A stretch of DNA of 64,000 bases from Pelobacter propionicus DSM 2379 (GTDB lineage: Bacteria; Desulfobacterota; Desulfuromonadia; Geobacterales; Pseudopelobacteraceae): NCBI RefSeq assembly GCF_000015045.1, contig NC_008609.1:868001-932000 (forward strand), in the 5' to 3' direction. The position numbers and the translations under genes were made by a program. Shown in pieces: positions 1 to 64,000 of the stretch. Within the stretch, counting starts at the first letter, position 1, and every line of letters begins with the position of its first letter. The notes beneath the pieces are model-generated. The model was not told the origin of the DNA. It saw only the letters and a program-made list of their open reading frames with translations, and did not search any database.

Positions 1-451
1 AGCGCGCCTGGGCACGAAAGATCTGCCGGAATGTCTGGCCTATCCAAAACCCGCGGGTGATCAGCCTGTCCCGGAACAGACCGCGGGCCGGCAGGCCCAC
101 CTGCTGAACGAATCCGGCGCCTATACCGGCATGCGGCGTTATGCGCCGGGCGATACGCTTTCCCGCATTTCGTGGAAAGCATATGCCCGCTTTGACGAGC
201 TTTACACCAAGGAATTCGACGGCGCCCAGGGACGTCCGGCGCTCTGGCTCAGATGGAGCGACGTGCGGGCAAGCGGCGTGGAGCAGAAGCTGTCGCAGCT
301 TTGTCGCTGGATGCTGGATGTGCACGGCCAGAACCGGGAATACGGCCTGGAACTGCCGGGAATGAAGATTGAACCGGCGGGCGAGGAGAGCCATCTCCGC
401 CATTGCCTGCAAGCACTTGCCCTTTATGGCGAAACGGAGCGGACTTCATGA
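1..451 (+). CDS. DUF58 domain protein, C-terminal part (5' end outside window)
   Basis: The reading frame is open from base 2 to the TGA at 449-451, so the start lies upstream of the window. The visible 149 residues include RRYAPGDTLSRISWKAYAR, the C-terminal signature of DUF58 proteins (VWA-like, often beside MoxR ATPases and transglutaminases). The stop overlaps the ATG of the next gene (ATGA), which indicates translational coupling. In this family the usual order is moxR, DUF58, transglutaminase, and the downstream gene fits that order; moxR would be expected just outside the window. The cellular role of DUF58 proteins is poorly defined. Confidence 0.85.
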   Translation, partial: ARLGTKDLPECLAYPKPAGDQPVPEQTAGRQAHLLNESGAYTGMRRYAPGDTLSRISWKAYARFDELYTKEFDGAQGRPALWLRWSDVRASGVEQKLSQLCRWMLDVHGQNREYGLELPGMKIEPAGEESHLRHCLQALALYGETERTS

Positions 452-2526
452 GCGGTTATTATCAGTGGGTACTGCTGACCCTTGTCATGGCCGCTTTCCC
501 GAGTCTTGTGCGTCTTCCCTTATGGGTTGCCGGGATAGCGCTTGCCGGTGGCGCGCTGCATTACGCGGGGCGGTGGCGGAAAGGCTGGTATGGCCGGGGC
601 GCGGGCGCCGCTTTGCTGACGATGACCGTGGCTGGCATCTGGCTTTCGTTTGAAAGCTGGTTCAGCGGCGACGCCGTGCTCAGCTTCTTCATTGCCGTCG
701 TGTTTCTCAAATGGGGGGAGGCGCGCAAACGGCGGGACTATCTGCTTCTGATATTTGCCGCCGTGATCCTGACCGCTTGCGGCACGCTGTATTGGGAAAA
801 CCTTTTGAACCTGCTGCACATGCTGCTGGTGGTTTTTCTGCTTACGGTCAGTCTGGTGGCGATTCACTCGGGTGACTCCGCCTTGTCCGGACTGTTTTTT
901 CTTAGGCGTTCCGGACTGATTTTCGCGCTCGGGCTGCCGCTGATGCTGCTCCTTTTTCTGACCCTGCCGCGTATTCCAGGGCCTTTGTGGGATATCGGCC
1001 TGGCCTTTGGGCTGCCGGTCAAGGCCATGCTGGACCGGGGCGCGGGGGATTTCGGCAAGGCGACATCAATGCAGCCGGGCGGGATTCACAAGGCAAGCCA
1101 GCAGACCGGCAATGTTCTGGTCGCCGAATTCAAGGGCGCCGTGCCCTATAAAAGCCGGCTGTACTGGCGCGGACCGGTTTTCTGGGAGTATGACGGCGAA
1201 AAATGGAATCTCCCGGCAGGCTGGGATGACCGAACCAGGCTGCTCAAGCGCGCTATCCGCACGAAAAAACGGCTCGACCGGGAACTGCATTTCCGGAAGG
1301 ATCCGGTGCGCTACACCCTGCGGGTCATGCCCAATGGCGGCCGCTGGCTTTATGGTCTCGACATTCCCGCGGCGCCGGCCCCCGAATCGTTCATCTCCGA
1401 CGAATACCAGTTGTTGAGCATCCGGAAGATCGACGACCAGGAACCCAAGTTTGAGATGCTTTCGTACCTGGAGTATCTGACAGGGGTCGAGCTTGGCGAC
1501 GAACAGCGGAAAAGGGGGCTTTCCTGGTCGGAAAACTCCAATCCGCGGCTGCGCGCCCTTGGAGCGGAGCTGGCAAAAAAGCATAAAAAGACGGACGCCA
1601 TCGTCCACCAGGCGCTCCGTCTTCTGGCGGACGGCGCCTACCGCTTTGACGCCGGGTATGTCATCCCTCCGGGAAAGGACTCGCTGGATCGCTTCTTCTT
1701 TGACGAAAAACGGGGCGGCGCCGAATATCTCGCCGGCAGTTTCGTGATGCTGATGAGGGCCGCCGGTATTCCGGCCCGGCTGGTCAGCGGCTACCGCGGC
1801 GGGACCATCATCGCGCTGACCAATTTCGTGATCGTCAAACGCGCCGACGCCCATGCCTGGGTGGAAATCTGGCGGGACGGCAAGGGGTGGAGCAGGGTGG
1901 AGCCCAAGGATATCATCCTGCCGCTCGCGGCTGACGACACGGCGCTTTCGGAGAAAAAGCCCAAAGAATCCGTCGTAAAGATGGAAACCGGCAGGGAAAA
2001 GCCGCTCCCCGAAACGGAAAAGCCGGACAAGGGCGGTAAACCGGCGGAACCGGTGGCGGTCAAACAGAAGGATCGCCGGAGTCTGCCGAGCTTATCTTCC
2101 CTTCTGGGAGGCGTGCGGAAATGGGTTATCCGCTACGACCCCAACCGCCAGATGGAACTCCTGAAAGGGGCCGGCGTCAAGGAAGGCAACTGGCTCGATC
2201 TTCTGATTGGCGGTACGGCGGGGGTTCTGTCGTTGCTGGGCATCTATCTGCTGGCGGCATGGTGGCGCGACCGGCGCCGGGTCGACCCGGTTGCGGAGAG
2301 CTGGCTCAGGTTCTGCCGCAGGTTGAAAACGCTCGGCGTGGAGAAGTCGGAAACCGAATGCCCGCGCGACTATCTCCGGCGCGTGAGCCGTGAACGTCCC
2401 GAACTGTCCGCAGCTGCGGAGGATATCATCGGCCGCTACATCCTGATCCGCTACGGGGAGGAGTGCTCCGGGGAAACGACGGCCCTCTTCATGCGTCAGG
2501 TTCAGCGTTTCATCTCCATGTCATAG
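448..2526 (+). CDS. TgpA-like membrane protein with degenerate transglutaminase domain
   Basis: A 692-residue protein. I chose the ATG at 448 because it overlaps the upstream stop. The N-terminal third carries several hydrophobic membrane segments (about residues 5-200, DUF3488-like), followed by a periplasmic transglutaminase-like domain (about 270-500), a Pro/Lys-rich linker, one more membrane segment (about 590-610) and a short C-terminal DUF4129-like tail. The family core normally reads RGFCEHYAS, with the nucleophilic Cys. Here it reads RGGAEYLAGS, so the Cys position is Ala425. The catalytic His is present (DAHAW, His469), but the usual Asp of RVDP is Glu485 (RVEP). The fold looks intact while the triad is broken, so it is probably a non-catalytic member. 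The partner is the upstream DUF58 protein. Confidence 0.85.
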   Translation: MSGYYQWVLLTLVMAAFPSLVRLPLWVAGIALAGGALHYAGRWRKGWYGRGAGAALLTMTVAGIWLSFESWFSGDAVLSFFIAVVFLKWGEARKRRDYLLLIFAAVILTACGTLYWENLLNLLHMLLVVFLLTVSLVAIHSGDSALSGLFFLRRSGLIFALGLPLMLLLFLTLPRIPGPLWDIGLAFGLPVKAMLDRGAGDFGKATSMQPGGIHKASQQTGNVLVAEFKGAVPYKSRLYWRGPVFWEYDGEKWNLPAGWDDRTRLLKRAIRTKKRLDRELHFRKDPVRYTLRVMPNGGRWLYGLDIPAAPAPESFISDEYQLLSIRKIDDQEPKFEMLSYLEYLTGVELGDEQRKRGLSWSENSNPRLRALGAELAKKHKKTDAIVHQALRLLADGAYRFDAGYVIPPGKDSLDRFFFDEKRGGAEYLAGSFVMLMRAAGIPARLVSGYRGGTIIALTNFVIVKRADAHAWVEIWRDGKGWSRVEPKDIILPLAADDTALSEKKPKESVVKMETGREKPLPETEKPDKGGKPAEPVAVKQKDRRSLPSLSSLLGGVRKWVIRYDPNRQMELLKGAGVKEGNWLDLLIGGTAGVLSLLGIYLLAAWWRDRRRVDPVAESWLRFCRRLKTLGVEKSETECPRDYLRRVSRERPELSAAAEDIIGRYILIRYGEECSGETTALFMRQVQRFISMS

Positions 2527-2620
2527 GTTTTCCCTCCCTACCTCCCTCTTGAAGGGGGAGGAACCAGGCAGCAAGAACCCGGCCGGACAACGCTGATAAA
2601 AATTACGAGAAGGACTGAAT

Positions 2621-3811
2621 ATGAAAGATTTCATCTGTTGTGCCCTGTTCCTGCTGCTGACCATTCCGGCGGTTCTTCATGCCGCCCAGGGAGTAACCGA
2701 AGATTACCGGCCGGTCGTGGCCGAAATCGTCAGGCGGGGGGACGCGGCCATGGCCAACTACTCGCCCACGGTCTCGACGCAGACCGGCAACGAGTTTTCC
2801 AGGCTCTATTTCGATATCTTCGAATCCAGCGGCATGGAATTCACCCTCCGGCTGAAAGACAACTCATTCATGCTGCGGATCGAGTCCGGCTTCAGTCTGC
2901 TGATCAGCCAGGCCATGGGGGGAAAGCCGAAAGCGGTTCTGGAAAAGTCATGGGCTGCCCTGAAAAATGACCTCGACTACGCCGTGACTCACTATTCCAG
3001 CAACGGTACCGGCTACGGGGGGCGGGTGATGCAGTCCTTTGTCATTCTCTTCCGCGAAGGCCTTGAGGCCATGCTTGTGGTTGCGGCCCTGGTGGCCTAT
3101 CTCCGCCGCTCGGGATACGCCGACAAGGTCAGGGTCATCTGGCACGGGGTCTGCTGGGCGTTGGTCGCCAGCGTCGTTGCTGCCTGGGTTCTCGGCAGCC
3201 TGATCAGGACGAGCGGGGCCAACCGGGAGATGCTGGAGGGGGTGACCATGCTCGTCGCCGCTGCGGTCCTCCTGTATGTCAGCTACTGGCTGACCGCCAA
3301 AAGGGACGCCGAGCGATGGCAGGCATTCATCAGGGATACGATGGATCGGGCCATGGGCAGGGGAAGCCTGTTTGCCCTCGGTCTGGTCGCCTTTCTCGCC
3401 GTTTTCAGGGAAGGGGCGGAGACGATCCTGTTCTACCAGGCGCTCATGGCAGGGACGTTGGGTGGTCTTGATGCCGTCTGGGTTGGCATGGCGCTGGCCG
3501 CCGTCGCGCTCGTGGTCGTCTACCTGCTGGTGAAAGTCGCCTCGATCCGCCTGCCGCTCGGGCTGTTCTTCGGCGGGACGGCGCTGATGCTGTTTGTCAT
3601 GGCGTTCATGTTTGCCGGCCAGGGGATCCTGGAACTCCAGGTGAGCGGCCTTGTCCGGACGACCCGGCTCGAAGGGTGGCCGATGGTGAGCTGGCTGGGA
3701 CTCTTTCCGACCCGGGAAACGGTCCTGGCGCAGGCGGTCATCCTGTTGCTGCCGCTGCTCGGCATGGTGTGGATGATCGGAAAACGAACACGAGTGGCGG
3801 TCCAACCTTGA
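2621..3811 (+). CDS. FTR1/EfeU family iron permease
   Basis: A 396-residue protein. An N-terminal signal sequence (about residues 1-22) is followed by a roughly 110-residue extracytoplasmic region and then a polytopic FTR1 domain with about seven membrane segments. The two iron-permease signatures are visible: REGLE at about 145-149 and REGAE at about 263-267; their Glu residues bind iron in the family. Start ATG 2621 has an upstream AGAAGGA. The next gene begins on the TTGA overlapping this stop. FTR1 permeases take up Fe, usually after oxidation of Fe(II). The downstream imelysin and cytochromes fit a high-affinity iron-uptake cluster. It could transport another divalent cation, but REGxE motifs strongly favour iron. 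Confidence 0.9.
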   Translation: MKDFICCALFLLLTIPAVLHAAQGVTEDYRPVVAEIVRRGDAAMANYSPTVSTQTGNEFSRLYFDIFESSGMEFTLRLKDNSFMLRIESGFSLLISQAMGGKPKAVLEKSWAALKNDLDYAVTHYSSNGTGYGGRVMQSFVILFREGLEAMLVVAALVAYLRRSGYADKVRVIWHGVCWALVASVVAAWVLGSLIRTSGANREMLEGVTMLVAAAVLLYVSYWLTAKRDAERWQAFIRDTMDRAMGRGSLFALGLVAFLAVFREGAETILFYQALMAGTLGGLDAVWVGMALAAVALVVVYLLVKVASIRLPLGLFFGGTALMLFVMAFMFAGQGILELQVSGLVRTTRLEGWPMVSWLGLFPTRETVLAQAVILLLPLLGMVWMIGKRTRVAVQP

Positions 3812-4194
3812 ATACGTTCACACTGGGGATGCTTATCGCACTGATCGGCTCCGCCGTCGCCGTGTATGTGGGGCTCCCGGAACAGATGCAGGCGCTGTTC
3901 GATGACAGCGTCGAGGCAGCCCAGCAGGTCGGTACCGCGGGGGATCTCCGCTCCATATCGGTCATGCTGGACGCCACCTACGTACTGGACCGGAGACTCC
4001 CCTCCGAAGAGGAATTCCCTGTGTGGCTCAGGGAAACGTTCAAGGAAACCAATGTCAAGGAGCTTGCCGTGGACCATTGGGGCAATCCCTATGTCTACAC
4101 CCTGTCCGGGAATGGAAGGTCATACCGTCTGCACAGTCTGGGGCCGGACGGTATCATGGGGACTGGCGACGATATGGTACGGAGCGGCCCGTAA
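3808..4194 (+). CDS. GspG-like (type II secretion major pseudopilin C-terminal) protein
   Basis: I start this 128-residue protein at TTG 3808, which overlaps the FTR1 stop (TTGA); an ATG at 3829 is the alternative. A hydrophobic N-terminal helix (about residues 5-24) precedes a soluble domain ending with WGNPYVYTLSGNGRSYRL and GPDGIMGTGDD, the C-terminal signature of the GspG pseudopilin. The usual prepilin cleavage site (GFTLIE) is absent, so this is a pseudopilin-like domain on a plain membrane anchor rather than a normal T2SS subunit. No other secretion genes are nearby. Its role in an iron-uptake cluster is unknown; a periplasmic structural or Ca-binding role is only a guess. Confidence 0.75.
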   Translation: MNTFTLGMLIALIGSAVAVYVGLPEQMQALFDDSVEAAQQVGTAGDLRSISVMLDATYVLDRRLPSEEEFPVWLRETFKETNVKELAVDHWGNPYVYTLSGNGRSYRLHSLGPDGIMGTGDDMVRSGP

Positions 4195-4220
4195 CAACCT
4201 GAATTCTATGGAGGTGTGTC

Positions 4221-4760
4221 GTGAACAAGAAACATCAGAGGAAGTTTTTTGTCAACATCCGTTACCAGTGTGCCCAAATGGCGGTTGGCGTTTTCGCCAA
4301 TATTCTGGTGGTGCTCGCGACGGCGGCGCTCCTGTCGTGGTTCTATCTGCTGGAGTGGGACGGCTCGGTTGCCTACAATCACAACCGGACGCTGGTTTTC
4401 CTGGTGCTGGTGTCCGTGTGCGTCGCGACGTTCACGACGGTTTTTTTCAGTTTGCGGCGCAGCCGTTCGGTGGCGGGGTTTCTGGAAAAACTCCATGATG
4501 TGCTGGACCGCGCAAGCCGGGGTGATTTTCCGGAACGCGAGGTCGTCTTCAGAACGTCCGATTATTACGGCCATTTGTCGGCCCCTCTCAACGCCTGCCT
4601 GGAACAGTTGCGGCAGATGCGGGACCCGCGCGGCGCCGCGACGACTGAAGATGTCCGGAAACTCTCGTCCGGGATTGACCGTACCGAACCGGACAGGGGG
4701 GGGAATCCGCGGCGCCTGAATGAGCTGGCTCCGCGGATGGATTCCGGCGGGAGATACTGA
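4221..4760 (+). CDS. Membrane protein with two TM segments and a HAMP-like region
   Basis: A 179-residue protein starting at GTG 4221, with GGAGG 7 bases upstream. Two hydrophobic segments (about residues 22-45 and 60-77) flank a short periplasmic loop. The following amphipathic part (SRSVAGFLEKLHDVLDRASR, about 81-100) resembles a HAMP linker. The C-terminus is polar and Gly/Pro-rich with no recognised output domain. It lies between the GspG-like gene and the imelysin gene and is probably cotranscribed with them. I do not recognise a named family. It could be a truncated chemoreceptor-like or sensor-like protein, or an accessory membrane anchor of the iron-uptake complex. Confidence 0.65.
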   Translation: MNKKHQRKFFVNIRYQCAQMAVGVFANILVVLATAALLSWFYLLEWDGSVAYNHNRTLVFLVLVSVCVATFTTVFFSLRRSRSVAGFLEKLHDVLDRASRGDFPEREVVFRTSDYYGHLSAPLNACLEQLRQMRDPRGAATTEDVRKLSSGIDRTEPDRGGNPRRLNELAPRMDSGGRY

Positions 4761-4761
4761 C

Positions 4762-5964
4762 GTGGGAAAGAAACTGATTCGTTTGACCGTGCTGGCGGCA
4801 CTGGCGCTTCTGGTCGGCCTGGGGGCTGTGGCGCTTGTCCGCAACGAGAGCGTTACACGGTTCCTTGTCGAAAGAAAACTGGACCAGGTGCTTGAGGATT
4901 ACGCGGACAAGGTGGTGCTGAAGACAATTGCCCGCGCCGTTCAGGATTTCAGGCTGCTGGAACAGGCGGCCGTCAGGCTCAGGGCCGAGCCGACCGACGG
5001 GAATGCGGCTGCCGCCGCGGAGGCGTGGCGCACGGCCCGCGCCCAATGGAAGAAGACGGCCACCTTCATGTTCGGACCGGCGGCGCATTACAATTTCGAC
5101 AAGCAGCTGGACACCTTTCCCCTCGATCGTCCCCTGGTGGATCACCTGCTGGGCGAGATGACGGCCGGCAGGGTGGCCGTTGACGAGCGGTACCTGCGCG
5201 AGGAACTGCTGTCTACCCAGCGAGGCCTGCCGGCTGCCGAGTATCTGCTGTTCAGGGATGGAAAACCGCGGCGGGCGAAGGATATGACTCCGGCCGAGCT
5301 GGAGTACCTGGTCGCCGCAACCAGGGCCATGACCCTGGAAAGCATGGACTTCGAGGCATCCTGGGCCGGCTCGTCCAGGATGCCGGCGGACAAGGCGGCC
5401 CTGCTCAAGGCGGCCGGAATGAGAACCAGAAGCTCCTATGCGGATGAGTTCAAGCATCCGGGCGCCCCCGGAAGCCGCTATCTGTCGCACTCCGTTGCGC
5501 TTCAGGAGATTTTTCAGGAAAGCGTGGCAGTTACCGAAGACCTGGGCGACGCCATCGCCGGCGAGCTGGACTCCGCCAACCCCCGTGGCGGCAGGACCTG
5601 GTACAGCCGCAACGGGCGCGCCGACCTCCTGAATATCCTTAAAAGCGTCGAGAACGCGTATCTGGGGGGCGCCGAAGGGGACCGCGGCCATTCGGTGTCG
5701 GAGCTTCTGGCGAGCCGGGACGAGGTTCTTGACCGACGTATCAGAATTGCCCTGGCGGACACGGCGTTCAGGATCACCGAGGCCGCCGGACCGTACGGCG
5801 GAAACGGCGAAGAGAGGGAGCTGCTGATCAGAAGGGCGGAGTCGGCGTGCCACAAGCTGACCGCCCGGCTGTCGGTCGCCGCGCTGCTGGTGGCCATGGA
5901 CCCGTCAACCCGGCCGTTTGCCCCCTACGGAGTCCCGCTGCCGGAATCCCACCCGATGAAATGA
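4762..5964 (+). CDS. Imelysin-like (peptidase M75 / IrpA-related) extracytoplasmic protein
   Basis: A 400-residue protein starting at GTG 4762, preceded by GGCGGGAGA and 1 base after the previous stop. The N-terminal hydrophobic segment (about residues 5-25) is a signal anchor. The rest is helical, with an imelysin-type central region: RGLPAAEYLLF at 154-164 lies where the family has GxHxxE. Here the motif reads GLPAAE (155-160), keeping Gly and Glu but replacing the metal-binding His with Pro. Imelysin proteins are iron-regulated and frequently neighbour FTR1 permeases and DUF1111 di-haem proteins, exactly as here. I infer a periplasmic iron-binding or delivery role; peptidase activity is unlikely. 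Confidence 0.8.
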   Translation: MGKKLIRLTVLAALALLVGLGAVALVRNESVTRFLVERKLDQVLEDYADKVVLKTIARAVQDFRLLEQAAVRLRAEPTDGNAAAAAEAWRTARAQWKKTATFMFGPAAHYNFDKQLDTFPLDRPLVDHLLGEMTAGRVAVDERYLREELLSTQRGLPAAEYLLFRDGKPRRAKDMTPAELEYLVAATRAMTLESMDFEASWAGSSRMPADKAALLKAAGMRTRSSYADEFKHPGAPGSRYLSHSVALQEIFQESVAVTEDLGDAIAGELDSANPRGGRTWYSRNGRADLLNILKSVENAYLGGAEGDRGHSVSELLASRDEVLDRRIRIALADTAFRITEAAGPYGGNGEERELLIRRAESACHKLTARLSVAALLVAMDPSTRPFAPYGVPLPESHPMK

Positions 5965-5972
5965 GGAGACCC

Positions 5973-7439
5973 ATGAATCCAGACGGATTGCGCCGAAAAG
6001 CGCCGTTAATTCTGCTGCTGACACTCACCGTTGTTGCCGTCGGCTTCAGCGCCCGGCTCCTTGCCCATGTGTCGCTGGGGGGGACGCCGCCCGGACTGAC
6101 GGAAGAGTACTTTTCTGGAGGGCGGATGGGGACGGTCTTCGATACCACCTCACGCTGCCTGGAGTTGCCCTCGCCCGCCGTCGCGGCGAACCCGAAGCTG
6201 AACCGGCAGTTCAACGATGGCGAGCTGCTGTTCCTGGCGGATTTCGTCACCGATCCCAAGGCGCCCTACGGCGGGCTGTGACCGGTCTATATCACCAACT
6301 CCTGCATGAACTGCCACCCCAACTACGGCAGGGGACGCCGGGTTGACAAATTTTCCACCCAGTTCGGCAATGGCTACACCGTATTCGTCCATACGCCGGA
6401 CGGCAAGCTTGTCGACGGTTATATGTTCATGCTGCAGACCAGGGCCGTGCCTCCCTACAAGCCGCCTGCCAGAGACGTCAAGATCACTTGGCGCAATTTC
6501 GTCGACCAGTACGGCAACAGGTATCCGGACGGAACCCGCTACAACAGCGGCAAACCGACGGAGGGAACCCTGATCTATCCGACGGCTGAGCTGGTCGATC
6601 CGCTGCTCCCCCTGCCGGCCGGCTACAAGGTCAGCCTCGAATCCACCATCGGGTTCTACGGCAGCGGGCTTCTGGATGCAATCCCCGACGAGGATATCAT
6701 CGCCGAGGCCAAGCGCCAGCAGGCCATGCCCGGGTCGGTCAAGGGCCGGCCCGGCGCATGGATTGTGGAGCCCCACGACGGAAAAAAGCACCTGGGCAAG
6801 TTCACCTATCACAACACCAGGGCGACCCTCCAGAACGGCCCCGGTCTCAACGGTATGTGGAACGTGTTCAACCTCACCCGCACGGATCGTCCGCAGCTGT
6901 TCGCCTCTTCGCAATGGATTGCCAAGCAGAAGGAGCTCGGTCTGGATACAGCCCCCCTTGTCGGTTCGCAACCTCACGAACTGACGCAAAAAGACGTCGA
7001 TGACCTCATGGTCTGGTCCCGCGGCCTGGCGGTGCCCGCCGCGCGCAACCTCCATAAGCCGGAGGTACAACGTGGCAGGGATCTCTTCCAGATGATGGGG
7101 TGCGTGCAATGCCACAAGCCGAGCTGGGTTACGGGCGAGTACCCGTATATTCCCGCCTATGGGAAGCAGAAAATCTGGCCGTATACGGATATGCTGACCC
7201 ATGATCTGGGCACAATGAACCATGGCGTCAGCAGGTTCTTCCGGACGCCGCCTCTCTGGGCCCGGGGGCTGTCGCGTAATGCCGCCGATCACACGGACCT
7301 GTTCCATGACCGGCGCGCCAGAGATTTCGAGGAAGCCATTCTCTGGCATTTCGGCGAGGCGAACTTTGCCCGGGAGATGTTTCGCCACCTTTCCGCGGAC
7401 AAACGAAAGGATGTTATCAGGTTTCTCGAGTCGATCTGA
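5973..7439 (+). pseudogene. Di-haem oxidoreductase (DUF1111 type) interrupted by an in-frame TGA
   Basis: Start ATG 5973 follows AGGAGA. A signal anchor (residues 10-30) leads into a domain that reads GGL then TGA (6279-6281) and continues in the same frame with PVYITNSCMNCHPNYGRG to the stop at 7439. Two haem-binding sites are present after the TGA: CMNCH and CVQCH. DUF1111 thiol-oxidoreductase-like proteins usually read GLGPxxxxxSCxxCH here, so the TGA occupies the position of a conserved Gly (GGA to TGA is one substitution). Without readthrough, neither haem site would be made from the first start. It may be a pseudogene, a sequencing error or a selenocysteine codon. Paired imelysin-DUF1111 genes are a known iron-linked arrangement. 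Confidence 0.75.
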
Positions 7440-7463
7440 TTTTAGGGAAGCGGTGAATCGGAT

Positions 7464-8084
7464 ATGAAAAGGCGGTTTTTGTCGATGAATCAATGGGTTG
7501 TCTGTGGAGCGCTCGCTATCGTTGCGGGGAGCACGGCTCCCGCCGTTGCCGATATCTACATGCATGAAGATGGCAACGGGGTGATCCACTTCACCGATGC
7601 ACCGGTGAACCGCCGGTCCAGGGTGTTCATACGTCACATTGAGGATGACCGGAAGGTGCGTACCACCTTCAGGTTTTCCGGCTACAGCCGTGATCCCGGA
7701 CTGTTTGAGACGATCATCGACTCGTGCGCCACGGAGTACGGAGTGGACAAGGCGCTGGTAAAGGCGGTTATCCGGGCTGAATCGGGGTACAACCCCAACG
7801 CGGTTTCGCCGAAAGGGGCCGCGGGCCTGATGCAGCTCATGCCAAAGACCGCCCAGGGGCTTAAGGTCACGAACGCGTTCGATCCAGCCGACAATATCCG
7901 TGGCGGGGTGCGGTATCTCAGGTTCCTGCTGGACACCTTCAACGGTGACGTCCGGCTTGCCCTGGCCGCGTACAACGCGGGTCTCGCCAAGGTGGCCCGG
8001 TACGGCGGCATTCCCCCCTATCGGGAAACCCGCGACTATGTGGCCAGGGTCATGGACTACCGGAGGGCGTATGGCGATGACTGA
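7464..8084 (+). CDS. Periplasmic lytic transglycosylase (DUF4124 + SLT domain)
   Basis: A 206-residue protein with a signal peptide (about residues 1-29, cleavage near AVAD). A short DUF4124-type segment (YMHEDGNGVIHFTDAP) precedes an SLT/goose-lysozyme-like domain from about residue 75. The catalytic Glu is in AVIRAESGYNP, and GLMQLMP, NIRGGVRYL and LALAAYNAG are the conserved SLT motifs. It cleaves peptidoglycan glycan strands to give 1,6-anhydro ends. It lies 24 bases after the di-haem gene, so it is probably cotranscribed with the iron cluster, perhaps to make room in the wall for an envelope complex; that part is inference. Confidence 0.9.
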   Translation: MKRRFLSMNQWVVCGALAIVAGSTAPAVADIYMHEDGNGVIHFTDAPVNRRSRVFIRHIEDDRKVRTTFRFSGYSRDPGLFETIIDSCATEYGVDKALVKAVIRAESGYNPNAVSPKGAAGLMQLMPKTAQGLKVTNAFDPADNIRGGVRYLRFLLDTFNGDVRLALAAYNAGLAKVARYGGIPPYRETRDYVARVMDYRRAYGDD

Positions 8085-8146
8085 GAAAATCCCGAACGGG
8101 CAACGGAGTACCGACCATCTTCATTCAACACAAGGAGGCTGAACCG

Positions 8147-8599
8147 ATGAAAAGAGAATTCGTATTTGTTGTTGCAGGGATTGCGCTGAGCTGCTCGCTG
8201 TCATGGGGCCAGGAAACGACGTGGCGCAAGGACGTGAAACCGCTGTTCGATGCCAGGTGCGCCGCGTGTCACTCCGATGTCTCCGCTCCCGAACACGATG
8301 CGTTCAAGGAGAAGAAGCAGAGGTGGCTGGCAAACGGGCAGGGAATGCGGATGAACAGCTACAGCCATCTGATTTACTACACTGCCTGGCCCGGCACCGG
8401 CGCCCTGATGCGCAGACTCGATGACGGCAGGAACCTGAAGGGAGGGAAAGCCGGGAACATGTATCAGTTCCTGGGGGCGACGGAGGCGGAACGCCAGAAG
8501 AACCTCGCCGTTTTCAAGGCATGGGTCGGAACATGGGTCGTGAAGCGGTGGCCTGACGTTACCAAGGACGAGTTGAACGGCATCAGGGTGAAATACTGA
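8147..8599 (+). CDS. Periplasmic mono-haem c-type cytochrome
   Basis: A 150-residue protein with a signal peptide (about residues 1-21) and a single haem site, CAACH (about residues 38-42), in RKDVKPLFDARCAACHSD, the start typical of cytochrome c domains found in DUF1111/imelysin clusters. There is a strong ribosome-binding site (AAGGAGG) before ATG 8147. Met residues downstream (GQGMRMNSY, GTGALMRRLDDG) could supply the distal ligand. It ends 2 bases before the next gene. It probably carries electrons to or from the neighbouring di-haem protein during iron oxidation or reduction at the permease. Confidence 0.85.
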   Translation: MKREFVFVVAGIALSCSLSWGQETTWRKDVKPLFDARCAACHSDVSAPEHDAFKEKKQRWLANGQGMRMNSYSHLIYYTAWPGTGALMRRLDDGRNLKGGKAGNMYQFLGATEAERQKNLAVFKAWVGTWVVKRWPDVTKDELNGIRVKY

Positions 8600-8601
8600 T
8601 T

Positions 8602-9714
8602 GTGAACATCAAAAAACTAATCATACATGATCGGAAGCCGGTCATCGGTCCGGACGACCTGAGACGCAGATTTCCTCTTTCAGGAGAAGACGTCGCGCGT
8701 GTGGCCCATTTCCGGAAGCAGGTGGCCGACATCCTGAACGGCGTCGACGGGCGGCTGCTGGCGGTGGTCGGCCCCTGCTCGATTCATGACACCAGGGCGG
8801 CTCTTGACTATGCTGAGCGCCTGGCCGGCCTGGCAGGGGAACTGGAGGACCGGCTGCTGCCGGTGATGCGGGTGTATCTGGAAAAACCGCGTACCGCTAC
8901 GGGCTGGAAAGGGCTGCTCAACGACCCGGACCTGGACGGATCGTGCCGGATATCCAAGGGGCTCGTGATTGCCCGCGACCTGCTCCGTTCCATTACCGGT
9001 CTGGGCCTTCCCGTGGCCTGCGAGATACTCAGCCCGTTTACCCCCCTCTATCTGGGTGATCTGATCAGCTGGGGGGCGATCGGCGCACGCACGACCGAAT
9101 CGCAGATTCACCGGGAAATGGCGAGCGGGCTTCCCTTTCCGGTCGGCTTCAAGAACGGCACCGACGGCAACCTGCGGATCGCCGTTGACGCCGTCCGTGC
9201 CGCCCGGTACCCGCACCGCTTCCTGAGTGTCGATAAGAACGGGCGCTACACCAGCGTCATGGCCGGCGGCAACGCCGATGCTCACGTGATTCTTCGCGGC
9301 GGCAACGGCCGCTCCAATTATTTTCCCGAGGACATTCGCAAGGTAGAGGAGATGCTGGACAAGGCCGGTCTCACTCAGGCAATCGCGGTAGATTGCAGTC
9401 ATGCAAACTCCGGCGGCGACCACCAGCGCCAGCAGGAGGGGCTGGTCACTGTCTGCCGGCAGCTCGCCGACGGCAACAGTTCGATTCGCTGCATAATGCT
9501 TGAGAGTTTTCTGGAAGCCGGCAATCAGCCGATTCCCACGGACCTGTCGCAGCTCAGATACGGTGTTTCTGTTACCGACAAGTGCATCGACTGGACCACC
9601 ACCGAGTACCTTCTGCGCTACGTCCATCGGACAATGGCCTGTCGAGGTGTCGGCATGGCACAGACCGATCTCGAACGGGCGCACAACGGCGATATCAGAT
9701 GCGCGGCCATGTAG
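8602..9714 (+). CDS. Class I 3-deoxy-7-phosphoheptulonate (DAHP) synthase
   Basis: A 370-residue protein starting at GTG 8602. It has the motifs of the microbial AroFGH family: VVGPCSIHD (about residues 54-62), EKPRTATGWKG, GAIGARTTESQIHREMASGL (substrate Arg/Thr loop), GFKNGTDG and DCSHANS near the metal-binding His. It condenses phosphoenolpyruvate and erythrose 4-phosphate, the first step of the shikimate pathway. The length matches E. coli AroG/AroF. The feedback subtype (Phe, Tyr or Trp) cannot be assigned from motifs, so I give no symbol. It follows the cytochrome gene by 2 bases although it has no evident link with iron uptake; it may simply share the transcript. Confidence 0.93.
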   Translation: MNIKKLIIHDRKPVIGPDDLRRRFPLSGEDVARVAHFRKQVADILNGVDGRLLAVVGPCSIHDTRAALDYAERLAGLAGELEDRLLPVMRVYLEKPRTATGWKGLLNDPDLDGSCRISKGLVIARDLLRSITGLGLPVACEILSPFTPLYLGDLISWGAIGARTTESQIHREMASGLPFPVGFKNGTDGNLRIAVDAVRAARYPHRFLSVDKNGRYTSVMAGGNADAHVILRGGNGRSNYFPEDIRKVEEMLDKAGLTQAIAVDCSHANSGGDHQRQQEGLVTVCRQLADGNSSIRCIMLESFLEAGNQPIPTDLSQLRYGVSVTDKCIDWTTTEYLLRYVHRTMACRGVGMAQTDLERAHNGDIRCAAM

Positions 9715-10391
9715 CCGATTGCTGTCGCTTTGATCGATGGCGCCGCTCTTGAGGCAATATCCCGTCAGCCTGAATCTCCGTGTATGTTTCCCCCCGAGAA
9801 GACGTCTTGGTGGTTTCGTATGGCGGGGACGTTTTTCGACAAAAAAATCCGGTCGGTGTGTGATTTTCACCGACCGGATCCGCCGGAAGGAACCGGACCG
9901 CACGGAAAAGGGGTTAACCGTGCCGTCCGGGGCCATGGTGGGATGGTATTCCGGCGCTTGAATCGATTAGGGCGCGTTTCCATGCTTTCGGGGAAGGGAC
10001 CATGTGTGCCCGTGAACATGATCGTCTTTATCAACAGATACTGTTGTACCCGGAAATCGAAGCCGGCGCTAACGTTGGAAGACAAAAAAAGCACGCCTGG
10101 AGCCAACTTTCCAGCCGCATGCCGCCCATGTCGTTTAGCTTCTTCAGAAAACGGGTCGCGTCCAGGCAGCCGATGCCCCCCAGTCCGGGGGGGGGGGGCG
10201 ACGCGATTCCCACACCTTGATCAGGTCCAGTTCATAGGCGAACAGCAGAACCGCGCTGGAGTGCCCGCCGGGGAGCGAAGCGGCACTGCTGGTCGAGCGG
10301 ACGGCGGCCGGCGCCGCGTCGGTCGCCCCCAAGATGAATGCAGTGAAGGATCGAATGGGCTGGAGAATTGGCGTATAGCAGGGTGGCGGTA
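9715..10391. other. 677-bp region with no supported gene; possible decayed sequence
   Basis: Open frames here are short, overlapping and lack family signatures. There is a run of about 12 G near 10187-10198, a common slippage site, with different short minus-strand frames meeting at it. One plus-strand frame ends with MNAVKDRMGWRIGV before a TAG at about 10376, which could be the tail of a lost gene. The only clear element is the hairpin listed separately at 9847-9879. I consider the stretch degenerate intergenic DNA. Confidence 0.5.
9847..9879 (-). terminator. Rho-independent terminator, minus direction
   Basis: A perfect 12-bp stem, ATCCGGTCGGTG (9847-9858) with CACCGACCGGAT (9868-9879), and a 9-base loop. 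Read on the minus strand the stem is followed by seven T (the A run at 9841-9847). It would end minus-strand transcripts such as the one from the ZIP gene. The plus side lacks a T tract. Confidence 0.75.
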
Positions 10392-11207
10392 CTATCCCAA
10401 AGCCACGTCCAGGATCATCATCACCGAAAAGCCCGCCATGGTGGCGATGGTGACCAGGTCGATGTGGGCGGGAACCCGCTGGGATTCAGGAATCAGCTCC
10501 TCCACCACGACGAAGATCATGGCGCCGGCGGCGAAGCAGAGGGCGTAGGGGAGGACCCCCCGCATCTGGATCACGAACAGCGCCCCCAGCACCCCGGCCA
10601 CCGGCTCCACCATTCCCGAGGCCTGGCCAAGGAAGAAGCTCTTGCCGGTCCCCATCCCCTCCCGCCGCAGCGGCATGGATACGGCAGCCCCCTCGGGGAA
10701 GTTCTGAAGGCCGATGCCGATGGCCAGGGCAATGGCGCCGCCGATGGTGGCCGAGGAGAGGCCGGCTGATACGGCCCCGAAGGCGACCCCCACCGCCAGC
10801 CCCTCGGGGATGTTGTGCAGGGTGATGGCCAGCACCAGCAGCGTGGAGCGCTGCCAGGAGGTCTTGATTCCCTCGCTCTGGTCCGTGGCGAATCCGGGGT
10901 GCAGGTGGGGGAGCAGGCGGTCGGTCAGCCGCATGAACAGTCCCCCACCCATGAAGCCGATCACGGCGGTCAGCCAGGGAATCTGCCCCATCTGCTCGGC
11001 CATGTCGATGCCGGGCGCCAGCAGCGACCAGAAGCTGGCGGCGATCATCACGCCGGCGGCGAATCCCAGCATGGAATCCATCAGTTTCGCGTTGACCGTC
11101 CTGGTCAGGAAAACCAGCCCGGCCCCGGCGGCGGTCACGCCCCAGGTGAAGAGCGTGGCCAGCAGGGCCTGGGTAACGGGGTCAAACTGCTGCAGGTAGC
11201 TGGTCAT
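10392..11207 (-). CDS. ZIP family metal transporter (GufA/ZupT type)
   Basis: A 271-residue polytopic protein with eight predicted membrane segments. The two diagnostic metal-site motifs are present: HNIPEG in the fourth segment and QNFPEG in the fifth. A His-containing loop (LLPHLHPGF) lies between segments 3 and 4. ZIP proteins import Zn(II), Fe(II) or related divalent metals into the cytoplasm. It lies 112 bases downstream of the merR gene on the same strand and may share its transcript. Pairing of an importer with the divergent Cd/Zn exporter suggests a local metal-balance module. Substrate cannot be set from sequence alone. Confidence 0.9.
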   Translation of the reverse strand: MTSYLQQFDPVTQALLATLFTWGVTAAGAGLVFLTRTVNAKLMDSMLGFAAGVMIAASFWSLLAPGIDMAEQMGQIPWLTAVIGFMGGGLFMRLTDRLLPHLHPGFATDQSEGIKTSWQRSTLLVLAITLHNIPEGLAVGVAFGAVSAGLSSATIGGAIALAIGIGLQNFPEGAAVSMPLRREGMGTGKSFFLGQASGMVEPVAGVLGALFVIQMRGVLPYALCFAAGAMIFVVVEELIPESQRVPAHIDLVTIATMAGFSVMMILDVALG

Positions 11208-11319
11208 TGGTATTCGTCCTCCCCCTGCTGGAACGCGGGGCTGGTTCTGGTGTACTCCATGAACAGTCTGTTCGCGAAACAGCGCTGCCGTTTGATACGC
11301 GGATTACGTTTGATGAGCC

Positions 11320-11757
11320 TCAGTTTGTCGTGTCGGGAGGATGGCAGATGCAGTTCTCCCCCTCGGCCGCCTGCTCCAGATTGCGCAGGATGCCGCATTC
11401 GCCCACATTCGTCGTGGCATGACAGGTATCCCGCAGCGCGTGTAACTGCTGCTCCAGCAGGTGCAGTGACCGGATCTGCTGGTGGACACGCTCGATCTGG
11501 CTTTCGATCAAGTGGTTGATCTCGTCGCAGCCCTGTTCGGGATGGGCCTGCAGTGAGCGCAATCTGCGCACATCCGGCAATCCCATGCCCAGCGAGCGGC
11601 AGTGGCGGATGAAGTTGAGCTGCACCAGATGGGTGCCGGTGTAGCAGCGATAGCCGTTGCTGTCACGCGCAGGCGATTCCAGCAGGCCCTCCCGCTCGTA
11701 AAAGCGTACCGTTTCCACGCTGCAGTCGCCGCGTTGCGCCAGTTCTCCGATTTTCAT
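11320..11757 (-). CDS. MerR family regulator, Cd/Pb/Zn-responsive type
   Basis: A 145-residue protein: N-terminal winged helix (MKIGELAQRGDCSVETVRFYEREGLL), dimerisation coiled coil (about residues 80-115) and a Cys-containing C-terminal metal loop (DTCHATTNVGECGILR). Another Cys lies at about residue 77 (EQGCDEIN). This three-Cys arrangement is that of CadR/PbrR-type sensors. It is divergent from the P-type ATPase gene and its binding site is the 19-bp-spacer promoter between them, so it should activate the exporter when Cd(II), Pb(II) or Zn(II) is bound. The tail CICHPPD adds two more Cys and a His that may help bind metal. Confidence 0.9.
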   Translation of the reverse strand: MKIGELAQRGDCSVETVRFYEREGLLESPARDSNGYRCYTGTHLVQLNFIRHCRSLGMGLPDVRRLRSLQAHPEQGCDEINHLIESQIERVHQQIRSLHLLEQQLHALRDTCHATTNVGECGILRNLEQAAEGENCICHPPDTTN

Positions 11758-11779
11758 GCCAATCCTCTCCGAAAAGCCC

Positions 11780-11810
11780 TTGACCCTGAAGTGGGTACAG
11801 GCTGTCTAAT
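11780..11810 (+). promoter_or_regulatory. MerR-type promoter/operator of the P-type ATPase gene
   Basis: A -35 box TTGACC (11780-11785) and a -10 box TCTAAT (11805-11810) are separated by 19 bp, the overlong spacing that MerR-family activators correct by DNA distortion. The spacer holds an imperfect dyad, ACCCTGAAGTGGGTACAGGCT. It sits between the divergent merR and P-type ATPase genes. Confidence 0.8.
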
Positions 11811-11838
11811 AGTAGCATAGCCTCGGAGGTGCGCCACC

Positions 11839-14190
11839 ATGAACAAGCCTGCTACGCCAAAAACAGCCCCCCTGCTCCATATCCCTGAGTGCGGATGTTC
11901 CCGCAGTCATGAACGGCAGTGCCATGAAGACGCTCCTGCCCATGACGGTGAAGCGGCTCATGTCCACGTCAACAACGATCATTCCTGCGGATGCTGTCCC
12001 ACCGCCTCTGCCGGCAGCGCGTCGATATTTGACAGGAACAGCCCGTCTCCCGAAGGCGCCAGCCGGGTGCGGTACCGCATCAACAACATGGACTGTCCGG
12101 TGGAGGAGCGGTTGATACGCAACAGACTGGAGGCGATGCCGGGCATTGCCCGACTGGATTTCAACCTGCTGGATCGGGAACTGACGGTGTACCACTGCCT
12201 GGCCGATCCGCGGGCCATCTTTTCCGCGCTGCAAAAGCTGGATATGGCGCCTGAGCTGCTCGAAGCTGGTTCTTCGGCGCCTGTCGCTCCTGCGGGGCTG
12301 GGCAGACGAAGAAAAGTGCTCTTGGCCGTTGCCGGCTGTGCGGCTGTCGCAGCTGAACTAATCGCTTGGACAACGGGACAGGACGCCTCATGGCCGGTCA
12401 TGGCGTTGGCGGCCCTGTCGATCGCCAGTGCGGGGCTGCCCACACTGAAAAAGGGCTGGATCGCCTTCAGGAATCTGACCCTCAACATCTATTTCTTGAT
12501 GTCCCTGGCAATAGTCGGCGCCATCATCACCAATAAATGGCCGGAGGCGGCCATGGTGGTGTTCCTGTTCGCCGTTGCCGAGGCCATCGAAGTGCTCTCT
12601 CTGGAGCGGGTGCGTCAGGCCGTCACATCGCTCTCAAATCTTGCCCCGGAAACCGCCGAAGTCAGGGTCGGCAATGACTGGCTGGAACAACCGGTTGCCG
12701 GTGTTGAGGTTGGCAGTCGCATCCGGGTTCGCACCGGCTCGCGCGTGCCGCTGGACAGCCGGGTCGAATATGGCCGTGCCAGCCTTGACCAGGCTGCGAT
12801 TACCGGGGAGAGCTTGCCGGTGGATAAACAGGCGGGTGACCTGCTGTATGCCGGCAGCATCGTTACCGATGGCGTGGTGGAAGCCATTGTGACGGCAGGT
12901 GCCGGCGACAGCACCCTGGCCCGAATCGCCTCCGCCATCCAGCAGGCTCAGTCGCAACGTGCGCCCACGCAGCGTTTCGTCGATCGTTTTGCCCGGTATT
13001 ACACGCCGACGGTGGTCGCCTTGGCCGTTGGGGTGGCTGTTGGTGGTCCGCTACTGCTCGGCGGAACCTGGGGGGGCTGGCTCTATCAGGCGCTCGTCAT
13101 GCTGGTCATCGCCTGTCCCTGCGCACTGGTGCTGTCCACTCCGGTCACCGTGGTCAGCGGCCTGGCCGCGGCGGCCAGGCACGGCATCCTGATCAAGGGA
13201 GGCGTATACCTGGAAGGTGGCCGATTGTTGAAAGCGGTGGCCCTGGACAAGACCGGTACGCTGACCCGGGGCAAGCCGGAACTGACCGACGCCAGCGCGC
13301 TGGACGACATGCCGGTCGAACAGGCCCTGTTGATCGCCGCCAGTCTCGACGAGCAGAGCACCCACCCCATCGCCAAAGCCCTGGTTGCCGGCTGGAGAAG
13401 ACGGCAGCCCGATGCCGGCCTGTTGGCGGTGGAGGCGTTCGGCGCTCTCAACGGCCACGGCGTCAGAGGCTTCATCGATGGACAATCCTGGCATCTGGGC
13501 AATCATCGCCTTGCCGCCGAGCTGGGTTTTGCCTCTCACTCCCTGGAGGCCCGGGTCGCTCTGTTGGAAGGTGCGGGCAAAACGACGGTCATCCTCTGCG
13601 CAGATTCCGGGCCAATGGCCCTGTTCGGACTGGCCGACACCGTCCGGCCGGAGAGCGCCCAGGCGGTGACGCTGCTCAGGGCACTGCACATCGAGCCGGT
13701 GATGTTGACGGGTGACAATTCCGCCACTGCCCGGGCAATTGCCGATCAGGTCGGGATCTGGGATGTACGCGCCCACCTGATGCCGGAAAACAAGCTAACC
13801 GCCATCGCCGAACTCAAGGAGCGCTTTGCAGCGGTCGCCATGGTCGGTGACGGGGTGAACGATGCCCCTGCTCTGGCGCGGGCGGACATCGGTATTGCCA
13901 TGGCCGCGGCCGGGAGCGCCATTGCCCTGGAAACCGCCGACGTGGCCATCATGGACGACGACCCGCGAAAGGTAGCCGATTTCATCGGCCTGAGCCGCCA
14001 CTGTGCTTCGATCCTCAGGCAGAACATAGCGTTGGCCCTCGGCATCAAGGTCGTGTTTCTCGCGCTGGCCCTGGGCGGGCAGGCGACACTCTGGATGGCC
14101 GTGTTTGCGGACATGGGAGCAAGCCTGCTGGTGGTGTTCAACGGTTTGCGCCTGCTCCGGTTTTTTTCCCGGCCAGGGCACGAGGTTTGA
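11839..14190 (+). CDS. cadA: Heavy-metal P1B-type ATPase (Cd/Zn/Pb exporter)
   Basis: A 783-residue protein with GGAGG upstream of ATG 11839. The first 60 residues are rich in Cys and His (GCSRSHERQCHED, HSCGCC), followed by one HMA-like domain whose metal motif reads MDCPVEE. Then come six to eight membrane segments, an actuator loop (ITGESLPVDK), the ion-path motif CPCALVLS, the phosphorylation motif DKTGTLTRG, the nucleotide-binding HP motif (STHPIAKAL) and the hinge GDGVNDAPAL. CPC plus this N-terminus fits the P1B-2 (Zn/Cd/Pb) subgroup, which pumps metal out of the cytoplasm with ATP. Induction by the divergent MerR protein is likely. Confidence 0.93.
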   Translation: MNKPATPKTAPLLHIPECGCSRSHERQCHEDAPAHDGEAAHVHVNNDHSCGCCPTASAGSASIFDRNSPSPEGASRVRYRINNMDCPVEERLIRNRLEAMPGIARLDFNLLDRELTVYHCLADPRAIFSALQKLDMAPELLEAGSSAPVAPAGLGRRRKVLLAVAGCAAVAAELIAWTTGQDASWPVMALAALSIASAGLPTLKKGWIAFRNLTLNIYFLMSLAIVGAIITNKWPEAAMVVFLFAVAEAIEVLSLERVRQAVTSLSNLAPETAEVRVGNDWLEQPVAGVEVGSRIRVRTGSRVPLDSRVEYGRASLDQAAITGESLPVDKQAGDLLYAGSIVTDGVVEAIVTAGAGDSTLARIASAIQQAQSQRAPTQRFVDRFARYYTPTVVALAVGVAVGGPLLLGGTWGGWLYQALVMLVIACPCALVLSTPVTVVSGLAAAARHGILIKGGVYLEGGRLLKAVALDKTGTLTRGKPELTDASALDDMPVEQALLIAASLDEQSTHPIAKALVAGWRRRQPDAGLLAVEAFGALNGHGVRGFIDGQSWHLGNHRLAAELGFASHSLEARVALLEGAGKTTVILCADSGPMALFGLADTVRPESAQAVTLLRALHIEPVMLTGDNSATARAIADQVGIWDVRAHLMPENKLTAIAELKERFAAVAMVGDGVNDAPALARADIGIAMAAAGSAIALETADVAIMDDDPRKVADFIGLSRHCASILRQNIALALGIKVVFLALALGGQATLWMAVFADMGASLLVVFNGLRLLRFFSRPGHEV

Positions 14191-14349
14191 CCTGAAAAGG
14201 CATCACAAATGGCTGTATACCTATCAATGGCCGGTTGCATCGCCTGAATGCTGATCGAAAAAAAACTCTTCTTTTCGGTAGAATGATATCCATGGCCGCT
14301 GGTTGGATTCAGCTCCTGGTCAGGGAGCATAACGGGAAAGGAAATTCTT

Positions 14350-14895
14350 ATGATGAGAATAATGGCAACGGTGATGGTTTTTGCACTGCTTCTGGCGGGG
14401 TGTGCCGCTGTGCAGCCCCTGCCGCCGGAACAGCTTGTCATCCAAACGGTTGTGGATGCCCCGACGGTTTCGAAAGAGCGCATTTTCGAGAAATCGAAAA
14501 TATGGTTTGCGCAAACCTTCCGCCAGTCCATGGCCGGAGGGTGGCAGCAGAACAGTACCAGGACCGTCATCCAGTATGAAAACGGGGAAAAGGGGGTGCT
14601 GATTGCCAACGCCGCCATTCTGTATCCCCTGGGGCGTTATTCCGAGGCCTACAAAGAGGGGTGGGAAGTCAGGTTCACACTACGGGAAGAGGTGAAAGAG
14701 GGTAAGGCCAGGCTTACGTTCAGCAACCTGAACCTGTTCGTGCCGACCGTTTTCTGCGGCAATGCATACGCGGGATCAACGAGCAGCTACGAAAAACGGT
14801 TGAACTCTGAAGAGTATGGGAAGGTGAAGCCGCTTTTGCTTTATCTTGCCGAACAACTCGGCGCGTACCTGGTGGTTCCGGAAAAGGAGTGGTAG
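14350..14895 (+). CDS. Lipoprotein with a DUF4468-like domain
   Basis: A 181-residue protein with a lipoprotein signal: hydrophobic residues 3-16 and lipobox LLAGC (Cys17). The mature part resembles the DUF4468 beta-rich fold found in envelope lipoproteins (SKERIFEKSKIWFAQTF near its start). The function of the family is unknown. I start at ATG 14350; an internal ATG at 14353 is equivalent. It stands alone between the plus-strand ATPase and the minus-strand fluoride cluster and has its own upstream region of about 160 bases without other genes. Confidence 0.75.
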   Translation: MMRIMATVMVFALLLAGCAAVQPLPPEQLVIQTVVDAPTVSKERIFEKSKIWFAQTFRQSMAGGWQQNSTRTVIQYENGEKGVLIANAAILYPLGRYSEAYKEGWEVRFTLREEVKEGKARLTFSNLNLFVPTVFCGNAYAGSTSSYEKRLNSEEYGKVKPLLLYLAEQLGAYLVVPEKEW

Positions 14896-14925
14896 GGCCT
14901 GCGTCTGGGAGTCAGGAAGCCTTCT

Positions 14926-15264
14926 TCATGTCTTGGGGCTGTAGCGGTTAACCGTCACCTTCTCCAGCGTGATCATGCCGCCGGCCATCATGTCGTTGAT
15001 GCGGGGCATGATGGCGTCGATCTTCTCCGGGGTGTCCACCGCCTCCACCACCATGGGCAGATCGGCTGACAGGTCCAGCAGCTTCTGGGAGTGGTAGACC
15101 CGGTGGGCGCCGAAACCGCTCACGCCGCGCAGCACCGTTGCGCCAGCAAATCCCTCCCGCCGCAGCAACTCCACCAGCGCCTCGTAGAGCGGCTTATGCT
15201 CGTAGCGGTCGGTCTCGCCGATGAATATTCTCATCAGTACCTGATCACCAAGCAACCGTGTCAT
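14926..15264 (-). CDS. DUF190 family protein, CrcB-linked
   Basis: A 112-residue protein. I start at the ATG at 15264, which overlaps the crcB stop (ATGA). The sequence GDQVLMRIFIGETDRYEHKPLYEALVELL and the following GATVLRGVSGFG are typical of DUF190, a PII-like fold often encoded beside crcB. The biochemical role is not established; a PII-like regulator of fluoride or other ion channels is a reasonable guess. Translational coupling to crcB supports a direct functional link. It differs in sequence from the second DUF190 protein of this cluster. Confidence 0.85.
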   Translation of the reverse strand: MTRLLGDQVLMRIFIGETDRYEHKPLYEALVELLRREGFAGATVLRGVSGFGAHRVYHSQKLLDLSADLPMVVEAVDTPEKIDAIMPRINDMMAGGMITLEKVTVNRYSPKT

Positions 15265-15653
15265 CAGAATCCTCCTTGGATAAGTGCCCGGGCGGTGATT
15301 ACGCCGAGCCAGGTGCAGAGCAGGCACATCACCACGCTGGCCAGGGCATTGACCATGGCAACCAGGTATTGCCCATCCTCAAGCAGCTTGAAAGTTTCGT
15401 AGCTGAAGGTGGAAAAAGTGGTCAGCCCCCCCATGAAGCCGACGGTCAACCCCAGACGCAGGGTGGCCGGAATCAGCGTGCTGCGGAGACTGATCTCCAT
15501 GATCAGGCCGATGCAGTAGGCGCCGATCAGGTTGACCGCCAGGGTGCCAAAGGGAAAGGCCCGGCCCAGAAGGCCGTAGACCCACCCGGAGAGGTAGTAG
15601 CGGGCAAGCCCCCCACCGGCGCAGAACAGGGCTATGGTAAGCGCGCTCTTCAT
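15264..15653 (-). CDS. crcB: Fluoride channel CrcB/Fluc
   Basis: A 129-residue protein with four membrane segments, the normal size for single-domain Fluc, which works as an antiparallel homodimer. Family motifs seen are GGGLARYYLS, GTLAVNLIGAYCIG (conserved Asn in segment 2) and GFMGGLTTFSTFSYE (the FSTFS phenylalanine/serine stretch lining the pore). It exports fluoride down its gradient from the cytoplasm. It overlaps the downstream DUF190 gene by 4 bases and lies in a cluster with a CLC of fluoride type. I saw no fluoride riboswitch in its 5' region. Confidence 0.93.
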   Translation of the reverse strand: MKSALTIALFCAGGGLARYYLSGWVYGLLGRAFPFGTLAVNLIGAYCIGLIMEISLRSTLIPATLRLGLTVGFMGGLTTFSTFSYETFKLLEDGQYLVAMVNALASVVMCLLCTWLGVITARALIQGGF

Positions 15654-15880
15654 GGGATCTTCTCCTCAGCAGAGTATAGCGGGCTTTGTGAAAATATCAT
15701 CGCGGAGTCAGGAACCGGGTGCTCCCGGACGGAAGCTGTTTTTGGCGGGTCGGTTTTCGTGGCGGATCGGGAGGAGCCAGCGACCTGTTTCCGCCAGGAA
15801 TAGGGGGGCGGAGGCAGCCAGATCAAAGGGGAAGTGGGAGTGGATCGGCAGGTGCTCAGTCAGGTGGCCGGGCAACGTGC

Positions 15881-16336
15881 CTATTCGGGATCATCGGTAA
15901 TTACGGTCTCCGGTTCCAGGTAGTCGGTGACTGGCGCCTGGTCGGCATGCAGGCCGCGAGCCCTGATTTCCCAATGCTCCATATGCTTGTAGATGACCAC
16001 CTTGTCGGCCAGCAGTTTACCGTGCCTGCGGCAGAACTGCTCCAGTTGGGCGCGTGGCCCGATCAGTTCAACGCACAGGTTCTGGTCCGGATTGGCTATC
16101 TCCATGTCGTCCGCCTGCAGTTGCCCCCTGCCGCTGAAGCCGTACTGGGTGTGGTGGGCGGTGGCGTTCAGCAGGCCAAAAGATTTGGCGGCCCGGATGA
16201 TCTCCTTGTACAGCGGCGGGTTGCCGGACAAGAGCTTCCTAAGCCCATTGCGGCTGCTCTTGCGCCGCTCTCCCTGGGTCATGTAGATGCGGACCTGGCC
16301 GATCTCCCGTGATGTGACCTGATGACGGTGGGGCAT
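15881..16336 (-). CDS. DUF190 family protein, second copy
   Basis: A 151-residue protein with the DUF190 core PPLYKEIIRAAKSFGLLNATAH and QYGFSGRG, followed by NLCVELIGPRAQLEQF and KVVIYKHMEHW. It has a basic N-terminal extension (residues 1-35) not present in the first DUF190 protein. It begins 15 bases after the CLC gene and is very likely cotranscribed with it. Two divergent DUF190 proteins, one next to each fluoride transporter, suggest that each serves its own transporter. Confidence 0.85.
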   Translation of the reverse strand: MPHRHQVTSREIGQVRIYMTQGERRKSSRNGLRKLLSGNPPLYKEIIRAAKSFGLLNATAHHTQYGFSGRGQLQADDMEIANPDQNLCVELIGPRAQLEQFCRRHGKLLADKVVIYKHMEHWEIRARGLHADQAPVTDYLEPETVITDDPE

Positions 16337-16351
16337 GATCCGGTCTCCTTT

Positions 16352-17740
16352 TTATCCGTTCCGGGATGGTTCGGTTTCTGAAGCAGTGCGTCGCCGGGCC
16401 AGGAAATCTCCCCAGCCGGGTCGCAGTTCCCGTGCCGCCCGCAGGGAGTCGCTGGCCGGCAGGTGTTTCGAACCGGGTTTAGGCGTCCCGATGCGCTGGG
16501 AGAGGTAGATGCCGGAGTGGCCGCTGCAGAGGTAGGAGAGGAAGCAGGCAATGGCGAAGTAGAGCGAGCAGGAGGCCCCGAACAGTTCGATACCCATCAG
16601 GGTACAGGCCAGCGGGGTGTTGCTGGCCCCGGCGAAGACCGCTACGAAGCCCAGGGCGGCGAAAAGTTCCACCGGCGCGTTCATCAGTAGTGCCAGGGCG
16701 TTGCCCAGGGCCGCGCCGATGAAGAACAGCGGGGTTACCTCGCCCCCCTTGAACCCGCTTCCCAGGGTGATGACGGTGAAGAGCAGCTTCCACCACCAGC
16801 TCCAGGGGGTGGCACCGTTGGCTGAAAAGCAGGAGATGATCGTGACCGCCTGCGGGTCGGGTGAGCTCACCCCCAGTCCCAGGTAGTCCCGCGTGCCCAG
16901 CAGATAGGTCAGGGCGATGACCAGCAGCCCCCCCAGCACGGGGCGCAGCCAGGGGCGGGAAACGGTGCGTTTGAAGATGTGGCTGATGCCGTGGATCAGT
17001 TCGGCGAAGAGCACGCTGGCCAGGCCGAAGGCAATGGCAGCCAGGATTACCTTGAGGGTGAGCGGGCCGACGATCTCGGGCGCCACGGCTGCAACGGAAT
17101 AGCGGCTGTGGTGGAGTCCCCAGGCAAGGCAGGCCTGGTCGCCGATGATGGCGGCGGCCAGGCAGGGGATCAGGGCGTCGTAGTTCATGCGCCCCACTGC
17201 CAGCACCTCCATGGCGAATACCGCCCCGGTCAGGGGGGTTCCGAACACGGCGCCGAAGCCGGCGGCGATGCCGGCCATCAGCAGGATGCGAAAATCGCCC
17301 AGGTTCAGGCGGAACCAGCGCCCGATGGCGGCGGCGATGCTGCCTCCCATCTGTACCGCGGTGCCTTCGCGTCCCACCGAGCCGCCGAAGAGGTGGGAGA
17401 TGATGGTTGCCACCAGGATCAGGGGAGCCATGCGGCGCGGCACCACGATACCGCTGTCGCCGTTCTCGCTGCCATGGATGGCGTCCATGAGCAGGTTGTT
17501 GCCCCCCTCGGCCCCATTGCCGATACGGCTGTAGAGCAGGCTGATGGCGGCGCCGGCCGGGGGGAGCAGGAACAGCAGCCAGGGGTTTTGAAAGCGCAGG
17601 TTGGTGGCGCGGTCCAAGAGCCATAAGAAGAGTGCGCAGGACGAACCGATGGCGATGGAGGTCGGTGTCACGATGCATAACCACTTTATCAGGTATGCCC
17701 CCAGAGACAGGTGCTCGCGCGGGCTCCAGCGAAACGGCAT
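16352..17740 (-). CDS. CLC-type anion transporter, probable fluoride/proton antiporter (CLC-F)
   Basis: A 462-residue protein. I start at ATG 17740 because GGGGGAG lies just upstream; longer frames run into a GTGAGGG tandem repeat. It has a CLC fold with many membrane segments. The anion-site motif that is GSGIP in chloride-type CLCs reads GGNNLLMD here (79-86), as in the CLC-F subgroup, and the gating glutamate is kept (GREGT, 123-127). GTPLTGAVFAMEVL is the third conserved region. CLC-F proteins expel fluoride in exchange for protons and are often linked to crcB, as here. Chloride/proton exchange is the alternative. Confidence 0.85.
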   Translation of the reverse strand: MPFRWSPREHLSLGAYLIKWLCIVTPTSIAIGSSCALFLWLLDRATNLRFQNPWLLFLLPPAGAAISLLYSRIGNGAEGGNNLLMDAIHGSENGDSGIVVPRRMAPLILVATIISHLFGGSVGREGTAVQMGGSIAAAIGRWFRLNLGDFRILLMAGIAAGFGAVFGTPLTGAVFAMEVLAVGRMNYDALIPCLAAAIIGDQACLAWGLHHSRYSVAAVAPEIVGPLTLKVILAAIAFGLASVLFAELIHGISHIFKRTVSRPWLRPVLGGLLVIALTYLLGTRDYLGLGVSSPDPQAVTIISCFSANGATPWSWWWKLLFTVITLGSGFKGGEVTPLFFIGAALGNALALLMNAPVELFAALGFVAVFAGASNTPLACTLMGIELFGASCSLYFAIACFLSYLCSGHSGIYLSQRIGTPKPGSKHLPASDSLRAARELRPGWGDFLARRRTASETEPSRNG

Positions 17741-17847
17741 TGTTCTTCTCCCCCATTGGTGGTCAGATCGGAGAGACGACTCTAGCCCCCTGAACATTGG
17801 GTTGTCAAGAACGATGCCGGCCATCGGATGGAGGGGGGAGTGAATAT

Positions 17848-17883
17848 GGGTGAGGGGTGAGGGGTGAGGGGTGAGGGGTGAGG
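17848..17883. repeat. Short tandem repeat of TGAGGGG, potential G-quadruplex
   Basis: About five units of TGAGGGG in tandem between the radical SAM gene and the CLC gene. The plus strand has successive runs of three or four G separated by TGA, which meets the simple G-quadruplex rule. On the minus strand, which is the coding direction here, it is C-rich and would lie in the CLC leader transcript. Confidence 0.8.
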
Positions 17884-17941
17884 AACGCTGCTCTCCCCCT
17901 TCAAGGGAGGGAGAGAGCAGACGCATAGGGGGCAGAGGGGG

Positions 17942-19339
17942 TCAGCTCATGCAGTTGAACAACCCCATGCACCAGAAACAGTCGCCACAGGGGACGGTGT
18001 TGGTGTAGCAGTCCTGCTCGAACTCCTCGCAATACAGGTATTCGCAGGGGATCAGGTTGCAGTTGGCGCAGAAGGGGTAGTCGTGGCGCAGCACCTCTTC
18101 GCGGAACTGGCGGAAAGGGGGGGCATTCCAAATCTCCATGATCCCCTCCTCGGTTAGGGAGCCGAAGCTCTTCGTGGAGACATGCTTCTTCCGCTCGGTG
18201 AAGTAGCAGACATACTTGTGCCAGAGGAAGTAGCAGGGATGAACCTTGCCGTCCCAGGAGACGAAGACGCTCCCCCCTTCCAGGAAGTCGCAGGCCCGGT
18301 CGCTGCGTGGCGCCACCGCCGGGAGCCTGAGCTCCAGACCCTGTTCGGTGGCGATTGCGCGCGCCTCGGCGAAGGTGCTTTCCACCCGGGCGTACCAGCC
18401 GGGATCTCGCTGCAGCAGCGACTCCACGTTGAGGAAGATGTCGCGGCCGCGGGCATCGTCCATCATCCGGCGGACAAAGTCAACCATGCGATCCTGTTCC
18501 GGGGTGCGGCTGTAGCGCAGGAAGGCTGTCTTGAAGTAGTCGCTCATGTCGATCCCCTCAGCCTCCGCCCGCTTGCGCCAACTCTCGAACAGGCGGATGG
18601 CGTCTTCGGTGTTCGGCTCATAGGCCGCATCCTTCACAAAGGCAGGATCGTAGGGGAGCAGGTGGGAGGTGATGGCGAAGTCGGCACCGCGGGAGGCTGC
18701 CCAGCGCAGCGTTGACGGCAGCTCGTGCAGGTTGTCGCGCATGATCACGAACTCGATGCCGATTCTGAAGTCGGGGCGTCCGCAGCGTTCCCTGGCGCTG
18801 GCCAGGGCAGCGAAGGCCCGGTCGATGTCCCCCAGTTCCCCCCCCTCGCGCACGGTGCTGAAGGTCTCGGGCGAGACCGAGTCCACCGAGAGGCAGATCC
18901 GGTCCAGCCCCGCCTCCATCAGGGAGACGGCGCGCTCCTCGTCCAGTAGCAGGCCGTTGGACTGGAAGCCGATCCAGGAGTCCCGCGGCATACGGGCGCG
19001 GGCATGGCGGATGAAATCCTCCAGCTCCCTGCAGAGCAGCGGTTCTCCGATGCCGCTCATCACCAGCGACTCTGCCCGGGGGAAGGCAGGGTCCAGCCCC
19101 CTGAAGATCTCCATGGTCAGGAACCCCTCCTTCAGTTCGCTCCCCATGGTCTGCTTCATGCACATGCTGCACTTCAGGTTGCAGTAGGTGGTTGTTTCCA
19201 CGAACAGTTTGGAAGGGTAGGGGAAAAGGGCCGGTTGCGGTGTTCCGTCCGCGATGGGGGAGATCGGTGCGGTTGCGGGAGTGATGACGGTCGAGGGGGC
19301 ATGGGAGAGGTTGGCGATACTCCATGTCGGCTTGTTCAT
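17942..19339 (-). CDS. Radical SAM/SPASM protein, putative metalloenzyme maturase
   Basis: A 465-residue protein started at ATG 19339 (an upstream AAGGAG is 14 bases away; longer starts are possible). The radical SAM cluster motif CNLKCSMC follows VETTTY, with GIGEPLL as the SAM-binding GGE equivalent. The C-terminal third is a SPASM-type region with many Cys (CDFLEGG, CYFLWH, CANCNLIPCEYLYC, CGDCFWCMGLFNC) that would hold two auxiliary FeS clusters. SPASM enzymes usually modify peptides or proteins. It resembles the Geobacter-associated radical SAM/SPASM putative metalloenzyme maturase group. The substrate is unknown; the two adjacent Cys-rich proteins are candidates. Confidence 0.85.
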   Translation of the reverse strand: MNKPTWSIANLSHAPSTVITPATAPISPIADGTPQPALFPYPSKLFVETTTYCNLKCSMCMKQTMGSELKEGFLTMEIFRGLDPAFPRAESLVMSGIGEPLLCRELEDFIRHARARMPRDSWIGFQSNGLLLDEERAVSLMEAGLDRICLSVDSVSPETFSTVREGGELGDIDRAFAALASARERCGRPDFRIGIEFVIMRDNLHELPSTLRWAASRGADFAITSHLLPYDPAFVKDAAYEPNTEDAIRLFESWRKRAEAEGIDMSDYFKTAFLRYSRTPEQDRMVDFVRRMMDDARGRDIFLNVESLLQRDPGWYARVESTFAEARAIATEQGLELRLPAVAPRSDRACDFLEGGSVFVSWDGKVHPCYFLWHKYVCYFTERKKHVSTKSFGSLTEEGIMEIWNAPPFRQFREEVLRHDYPFCANCNLIPCEYLYCEEFEQDCYTNTVPCGDCFWCMGLFNCMS

Positions 19340-19590
19340 ACGGGGCTCAAAGACTCCTTGGGGTGGCGGTATGCGGAAACCGGTTCCGGGCCGCTTGTTC
19401 CGGATGCGCTTGTTGGTAGGGGATAGAGTGGCGTTCGGGTGAGATACCTTGGTTGATTTTTCCGGGCTTGTCAAGGGCGCTCTTGTCCCCTCGCCTCCGC
19501 GGGAGGATTCTACCCGGCTGTACGGGGATTGTCCCTGCTGTGCCGCAGTTTTCAGGGGGGAGAAGAGTCACATGGCCGCGGCCCTGGCGC

Positions 19591-19830
19591 TCATGCCTTC
19601 TTCCAGACGATCCTCTTGCTGGAGATCATGGCCCTGCAACTGTTGCAGAAAAATCCCGCACTGCACTTGACGCAGAACTCCACCCTCTCGCCGCAGTCGG
19701 GGCAGTAGGGCTCCATGTCTACCTCGACGAAGGCGGTTTCCCCGCACGCCTGGCAGGTGTAGCTGAACCCGTCCGTGGTGTAGGTTCTGCTGATTTCCGT
19801 ATCGCATTCTTGACAGAGTTTTCTGAGCAT
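19591..19830 (-). CDS. Cys-rich zinc-ribbon protein, paralogue 1
   Basis: A 79-residue protein started at ATG 19830. It contains ten Cys arranged as five CxxC pairs (CQEC 6-9, CQAC 26-29, CPDC 43-46, CVKC 53-56, CNSC 62-65) and ends SSKRIVWKKA. The spacing suggests two to three zinc- or FeS-binding ribbons. No catalytic domain is visible. It is a clear paralogue of the protein encoded just upstream and lies 5' of the radical SAM/SPASM gene on the same strand. It may be a substrate or metal-carrier partner of that enzyme. Confidence 0.75.
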   Translation of the reverse strand: MLRKLCQECDTEISRTYTTDGFSYTCQACGETAFVEVDMEPYCPDCGERVEFCVKCSAGFFCNSCRAMISSKRIVWKKA

Positions 19831-19943
19831 GGGACGTCCTTGATGGTTATGGTGTGGCACCCGTGAATACCTGCCGAGAGGAAAACGGGAGAGCCACGGA
19901 AAAGCGGGCATGATCATGGGGCGTGGGGGGCATGCACGCCCCC

Positions 19944-20186
19944 TTAAACCGGTTTCCAGATGATCCGTTTGCTTGATTTGAGGGAATTGCATCTGCCGCA
20001 GAAAAACCCCTTGCAGCATTTGGAGCAGACCGAGATCTTTTCTCCGCAATCGGGACAGTACGGCTCCACCACGACCTCGTCGAAGGGGGTTTCGCTGTCA
20101 CAGGTTTCACAGAAGATGATGACACCATCCGGGGTCTGCTTCCTGACCATTTCCGCTCCGCATTCGCGACAGGTTCTTCTCAGCAT
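19944..20186 (-). CDS. Cys-rich zinc-ribbon protein, paralogue 2
   Basis: An 80-residue protein with eleven Cys, including five CxxC pairs aligned with those of paralogue 1 (CREC 6-9, CETC 26-29, CPDC 44-47, CSKC 54-57, CGRC 63-66) plus Cys58. It ends SSKRIIWKPV, almost the same tail. EPYCPDCGE is identical in both. The pair clearly arose by tandem duplication. The upstream region carries AGGGGAGG close to the ATG. Function unknown; metal binding is the safe statement. Confidence 0.75.
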   Translation of the reverse strand: MLRRTCRECGAEMVRKQTPDGVIIFCETCDSETPFDEVVVEPYCPDCGEKISVCSKCCKGFFCGRCNSLKSSKRIIWKPV

Positions 20187-20284
20187 GGCATCCTCCCCTG
20201 AAGATGAAGTGCTTCTGAATCCATCTTGCCAGAAATTTGGTCGTTTTTACACGCTCAAGCTGAAACGCCGGATAATCATGGATC

Positions 20285-21346
20285 CTAACTGATCACGGGC
20301 CTACCGGCGAACCATCTGCGCTGGAACCAGAAGGCCACGTTGACCAGTCCGATCATCACCGGCACCTCCACCAGCGGCCCGATCACGGCGGCAAAGGCGG
20401 CGCCGGAGTTGAGCCCGAATACGGCAATTGCCACGGCGATGGCCAGCTCGAAGTTGTTGCTGGCAGCGGTGAAGGCCAGGGTGGTGGTCCTGGAGTAGTC
20501 GGCGCCCAGGCGCTTGCCCATCCAGAAGGAGACCAGGAACATCACCACGAAGTAGACCAGCAGCGGAATGGCGATGCGCACTACATCCATGGGGAGTTGT
20601 ACGATCAGGTTGCCCTTCAGGCTGAACATGACCACGATGGTGAAGAGCAGGGCGATCAGGGTCAGAGGGCTGATCTTGGGCACCACCACGCGGTGGTAGC
20701 GCTCCTTGCCCATGATCTTGACCCCGATCAGCCGTGTCAGGGCGCCGGCGATACAGGGGATGCCCAGGTAGATGAAGACGCTCTCGGCGATCTGGCCGAT
20801 GCTCACGTCAACCACCACTCCCTTGAGGCCGATCATGGGCGGCAGGACCGTGATGAAGAACCAGGCGTAGACACTGAAGAAGAGCACCTGGAAGATACTG
20901 TTGAAGGCCACCAGACCGGCGGCGTATTCGGTGCTCCCCTTGGCCAGTTCGTTCCAGACGATGACCATGGCGATGCAGCGTGCCAGACCGATCATGATCA
21001 GGCCGACCATGTACTCCGGTTTGTCCGGCAGCAGCAGGGCCGCCAGTGCGAACATCAGCACCGGCCCGATCACCCAATTCTGCACCAGCGAAACTCCCAG
21101 GATCTTCTTGTTCTGGAAAACCTCTGGCATTTCCTCGTACTTCACCTTGGCAAAGGGGGGATACATCATCACGATCAGGCCGACTGCGATGGGGATGTTG
21201 GTGGTCCCCATCTGGAAGCTGTTGATGAAGGCTTCCACGCCCGGAATGAAAAAGCCCATGCCCACGCCCAGCGCCATGGCGGCGAAAATCCAGAGCGTCA
21301 GCCAGCGGTCCAGGAAGGACAGTTTGCGGGAAACGTGTTCACTCAT
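20285..21346 (-). CDS. acr3: Arsenite efflux permease, ACR3 family
   Basis: A 353-residue protein with ten membrane segments. Family features include the conserved region [16 protein letters not shown] and the essential Cys in [18 protein letters not shown], where ACR3 proteins bind arsenite, and [15 protein letters not shown] near the C-terminus. It exports As(III) from the cytoplasm by proton antiport. Its ATG overlaps the arsC stop (ATGA), so the reductase and exporter are translationally coupled. The operon promoter carries a palindromic operator shared with a second arsenic-type operon in this window. Confidence 0.93.
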
Positions 21347-21759
21347 GATGCACCTCCGAAATGGTGGATTATCCAGTTTTTTATCTCGTCACGCACGCGG
21401 CGGAATTCCGGCAGCAGTTCTTCCTCGCTCCCTTCGAGACGCGACGGGTCGTCGAAACCGCGGTGGACGCGCTCCACGCCGCCGATGAAGAGCGGGCAGG
21501 TCTCGTTGGCGTCGCCGCAGAGGGTGACCACATGGTCGAATCTCTCTCCCTGGAATTCATCCAGGGTCTTGGAGCGGTGGTTGGAAACGTCGATGCCCAG
21601 TTCTGCCAGCACCTGGGCAGCCAGGGGGTTAACCCGGGTGGCCTGGGTGCCGGCGGAAAATGCCTGGCAGCGGTCGGCCAGGTAGTGGTTTGCCAGTGCC
21701 TCGGCCATCTGGGAACGGCAGGAGTTGTGGGTGCAGAGGAAGAGGATGCGCTGTTTCAT
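21343..21759 (-). CDS. arsC: Arsenate reductase, thioredoxin-coupled LMW-phosphatase type
   Basis: A 138-residue protein; ATG 21759 is chosen because the LMW-PTP fold starts there ([20 protein letters not shown]). The CX5R loop is CTHNSCR, and the resolving cysteines of the redox relay are in [13 protein letters not shown]. These place it with the thioredoxin-dependent ArsC of Staphylococcus pI258 type, not the glutaredoxin type. It reduces As(V) to As(III), which the coupled ACR3 pump then exports. A promoter overlapping the palindrome ATCCGCTTGTGCGGAT lies 51-79 bases upstream. Confidence 0.93.
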
Positions 21760-21809
21760 GGCAGCTCCATTTCGTGGCGGTGGGAAAGTCCGGCTTAATT
21801 TGCGAAAAT

Positions 21810-21838
21810 TATATATCCGCTTGTGCGGATGTTGGCAA
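21810..21838 (-). promoter_or_regulatory. ArsR-type promoter/operator of arsC-acr3
   Basis: On the minus strand: -35 TTGCCA (21838-21833), 17-bp spacer, -10 TATATA (21815-21810). The spacer contains the perfect inverted repeat ATCCGC-N4-GCGGAT (21815-21830). Nearly the same arrangement is found at 33855-33883 before the ArsP operon, which makes it the likely site of a common ArsR repressor. Confidence 0.8.
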
Positions 21839-22099
21839 GGGAAAAGTGCTGCATGGGGTAAATGCGGGTATGCGCCCGCTTTCAGCGGCACTACCCAGGA
21901 AGCTGCAGCTGGTGGTTCCCCTTGTTTGAGGCTCCATGTCCCGCGGTGAACCGGCCCTTGGAATATTTGTATTCTCGTGTAGTATGCTGGGTTCCATGGT
22001 CACGCGGAGCGGGATGGGCGGATGTTGTCCTGGCTTTGATACCCATGGGGTTACCGTGGGTAACCAGCTGCTGTGAACGGAGGACGTAAAACGTATTCC

Positions 22100-23347
22100 A
22101 TGACGTTATCACACACAACACCGGCTGTTCGACCGCCCCCCATGCCCCGCGGCCAGATGGTGCGCATGGTGCTGATCCTGGGCGTACTGACCGCCTTCGG
22201 CCCCATGTCCATCGACATGTATCTCCCCGCCTTCCCGCAGATCGCCCGGGATCTGGGGGTGCCGCTGGGCACGGTGCAGCTCTCCATTTCCGCCTTCCTG
22301 TTCGGCTCGGCGGCCGGGCAGCTCCTGTACGGGCCGCTGGCCGATCGCTTTGGTCGGCGCAGGCCGCTGCTGTGCGGACTGACGCTGTACATCGCCGCAG
22401 CGCTGGGATGCGCCTGTGTGCATACGGGAGAGGGGCTTTTGATCTGGCGTCTGGTGATGGCGGTGGGCGGCGGGGCCGGCATGGTGATCTCCCGCGCCGT
22501 TGTGCGCGATCTCTACGATACCGCCGAGGCTGCCCGGATGTTTTCGCTGCTCATGCTGGTCATGGGAGCCGCGCCGATCCTGGCCCCCATCGCGGGAGGG
22601 CAAATCCTGCTGATCACCGGCTGGCGCGGCATCTTTGCCTTTCTGGGGCTCTTCGCCCTGGTCTCCATCGCCGCCGCGGCCCGGTGGCTCCCCGAATCCC
22701 TGCCGCCGGAGCGGCGCATCCGCATCTCCCTGGCTGAGATGGTCGCGGGGTACGGGCAACTTCTGGCTAACCGCGACTACATCCGCTACTCCATCGCCCT
22801 GGGATGCGTTGCCGGATTCACCTTTGCGTACATTGCAGGGGCGCCATTTTTCTTCATCGAGCTCCATGGGATGTCCCCCCAACGGTTCGCCCTGCTGTTT
22901 GGTGCCAATGCCGTTGGGTTGATCGGGGCATCGCAACTGAACCGCCGTCTGCTGCACCGGTTCAGCGCCCAACGGATCATGAAGACATGCTTTGCCCTGA
23001 ACGCGGCGGCCACCCTTCTGCTGGTGGCCGTGGTCATGGCCGGAATCGGCGGCTTCCCTGGGCAGGGGCTGCTGATCTTCTTCTGCGTCAGCATGACCGG
23101 CTTCCTCTATCCCAACGTGACCGCCCTTACCCTGGCTCCCTTTGGAAAGGCTGCCGGAAGTGCGTCGGCGCTCCTGGGCACGATCCAGTATTCCATCGGC
23201 GCAAGCGCCGGAGCGCTGGTGGGGGCGCTGCACAACGGCACGGCGCTGCCCATGACCGCCTCCATGGCTCTCTGCGGGGTGGTGGGTTGGCTCGCCGTGG
23301 CGTTGAGCGCCTCGGCGGAAGATCACCCTTTCAACCGCGTTTCCTGA
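22100..23347 (+). CDS. Bcr/CflA family multidrug efflux MFS transporter
   Basis: A 415-residue protein with twelve membrane segments. I prefer ATG 22100 (GGAGG is 16 bases upstream; GTG 22073 is an alternative without a ribosome-binding site). The N-terminal motif FGPMSIDMYLPAFPQIARDL and the loop motif GPLADRFGRRRPLL identify the drug/H+ antiporter 1 (12-TM) family, Bcr/CflA branch, which exports drugs such as bicyclomycin or sulfonamides in E. coli. It is divergent from arsC and its last 25 bases overlap the end of the convergent atpG gene. Substrate unknown here. Confidence 0.9.
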   Translation: MTLSHTTPAVRPPPMPRGQMVRMVLILGVLTAFGPMSIDMYLPAFPQIARDLGVPLGTVQLSISAFLFGSAAGQLLYGPLADRFGRRRPLLCGLTLYIAAALGCACVHTGEGLLIWRLVMAVGGGAGMVISRAVVRDLYDTAEAARMFSLLMLVMGAAPILAPIAGGQILLITGWRGIFAFLGLFALVSIAAAARWLPESLPPERRIRISLAEMVAGYGQLLANRDYIRYSIALGCVAGFTFAYIAGAPFFFIELHGMSPQRFALLFGANAVGLIGASQLNRRLLHRFSAQRIMKTCFALNAAATLLLVAVVMAGIGGFPGQGLLIFFCVSMTGFLYPNVTALTLAPFGKAAGSASALLGTIQYSIGASAGALVGALHNGTALPMTASMALCGVVGWLAVALSASAEDHPFNRVS

Positions 23348-24195
23348 ACCACTCCCCCTGTTCCCGTCTCGCCCATCCCCGCCCCGGCCAGGATCGCCTC
23401 GATCTCTTCGATGATCTCTTCCTGGCGGGCCAGGTTCTGTTTCCGCTTCAGTTCGGCACTGCTCCGTTCCATGCGCCGGGAGGCTGCTTCGATGTGGTTG
23501 AGCCGAAAGCGGCTCTCGGCCATCAGCGAGCGGTAAAACAGCTCGATCATGGCTGCCAGCAGGTGCTGCTCGGCCAGCAGGCTGAAGAATGCGGACGGTG
23601 GAATGTTCAGGAGAGGCGGGAAGAGAGGCGTGTCCGTGCTCCGCGGCTGTCCTTCGAGGGGGGCCAGGGTTTTCGTCACGGGGTGGCCGCTGTCCGGATC
23701 GTGGTACAGGGCCACAAGCCGCAGGGAGTGGCCGCTGTCGGCGCGGCTGAGCAGCAAGGAGAGGCTGTCCATCACCCCGTGGATGACCTGTTCGATCTCC
23801 TCCAGCGCATGGGGGCCATCCATGTGCAGGTCAGCCGCTACCCGGTCAACGAGCTTGGCGCCCACCGCGATGATCCGTCTGCCTGAAGCATCTTCCCCGC
23901 TGCGCGTCGCCAGGGAGGCTATCAGGCGATCATTGAAATCGCTGCAGAACCCCCGCTGGGAGCCGACCAGCAGCAGCACCTGGAACTGGTCCCCCTGAGC
24001 GGGTCGCGGCTGGGGATGGAAGGCCAGGAAGTCGGCGGCTATTGTCTCCAGGCTCTCCACCAGCCCCCGCTGGCTGGCAAGCACGCGGGAAAGCTTGGCG
24101 GTCTCCATCAGGGCCAGGTTCTTCATCACCCCCAGGATGGCGCCGATGTCACCCAGGGCGGCTAGCCGCCGTTCAAGCTCACGCTTGCTGGCCAT
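23323..24195 (-). CDS. atpG: N-ATPase F1 gamma subunit
   Basis: A 290-residue protein with the usual gamma layout: N-terminal helix ([20 protein letters not shown]), Rossmann-like middle ([14 protein letters not shown]) and C-terminal helix ([24 protein letters not shown]). It forms the rotating central stalk. It is the last gene of the N-ATPase operon, as is typical of the atpDCQRBEFAG order, and overlaps atpA by 17 bases. The N-terminal region is divergent from the housekeeping enzyme, as in other N-ATPases. The 3' end overlaps the convergent Bcr gene. Confidence 0.9.
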
Positions 24196-25681
24196 TCATC
24201 CCCCCGTCGTCTGCCAGGGCCTGACTGACCAGCGCCAGCCAGGCGTCGCGGTCGCTCTCCAGCGTGCAGCTGCTCCCGGCCACCGCGGCTGCCAGCCTCT
24301 TCGTTACCCCCGCAATCTCCTCCGGTTTCTTTTTATCCAGCATCCCCTCGTTGAAGGCGATCAGCCAGGCCAACTGGTACTCCACCGGAAGGGGGGCGCG
24401 CCGTTCCTGGCGCAGCAGTTCCCGTAGCAGCCTCCCCCGCCTGATGCGAGCCTCCACCGAGGCCTCCAGGCGGGCGCCGAAACGGGTGAACAGTTCCAGC
24501 TCCAGGAACTGCAGGTAGTCCAGCTTCATGCGCCCCACCTCCTCCTTGACCCTCTGGTGTTGGGCCTTGCCGCCGATGCGGGAGACCGAGCGGGTGATGT
24601 CGATGGCCGGCAGGAAGCCGGCGGAGAAGAGCTGCTGGTCCAGGTATATCTGGCCGTCGGTGATGGAGATCAGGTTGGTGGGGATGTAGGCCGCCAACTC
24701 CCCCTGCTGGATCTCGATGATCGGCAGGGCGGTCATGCTCCCTCCGCCGTGACTTGCGGCCAGGACGGTGGAGCGCTCCAGGAGCCGGGCATGGAGGGAG
24801 AAGATGTCGCCGGGATAGGCCTCGCGTCCCGGCGGCCGGCGCAGGATCAGGGACACCTCCCGGTAGGTCTGGGCGTGCAGGGAGAGGTCGTCGTAGACGA
24901 TCAGGGTATCCCGGCCCCGCTGCATCCACTCCTCGGCCAGGGCGCAGCCGGCAAAGGGGGCCAGGTATTTCAGGCCGGGGAGCTCGAACGCCTCGGCCAC
25001 CACCACCGTGGTGTGGGGGAGCGCCCCGGCCTCCCGCAGCGTCTCCACGATGGCAACGCCCTTGGAACGTTTCTGGCCGATCAGGACGTAGACGCAGAGC
25101 ACGCCGTTCCCCTTCTGGCTGATGACCGCATCCAGGGCCAGGGAGCTTTTCCCCGTGGATGAGCCGCCGATGATCAGCTGGCGCTGGCCCCGGCCCACCG
25201 GGATCATGGTGTCCACGATGGTGGTGCCGGTGTACAGCGGGCTGTTCACGAAGCTGCGGGCCAGGATCGGCGCCGACGGTCCGAAGATCTCCCGGCGGAT
25301 GCAGTCGGCAGGTGGCTCGCCGCCGTCCAGCGGTCTCCCCAGGGGGTCTACGACCCTTCCCAACAGGCTGTCTCCCGCCGGGATGGAGGGGCGGCTTCCG
25401 GAGAGCTCGGCCCCGGTCCCCGCGGTGAGCCGGTCGCTCTGGTGCAGCAGGATCGCGCCCACAAGCTCCCTGCCCAGGTGAAAGACCAGTGCCCGGCTCC
25501 CCTCCTCCAGGGTGATGACCTCATCCAGGGCGGCCGAGGGAAGGCGGCCGATCCAGGCCACACCATCACCCACGGCCAGCACGCATCCCCGTTCCCTGAT
25601 GCGGGTTGTGGGGCGATACCCCGCGAGCCTGGCCTCCAGCCGGTTAAGGGGTGAGCGGGATGGGGTGGCTTCAGTCGGCAT
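24179..25681 (-). CDS. atpA: N-ATPase F1 alpha subunit
   Basis: A 500-residue protein. I choose ATG 25681, with GGGGAGG a few bases upstream, although the frame extends further; this start overlaps the b-subunit end by 11 bases. The P-loop reads GGSSTGKSS rather than the more common [30 protein letters not shown] and the alpha-specific [22 protein letters not shown] and [10 protein letters not shown] are present. Non-catalytic nucleotide-binding subunit of F1. Its length is close to the family norm. Operon context (b before, gamma after) is the N-ATPase order. Confidence 0.92.
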
Positions 25682-26417
25682 CGATTCCTCCCCGGAAAAA
25701 GGCCAGTTCGTCACTCAGGTTGGCAGCCAGATTCCAGGGGCCGGCGATCACGCGCACACCGGCCAAAAGCGTCGGGTCTTCCGTGAAGCTGAAGCGGAGC
25801 GCCTCGGGGAACATCTCCCGGAAGCGGCCCTCGAACGCCTGGGAAGCGGTCGGCGCCAGGGGGTGGGCGCTTATCACCCGCACCGGCGCGTCATCCTTGC
25901 CAAGCGCCTCGGAAATGGCGCGGCGCTGATCGTCGGGGAGAGCAGCCAGGTCTTCCAGCAGCATCTCCATGAGCAATATTCCCTGCTCCGCTGTGGCGGT
26001 ACGGGCCAGCAGTCGGGCGGCAAATCGGCCAGCATGGGCAATGGCGCGTTCCTCGCTCAGGCGGGCCAGTTCCTCGCTGCGCCGCTCTTCTGCCACCCTG
26101 GCCTTGTCCCGCATCCCGGCAAGCTCCTCATCGAGAGCGGCCATCAAACGCTGGCGCTCCACGGCGATCTCGGCATGCAACTGGCGGCGCAGTTCCGCCT
26201 TCTCGGTATCCCAGGAGGCCAGGCGTCCCTGGTAGGTTTGCCGCAACCCGGTTGCCTCGCTCCTGAGCTGCTCGGCTTCGGCGCGGGTGTGCTCCAGAGC
26301 CGCCTGCCGCTGGGCGATGATGGCGGCTACCGGCCGGTAGAGGATGCGGTTCATGATCCAGACAAGGATCAGGAAGTTGACGGCTTCCATGATCAGGGTG
26401 GAGAGATCGAGTTCCAT
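25671..26417 (-). CDS. atpF: N-ATPase F0 subunit b with extended C-terminus
   Basis: A 248-residue protein, much longer than the usual 160-residue b subunit. One N-terminal membrane segment (about residues 10-28, [12 protein letters not shown]) leads into a long charged coiled coil (about 30-150). The C-terminal ~90 residues ([17 protein letters not shown] and [20 protein letters not shown]) resemble the delta/OSCP C-terminal part. N-ATPase operons have no separate delta gene and their b subunits carry this extension, so this protein probably supplies both stator stalk and F1 cap. Confidence 0.88.
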
Positions 26418-26429
26418 GGATGGCCTCCG

Positions 26430-26696
26430 TTATTTGAGGAGGTATTCCAGCAGGGGGTTCCTGAACAGCACGATCAGCACGATCACCAGGCAGTAGATGG
26501 CCAGGGATTCGATCATGGCCAGGCCGATGAAGAGCGTCCGGGTCAGCGACTTCTCCGCCTCGGGCTGTCGGGCCAGGGATTCCAGGGCGGTGCAGATGGC
26601 CTGCCCCATGGCCTTTGCCGGCGCGATGATGCCGATGGCCATGGCGATCAGCGCCACCACCGTTGATGCGAAAACGAACCAGAACAGGGCGCTCAT
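26430..26696 (-). CDS. atpE: N-ATPase F0 subunit c, sodium-binding type
   Basis: An 88-residue hairpin protein with two membrane helices and the polar loop ARQPE. The residues that bind Na+ in sodium-type c rings can be matched: Gln32 in helix 1, and Glu63, Ser64 and Tyr68 in helix 2 (MIESLAIY). The Thr that usually follows Ser is Leu65. Gln plus Glu-Ser with Tyr four residues later is the pattern expected for Na+ rather than H+ coupling. The start codon overlaps the atpB stop (ATGA). Confidence 0.92.
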   Translation of the reverse strand: MSALFWFVFASTVVALIAMAIGIIAPAKAMGQAICTALESLARQPEAEKSLTRTLFIGLAMIESLAIYCLVIVLIVLFRNPLLEYLLK

Positions 26697-27379
26697 GTTT
26701 CCTCCTCCTTGGGAGAGCGCCGGGCCTCCAGGGACTGGATGGCGCCGGCTATGTAGACCAGTGTCAGCATGCCGAAGATATAGGCCTGCACCAGGGCTTC
26801 AACGATGTGCAGCATCAAAAGCGGGATCGGCGCGAACAGGCCTGCCACCAGCAGCACCAGCAGGGCCGCGGTCTCCAGGCTCATCATGTTGCCGAACAGG
26901 CGCACGGCCAGGGCCAGGGTGCGGGTGATCTCGCCGATGACGTGAAAGGGGAGCAGGAAAGGGCTCGGCGAGAGGTAATGTCGCAGATAGGGGCGCAGCC
27001 CCTGGATGCGGATTCCGAACCAGTGCACCGAAAAAAACACCAGCAGCGCCAGGGCCGTTGTGGCGGACAGGTCTGCCGTGGGGGAGTGGACACGGGGGAT
27101 CAGGCTGGAGAGGTTGGCGATTCCGATGAAGAGCCAGAGGGTCGCCACGAAGGGGAAGACGGTGTCGGCGCGTCGCGGCACTACCTCTTCCACGGCGGCG
27201 CGGATGGTCTGCACGACCCCCTCCAGGGCCACCTGGAAGGGGCCTGGGTCGAGGCGCAGGCGTCTGCTGGCCAGCCATGCGCCAAGGGAGAGGACGACCA
27301 TGATCCCCCAGGTGGTCACCACCGTGGTTCCCACGGCCAGGGGCCCCAGGTGGAACAGCGCCTGTGTCGTTTCCAGCAT
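26693..27379 (-). CDS. atpB: N-ATPase F0 subunit a
   Basis: A 228-residue polytopic protein. The key stator arginine is in LAVRLFGNMMSLE, followed by a typical C-terminal helix pair ending in ALVQAYIFGMLTLVYIAGAI. It forms the ion half-channels against the c ring. A 4-base overlap with atpE and a 45-base gap from atpQ place it within the operon. Size and motifs match the N-ATPase a subunit rather than the longer housekeeping form. Confidence 0.92.
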   Translation of the reverse strand: MLETTQALFHLGPLAVGTTVVTTWGIMVVLSLGAWLASRRLRLDPGPFQVALEGVVQTIRAAVEEVVPRRADTVFPFVATLWLFIGIANLSSLIPRVHSPTADLSATTALALLVFFSVHWFGIRIQGLRPYLRHYLSPSPFLLPFHVIGEITRTLALAVRLFGNMMSLETAALLVLLVAGLFAPIPLLMLHIVEALVQAYIFGMLTLVYIAGAIQSLEARRSPKEEET

Positions 27380-27424
27380 GAAGTGCTCCTTCTTGTTGGG
27401 TGAGGGACGCAGTGCACTGCGTCC

Positions 27425-27693
27425 CTACGGCTCCCGTATCAGCAGGTAGGCATTGAACCCGCCGATGACCAGCCCCAGGAAGATCATCGAGATGGTCCAG
27501 CGGATGGAGTAGCCGCTCGCCATGCCGTCCAGCCAGCGCCCCAGGTAGGCACCGCCGATCACCGGCAGCACCAGCAGCAGCCCCAGGGTCCCCAGGTAGA
27601 CCGACTGCCCCAGCACCGTGGGCCGCTCCCGTTCGGCCCGCACCAGCCGCCTGACCCGCTGTTCCACCTGTTGCCTGAGGTTGTCGTCGTTTT

Positions 27694-27697
<4 letters not shown>
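27425..27697 (-). CDS. atpQ: N-ATPase accessory membrane protein AtpQ (AtpI-like)
   Basis: A 90-residue protein with a charged N-terminus (about residues 1-28) and two membrane helices (about 31-50 and 65-85). GRWLD and SIRWTISMIFLGLVIGGFNA match the small F1F0-ATPase gene-1 type protein found in N-ATPase operons, related to AtpI. AtpI-like proteins help c-ring assembly or Mg uptake in other systems. Its ATG overlaps the atpC stop. Many N-ATPase operons have a second small membrane gene, atpR, after this one; only 45 bases separate this gene from atpB here. Confidence 0.85.
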
Positions 27698-29669
<1,972 letters not shown>

Positions 29670-29670
29670 T

Positions 29671-29710
29671 CATGGGTCGACAACGTGATCATTAGAATAT
29701 TTGACCCATG
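29671..29710. promoter_or_regulatory. Inverted repeat between divergent atpD and hydrolase genes
   Basis: CATGGGTC (29671-29678) and GACCCATG (29703-29710) form an 8-bp inverted repeat with 24 bases between the arms. It lies in the 262-bp divergent intergenic region, 48 bases before the hydrolase start. It could be an operator; no regulator is encoded next to it. Confidence 0.35.
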
Positions 29711-29757
29711 TCAGCTGGTTGTGTACCTTGGCAGAGTTCTAATGTAATATACCCAAA

Positions 29758-30501
29758 ATGAACCAACTGAAACGCATGCTACTCGTTGCGCTGATAACCT
29801 TTGTAACGCTTCTGACAGTCGTTACGGTCTTCCAGCGCCGAATGATCTACTACCCGAGCCACCATTCGGAAACGAACGGTCTTGCCCCATGGGTAGTGGA
29901 TGGCCGTACCATCGGCTATGCCCGCAAAGTGAACGATCCCAAGAATGTCTGGCTGTTCATTCACGGAAACGGCGGACAGGCGGCGGATCGCGCCTACGCC
30001 CTCCAATGTTTTTCCGGCTCCGATTCGGTCTTCATCCTGGAATATCCGGGATACGGCAACCGCGAAGGTTCCCCTGGCAAGTCGTCGTTTGATTCCGCGG
30101 CGGAGGCTGCCTATGGGGAGTTGAGCAGGAACTATCCGAACACTCCCCTCTGCGTCGTGGGTGAATCAATCGGAAGCGGTCCAGCATCCACCCTGGCCAA
30201 ATTGCAAAGACAGCCGGACAGGATCGTACTGGTCGCTCCTTTCGACACACTTGCGAGCGTGGCGAGATATCATTTCCCCTTGATCCCGGCCGGTCTGCTC
30301 CTGTTTGATCGTTGGGACAATGTTGAGGCGCTTGCGGGATATGCCGGGAAACTGGAGATCTACGGAACGATCGACGACAGGATACTGCCGATCCGCCATG
30401 CGAGGGCTCTGGCCAAGTCGTTGCCCCTGGCGGAATTTTATGAAATCCCCGGAGGCCACAACGACTGGCCCCAAAATGGGACGGTAAAAATTCGCAACTA
30501 A
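29758..30501 (+). CDS. Membrane-anchored alpha/beta hydrolase
   Basis: A 247-residue protein with an N-terminal hydrophobic anchor (about residues 7-26). The hydrolase fold shows the oxyanion motif FIHGNGGQA, the nucleophile elbow GESIGSG (Ser), an acidic residue in YGTIDDRILP and the C-terminal His in GGHNDWP. This belongs to the BEM46/YqkD-like group of hydrolases, whose substrates are mostly unknown. It stands alone, 46 bases before the DUF2284 gene. Confidence 0.85.
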   Translation: MNQLKRMLLVALITFVTLLTVVTVFQRRMIYYPSHHSETNGLAPWVVDGRTIGYARKVNDPKNVWLFIHGNGGQAADRAYALQCFSGSDSVFILEYPGYGNREGSPGKSSFDSAAEAAYGELSRNYPNTPLCVVGESIGSGPASTLAKLQRQPDRIVLVAPFDTLASVARYHFPLIPAGLLLFDRWDNVEALAGYAGKLEIYGTIDDRILPIRHARALAKSLPLAEFYEIPGGHNDWPQNGTVKIRN

Positions 30502-30546
30502 AACGAATCGGATAACAAAAACGGGAGGTAGGAAGGGAACAAGGGG

Positions 30547-31143
30547 ATGGAAAACAGTCATGATTCACTGCAGGAGCTGATCGAAAAGGCATTCGAGCTA
30601 GGCGTCAGCGATGCCCGGATCATCCCGGCGCCATCAATCGTTGTGGAGGACCGCTTCCCTGAGATGTGTGCTTCTCCTCAATGCCCCGGCTACGGCCAGG
30701 GGCCGGGCTGTCCGCCCCATGTCATGAAACCGGCCGAGTTCAGGGAACTCCTCTCCCGCTACGAACATGCCCTGGTGTTCAAGATCGACGCTCCCACGGA
30801 ACTGCTCCTGGGGGAGGAACGGCATGGTGTGGCCAGACGGGTCCACGAGATAGCCGCCACCATCGAGCGGCTGGCGCGGGAGAAGGGGTACGCCGACCCA
30901 CGGGGATTCGCCGCCGGCTCCTGCAAGATGATCTTCTGCGCTGACCGGGAATCGTGCGTCGTGCTGGAGAAGGGGGGGGAGTGCCGCTTTCCCGACAAGG
31001 CCAGGGCATCCCTGTCCGGTATCGGGGTCAATTTCGAGGAGTTGTGCAAGGCGGTCGGCTGGCGCTTCCAGATCATCACCAGGGACACCGCCTCCGACGA
31101 GGTCCCCATGGGGATGATGGCGGGGATGGTCCTGATCGGTTGA
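30547..31143 (+). CDS. DUF2284 Cys-rich metal-binding protein
   Basis: A 198-residue protein with the DUF2284 arrangement of cysteines: CASPQCPGYGQGPGCPPH (about residues 41-58) near the N-terminus and CKMIFCADRESCVVLEKGGECRFP further on. These probably bind a metal or FeS cluster. Such proteins are common in anaerobes and their function is unknown. Start ATG 30547 follows GGAACAAGGGG. The neighbours give no clear functional clue. Confidence 0.85.
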   Translation: MENSHDSLQELIEKAFELGVSDARIIPAPSIVVEDRFPEMCASPQCPGYGQGPGCPPHVMKPAEFRELLSRYEHALVFKIDAPTELLLGEERHGVARRVHEIAATIERLAREKGYADPRGFAAGSCKMIFCADRESCVVLEKGGECRFPDKARASLSGIGVNFEELCKAVGWRFQIITRDTASDEVPMGMMAGMVLIG

Positions 31144-31201
31144 GGGCCTCCGTTGCCTGCTTTCTTGCCGCCCTGATAGCATCTATGATGTGAAACGGGG
31201 A

Positions 31202-31888
31202 TTACATCCCCTGCCACACAAACCAGCCACCCGCCAGCGCAATCACGCCGCCGCTGATTCGTTTGGACCATGACGAGAAGTTGACAACGCCGCGGGCCTT
31301 GGCGAACCCCTCCACGAATCCGGTGAAGGTGCCGGCGAACAGCATCAGCAGGCAGTGGCCGATGGCGTAGCAGAACAGTAGGGCCGTGCCGTACAGCACC
31401 TGCCCTTTGCCGGCAACCAGGGTCAGCAGCAGCACCAGCACCGGCGTGGCGCAAGGGGACGAGACCACCCCGAAGAACAGCCCCAGCAGAAATGCTCCGG
31501 CCAGGCCACCCTGTTTGGGCTTGTAGTCGCGCCTGACCGGCAGGCGGATCTCGTACAGCCCCATCATCTGTCCTCCCATGGCCAGGGCGATGACGCCGGC
31601 GACCAGGTGCCAGGGGCCGCCCAGTGCCCCGAACATGGTGCCCAAGAGACCCGCCGCAGCGCCGAAGGCGGTGAAGGTGAGCGACAGCCCCAGGATGAAG
31701 GCCAGCGAGTAGCGGAATGCCTTGCCACGGTCGCCATCGCTGTAACCTCCCACGAATCCGACCACCAGCGGAATGGTGGCCAGCACGCAGGGGGAGGCCG
31801 ACGACAGCACCCCGGCACAAAAGACCGCGACGAAAGCCAGCAGTGGGTAAAGGCTGATGATCTGCTCCACGTTGTCCAGCAGGCTCAT
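31202..31888 (-). CDS. ccdA: CcdA-like thiol-disulfide electron transfer membrane protein
   Basis: A 228-residue protein with six membrane segments. The paired cysteines needed for transmembrane thiol transfer are in SSASPCVLATIPL and VVSSPCATPVLVLL. CcdA/DsbD-beta proteins move reducing power from cytoplasmic thioredoxin to an extracytoplasmic thioredoxin-like partner, and here the gene is directly coupled to one (ATGA overlap with the upstream gene). Last gene of a five-gene operon with an ArsP-type permease. It may keep thiols reduced for metalloid export; a cytochrome c maturation role is the alternative. Confidence 0.88.
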   Translation of the reverse strand: MSLLDNVEQIISLYPLLAFVAVFCAGVLSSASPCVLATIPLVVGFVGGYSDGDRGKAFRYSLAFILGLSLTFTAFGAAAGLLGTMFGALGGPWHLVAGVIALAMGGQMMGLYEIRLPVRRDYKPKQGGLAGAFLLGLFFGVVSSPCATPVLVLLLTLVAGKGQVLYGTALLFCYAIGHCLLMLFAGTFTGFVEGFAKARGVVNFSSWSKRISGGVIALAGGWFVWQGM

Positions 31889-32277
31889 TTCAAACCCAGT
31901 GCCTTCAGTTCCTTCAGTATGTCGGCCTTGTCCATGAAGCCCATGTGGCGCTTGACCTCTTTGCCTGCGGCGTTGAAGAAGATCTGGGTCGGGATCATCT
32001 GTATGCGGTAATCCCTCGCCAGGACATCATCTTTCCATACATCGTTGAAGAGCACGTTGGCCTTGCCCTTGAGCTCGCGGTTCAGCTCTTCCAGTATGGG
32101 CGCCATCTTCTTGCAGGGGATGCAGCTGCGGGCGCCGAAGTCGACTACGCTGGGCCTGCCGGAGCTCAAGGCAGCCCGGATGCTGCTGCCGGTTGCGGAA
32201 GGAAGTTCCGCCGCCAGCGCCGACAGGTGGGCCAGGCAGGAGAGCGCCAAAATTGTTCCAATGATGAGCTTTCTCAT
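31885..32277 (-). CDS. Exported thioredoxin-family protein
   Basis: A 130-residue protein with a signal peptide (about residues 1-22) and a thioredoxin fold. The active site is SCIPCKKMAP (CxxC), followed by the cis-Pro region MIPTQIFF and the C-terminal helix. It should sit outside the cytoplasmic membrane and exchange electrons with the CcdA protein encoded next to it. It overlaps the genes on both sides by 4 bases (ATGA). Confidence 0.9.
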   Translation of the reverse strand: MRKLIIGTILALSCLAHLSALAAELPSATGSSIRAALSSGRPSVVDFGARSCIPCKKMAPILEELNRELKGKANVLFNDVWKDDVLARDYRIQMIPTQIFFNAAGKEVKRHMGFMDKADILKELKALGLK

Positions 32278-32501
32278 AGGTATTTCTGGATTTCGGCGGC
32301 TGAAGCGCTCTTGCCGGAAAACACCACCGTGCCGTCGATGACCAGGGCCGGGGTGCTCATCACGCCGTATTTCATGATCGAGGCCATGTCCTCCACCTTG
32401 ACGACCTCCGCCTCCACTCCCTTCTCGCTGACCGCCGTCTTGACCGCCTCATACAGTGTCTTGCATTTTGCGCAACCGCTTCCCAATACTTCGATTTTCA
32501 T
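32274..32501 (-). CDS. Small thioredoxin-like redox protein (redox-active disulfide family)
   Basis: A 75-residue protein with a minimal thioredoxin/glutaredoxin fold. The active site is GSGCAKCKTL (Cys10, Cys13), and YGVMSTPALVIDG provides the cis-Pro. This family is regularly found next to DUF318/ArsP permeases and ArsR regulators in anaerobes. It is cytoplasmic. A similar gene at 37458-37688, near arsR, has a degenerate active site. The stop overlaps the start of the exported thioredoxin gene. Confidence 0.9.
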   Translation of the reverse strand: MKIEVLGSGCAKCKTLYEAVKTAVSEKGVEAEVVKVEDMASIMKYGVMSTPALVIDGTVVFSGKSASAAEIQKYL

Positions 32502-32543
32502 TCGTCTTCTCCTTTGTGGTGGTTTTTACTCGGATAGGGTTGA

Positions 32544-33491
32544 TCAGAGTATCGCATTGAACAGATAACCGATACAGACGATGGCCAGGGCCACGATGCC
32601 GAAGAAGGTCCCTAGCAGCGGCTTTTTAAGCACATTGCTCAGGATGATCGCCTCTGGCAGCGACAGGGCCGTGACCGCCATCATGAAGGCCAGCACCGTG
32701 CCCATGGCCATCCCCTTGGCGGTCAGGGCCTGGACGATGGGGATCACACCGGCGGCGTTGGAGTAGAGCGGCACGCCCAGGGCCACGGCCAGCGGCACGG
32801 CAAAGGGGTTGTCACGGCCTGCCCATGTGGCCAGGAAATCCTGGGGCACATAGCCGTGGATGAAACCGCCGATGCCGATGCCGACCACCACGTAGGGCCA
32901 GATCTTCTTCAAGAGATCCAGGGTGTAGTCGCGGGCATAGTCGATCTTTTCCCGGAAGGTCATGACCCTGATGTCGGCGTTGCCCACCTGCATCTTCCAG
33001 ACGTAGTCCTGAACGTGCTTCTCCATCTTCAGTTTTCCGATGATGATCCCGGCAATAATGGCCACCAGCAGGCCGGTGCCGATGTAGATCAGGGCGATCT
33101 TCCAGCCGAACAACCCCCAGAGCATGATCAGGGCCACCTCGTTGACCATGGGCGAGGAGACCAGAAACGAAAAGGTCACCCCCAGCGGTACCCCCGACTC
33201 CACGAAGCCGATGAAGAGCGGCACTGCCGAGCAGGAGCAGAAGGGGGTCACGATGCCCAGCAGCGCGGCCAGGATGTTGCCGATGTATTCCCGTTTGTGG
33301 GAGAGGATGCGCTTGGTCCGCTCCGGGGGGAAGGATGAGCGGATGATGGCCACCACGAAGATGATCGTGGTCAGGAGCAGGAAGATCTTGGTAGTGTCGT
33401 AGAGGAAGAAGTTAAGCGCCTCGCCCAGGCGGGTGCCGGGCGTGAGCCCCATCAGGTCAAAGGTCAGATAATCGGCGGCTTGCTTGAGCAT
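32544..33491 (-). CDS. arsP: ArsP/DUF318 family permease
   Basis: A 315-residue protein with eight to nine membrane segments. The family signature PFCSCSAVPLFIGFVESG is present; it contains paired cysteines that in ArsP bind trivalent organoarsenicals. A second conserved region is GVPLYSNAAGVIPIVQAL. ArsP exports methylarsenite and related compounds; the wider DUF318 family is less well characterised. Encoded with two thioredoxin-fold proteins, CcdA and an AhpD-like protein under the same operator type as arsC-acr3, so a role in arsenic or thiol-reactive metalloid resistance is likely. Confidence 0.85.
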   Translation of the reverse strand: MLKQAADYLTFDLMGLTPGTRLGEALNFFLYDTTKIFLLLTTIIFVVAIIRSSFPPERTKRILSHKREYIGNILAALLGIVTPFCSCSAVPLFIGFVESGVPLGVTFSFLVSSPMVNEVALIMLWGLFGWKIALIYIGTGLLVAIIAGIIIGKLKMEKHVQDYVWKMQVGNADIRVMTFREKIDYARDYTLDLLKKIWPYVVVGIGIGGFIHGYVPQDFLATWAGRDNPFAVPLAVALGVPLYSNAAGVIPIVQALTAKGMAMGTVLAFMMAVTALSLPEAIILSNVLKKPLLGTFFGIVALAIVCIGYLFNAIL

Positions 33492-33506
33492 GGCGGGTGA
33501 CCTCGG

Positions 33507-33773
33507 TTATGCGCAGCAACTGCTGGGTGACGAACTGGGGGAAGAGCCACACCGGCATGCCGCTGCAGCCGGTTTCACGAGCGAGGCTGAAAACGTGCCC
33601 ATGGCGTTCATGGCCCCCCTGCTGACCATCTGGCCTGTTTCAATCGCCGCCAGGATCTCCTCGTCTGAAATGCCCAGTTCGCGGGCTTTCTCCAGGTGAT
33701 GGCTGAGGCAGGGTTGGCAGTGGGCGCTTACCGAGGCGCCGATGGCGATCAATTCTCTCAAACGTTCATCCAT
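33507..33773 (-). CDS. AhpD-like (carboxymuconolactone decarboxylase fold) protein with Cys-rich tail
   Basis: An 88-residue protein. The AhpD-type active site is AHCQPCLSHH (Cys19, Cys22, His nearby), which relays electrons to peroxidases in AhpD. The C-terminus is unusual: a low-complexity tail ACRCGSSPSSSPSSCCA with four cysteines that could bind a soft metal or metalloid. First gene of the ArsP operon, with the palindromic promoter about 82-110 bases upstream. Many homologues lack this tail as far as I can recall. Confidence 0.85.
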   Translation of the reverse strand: MDERLRELIAIGASVSAHCQPCLSHHLEKARELGISDEEILAAIETGQMVSRGAMNAMGTFSASLVKPAAAACRCGSSPSSSPSSCCA

Positions 33774-33854
33774 GGGGTTGTCGTCCTTTCCGGTTGAATG
33801 CCGTTTTCGGCTGGAGTGGCAGGTGACTGTCGACGGTTCTCTTTGTGAAAGGCA

Positions 33855-33883
33855 AATGTATCCGCTTGTGCGGATGGATGCAA
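33855..33883 (-). promoter_or_regulatory. ArsR-type promoter/operator of the ArsP operon
   Basis: On the minus strand: -35 TTGCAT (33883-33878), a 17-bp spacer and -10 TACATT (33860-33855). The spacer carries the perfect inverted repeat ATCCGC-N4-GCGGAT (33860-33875), with the same 16 bases as at 21815-21830. This marks a two-operon local regulon. Confidence 0.8.
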
Positions 33884-33963
33884 GTAAAAAGATGAGAGGT
33901 CGTTGTGAATCGGTTCACAACGGCTGTGGGCCTTGGGATGTCGAAGGTTGGGGGCCGCTGCTC

Positions 33964-35142
33964 TCAGGCCGGTAGAGCCGGCTTGTTCCTCGTGCGGCTC
34001 AGCCGGTAATAGAGGAGCATGATTGCCAGGACAAACGGGCTGAGCAGGAAGTAGAGCCCGGAGTAGCCGGTAAAGGCTATGCAGGCGCCCACAAGGCAGG
34101 AACCGGTTCCCAGGCCGATATCCAGAAAGGTGAAATAGGTCGCGGTAACCGCGCTGGTACGGTGCGCGGGAGAGTGCTGGATGGCGAGTGTGAGAAAGCC
34201 GGGTACGGCGGCGCCGTAGGCCAAACCGATCAGGGAGGCCGCCATGAGCATGTGCAGCGATGAGCCGGCATGACCGAGGATGAGCAGCCCCAGAGCCATA
34301 AGTCCAATGGCGGGATAGATGACCACATTGGCGCCGAACCGGTCGTACAACCGGCCGGTAAAGAGCCTGGATCCCACCGAGCAGGTAGCCATGACAACGA
34401 AGAAATAGGCGGCTGCCGCGTCCAGCCGAAGGCTGTTGGCGTAGACCGTGACAAAGGTGATCACCGCGGCATTGGCAACGGACAGGAGCAGGACCATGCC
34501 CGAGGCCGGCATGGCCTGGGCCTCGAAGAGGTCCCTCAGTGCAAAACCCCGCACAGCGCTTTGTTTGGTGGATGGTTCCTCCTGGACGTCGATCATCAGG
34601 GCAATCAGGAACCCTGCCAACGAGATGGCGGCACTGAAGATGAAAACCCGGCTGAATCCGAATGACTTTGCAAGGTTAAGGCCGATATAGGGGCCGATGG
34701 CATTGCCGGCGGTGACAACCATGGTCAGGTAGCCCAGCCCCTCGCCCTTGCGCTTGAGAGGGGCAAGCCTGCTGCCGATGGCATTGATGCAGGTATTGAC
34801 GATGGCAAAACAGGCCCCGCTGAAAAAACGGATCAGCAGTACCAGTGCCGTTGCATCGGTCAGCAGAAACAGGCAATTGGAGAACATGAACAGAAATCCG
34901 CTGGCCAGCAGCACGGTCCGTACGCCGAACATGCTCTCGAAGCGGCTTGTCTGTGCCCGGAACAGGACCGACGCCAGCAGGAAAACCGCGTTGACCATCC
35001 CGGCGGCGGCCAGGGAGCCGTGGAGCTCGTCGAGAACGTAGACCGGGAGGACGGGCAGATAGAGGGAGTAGGGGATAAAGATCAGGAACGAAGCCAGCAG
35101 GGTCAGAGTATAGGGTTTTGTCCATAAAGCCTCGTTATTCAT
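33964..35142 (-). CDS. MFS transporter
   Basis: A 392-residue protein with twelve membrane segments and a major facilitator fold. GRLYDRFGANV is the loop between the two halves, and GYLTMVVTAGNAIGPYIG resembles the drug-exporter motif C in segment 5. The start overlaps the MarR gene stop (ATGA). MarR-linked MFS proteins are usually drug or aromatic-acid exporters induced by their substrate. The substrate is unknown. Confidence 0.88.
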   Translation of the reverse strand: MNNEALWTKPYTLTLLASFLIFIPYSLYLPVLPVYVLDELHGSLAAAGMVNAVFLLASVLFRAQTSRFESMFGVRTVLLASGFLFMFSNCLFLLTDATALVLLIRFFSGACFAIVNTCINAIGSRLAPLKRKGEGLGYLTMVVTAGNAIGPYIGLNLAKSFGFSRVFIFSAAISLAGFLIALMIDVQEEPSTKQSAVRGFALRDLFEAQAMPASGMVLLLSVANAAVITFVTVYANSLRLDAAAAYFFVVMATCSVGSRLFTGRLYDRFGANVVIYPAIGLMALGLLILGHAGSSLHMLMAASLIGLAYGAAVPGFLTLAIQHSPAHRTSAVTATYFTFLDIGLGTGSCLVGACIAFTGYSGLYFLLSPFVLAIMLLYYRLSRTRNKPALPA

Positions 35143-35594
35143 GCCTCAAGCTCCCCCTTGCCGTCCGGCGTCACGTATTTCCGGGCATTTTCACGGATAT
35201 GGGTCAGAAGATACTGCAGCTCGTTCTGCTGTTCCCCGGAAAGGCCGGCAAGCAGCGACGAGCGGTGTTCCCTGATGCGCTCTTCCCATTGCGGATACAG
35301 CTGCACGGCTCTTTCGCTCAGGCTGGTTGTCTTGGTGCGCCGGTCCATTCCCTCGCTCCTGTCGATCAGCCCCCGCTGTTCGAGCCTGGCCAGGCTTTTG
35401 GTGATGGCTGGCGGCTCGATATGGAGGAAAGCGGCCAGGCTGCGCTGGGTCTGGGGGCCGTGGAGTTTTAGGGCGCGTATGAGGCTCCATTCCGAACTGG
35501 ACAGTCCCCATGGTTCGAGCACCCGATTGATCCCCCTGGCAATCACCCGGGTGGTTTGATGTAAATTGTGCAGCAGTCTGTCCGAGTCGTTCAT
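35139..35594 (-). CDS. MarR family transcriptional regulator
   Basis: A 151-residue winged-helix protein. The recognition region LAAFLHIEPPAITKSLARLEQRGLI and the wing (SEGMDRRTKTTSLSERA) fit the MarR family. It should repress the MFS gene encoded downstream and itself. A perfect palindrome, GTTAACCGGTTAAC, 17 bases upstream of the start is the probable operator. An IS element is inserted only about 50 bases upstream of the start codon. Confidence 0.9.
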   Translation of the reverse strand: MNDSDRLLHNLHQTTRVIARGINRVLEPWGLSSSEWSLIRALKLHGPQTQRSLAAFLHIEPPAITKSLARLEQRGLIDRSEGMDRRTKTTSLSERAVQLYPQWEERIREHRSSLLAGLSGEQQNELQYLLTHIRENARKYVTPDGKGELEA

Positions 35595-35610
35595 GGTTCC
35601 CCTGTTATCC

Positions 35611-35624
35611 GTTAACCGGTTAAC
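35611..35624 (-). promoter_or_regulatory. Palindromic operator of the marR-MFS operon
   Basis: GTTAACCGGTTAAC is a perfect 14-bp palindrome in the marR leader, where autoregulating MarR proteins bind. It lies 20 bases from the end of an IS element. Confidence 0.7.
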
Positions 35625-35643
35625 TAATTTTCGGCAAACCTAG

Positions 35644-37320
35644 GAGTCTGTCGGGCTTGACCTCAGGGGCGCCCTCTTTTGTGGCCAAGCCGATTAAAAA
35701 AGTTCCGTATGTGTTCGTCTTCCCACCGGCAACCTGGTTAATTCAGCCCTTTCAGCGATGACTGCGGTTATTACAGGCTGATTTTCGCTATTTCTCATTC
35801 TATCCGGCCAAGACATGCAGCCGTTTGATGTTGTAGGCCATGCAGACGAGGTTCCATTCGCCTTTTACTGCTTCAAAGCCACGAAGAAGAAAGCTTCTGA
35901 ATCCCATGACCGCCTTGATGATGCCGAAGACCGGTTCCGAGGTGACTTTTCGCTGGGCGTAGATCGCCTTGCCGGAAGGTGTCTTCAGGCGATGCTTCAT
36001 TCTGGCCACGGAATCGGCATCTTCGGGTAACGGCGGCGGTTCGGCAAAGCGCTCCATCAGTGGCACGTTGTGACTCTGCCGGTCTACGGCAATGTAGGGA
36101 GTTATCCCGTTCTCCTCACAGGCAGTTACATTGGTTTCGCTGAAGTAGCCACTGTCAGCTACCAGATCGGTTGCCTTGCCAAGCTTCTCAGGCAGCGCCG
36201 CCAGGTTCTCCAGGGTCGGTGTCAGCTCCTGTTTGTCATTGGGATTCTGGGTAACATGGGCCGAAACGATGAGCTTTGATGCCGTATCCACACCGGCCTG
36301 GGCGTTGTACGTCTGCTCGAATCCGCCACCGGAGGTCGGCATGATCCGCGACTCTTCATCGGTCAGATTGACCTGATCTTTGGCAGTGGGGCCGGATTTG
36401 GGCGGTTTCGGCTCTTTCCCCTTGGCCTTCTTGCCCGTTGCCTGCTCCTTCTTGGCCCGTTCGGCGACTTTCTTCTCATAAGCGGCCTGTTCACGAGCAT
36501 GGCGCTCAGCGGCTCGTTTTTCGATCTCGACCTTGGCTGCGGCAATGGCGGAAAGACGCTTTTCCCGACGTTCCAGTTCTTCGGGGATGTTCATGCCGTC
36601 CGGAATATCGGCACGGTCCGCTGCCTCGGCCTTTTTGAGCAGTTCGCCAACCTCAGCCTTGATCTGCTCTTCAAGCTTGCAGGCATGCTCATAGCTCAGC
36701 GCCTTGTGCTTGGAGGCGTTCGCCTTGATTTTGCTGCCATCCAAACTAACGTTGCCCAGTTTCAGCACCTCCATCTGATGAGCGATCAGCAGAATCTGGG
36801 CAAACAGCTTGTTCAGTTGCGGCAGAAAACGCCGGCGGAAGGTGGCAATGGTATCGTGGTCAGGATGACTGTTTGCCGCTATGAACCGGAATGCCACGGA
36901 GTCGTAGGTGCTGCGCTCAAGCTTCCGGCTGGAGAATACGCCTGTCGCATAACCGTAAAACAACAATGCTACCAGCATCTCAGGGTTATAGGGCTGCGAG
37001 CCTCGGCCGGCATAGGTAGCTTTCAAAGAGCGCAGGTCGAGCTGTTCGACAATTTCGACCACAAACCGGGCCAAGTGCTTTTCTGGTAGCCAATCCTGCA
37101 GCGATGGCGGGAGCAGATAGGGTGTTTCCCGGTCAACTTCAATAAACTTTGATTTCATAGTCAACCCCGATACCTAACCAGTTGATATTACCGGACAAAT
37201 ATACGGGATACACCAAGAAAACGCAAGCTAAAGCTGACGACTTATTCAATAAATACAGCAGGTTAACCAATTGAAAACGCCCTGGAGATGACGGCTGAAT
37301 GCGTTAAGCCCGACAGACTC
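35644..37320 (-). mobile_element. IS1182-type insertion sequence, copy A
   Basis: A 1677-bp element with terminal inverted repeats beginning GAGTCTGTCGGGCTT (35644-35658) and ending AAGCCCGACAGACTC (37306-37320). It is flanked by a direct 4-bp target duplication CTAG (35640-35643 and 37321-37324). It carries one transposase gene on the minus strand. The encoded protein is identical to that of copy B at 50123-51799, which is in the opposite orientation. The insertion lies 50 bases upstream of marR. Confidence 0.95.
35800..37158 (-). CDS. IS1182-family DDE transposase, copy A
   Basis: A 452-residue transposase started at ATG 37158 (a TTG 6 bases upstream is possible). The N-terminal domain (LLPPSLQDWLPEKHLARFVV, DUF772 type) binds the ends. 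The likely DDE residues lie in NVSLDGSKI, LVADSGYFSE and VTSEPVFGIIK. A Lys/Glu-rich insertion (about residues 155-250) separates the first D from the rest. The protein sequence is identical in both copies and looks intact, so both may be active. Confidence 0.95.
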   Translation of the reverse strand: MKSKFIEVDRETPYLLPPSLQDWLPEKHLARFVVEIVEQLDLRSLKATYAGRGSQPYNPEMLVALLFYGYATGVFSSRKLERSTYDSVAFRFIAANSHPDHDTIATFRRRFLPQLNKLFAQILLIAHQMEVLKLGNVSLDGSKIKANASKHKALSYEHACKLEEQIKAEVGELLKKAEAADRADIPDGMNIPEELERREKRLSAIAAAKVEIEKRAAERHAREQAAYEKKVAERAKKEQATGKKAKGKEPKPPKSGPTAKDQVNLTDEESRIMPTSGGGFEQTYNAQAGVDTASKLIVSAHVTQNPNDKQELTPTLENLAALPEKLGKATDLVADSGYFSETNVTACEENGITPYIAVDRQSHNVPLMERFAEPPPLPEDADSVARMKHRLKTPSGKAIYAQRKVTSEPVFGIIKAVMGFRSFLLRGFEAVKGEWNLVCMAYNIKRLHVLAG

Positions 37321-37395
37321 CTAGCAGAGAATGAATTGTCTGTCAACGCGGGGGTGGGATTCCGTGGTGAGGGTTAGGCTGTTCCAGCGTGGGAA

Positions 37396-37432
37396 ATGAC
37401 AAAAGGCGGCCCCCATGGCCGCCTTTTGTCAT
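37396..37432 (-). terminator. Strong hairpin terminator after the thioredoxin-like gene
   Basis: A perfect 16-bp stem (arms 37396-37411 and 37417-37432) with a 5-base loop. On the minus strand the 3' arm ends CCTTTTGTCAT followed by TTCCC. It lies 26 bases after the stop of the gene at 37458-37688. Confidence 0.75.
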
Positions 37433-37457
37433 TCATCCTGCATCATAAACCCGTTTC

Positions 37458-37688
37458 TCAGAGATATTTCTGGATCTCCGCAGGCGTGGGGCTCGTGCCG
37501 GAACATACCACCCTGCCGTCGATGACCAGTGCCGGAGTGCTCATCACGCCATACTGCATGATCGACGCCATGTCCTCCTCAACCTTGATCACATCCGCCT
37601 TGACCCCCGTGGCCCTGACCGCTGCGTGAACCGCGTCCAGGAGCGTCGTGTCCGTGGTGCAACAACCTGCCAGCACTTCGATCTTCAT
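37458..37688 (-). CDS. Thioredoxin-like protein with degenerate active site
   Basis: A 76-residue paralogue of the protein at 32274-32501: the same start (MKIEVL), the same YGVMSTPALVIDG and the same C-terminus (AEIQKYL). The active site CAKC is replaced by CCTTD: Cys10 is kept and preceded by Cys9, but the resolving Cys13 is Asp. An extra Cys appears in RVVCSGTS, where the paralogue has Phe. It cannot form the standard CxxC disulfide; a vicinal-Cys metal or metalloid site is possible. It lies 188 bases downstream of arsR. Confidence 0.85.
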   Translation of the reverse strand: MKIEVLAGCCTTDTTLLDAVHAAVRATGVKADVIKVEEDMASIMQYGVMSTPALVIDGRVVCSGTSPTPAEIQKYL

Positions 37689-37831
37689 GTCTCGTCTCCC
37701 TTTCTTGAGGCTGGATTCCGGTTTCTGGTTTCTGCGGTTCCCGTCAGATCCGATTCATAGAAGGACCGCTTCGGACCCAAAGGGGAGCAGGCGCGGCAAT
37801 ACCGGTAACGGGATTGGCATGACCGCTGAAG

Positions 37832-37862
37832 TAAAGGGCACCCCATGGGGGTGCCCTTTACC
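37832..37862. terminator. Hairpin between arsR and the thioredoxin-like gene
   Basis: A perfect 14-bp stem, GTAAAGGGCACCCC (37832-37845) with GGGGTGCCCTTTAC (37849-37862), and a 3-base loop. There is only a weak T tract on either side, so it may be an attenuator or mRNA processing site lowering expression of the downstream gene. Confidence 0.55.
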
Positions 37863-37876
37863 TGCCGGTTACTGTT

Positions 37877-38260
37877 TCAGTCGCCTGGTCCGGGGTGGCT
37901 GCATTTTGCGCAACCTGGCTCGTTCTGCCCCTTTCGGGTCTGGAATTTCACAAGGCTCTCGTGGTCGCGGGAGATCTGGTCGCTGTCCGGGGAGTGGCGC
38001 TTCAGAAGATCCAGCAGGTCGGCGGAGAGCCGGTTGATGTCGCGGCTGATGGTGTAGTGCATCCAGACGCCGTCGCGCCGGTCATCCAGCCAGCCGGAGC
38101 GCTTCAGGTAGGCCAGATGGCGCGACACCGTGGACTGGGGCAGTTTCAGCACCGCCATCAGGTCGCAGACGCACAGTTCCCCCTCCGTCTGCAGCAGCAT
38201 CAGGATACGCAGGCGGATCGGGTCGGAGAGGCATTTGAATGTCTGGGCGAGCTGTTGCAT
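37877..38260 (-). CDS. arsR: ArsR family repressor
   Basis: A 127-residue winged-helix protein. The As(III)-binding motif ELCVCDLM is present in the sensor helix, followed by the recognition helix (LPQSTVSRHLAYLKRSGWL). The C-terminus has another pair of cysteines (GCAKCSHPGPGD). In the absence of As(III) it should bind operators and block transcription. The palindromes at 21815 and 33860 are the likely targets. Its own promoter lies so close that the mRNA is predicted to be nearly leaderless. Confidence 0.92.
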   Translation of the reverse strand: MQQLAQTFKCLSDPIRLRILMLLQTEGELCVCDLMAVLKLPQSTVSRHLAYLKRSGWLDDRRDGVWMHYTISRDINRLSADLLDLLKRHSPDSDQISRDHESLVKFQTRKGQNEPGCAKCSHPGPGD

Positions 38261-38268
38261 GGTGACTG

Positions 38269-38297
38269 TTTATAAAACGGATCGGCCGCCGGGTCAA
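38269..38297 (-). promoter_or_regulatory. Promoter of arsR
   Basis: Minus strand: -35 TTGACC (38297-38292), 17-bp spacer and -10 TATAAA (38274-38269). Transcription would start at about 38262, within a few bases of the ATG at 38260. No Shine-Dalgarno sequence is seen. The 16-bp palindrome of the other arsenic promoters is absent, although a half-site ATCCG is in the spacer. Confidence 0.7.
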
Positions 38298-38321
38298 GCC
38301 CGGGGCCTCGGGAGTACCCTG

Positions 38322-38936
38322 TCAGGGGGTAATGGCGGTGGCCAGAAACACCGGATAGACCTGTCCATCCTTGGCGATTTCCGTGACAGTCGAAATGCTT
38401 ATGTCCGTAAAGCCGGCCTGACGCAGCATCTGCTCGAACTGCTCTTGCTCGAAGCCGTTGTGAAACACGCCAACAGGATCCCCATGGAAGCTGCCATCCT
38501 CGGCCTCAAGGTCGGTGATGGCCACGTGGCCGCCTGGATGCAGCAGGCTGCGCAGCGATGCCAGCAGCGGGACAATGTCCGGGATGTGGTGCATGGTCAT
38601 GGAGCAGGTGATCAGGTGGTAGCGGCCGCCGGGCAGCTCTCCCTGTTCCAGGTCGAGGCGCACCGCCCGGACAGTGCTGCAACCCAGCTCGGCGGCTTTG
38701 GCGTTGAACTGTTCCACCATTTTTTCCGAGCTGTCCACCCCCAGCATGCTGCCCAGCAGGGGAGACAGGTTGAGCGTCACCAGGCCGGTTCCGCAGCCGA
38801 AATCCATGGCATCCCACTCGCGGGAGAGCGGCAGGGCCGCTGCCATGGCTGCGGCGACTTCGCGCCCCAGCCTGACCCGCTGCGGTTTCTCGTCCCAGGT
38901 TTGCGCTGCCGTATCAAAGTCCCTGCGCTCCGTCAT
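38322..38936 (-). CDS. Class I SAM-dependent methyltransferase
   Basis: A 204-residue protein with motif I DFGCGTGLVTLNL, an acidic residue after strand 2 (LGVDSSEKM), and motif III-like LHPGGHVAITDLEAEDGSFH. The fold is that of small-molecule methyltransferases (UbiE/COQ5-like). The substrate is unknown. The cysteine pattern of arsenite methyltransferases (ArsM) is not present. Its start overlaps the XdhC gene stop (ATGA), so the two are coupled. Confidence 0.85.
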   Translation of the reverse strand: MTERRDFDTAAQTWDEKPQRVRLGREVAAAMAAALPLSREWDAMDFGCGTGLVTLNLSPLLGSMLGVDSSEKMVEQFNAKAAELGCSTVRAVRLDLEQGELPGGRYHLITCSMTMHHIPDIVPLLASLRSLLHPGGHVAITDLEAEDGSFHGDPVGVFHNGFEQEQFEQMLRQAGFTDISISTVTEIAKDGQVYPVFLATAITP

Positions 38937-40060
38937 GCCTTCTGTCCCGTTTTTCCCTCTTCGATGCGGCAGCAGGGGGGGGCGTCGCTTCCCTTGTCTT
39001 GCCTCCTGGCTCCGTCGTTCTTTTCCGCCCTGACCCTGACCAGTTCGCCCACGATGCTGATGGCGATCTCCTCGGGGGTCTCCGCCCTGATATTTGTGCC
39101 GATGGGGGAGTAGACCCTGTCCAGCTCCTCCTGGGTGAAGCCGTGGCCGATGATCTCCTGGTATACCAGATCCCGCTTGCCGCGGCTGCCGATCATGCCG
39201 ATGTAGGCCGCGCCGCTTCTCAACAGTTGCTCCAGCACGTCCTTGTCGTACAGGTGACCGCGGGTGACTATCACCAGGTAGCTGTCACCGTCGATGCCCA
39301 GCTGGGGCAGTTTCCTGAAATTATCGATCACCATGGTCTCTATCGGTTCGGGAAAGCGCTCCTGGTTGGCAAATTCGGCCCGGTCATCCAGGACGATTGT
39401 CCTGAAGCCGACGCTTTCGCTCAAGGCTGCTACCTTCTGGGAGACGTGTCCGGCGCCGAACAGATAGACAGTCCCCCCCTGGCGCAGCGGTTCCACCAGG
39501 AAGCGCTGCTCATTGAAGGCTTCCGAATGCAGGGTTATCTTTGCGGGGCCGGCCACCAGCTTTTCCAGCAGGTACGGGCTGCAGCTTACCGTGCCGACCA
39601 GGGTCTTGTCAGGTTTCACCAAACACTGTTGGCGCTCCACACCGCCGCTGCCGTTGTTTTTCCCCAGCAGGGTGACCAGCCATCCCTTGCCGTTTTTTTC
39701 TGTTATCTTGGCAACTTCCGTATAGATATCCAGGTTGTCGTCGTTCTTCCCATCGATGACATCCACCAGGATCTCGCCCGAGCCGCCGCAGATCATGTCA
39801 GAAAGGGAGGCATCCTTGCCGGTCAGGTTGAATGACTGGATCAGCGTCCTGCCCGAAGGAATCGACTGCTTTGCAAGGTCGATGGCGCTGGCTTCCAGGC
39901 GTCCTCCGCCGATGGTGCCGATGATCGAGCCGTCTTTGCGGACGATCATCTTGGCCCCTTCGGCGCGCGGAGCCGAACCGGTCTTGTCGAAGATGGTGGC
40001 GACCGCGAAGCTTTCCCGGTTTTTGAGCAACTCAATCATGGCCCTGTAGAAATTTTTCAT
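38933..40060 (-). CDS. XdhC/CoxI family molybdenum-enzyme maturation protein
   Basis: A 375-residue protein. The N-terminal XdhC domain (ATIFDKTGSAPRAEGAKMIV and GTIGGGRLEASA) and the C-terminal Rossmann domain (VYLFGAGHVSQKVAALSE) are both present, with SRGKRDLVYQ and SPIGTNIRAETPEEIAISIVGELV at the end. XdhC proteins bind molybdenum cofactor and help insert the sulfurated form into xanthine dehydrogenase-type enzymes. No molybdoenzyme is encoded in the window. The C-terminal tail (about residues 350-375) is basic and has a CC pair. Confidence 0.9.
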   Translation of the reverse strand: MKNFYRAMIELLKNRESFAVATIFDKTGSAPRAEGAKMIVRKDGSIIGTIGGGRLEASAIDLAKQSIPSGRTLIQSFNLTGKDASLSDMICGGSGEILVDVIDGKNDDNLDIYTEVAKITEKNGKGWLVTLLGKNNGSGGVERQQCLVKPDKTLVGTVSCSPYLLEKLVAGPAKITLHSEAFNEQRFLVEPLRQGGTVYLFGAGHVSQKVAALSESVGFRTIVLDDRAEFANQERFPEPIETMVIDNFRKLPQLGIDGDSYLVIVTRGHLYDKDVLEQLLRSGAAYIGMIGSRGKRDLVYQEIIGHGFTQEELDRVYSPIGTNIRAETPEEIAISIVGELVRVRAEKNDGARRQDKGSDAPPCCRIEEGKTGQKA

Positions 40061-40297
40061 TGGATGGTACCTCGTTGGTTAGTGGGGTAGGCACGCACTT
40101 TATTGGAGATGGCTCTCCGGAGCGCGTATCATGCACCGAGCCGGCAACCGATGTCAATGTCTCCGTTATGTATAAAAGGTGAGAGCGGCGGAGTGAAACG
40201 CGAACCGCCGGGCGGGGGATTATTGTACTGGAGAGGTTGCCTGCTTTGGCATATAGTGCGGCTGCTGCATGCACTAATTACCTTCAGGAGGGTGTCT

Positions 40298-41122
40298 ATG
40301 GCGACAACTGGACAGAGCGCGCCCCATGTCAAGGCGCGCCGTGATAAGCCCGCGGAATACCCGGAGCGCTTCCCCGTGCCCGACCACCTGGTCGGCTGGG
40401 AGAGTGCCTATCCGGCGTACGATCCTCCCTACTACGTCTCCCCGGTGGTGCTGGAGAACGACTCATCCCGCAACCCGGCCGGCTGGGCCGACCCGGAGCA
40501 GCTTTCCCCGGCAGATGCCCCGCAGGAGAGCCTGTGCGGAGCGCTGCGCCATGACGAAAGGGGAAGGGCTCTGAACTCGGCCGGCAGGACCGGTCTGGCC
40601 GGGAGGGGGCTTTTGGGGAAGTGGGGGCCCAACTACGCCGCCGACCCGATCATCACGCGCATCAACCGCCGGGAGAATCGCCTGGAACTGCTGGCCATCC
40701 AGCGCAGGGACAACGGCCAGTGGGCCATTCCGGGGGGCATGGTGGACAGGGGGGAGCTGGTCACCCGCACCCTGGCGCGGGAGCTTGTGGAGGAGACCGG
40801 CGTTAGCCTGGATATGGAGCGGGCAAGATTTATCTACCAGGGGTATGTGGACGACCCGAGGAACACGGACCATGCCTGGATGGAGACGACGGCAAAACAT
40901 CTGCATCTCGACCCGGACATGGCGGAGCAACTGGAGCCGCGGGCCGGGAGCGATGCCCGGGCCGTGCGCTGGCTGCCGCTTACGGCGGAAACCATTGCCA
41001 GCCTCTACGCCAGCCACTGCGTACTGGTCAAAAAGGCCCTGGAGCTGCTCTGCCAGGGGGGAAGGACCGGAATGAGCGAGGCTGACCGGCAGCTGGTCCA
41101 GGCGCTCCTGCACGTGGTGTGA
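40298..41122 (+). CDS. Nudix hydrolase, ADP-ribose pyrophosphatase (NUDT9-like)
   Basis: A 274-residue protein started at ATG 40298, with AGGAGGG just upstream. The Nudix box is complete, from GGMVDRGELV to RELVEETGV. The preceding region (YPERFPVPDHLVGWESAYPAY and GPNYAADPIITR) matches NUDT9-type ADP-ribose pyrophosphatases, which are better known from animals. It should hydrolyse ADP-ribose to AMP and ribose 5-phosphate. It is not in an operon with its neighbours. Confidence 0.88.
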   Translation: MATTGQSAPHVKARRDKPAEYPERFPVPDHLVGWESAYPAYDPPYYVSPVVLENDSSRNPAGWADPEQLSPADAPQESLCGALRHDERGRALNSAGRTGLAGRGLLGKWGPNYAADPIITRINRRENRLELLAIQRRDNGQWAIPGGMVDRGELVTRTLARELVEETGVSLDMERARFIYQGYVDDPRNTDHAWMETTAKHLHLDPDMAEQLEPRAGSDARAVRWLPLTAETIASLYASHCVLVKKALELLCQGGRTGMSEADRQLVQALLHVV

Positions 41123-41188
41123 TCCGTTGGGACCAGGGATCGCCCGTCCCCACGAACGCAGGCAGATCTCAGTTGCCGATATGTCGGT

Positions 41189-42646
41189 TCATCGTTTACG
41201 CATGGCCACTGTGGAGCGCACGCTGGCCATGTCCACCACCGGTAGCGGCGGCACGGAGGTGAGGCCGTACTCTGTGGCCAGGTTGATGTCCCCGGGCACC
41301 GCGGAGAGCAGCGCCTCGGCCACGTGCTGGTCAGCCGTGCGGTAGCGCAGCCTGGCCTCCACGATCAGGGTGGTGATCCCCCTGAGGGAGGGAACCCCGT
41401 AGTACACCTCCCGGTAGCCGCGGGACGGTATAGTCTCGTGGCGGGAAAAGGCGGTGATCACCCAGGGGTCGTGGGAGAAGTGGAAGTCGCTGCCCATGCC
41501 CTCGGAGTTGAAGATGCGGGTCTCCGGCGACAGGGAGCCGTTCGCCTTCAGGGAACCGCTGGTCATGACCAGCCGGTTGTTCTGGTCCCTGGCGCTGACC
41601 TCCAGCCACATCTGGCGGATGTTGCTGAGGGAGGTGGGCAGGTTGTGGCCGGCGCGCAGGTTGGAGACCCTGATCTTCAGCTCCCGCAACCGGCCGTTGT
41701 CGTAGATGGGGATCAGCTCCAGGCCGGCTGCGCTCTGCAGCCGTTTTACCGCCATGTCATATTGCTTCATCAGGCGTTCGGCCTGCTCCTTGTCATTGTT
41801 CCTGGTGGCGGCCTGGGCCGACAGCCAGGCCAGCAGGTAGTTGGTGCCGTTGAAGTAGTGGCGGTACTGGGAGCGCTGCGGCTTCCTGAAGTCGTCGGCG
41901 CTCTTCAGGAAGGTATCGTTCTCCACCATGTGGCAGTCCTGGCACTGGATTCCGCGCTGGGCATAGGGGCTGTGCTTCCACTCGTTGTAGGTGGCTTCGA
42001 GGGGGAAGTGCTTGTCGTGGTGATAGACCTGGTGGCAGCCGGCGCACAGGTCGGCCTGGTCGTGCAGCGGGGATTGGCGACACTCGTGGAATCCGCCGCC
42101 GCATTCCCCATCCGGCCTGTTGGGTCCCCGTTTGACCAGTTGCGGTCCCTCCTTGCCGTCATAGCCGGGGTTCAGGATCAGCGAACCGTTTCCTGCCTCA
42201 CGGGTGGGTGTTCTGGTGTGGCTGGTTCCGCTGACCGAGTGACAGACATCGCAGGAGACCCCGGCGCGGGCCAGGGGGGAGAGGCCGGCCAGCCCCGGTT
42301 TCTTCAACTCACCGGTCACCATCCCGGCAGCCGAGTGGCACCCCTCGCACTGGCGGGCGATGTCGTGCCCCACCGCCGCCACCCCCTTGTTCAGTTCCCC
42401 TTGGTAGATCGGGTCACGCAGGGCCAGGCTGTGCACCGAGCCGTTCCACTCCCTGTGCTGCTGCTCATGGCAGCCGGCGCAGGTCTCCGGTTCGGTGAAG
42501 GGGGCGGTGGATTTTTCCCATCTGAAGAGCGAGGGGTAGTAGGGGAAGTACTCCCGGTCAACCTGGAACAGTTCCCGGTTTTCGGCGGTTGCCACGACGG
42601 CCGTGGCGAAGAGGAACATCAGGCCATAGAGGATGATGCGCTGCAT
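41189..42646 (-). CDS. Penta-haem c-type cytochrome
   Basis: A 485-residue protein with a signal peptide (about residues 1-21) and five CxxCH sites: Cys56-His60, Cys100-His104, Cys132-His136, Cys201-His205 and Cys235-His239. All lie in the N-terminal half. The C-terminal half (about 300-480) is a beta-rich domain with no haem sites. The layout is like the cytochrome c554/multihaem family used in anaerobic respiration. A signal of the nitrite reductase type (CxxCK) is absent. The electron partner is unknown. Confidence 0.9.
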   Translation of the reverse strand: MQRIILYGLMFLFATAVVATAENRELFQVDREYFPYYPSLFRWEKSTAPFTEPETCAGCHEQQHREWNGSVHSLALRDPIYQGELNKGVAAVGHDIARQCEGCHSAAGMVTGELKKPGLAGLSPLARAGVSCDVCHSVSGTSHTRTPTREAGNGSLILNPGYDGKEGPQLVKRGPNRPDGECGGGFHECRQSPLHDQADLCAGCHQVYHHDKHFPLEATYNEWKHSPYAQRGIQCQDCHMVENDTFLKSADDFRKPQRSQYRHYFNGTNYLLAWLSAQAATRNNDKEQAERLMKQYDMAVKRLQSAAGLELIPIYDNGRLRELKIRVSNLRAGHNLPTSLSNIRQMWLEVSARDQNNRLVMTSGSLKANGSLSPETRIFNSEGMGSDFHFSHDPWVITAFSRHETIPSRGYREVYYGVPSLRGITTLIVEARLRYRTADQHVAEALLSAVPGDINLATEYGLTSVPPLPVVDMASVRSTVAMRKR

Positions 42647-42781
42647 GACGGACTCCTTTCGAACGTGGACTGTGTCGGACGGTTCGGCGATGAATGGAGC
42701 AGATTCTTGGGACGTGCCGTCGGGCGGTCAGCCCATGCGGCACTTCGCATGCGCTACCAGCGAAGAAGAGTGGGCCGGCAG

Positions 42782-43711
42782 TCAGTGCCCATGCCCCTGG
42801 CAGTCGGCGTGGCGTTCGCTGTGGCGCAGGGGCTTGATCAGCGGCCCGCCGTTGCAGGTGGAGCACTCCAGCTGGATGGTGGTGTGGGTGATGTGGAAGT
42901 CGTGGTGCAGGGCATGCTCGATGGCGTGCACCAGTTCCCCCCGTTGTCCGGTGTATTCCTCACGTACCTCCACATGGACCGACAGGGCGATGATGTGGGA
43001 ACAGACCGTCCAGATGTTCAGGTGGTGGATGTCCTTTACGCCGTCGATCTCCCGTATCCGCTCAGCCACCTTCTCCACCGACAGTCCCCGCGGCACCCCC
43101 TCCATCAGGATGTGCAGCGAGTCCCGCAGCACCCGGCCGGCACCACAGAGAATCAGCAGGCCGATGGCGATGGAGATGATCGGGTCGGCCAGGTACCAGC
43201 CGGTGAGGCGCATCAGCAGCGCGCCGGCGATGACCCCCACCGAGGCTGCCGCGTCCCCCAGGACGTGCAGGAAGGCGCTGCGCACGTTCAGGTCGTCGTG
43301 GGCGTGTCCGTGCAATCCCCGGGCAGCCAACAGGTTGGCCACCAGTCCCACCACGGCGATGACCAGCATGGGAACGGTCTTGACCTCTTCCGGCGCGATC
43401 AGCCGCTTGCCCCCCTCGTAGAGGATGGCTATGGCCATGAGCAGCACGGTCAGGCCGTTGACCAACGAGGCCAGCACCTCGGCCCGGTGCAGGCCAAAGG
43501 AGTGCCGTTCGCTGGGCGCCCGGGAGGCCAGCCGTATGGCGCCCAGGGAGAGCAGCAGGGCGAACAGGTCCAGAAACACGTGCCCCGCATCGGAGAGGAG
43601 CGCCAGGGAGTTGGACCAGATTCCGCCGATGATCTCCGCCACCAGGGTGACGGCGGTCAGGGTGATGGCGAACTGCAGGCGTCGCGATATGTTCTGGTCA
43701 AGGTCGGTCAT
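42782..43711 (-). CDS. Cation diffusion facilitator (Zn/Cd/Co exporter, CzcD/ZitB type)
   Basis: A 309-residue protein with six membrane segments. The metal sites are HxxxD-like in LLSDAGHVFLDLFAL (segment 2) and HVLGDAAASVG (segment 5). A cytoplasmic C-terminal domain (HHLNIWTVCSHIIALSVHV) is followed by a Cys/His-rich tail (ECSTCNGG, HSERHADCQGHGH). It exports divalent metals by proton antiport. The His-rich tail may be an extra metal sensor. It is alone on the minus strand, 135 bases upstream of the cytochrome gene. Confidence 0.9.
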   Translation of the reverse strand: MTDLDQNISRRLQFAITLTAVTLVAEIIGGIWSNSLALLSDAGHVFLDLFALLLSLGAIRLASRAPSERHSFGLHRAEVLASLVNGLTVLLMAIAILYEGGKRLIAPEEVKTVPMLVIAVVGLVANLLAARGLHGHAHDDLNVRSAFLHVLGDAAASVGVIAGALLMRLTGWYLADPIISIAIGLLILCGAGRVLRDSLHILMEGVPRGLSVEKVAERIREIDGVKDIHHLNIWTVCSHIIALSVHVEVREEYTGQRGELVHAIEHALHHDFHITHTTIQLECSTCNGGPLIKPLRHSERHADCQGHGH

Positions 43712-44127
43712 GGCTGCCTCTCTGCTCTGCTTTTCCTCCAGTGAGCAATCTTCGGCTGGGCTGAATTCAACCGCTCCCCCCTTTGGAAAAGGGGGGCTGG
43801 GGGGGATTTGCCGGCGATGGTTCTCTCACCGGCCGGACTCATCGTGCAGACATGATAATGCCGTCCAGCCCGGAAGGCAAACCATAAACCGGTCTTGCGC
43901 CCCTTTGGCCCACCAGCCTCTTGTCTCTCCGATTGTTATTCCCATCGCATCGCCTTGCCCCTTGCTTGTGCAGTTCCCCGTAATCCCAATTCGTATCATC
44001 GCGGCACTGCTGGTCGGCGTCGCCTTTCAATAAACACGTTTATGAGGTGGCTGCGCCGTTGCATGGCGATGTCGAGGGGGTGCGGCGGCTGGTGGAACAC
44101 TTCATGTTGTAGGGGGGACAGAAATGA
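43712..44127. other. Intergenic region with a dispersed-type hairpin and a possible gene remnant
   Basis: CCCCCCTTT (43776-43784) and AAAGGGGGG (43788-43796) form a perfect 9-bp hairpin followed by CTGGGGGGGATTT. This looks like the short palindromic repeat scattered in many bacterial genomes. Near the right end one plus-strand frame ends HVYEVAAPLHGDVEGVRRL...HFML before a TAG at about 44113; it has a protein-like look but no start and may be the tail of a deleted gene. No intact gene is supported. Confidence 0.45.
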
Positions 44128-44158
44128 AAAAAGGGGCGCCAGCGGGGCGCCCCTTTTT
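44128..44158 (-). terminator. Terminator of the cobalamin operon
   Basis: A 13-bp stem, AAAAAGGGGCGCC with GGCGCCCCTTTTT (arms 44128-44140 and 44146-44158), with a 5-base loop. Read on the minus strand it ends in a T run, 22 bases after the stop of the decarboxylase gene. It is symmetrical enough to work in both directions. Confidence 0.85.
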
Positions 44159-44179
44159 CGTGTGCGGCATGTGATGCGG

Positions 44180-45256
44180 TTAGGCGAGGATTTCGCCCAG
44201 GCATTCCAGCAGACGAGCGTTTTCCGCTTCCGTGCGCACGGCCACGCGGAAGAAGCGGTTGGAGAGACCAGCGAAGCTGCTGCAGTCGCGGATCAGGATC
44301 TGCTTTTCCACCAGCCGCTCTTTCAGCTCACTGGAGGTGATGGTGGCGTCCAACTCCACCAGCAGGAAGTTGGCGCTGGAGGGGTAGACGGTGAGTTGGG
44401 GGAAGTCGGAGAGCGCCTGGCCGAGTGCCTGGCGCAGTTCGGTGACATACTCCACGGAGCGTCGGGCATATTCCCCGTCATTCAGGGCGGCTATGCCAGC
44501 CACCTGGGCCAGGGTGTTGACGCTCCAGGGGCCGCCCATGGAGGTCAGGCGTTCGATCAGGGATGGCGCGGCCATGGCGTATCCCAGCCGCAGGCCGGGT
44601 ATGCCGTAGAACTTGGTCATGGAGCGCAGCACGATGCCATGATCCGAGGCGATGATGATATCTTTGGCCGAGGCCTGCTCGCAGAAATCCATGAAGGCCT
44701 CGTCCAGCACCAGGAAAGTGTCCGTGTCCTTACAGAGGGCGTAGACCTGCTCCACCAGTTCCCGCGGGTAGAGGGTGCCGCTGGGGTTGCCCGGGTTGCA
44801 CAGGTAGAGGGCGTCGTAATCCTCGGCCAGTGCATTGGCCAATGTACCCAAATCCAGGGAGAAGTTGTCGCTTGGCGAGAGGATCAGGTGACGCACCTCG
44901 CAGTGGTGCTGCAACAGGGCATAGGCGTATTCGCTGAAGGAGGGGGAGACGATCAGGGCGCTCTTGCCCGGCAGCAGGGAAGGCAGGTTGTAGATGGTCT
45001 CAGTGGAGCCGTTGGCGATGGCGAAGTACTCCGGCGGGACACCGTGGACCTGGGAGAGGGTCTGCCTCAGCTCGCCGCAATCGTTGTCCGGGTAGTGCAC
45101 CAGGCTGTCCAGCGCCTGGGTGATGGCCTCCCTGACCCGGGGGGAGATGCCCAGCGGGTTGATGCTGGCCGAGAAGTCGATGGAATCGGCGGGGGAAAAG
45201 CCGCGCTGGCGGGCCAGGGAAAACAGGTTGCCGCCGTGCTCATAGCTGTGTGACAT
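44180..45256 (-). CDS. cobD: Threonine-phosphate decarboxylase (CobD/CobC-like aminotransferase fold)
   Basis: A 358-residue PLP enzyme of the fold-type I family. HGGN (residues 7-10) is the N-terminal motif of this subfamily; NPGNPSG (substrate loop) and SMTKFYGIPGLRLGYA (PLP lysine) follow. In cobalamin synthesis it makes aminopropanol phosphate for the CbiB step, which is encoded next door (17-base overlap). A histidinol-phosphate aminotransferase is the related alternative, but operon context decides against it. Confidence 0.9.
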   Translation of the reverse strand: MSHSYEHGGNLFSLARQRGFSPADSIDFSASINPLGISPRVREAITQALDSLVHYPDNDCGELRQTLSQVHGVPPEYFAIANGSTETIYNLPSLLPGKSALIVSPSFSEYAYALLQHHCEVRHLILSPSDNFSLDLGTLANALAEDYDALYLCNPGNPSGTLYPRELVEQVYALCKDTDTFLVLDEAFMDFCEQASAKDIIIASDHGIVLRSMTKFYGIPGLRLGYAMAAPSLIERLTSMGGPWSVNTLAQVAGIAALNDGEYARRSVEYVTELRQALGQALSDFPQLTVYPSSANFLLVELDATITSSELKERLVEKQILIRDCSSFAGLSNRFFRVAVRTEAENARLLECLGEILA

Positions 45257-46211
45257 GGATACCTCTCAGGAGTGCGGCCGTTGCCAGGGAGATGACGGCC
45301 ATGGCAAGGGTGGTGGCGTACATCAGTCTGATCATGCCGCGATAGGCCTGGCCGTCTATGCTGCGCAGCGGGTCGCCGATGAACTGCTTGACCGACAGCA
45401 GGCCGCCGTAGGTGGATGGCCCTCCCAAGCGTATTCCCAGGGCGCCGGCCGCAGCCGACTCGGGGTGGGCGCTGTTGGGTGAGGGGTGGTTCAGCCGGTC
45501 CCGCAGGGCTATGCTGGCCGCGTTAGCCTGGGAGAGGCCGATCAGCGGCGCGACCATGACCATCAGCAGGGCGGTCAGGCGGGCCGGGATGTAGTTCACC
45601 AGGTCGTCCATGCGGGCCGAGGCCCACCCGAGGCGCAGGTAGCGCTCGTTTTTGTAGCCCACCATGGAGTCCAGGGTGCTGACCGCCTTGAAGGCCATGC
45701 CGGCCACCGGTCCCCCCAGGGCCAGCCAGAACAGGGGAGCGATGATGCCGTCGGTGGTGTTTTCGGCCACGGTTTCGATCAGGGCGCGCCAGATCTCCTC
45801 TTCATCCAGATCAACGGTGTCGCGGCCGACGATGTAGGAGAGTTTGACGCGTGCGCTGGCAATGTCGCCGGCGTCGAGGGCATCGGCCACCAGGCATGAC
45901 TCGCGCTGCAGGGAACGCGCCGCCAGGCAGGTGGAGCTGAGCAGGGCGGCAACCATGAGCCCCGCCAAGGCGTGCAGTCGGGCCGAGCCCCACACCATCA
46001 GCCAGGTGACCGAGGCGGCAGAGGTAACGGTCAGGGCCAGCAGCAGCACACCGGCAATGCGCTCGTTGGCCATGCATCTGCGCAGCAGTGTCTCCAGGAA
46101 GGTGATCAGGCGTCCGATCATCACCACCGGGTGGGGCAGCCAGCGCGGATCACCCAGGCACAGGTCCAGCAGCAGCGCCAGGGCCAGGACGGTGGGGTCA
46201 GGCTGGATCAC
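45240..46211 (-). CDS. cbiB: Adenosylcobinamide-phosphate synthase
   Basis: A 323-residue membrane protein with several hydrophobic segments. Family motifs include LDLCLGDPRWLPHPV near the N-terminus, YIVGRDTVDLDEEE, VETVAENTTDGIIAPLF-type sequence and the Pro/Ser-rich SPNSAHPESAAAGAL, with GGPSTYGG towards the end. It attaches aminopropanol phosphate to adenosylcobyric acid. The stop overlaps the decarboxylase start by 17 bases and its start overlaps the cobJ-cobQ gene by 14 bases. Confidence 0.92.
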   Translation of the reverse strand: MIQPDPTVLALALLLDLCLGDPRWLPHPVVMIGRLITFLETLLRRCMANERIAGVLLLALTVTSAASVTWLMVWGSARLHALAGLMVAALLSSTCLAARSLQRESCLVADALDAGDIASARVKLSYIVGRDTVDLDEEEIWRALIETVAENTTDGIIAPLFWLALGGPVAGMAFKAVSTLDSMVGYKNERYLRLGWASARMDDLVNYIPARLTALLMVMVAPLIGLSQANAASIALRDRLNHPSPNSAHPESAAAGALGIRLGGPSTYGGLLSVKQFIGDPLRSIDGQAYRGMIRLMYATTLAMAVISLATAALLRGIHVTQL

Positions 46212-48531
46212 GGGGCAGTCCGCAGATTTCCAGCAGCTTCGGCATGTCCAGATGCCGCTCCATGTGGCAGGAGAGCAGGTCGAAGGGGTCGCTGACAGGC
46301 TGGCGAGTCTCCTCCCGTTGCAGCGGCATCCCCTTTTCGCTCCTGATTGCGTTCAGATAGCTGTCCCGGAAGCGGGCGTTGTCGAAGATGCCGTGCAGAT
46401 AGGTGCCGAAGACCCGGCCGCCTTGCGAGACGCAACCGTCCTGGATATCCACGTCGCTGTCACCGCGCCGGAAGATGCGGGCAAAGGGACGGGGGGTATG
46501 GAGGTAATCCGTTCTTCCCATGTGAATCTCGTATCCGCTGAGCTCGCCGTCGCAATCGGGGGCGATGGCCCGTCCCGGCTGTTCCAGGCGTGCCCAGGCC
46601 TGGTGGGTCTCCTTGTCCAACAGCATGGTAGTCTCCACCGGCAGCAGGGCTAAACCCTCGGCCTCGGGCAGGGACGATTCCACCCGCTGGGGGTCCAGTA
46701 CCCGTTGACCCAGCATCTGGTAGCCCCCGCAGATGCCGATGATCCGCCCCCTGAAGGCGGCGATGGCATCGAGGAGTCCCTCTTCTTTGAGGAAGAGCAG
46801 GTCTCCGATGGTGGATTTGCTCCCCGGGATGATCAGGACGTCCAGTTCCTCCAGCTGTTCCGGCTTGCGGACGTAACTCAGGATCACATCTGCTTCGGCA
46901 TGCAGCTGGTCGAAATCGGTGAAGTTGGAAATGCGCGGCAGTCGGATGATGCCGATCCTGATCTGTCGGCCATCCTTCTGGGCCGCCATTTTGGCCTCCT
47001 GGCTGAGGATGACGCTGTCCTCGGCCGGCAGGCAGAGTTCGGACAGCCAGGGGAGCACCCCCAGCACCGGCACGCCGGTGCGCTCCTGGATGAAGTCGAT
47101 GCCCGGGGTCAGGATTGAAGCGTCGCCGCGGAACTTGTTGATGATCACCCCCTTGATGTAGTACCGCTCCAGGGGGTCCAGCAGGTCCAGGGTGCCGGCG
47201 ATCTGGGCGAACACGCCGCCCCGGTCGATGTCGGCCACCAGGATCACCGGGCAGCGGGCCATCAGGGCGATCTTAAGGTTGGCGATGTCGTTGTCCTTGA
47301 GGTTGATCTCGGAGATGCTGCCGGCCCCCTCCAGGACGATGAATTCGTAGGCCTGGCGCAGGTTCTGGAAGCTCTCTCTGATTCTCTCCAGAGCCTGGGG
47401 CTTGTAGCTGTCGTATTCCCGTACGTTCATGTTGGCCACCGGCCGTCCCTGCACGACGACCTGGCTGCCGGTGTCGGAGTTGGGCTTGAGCAGCACCGGA
47501 TTCATGTCGGTGTGGGGCGGGATGTTGCAGGCCTGGGCCTGCATGGCCTGGGCGCGCCCCACCTCGCCCCCCTCGGCGGTGACGAAGGAGTTGTTGGACA
47601 TGTTCTGGGACTTGAAGGGGGCCACGGTCAGGCCGCGTCTGATCAGGGAACGGCAGAAGCCGGCGGTGAGGATGGATTTGCCCACATCCGATGCGGTGCC
47701 GCAGAACATCAGCGCCCGTCCGTCGGGGAGCGGCCCGTCCGGTGGCGTTGCCGTCAGCGGTGAGGCTGCGTCGACGTACTTGCGGGCATAGCCGCGCGGC
47801 GTCACCATGCGGCCCCGGCTGTCGATGAAGCTACTGGCATTGCCGATGATCACGATGGTGGACATGTCGATGTCGTGGCTCAGCAGTTCTCCCAGGGTGG
47901 TGACCGTGGCGTTCTGGTCATGTCGGCAGGCGTTGCGGACGATGCCGGCAGGCGTCTCGGGTGGGCGGGAGGCCAGGATGATCCTGGCCGCCTCTTCGAT
48001 CTGGGTGACGCGGCTCTTGCTGCGCGGGTTGTAGAGGGCGATGACGAAGTCCGCCCGTGCCGCGGCTTCCAGTCTGCAGCGGATCAGCTCCCAGGGGGTT
48101 AGCAGGTCGGAGAGGGAGATGACCGAGAAGTCGTGCATCAGCGGGGCGCCCAGGACCGATGCCGCCGCCTGGACGGCCGAGATGCCGGGGATGACCCGTA
48201 CGTCCGGCTGGGGTGCCGCGGCATCCGCAGTTGTCTCGCTTTCCAGTAGTTCGAATACCAGTCCTGCCATGCCGTAAATGCCTGCGTCGCCACCCGAGAC
48301 CAGGCAGACAGTCTCTCCTTGGCGTGCCCTGTGGATGGCCTCGCGGCAGCGCTCAACCTCGCGCATCATTCCGGTGGCGACGGTCTGCCTGTCCTGGATG
48401 AGCGACCTGATCTGCTCGATATAGTTGTCGTAACCGACGATGACCGTTGACGCGGCAATGGCCTGTCGTGCGGCGTCGGTGAGGTGTTCAACGGCCCCGG
48501 GACCGCTACCAATAATATAGAGTGATGCCAT
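46198..48531 (-). CDS. cobJ-cobQ: Fusion of precorrin-3B C17-methyltransferase and cobyric acid synthase
   Basis: A 777-residue protein in two parts. Residues 1-255 are a CobJ-type tetrapyrrole methylase (YIIGSGPGAVEHLT, LVSGGDAGIYGMAG, IALYNPRSKSR, TIVIIGNASSF). A short linker leads to residues 272-777, a CobQ/CbiP glutamine amidotransferase (FCGTASDVGKSILTAGFCR P-loop, IVLEGAGSISEINL, ICGGYQMLGQRV with the nucleophile position shown as Gly-Gly-Tyr in the amidase-like domain). The two enzymes act at distant steps of the corrin pathway, so the fusion is unusual. First gene of the operon, with no cobalamin riboswitch seen upstream. Confidence 0.9.
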   Translation of the reverse strand: MASLYIIGSGPGAVEHLTDAARQAIAASTVIVGYDNYIEQIRSLIQDRQTVATGMMREVERCREAIHRARQGETVCLVSGGDAGIYGMAGLVFELLESETTADAAAPQPDVRVIPGISAVQAAASVLGAPLMHDFSVISLSDLLTPWELIRCRLEAAARADFVIALYNPRSKSRVTQIEEAARIILASRPPETPAGIVRNACRHDQNATVTTLGELLSHDIDMSTIVIIGNASSFIDSRGRMVTPRGYARKYVDAASPLTATPPDGPLPDGRALMFCGTASDVGKSILTAGFCRSLIRRGLTVAPFKSQNMSNNSFVTAEGGEVGRAQAMQAQACNIPPHTDMNPVLLKPNSDTGSQVVVQGRPVANMNVREYDSYKPQALERIRESFQNLRQAYEFIVLEGAGSISEINLKDNDIANLKIALMARCPVILVADIDRGGVFAQIAGTLDLLDPLERYYIKGVIINKFRGDASILTPGIDFIQERTGVPVLGVLPWLSELCLPAEDSVILSQEAKMAAQKDGRQIRIGIIRLPRISNFTDFDQLHAEADVILSYVRKPEQLEELDVLIIPGSKSTIGDLLFLKEEGLLDAIAAFRGRIIGICGGYQMLGQRVLDPQRVESSLPEAEGLALLPVETTMLLDKETHQAWARLEQPGRAIAPDCDGELSGYEIHMGRTDYLHTPRPFARIFRRGDSDVDIQDGCVSQGGRVFGTYLHGIFDNARFRDSYLNAIRSEKGMPLQREETRQPVSDPFDLLSCHMERHLDMPKLLEICGLPRDPA

Positions 48532-48659
48532 GCTGTTCCTTCTGTGCGCGAAGTGTGGGTCCTGTTCGTGTGCAAACGATCGGCTGGGAGGGAAAAATCG
48601 ACGAATTATGACACGTCAGCTTGTGGGGATGCAAGCCCGAATTGGTCAGACAGGGAGGG

Positions 48660-49436
48660 TCAGGCCGTGAAGGATGCGTAGAGCTGTTTGACGCGCGTCA
48701 GGTAGGTGCGGGTTTCTCGCGGCAGGCGGTCGGGATGCCTGTCCACATTGCCCGGCCCCCAGTTGTAGGCTGCCAGGGTTGATTCCAGGTCGCCGTTGTA
48801 GCGGTTGAGCAGGTCGCGGAGAAAGCGCGTCCCGGCCATGACGTTCTGCTCCGGGTCGAAGGAGTCGCTTACCCCCAGGCCGCGGGCGGTGGCGGGCATG
48901 AGCTGCATCAGTCCCCGTGCGCCGGCGCTGGAGACCGCCCGTGGGTTGAAGTCGCTCTCGGCCTTGATGACCGCCTTGATTAGCCCCGTGTCGACACCGT
49001 AATGCCGGGATGCCTTGGCGATGATCGGCTCGAGCCACTGGCTGTTGCTCGGCAGGCTGGCGGATTGGGTGCCTGAGTCCGGCAGCGGTTGCGGCTTGGT
49101 CGATGACTGATCCGACGATGCGTCTGCCTCGGCCTGGGTGGCGCGGTAGGAGTCGAGCAGGGACTGGACAAGGGATGACTGGCGGCTGAAGGGTTGGGGG
49201 GGCGGGCTGTTGTCGGCCGGTTTGTCTCCGGCCAGGGCCAGGGTTGAGTGGAGCATCTGCAGGTTGAGCGTTTCCGCCAGAGCCTGGGCGTTGGTGGGGG
49301 TGACGACGGTATTCTCAAGAGCTGCATCCAACTTTCCGGCAAAGGCGGTGTCTGTCTCGACGCTGGACCGCTCCTGGGGCGCCTGTGCAAGAAGGGCCGA
49401 GAGCAGCGATGGCTTTTCGCTGATGCTGATGGGCAT
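48660..49436 (-). CDS. Lytic transglycosylase (SLT domain), possibly flagellum-related
   Basis: A 258-residue protein. Residues 1-130 are low-complexity and polar (Gln/Ser/Pro-rich) without a signal peptide. The C-terminal SLT domain (about 133-250) has the catalytic Glu in VIKAESDFNPRAVS and the motifs GLMQLMPATARGLG, NVMAGTRFLRDLL and LAAYNWGPGNVD. The absence of a signal peptide resembles FlgJ-type enzymes exported by the flagellar apparatus. It lies 8 bases after the interrupted sigma-54 regulator gene and was probably its operon partner. Confidence 0.85.
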   Translation of the reverse strand: MPISISEKPSLLSALLAQAPQERSSVETDTAFAGKLDAALENTVVTPTNAQALAETLNLQMLHSTLALAGDKPADNSPPPQPFSRQSSLVQSLLDSYRATQAEADASSDQSSTKPQPLPDSGTQSASLPSNSQWLEPIIAKASRHYGVDTGLIKAVIKAESDFNPRAVSSAGARGLMQLMPATARGLGVSDSFDPEQNVMAGTRFLRDLLNRYNGDLESTLAAYNWGPGNVDRHPDRLPRETRTYLTRVKQLYASFTA

Positions 49437-50122
49437 GGCGGTTCCTATTCCTCGACGAAGACCAGATTCTTCTTCTTCAGTTTCTCGATCAAGGTGGTCC
49501 TTTTCAGGTTGAGCAGTTCGGCGGCCTCTTTTTTGTTGCCCCCGGTGCGGGCCAGGGCCTGGAGGATCAGGTTGTTTTCAAACTGCTCCACCACTGTGTT
49601 GAGGCAGATGCCTTGCGCCGGGAGTGTGCTCTCCTCCTGAATCGCTGGCGCCTGGAGCCTGACCCGGTTGCTGGAGAGGTATTTTTCGGGCAGATCGTTG
49701 GGGGTGATGACGCCGCTGTTCTTGATGATCACCAGGCGCTCCACCAGGTTCTCAAGTTCCCTGACATTGCCCGGCCAGCTGTAATTGCACAGTATTTCCA
49801 GCGCTTCACGGGAGAACCCTTTTACCGAATACCTGCTGTTGTCGTTGAAGATGGTCAGAAAGTTGTGAATCAGGAGTGGGATGTCCTCTCTGCGCTCCCG
49901 CAGCGGCGGTATGGTGACCGGTATGACCGACAGGCGGTAATAGAGGTCTTCCCGGAAATTCCCGTTTTCCACCAGCTCTTCAAGGTTCCTGTTGGTTGCG
50001 GCGACAATGCGCACATCTACTTTCTGGCATTTGGCCGATCCGACCGGTTCGAACTCCCTGGCCTGCAGCACCCGTAGCAACTTGACCTGGAGGGCAGCCT
50101 TCATGTCACCGATCTCGTCCAG

Positions 50123-51799
50123 GAGTCTGTCGGGCTTAACGCATTCAGCCGTCATCTCCAGGGCGTTTTCAATTGGTTAACCTGCTGTATTTATTGAATA
50201 AGTCGTCAGCTTTAGCTTGCGTTTTCTTGGTGTATCCCGTATATTTGTCCGGTAATATCAACTGGTTAGGTATCGGGGTTGACTATGAAATCAAAGTTTA
50301 TTGAAGTTGACCGGGAAACACCCTATCTGCTCCCGCCATCGCTGCAGGATTGGCTACCAGAAAAGCACTTGGCCCGGTTTGTGGTCGAAATTGTCGAACA
50401 GCTCGACCTGCGCTCTTTGAAAGCTACCTATGCCGGCCGAGGCTCGCAGCCCTATAACCCTGAGATGCTGGTAGCATTGTTGTTTTACGGTTATGCGACA
50501 GGCGTATTCTCCAGCCGGAAGCTTGAGCGCAGCACCTACGACTCCGTGGCATTCCGGTTCATAGCGGCAAACAGTCATCCTGACCACGATACCATTGCCA
50601 CCTTCCGCCGGCGTTTTCTGCCGCAACTGAACAAGCTGTTTGCCCAGATTCTGCTGATCGCTCATCAGATGGAGGTGCTGAAACTGGGCAACGTTAGTTT
50701 GGATGGCAGCAAAATCAAGGCGAACGCCTCCAAGCACAAGGCGCTGAGCTATGAGCATGCCTGCAAGCTTGAAGAGCAGATCAAGGCTGAGGTTGGCGAA
50801 CTGCTCAAAAAGGCCGAGGCAGCGGACCGTGCCGATATTCCGGACGGCATGAACATCCCCGAAGAACTGGAACGTCGGGAAAAGCGTCTTTCCGCCATTG
50901 CCGCAGCCAAGGTCGAGATCGAAAAACGAGCCGCTGAGCGCCATGCTCGTGAACAGGCCGCTTATGAGAAGAAAGTCGCCGAACGGGCCAAGAAGGAGCA
51001 GGCAACGGGCAAGAAGGCCAAGGGGAAAGAGCCGAAACCGCCCAAATCCGGCCCCACTGCCAAAGATCAGGTCAATCTGACCGATGAAGAGTCGCGGATC
51101 ATGCCGACCTCCGGTGGCGGATTCGAGCAGACTTACAACGCCCAGGCCGGTGTGGATACAGCATCAAAGCTCATCGTTTCGGCCCATGTTACCCAGAATC
51201 CCAATGACAAACAGGAGCTGACACCGACCCTGGAGAACCTGGCGGCGCTGCCTGAGAAGCTTGGCAAGGCAACCGATCTGGTAGCTGACAGTGGCTACTT
51301 CAGCGAAACCAATGTAACTGCCTGTGAGGAGAACGGGATAACTCCCTACATTGCCGTAGACCGGCAGAGTCACAACGTGCCACTGATGGAGCGCTTTGCC
51401 GAACCGCCGCCGTTACCCGAAGATGCCGATTCCGTGGCCAGAATGAAGCATCGCCTGAAGACACCTTCCGGCAAGGCGATCTACGCCCAGCGAAAAGTCA
51501 CCTCGGAACCGGTCTTCGGCATCATCAAGGCGGTCATGGGATTCAGAAGCTTTCTTCTTCGTGGCTTTGAAGCAGTAAAAGGCGAATGGAACCTCGTCTG
51601 CATGGCCTACAACATCAAACGGCTGCATGTCTTGGCCGGATAGAATGAGAAATAGCGAAAATCAGCCTGTAATAACCGCAGTCATCGCTGAAAGGGCTGA
51701 ATTAACCAGGTTGCCGGTGGGAAGACGAACACATACGGAACTTTTTTAATCGGCTTGGCCACAAAAGAGGGCGCCCCTGAGGTCAAGCCCGACAGACTC
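50123..51799 (+). mobile_element. IS1182-type insertion sequence, copy B
   Basis: A 1677-bp element with the same ends as copy A (GAGTCTGTCGGGCTT at 50123 and its complement ending at 51799), here in plus orientation. The flanking direct repeat is CCAG (50119-50122 and 51800-51803). The target differs from the CTAG of copy A by one base. The two elements flank about 12.8 kb and are inverted relative to each other. Confidence 0.95.
50285..51643 (+). CDS. IS1182-family DDE transposase, copy B
   Basis: Encodes the same 452-residue protein as copy A, started at ATG 50285. The likely catalytic residues are in NVSLDGSKI, LVADSGYFSE and VTSEPVFGIIK. The gene reads in the opposite direction to the sigma-54 regulator it interrupts, so transposase transcription would not drive expression of the regulator's 3' part. 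Identity of both protein copies implies recent transposition. Confidence 0.95.
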   Translation: MKSKFIEVDRETPYLLPPSLQDWLPEKHLARFVVEIVEQLDLRSLKATYAGRGSQPYNPEMLVALLFYGYATGVFSSRKLERSTYDSVAFRFIAANSHPDHDTIATFRRRFLPQLNKLFAQILLIAHQMEVLKLGNVSLDGSKIKANASKHKALSYEHACKLEEQIKAEVGELLKKAEAADRADIPDGMNIPEELERREKRLSAIAAAKVEIEKRAAERHAREQAAYEKKVAERAKKEQATGKKAKGKEPKPPKSGPTAKDQVNLTDEESRIMPTSGGGFEQTYNAQAGVDTASKLIVSAHVTQNPNDKQELTPTLENLAALPEKLGKATDLVADSGYFSETNVTACEENGITPYIAVDRQSHNVPLMERFAEPPPLPEDADSVARMKHRLKTPSGKAIYAQRKVTSEPVFGIIKAVMGFRSFLLRGFEAVKGEWNLVCMAYNIKRLHVLAG

Positions 51800-52671
51800 C
51801 CAGGAAGAGTGTTCCCTTGTCGGCCATTTCAAAACGGCCGATGCGGTTGGCATGCGCTCCGGTAAAAGAACCCTTGACGTGGCCGAATAACTCGCTCTCC
51901 AGCAGGTCCTCAGGAATCGCCGCGCAGTTTATGGGGACGAAATTCTGATTCTTCCTGCCGCTAAGCTGGTGTATGGCACGTGCTGCAAGTTCCTTGCCGG
52001 TTCCCGACTCTCCCTGGATCAGGACCGTGGCGTTGGATTCGGCCACCTTTTCGATCATCTCGAACAGGTCCTGCATTGGTTTGCTTTTGCCGATGATCGA
52101 GGAACAGAGAATATTGGTCTGTTTATGTCCGTGCCCCTCGCCCTCCATCTGCCTCATGGCTTGATATTCTTCGGCGCGCATGACAATGCTCTCCAGTTCA
52201 TCAAGGTTGAGCGGCTTGGAAAGAAAGAAAACATTTCCTTTGCCGGGTTGCCGTGGAGGCAACTCCTCGCTTGCTCCGTAGATAACAAGTACCAGGAGGG
52301 GATTGGTCTCTTTGGCACGATCCCTGAATTCGGGAGCGATGGCGTTGAGATGGGACAGTTCGGCAATGACTATGCCGACCTGCTGTGTCTGGATGGCCGT
52401 ATAGAGAGAAGGTGCGTCTTCTCCCGTGATAACGTCGTACCCCTGGTAGGTTAAGAAAGCCGATACGAGATCGCGGCTTTTTCGGTCCCTGTCGGCGATG
52501 AAGATGCTTTTGTGGTTGTGCATTTTTTTCCAGTGTTGAACGGGGTGGAGGTGCCGGGCTAACAATGTTTGCTTAATGTATCGTTAGTGTCCTAAAAAGT
52601 CAATAAAATGACTTTCGGGTAAATTTGACACTGGTTTCCTTTGTGCGTCGAAGAATTATTAAAGATGCCGG

Positions 52672-52699
52672 TTGTCGCTAGGTATAATACGTCTATAAT
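52672..52699 (+). promoter_or_regulatory. Candidate sigma-70 promoter of the chemotaxis operon
   Basis: TTGTCG (52672-52677), a 16-bp spacer and TATAAT (52694-52699), in the 302-bp divergent region between the interrupted regulator and cheW. A leader of about 120 bases precedes cheW. I saw no convincing sigma-54 or sigma-28 site here. Confidence 0.6.
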
Positions 52700-52825
52700 G
52701 GATTCCGTGCCACGCTTGATTAAGATATGGTTTGCGTGGTAAGTTTGCTGCCTTGCGGTCCGAGGCAGATGTCTCGGCGGATAATTAATGACCCCTGTTT
52801 CGTACCATATACTGAGGAGGAAGCC

Positions 52826-53320
52826 ATGAGTAATGCACTGGTGCCGGTGAATTCAGATGAGGCGCGTGGAGAGCTGATCCAGCTTGTCAGCTTTAACCTT
52901 GATCAGGAAGAGTATGGAGTTGACGTACTGAAGGTCCGCGAAATAATTCGTGTGCCTGTTCTCACCAGGGTTCCCAATACGCCCCACTATGTGGATGGGG
53001 TCATCAATCTGCGCGGCAAGGTGATACCGATTATCAGCATGCGCAAGAAGTTCGGCCTGATGGAGACGGAAAACGACAAGCAGACCCGCATCATGGTCAT
53101 GGATGTTGACGGTGAGCTGATGGGGTTCACCGTTGATGCCGTCTCCGAGGTAATCCGTATTTCCGGCAGCGAGATACAGCCCTCTCCCGCGGTTGTGGCA
53201 AGCGGTATTGACCAGGAGTGTATCGCGGGGGTTATCAACCAGGCCGAGAGACTGCTGGTGCTGCTCGACCTGGAAAAGATGTTCTCTGCGGAAGAGAAGA
53301 ACGTTTTCAACATGCTGTAG
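52826..53320 (+). CDS. cheW: Chemotaxis coupling protein CheW
   Basis: A 164-residue protein; ATG 52826 follows GAGGAGG. The CheW fold is clear: LVSFNLDQEEYGVDVLKVREII, VPNTPHYVDGVINLRGKVIPI, and a second barrel with MGFTVDAVSEVIRI. It links chemoreceptors to the CheA kinase. First gene of the operon cheW-cheA-cheR-HDOD-cheB. The gap to cheA is 42 bases. Confidence 0.95.
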   Translation: MSNALVPVNSDEARGELIQLVSFNLDQEEYGVDVLKVREIIRVPVLTRVPNTPHYVDGVINLRGKVIPIISMRKKFGLMETENDKQTRIMVMDVDGELMGFTVDAVSEVIRISGSEIQPSPAVVASGIDQECIAGVINQAERLLVLLDLEKMFSAEEKNVFNML

Positions 53321-53362
53321 CCATTGCCAGGGTGTGTATCCAGATTTTTCTAGGAGCGTGAC

Positions 53363-55168
53363 ATGTCGCCGATTGATTGTGAAGACCAGGAACTGCTGGA
53401 AGGCTTTCTCTCAGAGACGGCCGAATTGCTTGAGAAGCTTGACGATGATCTGGTGGCTTTGGAGAAGTCGTCGGATGACGCCGATCTGCTTAACCGCATC
53501 TTCCGCTCCATCCATACGGTCAAAGGCGCCTCAAGTTTTCTCGGCTTTGATCTGCTGGTCAAGGTGACCCACAAGACCGAAGATGTCCTGAACCGGCTTC
53601 GCAAGGGGGAACTGCAGGTAACCCCCGAGATCATGGATGTGATTCTCGAGGCGACGGACCTGGTGAAGGTGCTGGTGAGCGACATCAAGGCGGGAGAGAT
53701 TCAGGAACGGGAGATTGATGGCACCATTGCCAAGCTGTTGCCACTTCTTGTGGAAACTGTTGTGGATGTCCAACCCCAGGTCGAAGCGCCGCCTTCCGAG
53801 CCCGCTGAGAGCGCGGTTCCGTCAGTGGCCGAGGCTGCCGCTCCAGCTGAGCCGTCTCCTCCCCAGGACGCGCCCTCAGCGCCCCAGCAGAAATTAGGCG
53901 GCGATGTGGTCATGAAAAAGAGCCCGGCGCCGCCGAAGCCGGCCGAGGGGAGGGGAGATGACCTCTCGGACAACACCACTGTCCGGGTCGATATCAAGCG
54001 TCTCGATGACCTGATGAACCAGGTCGGTGAACTGGTGCTGGAACGTAACCGTATGATCCAGATCAACCAGAACCTGCAGCAGGAGGATTTCAGCAAGGTC
54101 GACTTCAACGAGGAATTCGGCAAGCTCACCAAACGGATGAACTTTGTCACCTCGGAACTGCAGATGCAGGTCCTGAAGATGCGCATGCTGCCGGTTGAAA
54201 AGGTCTTCAAGAAGTTTCCCCGCATCGTGCGCAGCATGGCCCGCGATCTGGGCAAAGAGGTTGACCTTCACATTTTTGGCGAGGAGACCGAGCTGGATCG
54301 CTCCGTTGTTGACGAAATTGGCGATCCGCTGATCCACCTGATCCGTAATGCCATGGACCACGGACTGGAGATGCCGGAGCAGCGTCTGGCCTCCGGCAAG
54401 CCGCGGGTGGGTAACCTGGTCCTGTCGGCCGTCCATGAGGGGAACCAGATCATCATCAGCATCAAGGATGACGGCAACGGCATCGACACGGACAGGGTCG
54501 GTCGCAAGGCCCTGGAAAAGGGGCTGGTCACCGAGGAACAGCTGGCTGCCATGAGCCAGCGGGAAATGTTCGACCTGATCTTCCTGCCCGGCTTCTCCAC
54601 CAAGGACAAGGCTAACGACCTGTCCGGCCGTGGTGTCGGCATGGACGTGGTCAAGACGAACATCAAGAAGCTGAATGGCCTGATAGAAATCAAGAGCGAA
54701 AAGGGGCAGGGCTCGGAGTTCATTCTGCGCCTTCCCCTGACCCTGGCCATCATCCAGTCCCTGCTGGTTGAGGTGGAGGGGGAAGTCTACTCCATTCCGC
54801 TCTCGTCGGTTCTGGAGACTCTGCGGGTGGATCAGCGCCAGTTTCACATCATTGGCGGTCAGGAGGTCCTCAAGCTGCGGGACATGGTCCTGCCGCTCGT
54901 ACGCCTGGAGAGGGTCTTCGGAGTGCAGAGATGCGGCGAGCCGGACGATTTCTGCTATATCGTGGTGGTGGGAAGCGCCGATAAGCGCATGGGGCTGGTG
55001 GTTACGCGTCTTGTGGGACAGCAGGAGGTTGCCATCAAGTCTCTCGGAAACTACCTTGCCAATATTCCCGGTATTGCCGGATCAACCATCCTTGGGGATG
55101 GGCGCGTGGCACTGATTATCGACCCTGTTGGTCTTGTCGAGAATGGTGAGTGTGGCTCCGGTCGTTGA
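53363..55168 (+). CDS. cheA: Chemotaxis histidine kinase CheA
   Basis: A 601-residue protein. HPt domain with the phosphorylated His51 in RSIHTVKGASS, then a Pro/Ala-rich linker (about 125-200) where a CheY-binding P2 domain would normally lie, so P2 is missing or very short. The P3 dimerisation helix (LDDLMNQVGELVLERNRM), ATP-binding P4 (HLIRNAMDHGLE, DDGNGID, GRGVGMDVVK) and C-terminal CheW-like P5 follow. It autophosphorylates and passes phosphate to CheY and CheB. CheB is encoded downstream; no cheY lies in the operon. Confidence 0.95.
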   Translation: MSPIDCEDQELLEGFLSETAELLEKLDDDLVALEKSSDDADLLNRIFRSIHTVKGASSFLGFDLLVKVTHKTEDVLNRLRKGELQVTPEIMDVILEATDLVKVLVSDIKAGEIQEREIDGTIAKLLPLLVETVVDVQPQVEAPPSEPAESAVPSVAEAAAPAEPSPPQDAPSAPQQKLGGDVVMKKSPAPPKPAEGRGDDLSDNTTVRVDIKRLDDLMNQVGELVLERNRMIQINQNLQQEDFSKVDFNEEFGKLTKRMNFVTSELQMQVLKMRMLPVEKVFKKFPRIVRSMARDLGKEVDLHIFGEETELDRSVVDEIGDPLIHLIRNAMDHGLEMPEQRLASGKPRVGNLVLSAVHEGNQIIISIKDDGNGIDTDRVGRKALEKGLVTEEQLAAMSQREMFDLIFLPGFSTKDKANDLSGRGVGMDVVKTNIKKLNGLIEIKSEKGQGSEFILRLPLTLAIIQSLLVEVEGEVYSIPLSSVLETLRVDQRQFHIIGGQEVLKLRDMVLPLVRLERVFGVQRCGEPDDFCYIVVVGSADKRMGLVVTRLVGQQEVAIKSLGNYLANIPGIAGSTILGDGRVALIIDPVGLVENGECGSGR

Positions 55169-55216
55169 TCCCGTTGTTTTTTGACGAAGGCAACCTGCGA
55201 AGCGAAGGGAAAGACA

Positions 55217-56044
55217 GTGGCAATATCCGACAGAGACTTCGAACAGTTACGTGATTTTATCTACAATATCTGTGGCATGTACTTCCATGCCACCAAAAAG
55301 TATTTTCTGGAAAGCCGTCTGGCGCGCCGCATGGAAGCTACCGGGACCAGAACTCATAACGACTACTATCTGCTGCTCAGGTCTCCTCGGGGCACCGAGG
55401 AGTTGAAGTACCTGATGGATGAAATCACCACCAACGAAACCTATTTCTTCCGCAATGTTCCTCAGCTCAATGCCCTTGAGACAAAACTTCTGCCGGAAAT
55501 CGTGGCAACCAAGTCCAAGATCGGGTTCCGGAAACTGCGTATCTGGAGCGCTGCCTCATCTTCGGGTGAGGAAGCCTACACCCTCTCCATGATCCTCTTG
55601 GAAAAACGGTCCACACTGCTGAAAGACTGGATCATCGAGATTGTCGGTACCGATATTAATGAAACCGTTGTTGCCCAAGCCAAGGAAGGGGTCTACAGCG
55701 CCTACTCGGTCCGCAATATCCCTGAAATGTACAAGAGAAAGTATATCCGGGAGGATAACGGCAAATTCATCCTTGCTCCCGAAGTTAAGAAGTTTGTCTC
55801 CTTCAACAAGCTCAACCTCTACGATGATTCAAAAATGATATTCATGAAGAGTTTTGACATCATCTTTTGCGCCAACGTGCTGATCTATTTCGATACCGCT
55901 TCGAAGTCAAAAGTGGTGCAGCATTTTTACAACAATCTGCAGCCGTACGGTTATTTCTTCGTCGGTCAGTCCGAATCCCTGCACGGTGTCAACGACAAGT
56001 TCAAAACCGTGCACTTTCCCGGCGGATTCGCCTATAAAAAATAG
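55217..56044 (+). CDS. cheR: Chemoreceptor methyltransferase CheR
   Basis: A 275-residue protein started at GTG 55217, with GAAGGGA just upstream; a TTG at 55181 is less likely. N-terminal helical domain (FEQLRDFIYNICGMYF), then the SAM-binding domain with ITTNETYFFRNVPQ, WSAASSSGEEAYTLSM (motif I region), GTDINETVVAQA and CANVLIYFD. It methylates glutamates of chemoreceptors and works against CheB encoded in the same operon. Confidence 0.93.
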   Translation: MAISDRDFEQLRDFIYNICGMYFHATKKYFLESRLARRMEATGTRTHNDYYLLLRSPRGTEELKYLMDEITTNETYFFRNVPQLNALETKLLPEIVATKSKIGFRKLRIWSAASSSGEEAYTLSMILLEKRSTLLKDWIIEIVGTDINETVVAQAKEGVYSAYSVRNIPEMYKRKYIREDNGKFILAPEVKKFVSFNKLNLYDDSKMIFMKSFDIIFCANVLIYFDTASKSKVVQHFYNNLQPYGYFFVGQSESLHGVNDKFKTVHFPGGFAYKK

Positions 56045-56064
56045 CATCTGAAAGGTTGTATGTA

Positions 56065-56961
56065 ATGGACAAGAATGCACGGATCGAAAGAGCCGAACAA
56101 CTGGTTGCACAGATCGAGGATCTGCCGACCATACCGGCCGTTGCAAACCAGGTGCTACTGCTTCTTGATCAACCTGATGTGGAAATAGAGCAGGTGGCCG
56201 ACCTGATGCTGTCCGACCAGGTCATGACGGCCCGGGTAATGAAGATGCTCAACTCACCGGTGTATCGCCCAACGCACGAAATACGTTCGTTCAAGCGCGC
56301 GCTGGTCTATCTCGGCCTGCGGCATATTCGCGAGGTTGCGCTTACGACGTCATTCATCGGTGCCTTTGAACGAGACATCGGCGCTTTTGAGCTGAATGCC
56401 TTTTGGGAACATTCCTTTGGCGTGGGCATGGTCTCCAAGATCATTGCCGAAAAAGTCGGTTATCCGGACCTTGAAAAAGCCTATATCAGCGGCATTATCC
56501 ATAATTTCGGCATGGTGGTTTTGAACGTCTGTCTGCCGGAAGAGTATCAGGCCGTGCTGGCCGCGATCAAGGACAGACCGGTTACCCTGGCAAGCGCCGA
56601 GTTTGAGCGTTTCGGCACGAGCCACAGCGAGATCGGTCTCTGCATGGCGCGCAAGTGGAATTTCCCCGATGTCTACTGTGAAGTGATAGCCTGCCACCAT
56701 ACCCCGGCCGAGGCGGTAATCGATCCGGTCCTCTGCGCCATTGTCTGCATCTCCGATCTGTTCTGCAGCGTGCGCGGCCTGGATTATGGCGGCAGGGAGT
56801 GGGTCAGCTTCAATCTTTCAGAAGAGGAGGCCTGGGAAATCCTCAAAACCGCGTCTCCCAGCCTTGTTGAGATGGATGTGGAGCGATTCTGCTACGAACT
56901 GGATGATGCCATACCGGCTGTCAAGGAGCTGGTGAACTCGATATTTTCAACAAAGGAATAG
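56065..56961 (+). CDS. HDOD domain protein
   Basis: A 298-residue protein started at ATG 56065 after GAAAGG. The HDOD domain occupies about residues 10-210: LPTIPAVANQVLLLL at the start and ALVYLGLRHIREVALTTSF in the middle. The metal-binding HD residues of true HD hydrolases are mostly lost (GIIHNFGMVVL). HDOD proteins are thought to be signalling adaptors without known enzyme activity. Its position between cheR and cheB suggests a link with receptor adaptation or with c-di-GMP/motility control. Confidence 0.9.
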   Translation: MDKNARIERAEQLVAQIEDLPTIPAVANQVLLLLDQPDVEIEQVADLMLSDQVMTARVMKMLNSPVYRPTHEIRSFKRALVYLGLRHIREVALTTSFIGAFERDIGAFELNAFWEHSFGVGMVSKIIAEKVGYPDLEKAYISGIIHNFGMVVLNVCLPEEYQAVLAAIKDRPVTLASAEFERFGTSHSEIGLCMARKWNFPDVYCEVIACHHTPAEAVIDPVLCAIVCISDLFCSVRGLDYGGREWVSFNLSEEEAWEILKTASPSLVEMDVERFCYELDDAIPAVKELVNSIFSTKE

Positions 56962-56972
56962 GTGGAGTTGTG

Positions 56973-58049
56973 ATGGTACCTTTTCGCCCCCAGAGAACAC
57001 GCATACTGATCGTTGATGATTCCTCGTTTATGCGTATGGCTATCCGCAGTATTCTCTCCAAGGACCCCTCTCTTGAGATTGTCGGAGTTGCTGCCGACGG
57101 TATGGAAGGCGTTGAAAAGGCTGTCGCGCTCAAGCCGGACCTGATCACCATGGACGTGGAGATGCCGCGCATGGATGGGATTGCCGCACTGCGCAAGATC
57201 ATGGCCACCGCCCCCACCAAGGTGATCATGGTGTCGACCCTGACCAACGAGGGAGCCCGTTCGACTTTTGAAGCTCTGGATGCCGGCGCAATCGACTATA
57301 TCCCCAAGAACGTCACCGACTCCAGCGAGGCGCAGAACATCTTCCGCCAGGAACTGATTCGCAAGGTCAAGGAGGCGGTCTGCTCCAAATTCAGCCGGGG
57401 CGCTGCTTCGACGGTCGTCCGGACCGTACCCCCTCCGAATCGCCGTCCCACCAGCAGCAAACTGACCGGAAAGAAGATAAACTATGTGGGGATCGGCGCC
57501 TCAACTGGCGGCCCTGTTGCCCTCCAGGAGGTCCTCTCCCGTATCCCGGTCAACTTCCCCTATGGCATCATTGTCGGCATCCACATGCCCAAGGCATTTA
57601 CCGGCCCCTATGCCGATCGTCTCAATGCAAAATGCTCCATGACCATTCGAGAGGCTGTGGATGGTGATGTGCTCAAGCCGGGACTGGCGCTGATCGCCCC
57701 TGGCGGCATGCATACCACCCTTGTGCGCCGCGGCGGAACTGTCGTGGTAAAGATCGTTCCCACCAGCAATTATCCCCAGTATGTTTACGTCCCCTCGGTC
57801 GACCTGATGCTTGCGAGCATGGCCGAGGCGACCAACGGTTCCATGCTGGGGGTTATCCTGACCGGTATGGGTAACGATGGCTTCAAGGGGATGAAGCAGT
57901 TGAAGAGCATGGGGGGGGTGACCATGGTGCAGGATGAGGCCACATCGACCATCTATGGCATGCCCAAGGCCTGCGTGGATGGTGGCGTTGCCGATGAGGT
58001 GCTGCCGTTGGGGCAGATCGGTTTCGAGATCTCCAAGTTCGCGGGATAG
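56973..58049 (+). CDS. cheB: Chemotaxis methylesterase/response regulator CheB
   Basis: A 358-residue protein; ATG 56973 preceded by GGTGGAG (GTG 56970 is possible). Receiver domain with phosphoacceptor Asp61 in LITMDVEMPRMDG. The linker is Pro-rich. The C-terminal esterase has the catalytic triad regions GIGASTGGP (Ser), GIHMPKAFTGPYADRLN (His) and GMGNDG (Asp). It removes methyl groups from chemoreceptors and deamidates glutamines once phosphorylated by CheA. Last gene of the operon; an imperfect GC-rich hairpin lies at about 58078-58103. Confidence 0.95.
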   Translation: MVPFRPQRTRILIVDDSSFMRMAIRSILSKDPSLEIVGVAADGMEGVEKAVALKPDLITMDVEMPRMDGIAALRKIMATAPTKVIMVSTLTNEGARSTFEALDAGAIDYIPKNVTDSSEAQNIFRQELIRKVKEAVCSKFSRGAASTVVRTVPPPNRRPTSSKLTGKKINYVGIGASTGGPVALQEVLSRIPVNFPYGIIVGIHMPKAFTGPYADRLNAKCSMTIREAVDGDVLKPGLALIAPGGMHTTLVRRGGTVVVKIVPTSNYPQYVYVPSVDLMLASMAEATNGSMLGVILTGMGNDGFKGMKQLKSMGGVTMVQDEATSTIYGMPKACVDGGVADEVLPLGQIGFEISKFAG

Positions 58050-58235
58050 CCTGCGCGGTTTGTGTGCTGCAAAAGCGAGGGGCGGCCGTTTCGGGCGCCC
58101 TTTCCGCGTTTTATGGGGTGGGAACCCCATTTCTGACGCCGTGCTCCCTCCGGTTGACAATCGATGAAACTGTTCTACGTTGATAGGACAGCGGGCTGAT
58201 GCTGACAGAACGAACGTTTCAAGGAGGGACATCGT

Positions 58236-58400
58236 ATGCCGGTCTACGAGTATTACTGTGATACCTGTTCAAAGAGCTTTACCGTTGTCATGACTATTGC
58301 GGAGCATGACCGGGGCGGGATTACCTGCCCGCAGTGCAAGGGGAGTTCGGTTGTGCAACGTTACACTGCTTTTTTCGCCAAGACGAGCAAGAAGAGTTGA
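58236..58400 (+). CDS. FmdB-type zinc-ribbon protein
   Basis: A 54-residue protein starting at ATG 58236, with AAGGAGGG 7-8 bases upstream. It begins MPVYEYYCDTCSKSF and has CPQC, the two CxxC knuckles of the FmdB/CxxC_CXXC_SSSS zinc ribbon. The Lys-rich tail is SKKS. The FmdB family was named from an amidase operon regulator but its function is not settled. A TTGACA at 58154-58159 may be its -35 box. Stands alone between cheB and prfC. Confidence 0.88.
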   Translation: MPVYEYYCDTCSKSFTVVMTIAEHDRGGITCPQCKGSSVVQRYTAFFAKTSKKS

Positions 58401-58887
58401 TACCCGTTTCGCTGGGCAAGGTTCCCCTTGCGTGACTGGGGTGTGGGCTGCTGGCTTCCTGTTATTGGCCCGGAAATTGGCCCGATCCGCTCTGGCTATG
58501 GGTTTGTGTGCCGGAAAGTGACAGAGAATGCCCTGTGGCAAATAAAATGAGGGGCGTCGGTGTGCGACTCCCCTCTTTTGTGTAGGTGGCGACCGCGGGT
58601 GGTGGGGGTGAATAACGTCGCCACCCGTAGTCAGCATTCGCTCTGTTTGTCCGTTGGTTATCGCTCCGCGTATACGGTCAGCCCTATTCGCGAAGCTACC
58701 ACACTGCAGCAGGAAAAGCCGCGCCGCTTCAGACGGAACATGATCAGCGGTGCCAGCAGGGGATGCACTCCCGGCAGCAGCAGGGGGAAATGATGGAACC
58801 TGATGCCGCGGAAAGCCTCCCAGGTTGCCCTGACAGATGCCGTGCGATGTTCTTTTCCTCGCCTGGGGTGGGCTGCTGCCGTGGTCA
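58401..58887. other. Intergenic region without a supported gene
   Basis: 487 bases between the fmdB-type gene and the end of prfC. Frames are open on both strands but show no family motifs, no ribosome-binding sites and odd composition. Apart from the terminator at 58549-58579 I see nothing. Confidence 0.6.
58549..58579. terminator. Terminator hairpin between fmdB-type gene and prfC
   Basis: GAGGGGCGTCG (58549-58559) pairs with CGACTCCCCTC (58565-58575) with one mismatch and a 5-base loop, followed by TTTT on the plus strand. The minus side has ATTTTATT after the stem, so it may also end the prfC transcript. Confidence 0.65.
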
Positions 58888-60471
58888 TCAGCTGTGCTCG
58901 CTGGTTTCGTGGAATGATAGCTCTTTCCATGATTCAATGGTATTGTCCAGCCGCCACTGGCTGCCTGCCATGTAGGTCAGCTTGCCCTCGCCGTCGATGT
59001 AGACGTGCATGGCTTCCCTCTTCTCGAATTCCTCGACTTTTTTTCTCTCGCCTGTCACCCAGCGTGCGGTGACGTAGCTGACCGGTTCAAAGGCTACCTT
59101 GACGCTGTATTCAAACTCCAGACGGTGCATGACAACCTCGAACTGCAGCAGGCCGACGGCGCCGATCACCCAGTCGGCTCCCATCAGGGGCTTGAACACC
59201 TGGGTGGCGCCCTCTTCGGCCAGCTGTATTAACCCCTTTTCCAAAGCCTTTGATTTTAGCGGGTTGAGCAGGCGGACCTTGCGGAAGTGCTCAGGGGCGA
59301 AGCTGGGGATGCCGGTGAATTTCAGCTCCTCGCCTTGGGTGAATGTGTCGCCGATCTTGATGGTTCCGTGATTGTGGATACCGATGATGTCGCCGGGCCA
59401 GGCCTCCTCCACGTTGGTGCGATCCTGGGCCATGAAGATGGTGGCATTGGCGATCTGTACCTCGCGCCCCAGGCGGGTGTGGCGCACCTTCATGCCGCGG
59501 GTGAATTTACCGGAGCAGATGCGGAAGAAGGCGATGCGGTCCCGGTGGGCGGGATCCATATTTGCCTGGATCTTGAAGGTGAAGCCGCTGAACGGCTCCT
59601 CATAGGGTGAAACCACTCTGGTGGTAGTTTCGCGCGGCAGCGGGGCCGGAGCATATTCGATGAATGCGTCCAGGAGTTGCTGGACGCCAAAGGTGTTGAT
59701 GGCGCTGCCGAAAAAGACCGGTGTCTGCTGGCCGGCAAGATAGGCCTCCTTGTCGAAGGGGTTGGCGGCCCCTTCCAGCAACTCCACGTCGTGGCGTAGT
59801 TCGTCCACCTGGCTCCCCAGAAGCTCGTCCAGCAGAGGGTCATTCAGCCCGGCAATCGTCAGGATGCGGCCGGTTCCGTTGGCAGCCTCGGCATCGAAGA
59901 AGATCAGCTCTTTTGTGTAGAGGTGATAGGTGCCGCGAAAGCGTTTTCCCATCCCCACCGGCCAGGTTACGGGCGCGGTCTGCATCTTTAGGTTTTTTTC
60001 GATGTCGTCCAGCAGGTCGAGCGGTTCCTGCCCCTCGCGGTCCAGCTTGTTCATGAAGGTAATGATCGGGGTGTGGCGCAGGCGGCAGACTTCCAGCAGC
60101 TTTTTGGTCTGGGATTCGACCCCCTTGACCGAGTCGATCACCATCAGCACCGAATCCACCGCCGTCAGCACGCGGTAGGTGTCCTCTGAAAAGTCGTTGT
60201 GGCCGGGGGTGTCCAATAAGTTGATTTCGCAGCCGTTGTAGGTGAATTTCATCACCGATGAGGTGACCGAAATGCCGCGCTGCTTCTCTAGTTCCATCCA
60301 GTCCGATGTGGCGTGGCGAGCCGACTTCCTGGCCCGCACCTCGCCCGCCTGCTGGATGGCGCCGCCGAACAGCAGCAGCTTCTCGGTGATGGTGGTCTTG
60401 CCTGCGTCGGGGTGGCTGATGATGGCAAACGTCCGACGTTTATCGACTTCCTGGCGATTATGGTTTTGCAC
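58888..60471 (-). CDS. prfC: Peptide chain release factor 3
   Basis: A 527-residue translational GTPase. G1 [16 protein letters not shown]2 in [12 protein letters not shown]3 [14 protein letters not shown] and G4 NKLD are all seen. The FSEDTYR extension of G3 and the overall length are characteristic of RF3 rather than EF-G. It removes RF1/RF2 from the ribosome after peptide release. Transcribed alone on the minus strand. Confidence 0.96.
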
Positions 60472-60573
60472 GATAAAACTCCTTATGCAATCGAAAGGCG
60501 GGGGATGCCCGCCTTGGTCTCTAGGGTATGAATGTGCGCGCGCAGCTGACTTCGGCCGATTCCGTGGTTGCCG

Positions 60574-61017
60574 CTAGCGGAATACCAGGCGGTCCACGCA
60601 CCATTGACCGCCTCCGGCGACCAGTAGATACAGTGCCATGCCCAGCAGGGCGATATTGTATTCGATACCGTGTCCCTGTCCGGAGATGTTGTGAATGTTC
60701 AGAAAAAAGCCGTGCGCCCAGTGAACCTTGTGTATGGCCACCAGCATGACCGTCGCGACGGCGGTAGCGGAGAGGCGCGTCAGGAAACCGGTCAGAATGC
60801 CGAATCCACCGGCGAATTCGGCGATTATTGCCAGCAGGGTGAAGATGGGGGGGATGTGCAGCCTGTCCTCGAAGGTTCTCAGGGTCACGGTCAACCCCTG
60901 GCCGCCAAAGAGTCCCAGCAGTTTTTGCGAACCGTGGGCCATCATGATAAGTCCCAGCGGCAGGCGTATCAGCAGGGGCGCAATAAGGTTACTCAAGTCG
61001 GAACCGCCTCGTGCCAT
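60574..61017 (-). CDS. DoxX family membrane protein
   Basis: A 147-residue protein with four membrane segments. The DoxX-like motifs are LLIRLPLGLIMMAHGSQKLLG near the N-terminus and LAIIAEFAGGFGILTGFLTR in the middle, then HKVHWAHGFFLN. DoxX relatives include subunits of thiosulfate:quinone oxidoreductase and many proteins linked to redox stress; the exact function is unknown. It lies 29 bases after the GGDEF gene on the same strand. Confidence 0.88.
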   Translation of the reverse strand: MARGGSDLSNLIAPLLIRLPLGLIMMAHGSQKLLGLFGGQGLTVTLRTFEDRLHIPPIFTLLAIIAEFAGGFGILTGFLTRLSATAVATVMLVAIHKVHWAHGFFLNIHNISGQGHGIEYNIALLGMALYLLVAGGGQWCVDRLVFR

Positions 61018-61046
61018 GGTGTTTCTCCCTTGCGAGCAGGGCGTTT

Positions 61047-61904
61047 TTACCCTGTTGTTATGTGCAACAGCCTGTTCTTTCCGCTGCGCTTGACCTCATA
61101 CATAAGTGCATCGGCGCTGCGCACGGCCTCTTCGACGCTTTCCGGCGGCCTCGTGTAGCTCATGGCGCCGATGCTGAAGGTGACCGGCCAGTTACCCGTT
61201 GTCATGCACTGCCGAAGTTTGCTTTGCACCTTGTGGAGCGTTGTTTGGGCTGGCTCGCCGGCTGTTTCCGGCAGGAGAATCACGAATTCGTCACCGCCGA
61301 AGCGGGCCAGGATGTCGCTGCTCCTGATGGTGGCACTGATGGTGTCGACATCAGCAATGAGCAACTTGTCGCCCGTGGAGTGTCCCTGTCTGTCGTTGAC
61401 TTCCTTGAAGTTGTCCAGGTCGATATAGGCGATGGTCAGGCAATGTCCGTAGCGGCGCGCCCGGTAAATTTCCTGCTCTGCCAGGTCGAAGAAGGAACGG
61501 CGATTGATCGCGCCGGTAAGGGGGTCGATCCGGGCCAGGGCCTTTTCGTTGTCCAGCCTGGTTTTGAGAGCCGAAGAGAGCAGGCTCATGACGATCAGGA
61601 ATGAAAACTCGATGAAGAGGTTCCAGTGATGCAGGCTTGAATTCCGCGTTGCGGAAGTAGAGCCGTAGTCGGCCGCGAATCGCGCACCCAAGGTCAGTAT
61701 GCAAAAAAAGATGCCGGCTGGCTTGCCTACGAACCATGCTCCTAAGGAAACCGGAATCAGGTAAAAGATGGTCAGCGAGTAGTCGCCGGTAATGTGATCG
61801 AGCAGGCAGAGCAGGGACAGGATCAGGCCGATTATGATCGCGACGGTGCGTTTGCTGTGCCGTGATGCTATGGCAACAAATTTCAGATGGATCCGCTCAA
61901 ACAT
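61047..61904 (-). CDS. Membrane-bound GGDEF diguanylate cyclase
   Basis: A 285-residue protein. The N-terminal 115 residues hold about four membrane segments of a MASE-like sensor region. The GGDEF domain starts at ARIDPLTGAINRRSFF. The active-site signature is intact (RFGGDEFVILL), so cyclic di-GMP synthesis is expected. The I-site (RxxD) upstream reads RSSD (IRSSDILARFGGDEF), so product inhibition is possible. It may influence motility together with the chemotaxis and HDOD genes nearby. Confidence 0.92.
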   Translation of the reverse strand: MFERIHLKFVAIASRHSKRTVAIIIGLILSLLCLLDHITGDYSLTIFYLIPVSLGAWFVGKPAGIFFCILTLGARFAADYGSTSATRNSSLHHWNLFIEFSFLIVMSLLSSALKTRLDNEKALARIDPLTGAINRRSFFDLAEQEIYRARRYGHCLTIAYIDLDNFKEVNDRQGHSTGDKLLIADVDTISATIRSSDILARFGGDEFVILLPETAGEPAQTTLHKVQSKLRQCMTTGNWPVTFSIGAMSYTRPPESVEEAVRSADALMYEVKRSGKNRLLHITTG

Positions 61905-62225
61905 GCCTTTTTCCTGTCAAGTCAACACGAAAAGAAAAGGGGGACGTGTGTCCCCGGAATGTGGATCGACTGTTGCCAGAGTATGGAAACCTCGTGGCTA
62001 ACCATCTGAAATGTCTTGATTACCTGGTTGAAATAATTGTACGTGCGTGCTATTGCTTATAGCACGGTTGAACGCCTGAACGCAAGAATATGTGATGGTT
62101 TGATGGGCAGGCACTCTCCCCGTCCTTATGAAGAGAAGCTGCAACGGAAGAGGTTGGCTGTGTCTGGTAGTGTCGCGTTTCGTTGTATGGCTGCAAAGGC
62201 CTCTGTGCCACCTGGTGAATGAACT
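61905..62225. other. Divergent intergenic region
   Basis: 321 bases between the GGDEF gene and the sigma-54 regulator gene. It is AT-richer than the genes around it and should hold both promoters, but I could not pick out convincing boxes, and the short frames in it have no family signature. Confidence 0.5.
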
Positions 62226-64000
62226 ATGCAAGATAATCATACGATCCCGCAGACCCTAACGGTTCTTGAGCAGACATGGAACCGCTATGTCCAGAATGAA
62301 GTGATTGAGATTCATCGAATCCGGCCGGAGGTGGCAAACTCCTGGCAACGCTGCCGAAACTACAAGGTCAATCCCTATGACATTGGTGACCAGGCGGTAA
62401 ATCAGCTGGAACTCAGGGAACGTCTCCACCGTAATCACCATCTGGTAAAGATCGCGCGTTCTGCCATGGAAAACCTGTATACCTTTGTTCGGGGGTCTGG
62501 TTTTGAAATCGTCCTGTCGGACCAGCATGCCTACCTGCTGGAGGTTGTGGGGGATCGTGACATAATCAGCAAGGGGACCAAGGTTCAGCTCTGTCCCGGC
62601 GGCAACTGGCATGAGTCGTCCAAGGGAACCAACGCCATCGGGACCGCTCTCATGGAGAAACAGCCGGTTCAGATCCTGGCCTGGGAACACTTCTGTCGGC
62701 CGAATCATTTTCTGACCTGCTCCGCTGCCCCCATTTTTGATCCTGAAGGGGAGATTGTGGGGGTTCTCAATATCTCCGGAGATTACCGTTATGCCAATGC
62801 CCATACCCTCGGCATGGTTGTGGCAGCGGTAAATGCCATCGAAAAACAGCTTTGTCTTCATAAGGTCACCAGTAAACTCTACATCTCCTACAAATACTCC
62901 CAGACCCTTTTGGAATCCATTTCGGACGGTATCGTCTCCGTGAACAACAGCGGCATCATTGCCGAGATGAACTCCAGCGGTGGCAAAATATTCGGCATCA
63001 ATCACCAGGCGGCCAAGGGCAAGCATATCAACACCGTCATGCGCCAGCAGGCGCCAATTCTGTCGCTGCTTGCCACCGGTGAGGGGTATCGGGATAGGGA
63101 AATTCTGCTGGAGAACCAGGGGAAGAAGGTGTTTAGTTCTGCTACCCTGCTGCTGGATGATTCCGGCAACACCATCGGTGCCGTTGCCGTCCTGCGCCAG
63201 GCGCGGGACGCGCTGAAGTCCCGCCGCGCCCAGCATTCCTCGTTGCCCCGCTACTCCTTTGACGACATTATCGGAGAGAGCCCCGCCATCAGCGAGGCCA
63301 AGGAATGGGCACGGATCGCGGCAAACAGTGGTTCGACCATTCTGCTCAGCGGTGAGAGCGGTACCGGCAAGGAGTTGTTTGCCCAGTCAATTCACAATGT
63401 CAGCTCTTTCAGGAACGGCCCTTTTATTGCCATCAACTGCGCCGCTATCCCGGAAGCCCTTGTTGAAAGTGAGCTGTTCGGCTATGCGGAGGGAACTTTC
63501 ACCGGTGCCAAAAAAGGCGGTAGCCCGGGTAAATTCGAGAGTGCCGACCGTGGTACGCTCTTTCTCGACGAGATAGGCGATATGCCGCTTACTGTTCAGG
63601 CCAAGGTGTTGAGGGTTATCCAGGAAAAGAAGATCTCCCGCGTTGGTTCCAGCGAAGAGCGCCAGGTGGAGATTCGCATCATCGCCTCGACCCATAAGAA
63701 TCTGCGGACAGAGGTGCTAAACGGTAATTTTCGGGAAGACCTCTTCTACAGGCTCAATGTCCTGGTCGTCCAGGTTCCGCCTTTGCGTGACAGGGGCGGG
63801 GATATCCCCTTGGTCGCCTGCCATCTGGTGGAGAAGATCTCCGCAAGGATGGGCAAACAGCGGATCGTTGGGGAAGATGCTTTCTGGGGAAAGCTTGCCT
63901 CTCATAACTGGCCCGGTAATGTTCGTGAACTGGAAAATGCCATCGAGCAGGCTGTCGTCAGGTCGGATGACTCCGGGGTCCTGTTGGCTCGTCATCTGAC
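62226..64000 (+). CDS. AcoR-like sigma-54-dependent activator (3' end outside window)
   Basis: An open frame of 591 codons from ATG 62226 to the window edge. N-terminal region (RPEVANSWQRCRNYKVNP) and GAF domain (about 60-210; GTNAIGTAL) are those of AcoR-type activators. A PAS domain (about 225-330) precedes the AAA+ domain: Walker A GESGTGKE (376-383), the sigma-54 contact loop as GTFTGA (423-428, Thr in place of Ala), Walker B GTLFLDEIGDM and WPGNVRELEN. The Fis-type helix-turn-helix lies beyond the edge. AcoR-type proteins activate acetoin or alcohol catabolism operons; the target is not in the window. Confidence 0.92.
   Translation, partial: MQDNHTIPQTLTVLEQTWNRYVQNEVIEIHRIRPEVANSWQRCRNYKVNPYDIGDQAVNQLELRERLHRNHHLVKIARSAMENLYTFVRGSGFEIVLSDQHAYLLEVVGDRDIISKGTKVQLCPGGNWHESSKGTNAIGTALMEKQPVQILAWEHFCRPNHFLTCSAAPIFDPEGEIVGVLNISGDYRYANAHTLGMVVAAVNAIEKQLCLHKVTSKLYISYKYSQTLLESISDGIVSVNNSGIIAEMNSSGGKIFGINHQAAKGKHINTVMRQQAPILSLLATGEGYRDREILLENQGKKVFSSATLLLDDSGNTIGAVAVLRQARDALKSRRAQHSSLPRYSFDDIIGESPAISEAKEWARIAANSGSTILLSGESGTGKELFAQSIHNVSSFRNGPFIAINCAAIPEALVESELFGYAEGTFTGAKKGGSPGKFESADRGTLFLDEIGDMPLTVQAKVLRVIQEKKISRVGSSEERQVEIRIIASTHKNLRTEVLNGNFREDLFYRLNVLVVQVPPLRDRGGDIPLVACHLVEKISARMGKQRIVGEDAFWGKLASHNWPGNVRELENAIEQAVVRSDDSGVLLARHL

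Follow-up and report, generated by a model that had tools for sequence, protein, structure and literature searches.

A palindrome shared by two arsenic-operon promoters is very probably the switch of an ArsR repressor whose own gene carries none

The same palindrome lies between the -35 and -10 boxes of two promoters in the window (the whole 64-kb stretch of DNA that was analysed), and the sequence comparisons described here indicate that it is very probably the DNA switch for ArsR control of two detoxification operons. The result is a real ArsR regulon with a circuit variant at the level of a clade, in which the sensor gene is unusually without the switch. We consider it highly likely that the palindrome is the ArsR operator and that arsC-acr3 and ahpD-arsP would be controlled in trans by an arsR that is transcribed separately and constitutively, is leaderless, and is free of feedback.

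Two exact, identical copies of the 16-mer ATCCGCTTGTGCGGAT occupy 21815-21830 and 33860-33875; each reads ATCCGC-TTGT-GCGGAT, and they fall within the 17-bp spacer of two minus-strand promoters of the sigma-70 type. The promoter with putative ArsR operator 1 (21810..21838, minus strand) has the form TTGCCA-N17-TATATA (-35 box at 21833-21838, -10 box at 21810-21815) with ATCCGCACAAGCGGAT in the spacer. It stands upstream of arsC-acr3, and the same layout is found before arsC in the sister genome G259 (locus L085) and in many relatives. The promoter with putative operator 2 (33855..33883, minus strand), upstream of ahpD-arsP-trx-ccdA, reads TTGCAT-N17-TACATT (-35 box at 33878-33883, -10 box at 33855-33860), again with ATCCGCACAAGCGGAT in the spacer, and has its counterpart at the same position before arsP in G259. 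The first-pass annotation had described two minus-strand promoters with a 17-bp spacer and the same palindrome at the same position, and both copies are indeed exact and in the same register. Nothing but the promoter elements and the operator is shared, the surrounding DNA being different. This points to a promoter structure that is convergent or has been conserved, as opposed to a duplicated block of DNA.

A window-wide scan with two mismatches was uninformative (6 matches vs 5.3 expected). In the whole 4.24-Mb genome (three contigs; the window is contig 3, 868001-932000), ATCCGC-N4-GCGGAT has exactly three matches, the third being at contig 3, 3172399, inside the reading frame of a P-type ATPase. 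When TTG is required at the -35 position, that is, when the pattern is TTG-N5-palindrome-A, the two window sites are the only matches. A random scatter of the palindrome, which the first-pass annotation had named as speaking against its proposal in such a genome-wide search, was not found; as promoter elements, the two window sites are unique in the genome.

The genes behind the two promoters are those originally proposed, arsC-acr3 and AhpD-ArsP-thioredoxin-CcdA, and domain and profile matches confirm the contents of both operons, which lie on the minus strand. The arsC gene (21343..21759, start ATG at 21759) encodes a thioredoxin-type arsenate reductase with the LMWPc fold (TIGR02691, E 2.8e-41, below the curated cut-off), and acr3 (20285..21346) encodes an arsenite efflux permease that reaches the equivalog score of TIGR00832 (E 1.5e-135; 451.8 bits vs a cut-off of 282.8). 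The second operon comprises, on domain matches, an AhpD-like small protein of the CMD family with a Cys-rich tail (33507..33773), an ArsP-type permease (ArsP_1, 32544..33491), a thioredoxin-like protein (31885..32277), which is probably exported to judge from its N-terminal sequence, and a CcdA/DsbD transmembrane thiol transporter (DsbD_TM/CcdA, 31202..31888). The permease, a candidate organoarsenical transporter with MAs(III) as putative substrate, contains the PF03773 domain (E 3e-82) and passed no curated NCBIfam equivalog. The AhpD-like protein, whose C-terminal Cys-rich tail is CRCGSSPSSSPSSCCA, resembles the GSU3128 (seleno)protein family and may possibly bind arsenicals. The window also holds an ATP synthase operon (23323-29657, minus strand) with an alternative gene order, similar to the N-ATPase type.

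The first-pass annotation had identified a sole ArsR at 37877, and this is borne out for the 64-kb window. The arsR gene (37877..38260, minus strand) encodes an As(III)-type ArsR, the proposed trans-acting repressor, with the winged helix-turn-helix of the ArsR family (PF01022, E 1e-16; NF033788, 88.7 bits vs a cut-off of 55). It possesses the motif ELCVCDL with the As(III) pair Cys30 and Cys32, as well as a C-terminal Cys117, and all three cysteines are 99-100% conserved across 152 relatives. Directly 3' of arsR is a very stable hairpin (37836..37865, minus strand) with a segment energy of -34 kcal/mol. It may be a terminator but has no clear T run. Behind arsR, and without an operator here, follows a gene for a glutaredoxin-like small thiol protein (grx, 37458..37688, minus strand) that the sister genome has within its arsP operon.

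The arsR gene's own promoter (38269..38297, minus strand) is TTGACC-N17-TATAAA, 8 nt 5' of the ATG, and is without the palindrome: a search for an operator in it returned no palindrome match, nor was any convincing inverted repeat seen. The window arsR is thus not an autoregulated operon in the sense of having an operator in its own promoter, an absence that the first-pass annotation overlooked.

Elsewhere in the genome there are four further real ArsR/SmtB genes, which differ in sensor or recognition residues. One of them, G000:C1:71254-71478 (L016, on a plasmid-sized 202-kb contig), is the second CVCD-type gene of the genome and adjoins a gene for a small membrane protein; it was rejected as the regulator since it has a CVCDI box but a recognition helix of TTKSAISHQLRLL vs PQSTVSRHLAYL. 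The remaining ones were set aside as being without CVCDL or fused to a methyltransferase.

The nearest genome, and the only other one of the genus in the set compared, is the metagenome-assembled genome Desulfuromonadales bacterium Cfx2-04 (G259). Here, the palindrome precedes arsP-grx-trx-ccdA (directly behind an arsR of 76% identity), acr3, and arsC. The sites therefore stand before the same targets, that is, operators and targets are conserved and gene order is not. While arsR and arsP are adjacent in the sister genome, they are apart in the window, where an IS-type (DDE-type) transposase gene (35800-37164, minus strand) and a MarR/MFS pair are found between arsR-grx and the ahpD-arsP operon. 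In the window genome, arsR seems to have become physically separated from its targets. The sister genome also has a short ArsR-like reading frame (L084:5867-6040) divergent from the acr3 operator; it may be an arsR that has decayed or diverged.

When 277 genomes of the class were scanned for TTG-N5-palindrome-A with one mismatch allowed, 79 had matches, at about 100 places vs 14 for the reversed control (by our count), and a control palindrome of equal composition was found at 25 places, none of them exact. Thirty loci were fetched by the DNA pattern alone, and 26 of these have arsR, arsC, or acr3 (or arsP) within about 250 bp downstream; an ars gene within 3 kb was seen at 0 of the 25 control-palindrome loci. 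In one of the four other loci, from another genus (L038:1509-1590), the operator is directly 5' of a gene for glyceraldehyde-3-phosphate dehydrogenase. In arsenic detoxification, this enzyme is known to work together with ArsJ, and the position of the operator suggests that the gapdh-arsJ pathway belongs to the regulon, ArsJ itself being assumed.

A further 100 arsR regions were fetched by protein similarity. Around 152 distinct arsR genes there are 136 exact ATCCG-N6-CGGAT sites vs 0.12 expected from dinucleotide shuffles. In the aligned sites, TTGAC/TTGAT and TATAAT-like boxes stand on either side of the operator. ArsRs with an operator in their own promoter and those of the clade that includes the window ArsR do not differ at recognition-helix residues 41-44 and 46-48 (PQST.SRH), where identity is 100%. 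Across Desulfuromonadia, then, the palindrome is located between the -35 and -10 boxes of ars genes and is conserved with ArsR, which is what characterizes an operator of this type. The proposal that the ArsR at 37877 is the likely regulator of both sites gains support from the regulon of the sister genome, the ars promoters of the class, and the invariant recognition helix, all of which argue for it at the level of sequence.

The absence of the operator from arsR's own promoter extends to the whole clade of the window ArsR (support 93, SH-like, in a tree of 115 columns with some forks unresolved): it is missing in 57 of 57 members, the best match being no better than in shuffled sequence. Outside this clade, arsR has the operator in its own promoter in 79 of 95 cases, frequently accompanied by another in the interval from arsR to the following gene; the 30 motif-chosen loci bias this autoregulated fraction upward, while the remainder, including the window clade, was gathered by protein. 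A Fisher test gives 1.7e-27, a value that treats related genes as independent and is not to be read as a probability. In relatives belonging to the Desulfobulbales, the arsR promoter does contain the operator, which makes loss in the window clade the simplest history; an operator-free arsR seems to have been inherited by a whole group of Geobacter relatives.

A near-consensus promoter (TTGACC/G-N17-TATAAA) is recognised before arsR in 39 of the 57 clade members, the spacer being 17 bp in 35 of these 39, and a weak preference for ACTGC/T near the -10 box is common to the clade. In 36 of the 57, an operator follows arsR within 250 bp, before arsC or acr3; the other 21 have no site within 250 bp after arsR, and in some of them the targets or the site are further off or divergent. 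In both groups, with and without the operator at arsR, 6-9 nt separate the end of the -10 box from the arsR ATG. Since this leaves no room for a ribosome-binding site, the arsR mRNA is predicted to be leaderless. We think it reasonably likely that negative feedback on the sensor has been lost in a large clade of ArsRs from Geobacter relatives, with a constitutive leaderless arsR and operators only at the detoxification genes, and that this freedom let the window arsR drift away. Most ArsRs of this clade also possess three extra cysteines (positions 56, 76, and 79; about 93%) that are missing in the window ArsR and that possibly reflect a different arsenical specificity.

The proposed circuit would work as follows. 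When no arsenic is present, an ArsR dimer would occupy the spacer from -35 to -10 in the promoters of arsC-acr3 and of ahpD-arsP, where it would block RNA polymerase. Binding of As(III) or methylated As(III) to Cys30/Cys32, and perhaps Cys117, would release ArsR and induce both operons; release of ArsR from DNA by As(III) is established ArsR biology. ArsR is cast as the binder because of its co-occurrence with the palindrome and the identical recognition-helix residues. Its gene would be transcribed on its own from the near-consensus promoter, and because that promoter is without an operator, ArsR is expected to be constitutive. Made from a leaderless mRNA, it would act in trans on two operons with no negative feedback.

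It is also conceivable, and in our judgement rather unlikely, that the operators are as described but that arsR is autoregulated all the same, be it by way of a degenerate site of another kind in its promoter or because transcription of the methyltransferase gene upstream reads through into it. Autoregulation is common among ArsR/SmtB repressors, a co-directional gene ends 61 bp upstream of arsR, and one half-site ATCCG is present in the window arsR promoter, as it is in that of the sister. The promoter could also hold an operator of another sequence; the weak ACTGC/T preference near the -10 box is shared in the clade. Across the clade, however, the 50 nt ahead of arsR match the palindrome no better than shuffled sequence does, and the window promoter has no convincing inverted repeat.

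That some other regulator binds the palindrome is very improbable. One candidate is the MarR-type protein encoded at 35139-35594, whose co-directional gene is found next to operator 2, on the side of the IS element, but the palindrome tracks arsR, arsC, and acr3 across many genera, the site in G259 is directly behind arsR, and the window copies are found only at the two ars promoters, with none before the MarR gene. We give almost no credence to the palindrome being a chance occurrence or a structural element of DNA or RNA (a hairpin or terminator) with no regulator. Any palindrome can form a hairpin, but this one is located in the spacer from -35 to -10, ahead of the point where the transcript begins, and chance was rejected on the genome counts, the control palindrome, and the shuffles, as one can see from the excess of exact sites near arsR genes.

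The classical ArsR/SmtB operator consensus is TAxAxTCAAATA-xx-TATTTGAxTxTA, of 12-2-12 form (PMC6555750). By inspection, neither window site conforms to it, both being ATCCGC-N4-GCGGAT without TCAAATA arms. As in Escherichia coli arsRBC, there is an ArsR-family repressor with CxC in a CVCDL box, an inverted repeat over promoter elements, and ars targets; unlike in that system, the operator is ATCCGC-N4-GCGGAT within A/T flanks, the two target operons are distant from arsR, and the arsR promoter is operator-free. In the case of Synechocystis arsBHC, arsR is unlinked and its product controls a separate acr3-arsC operon in trans (PMC4010505, PMC4284471), the mode of action proposed here, although the lineage is another one, and in the present case the absence of the operator at arsR is traced over a clade in which arsR is mostly still beside its targets. 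Thermus thermophilus TtSmtB shares the dispersed ars genes and the dedicated promoters for repressor and targets, and the TtsmtB transcript starts 3 nt before the start codon (PMC5658604). TtSmtB differs from the window ArsR in operator sequences and in binding its own promoter, which it does weakly, its transcript being seen on arsenic treatment (PMC5658604). The proposed circuit exists in engineered form, in the feedback-uncoupled E. coli arsenic bioreporters with constitutive arsR and an ArsR-controlled output promoter, built for sensitivity (PMC3918153); ours is the same circuit but apparently natural. Searches of an open-access library turned up no account of this operator, nor of a whole clade of Geobacter relatives in which arsR has naturally lost its feedback.

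The operator gives a testable sequence for arsenic regulation in metal-reducing anaerobes that are important in arsenic-bearing aquifers, and with it the DNA of any such genome is enough to predict its regulon. If the clade is truly feedback-free, close relatives with and without feedback would serve as a natural experiment from which to learn why repressors control their own genes, and would provide uncoupled sensor parts, ready for use, to build arsenic biosensors that function in anaerobes.
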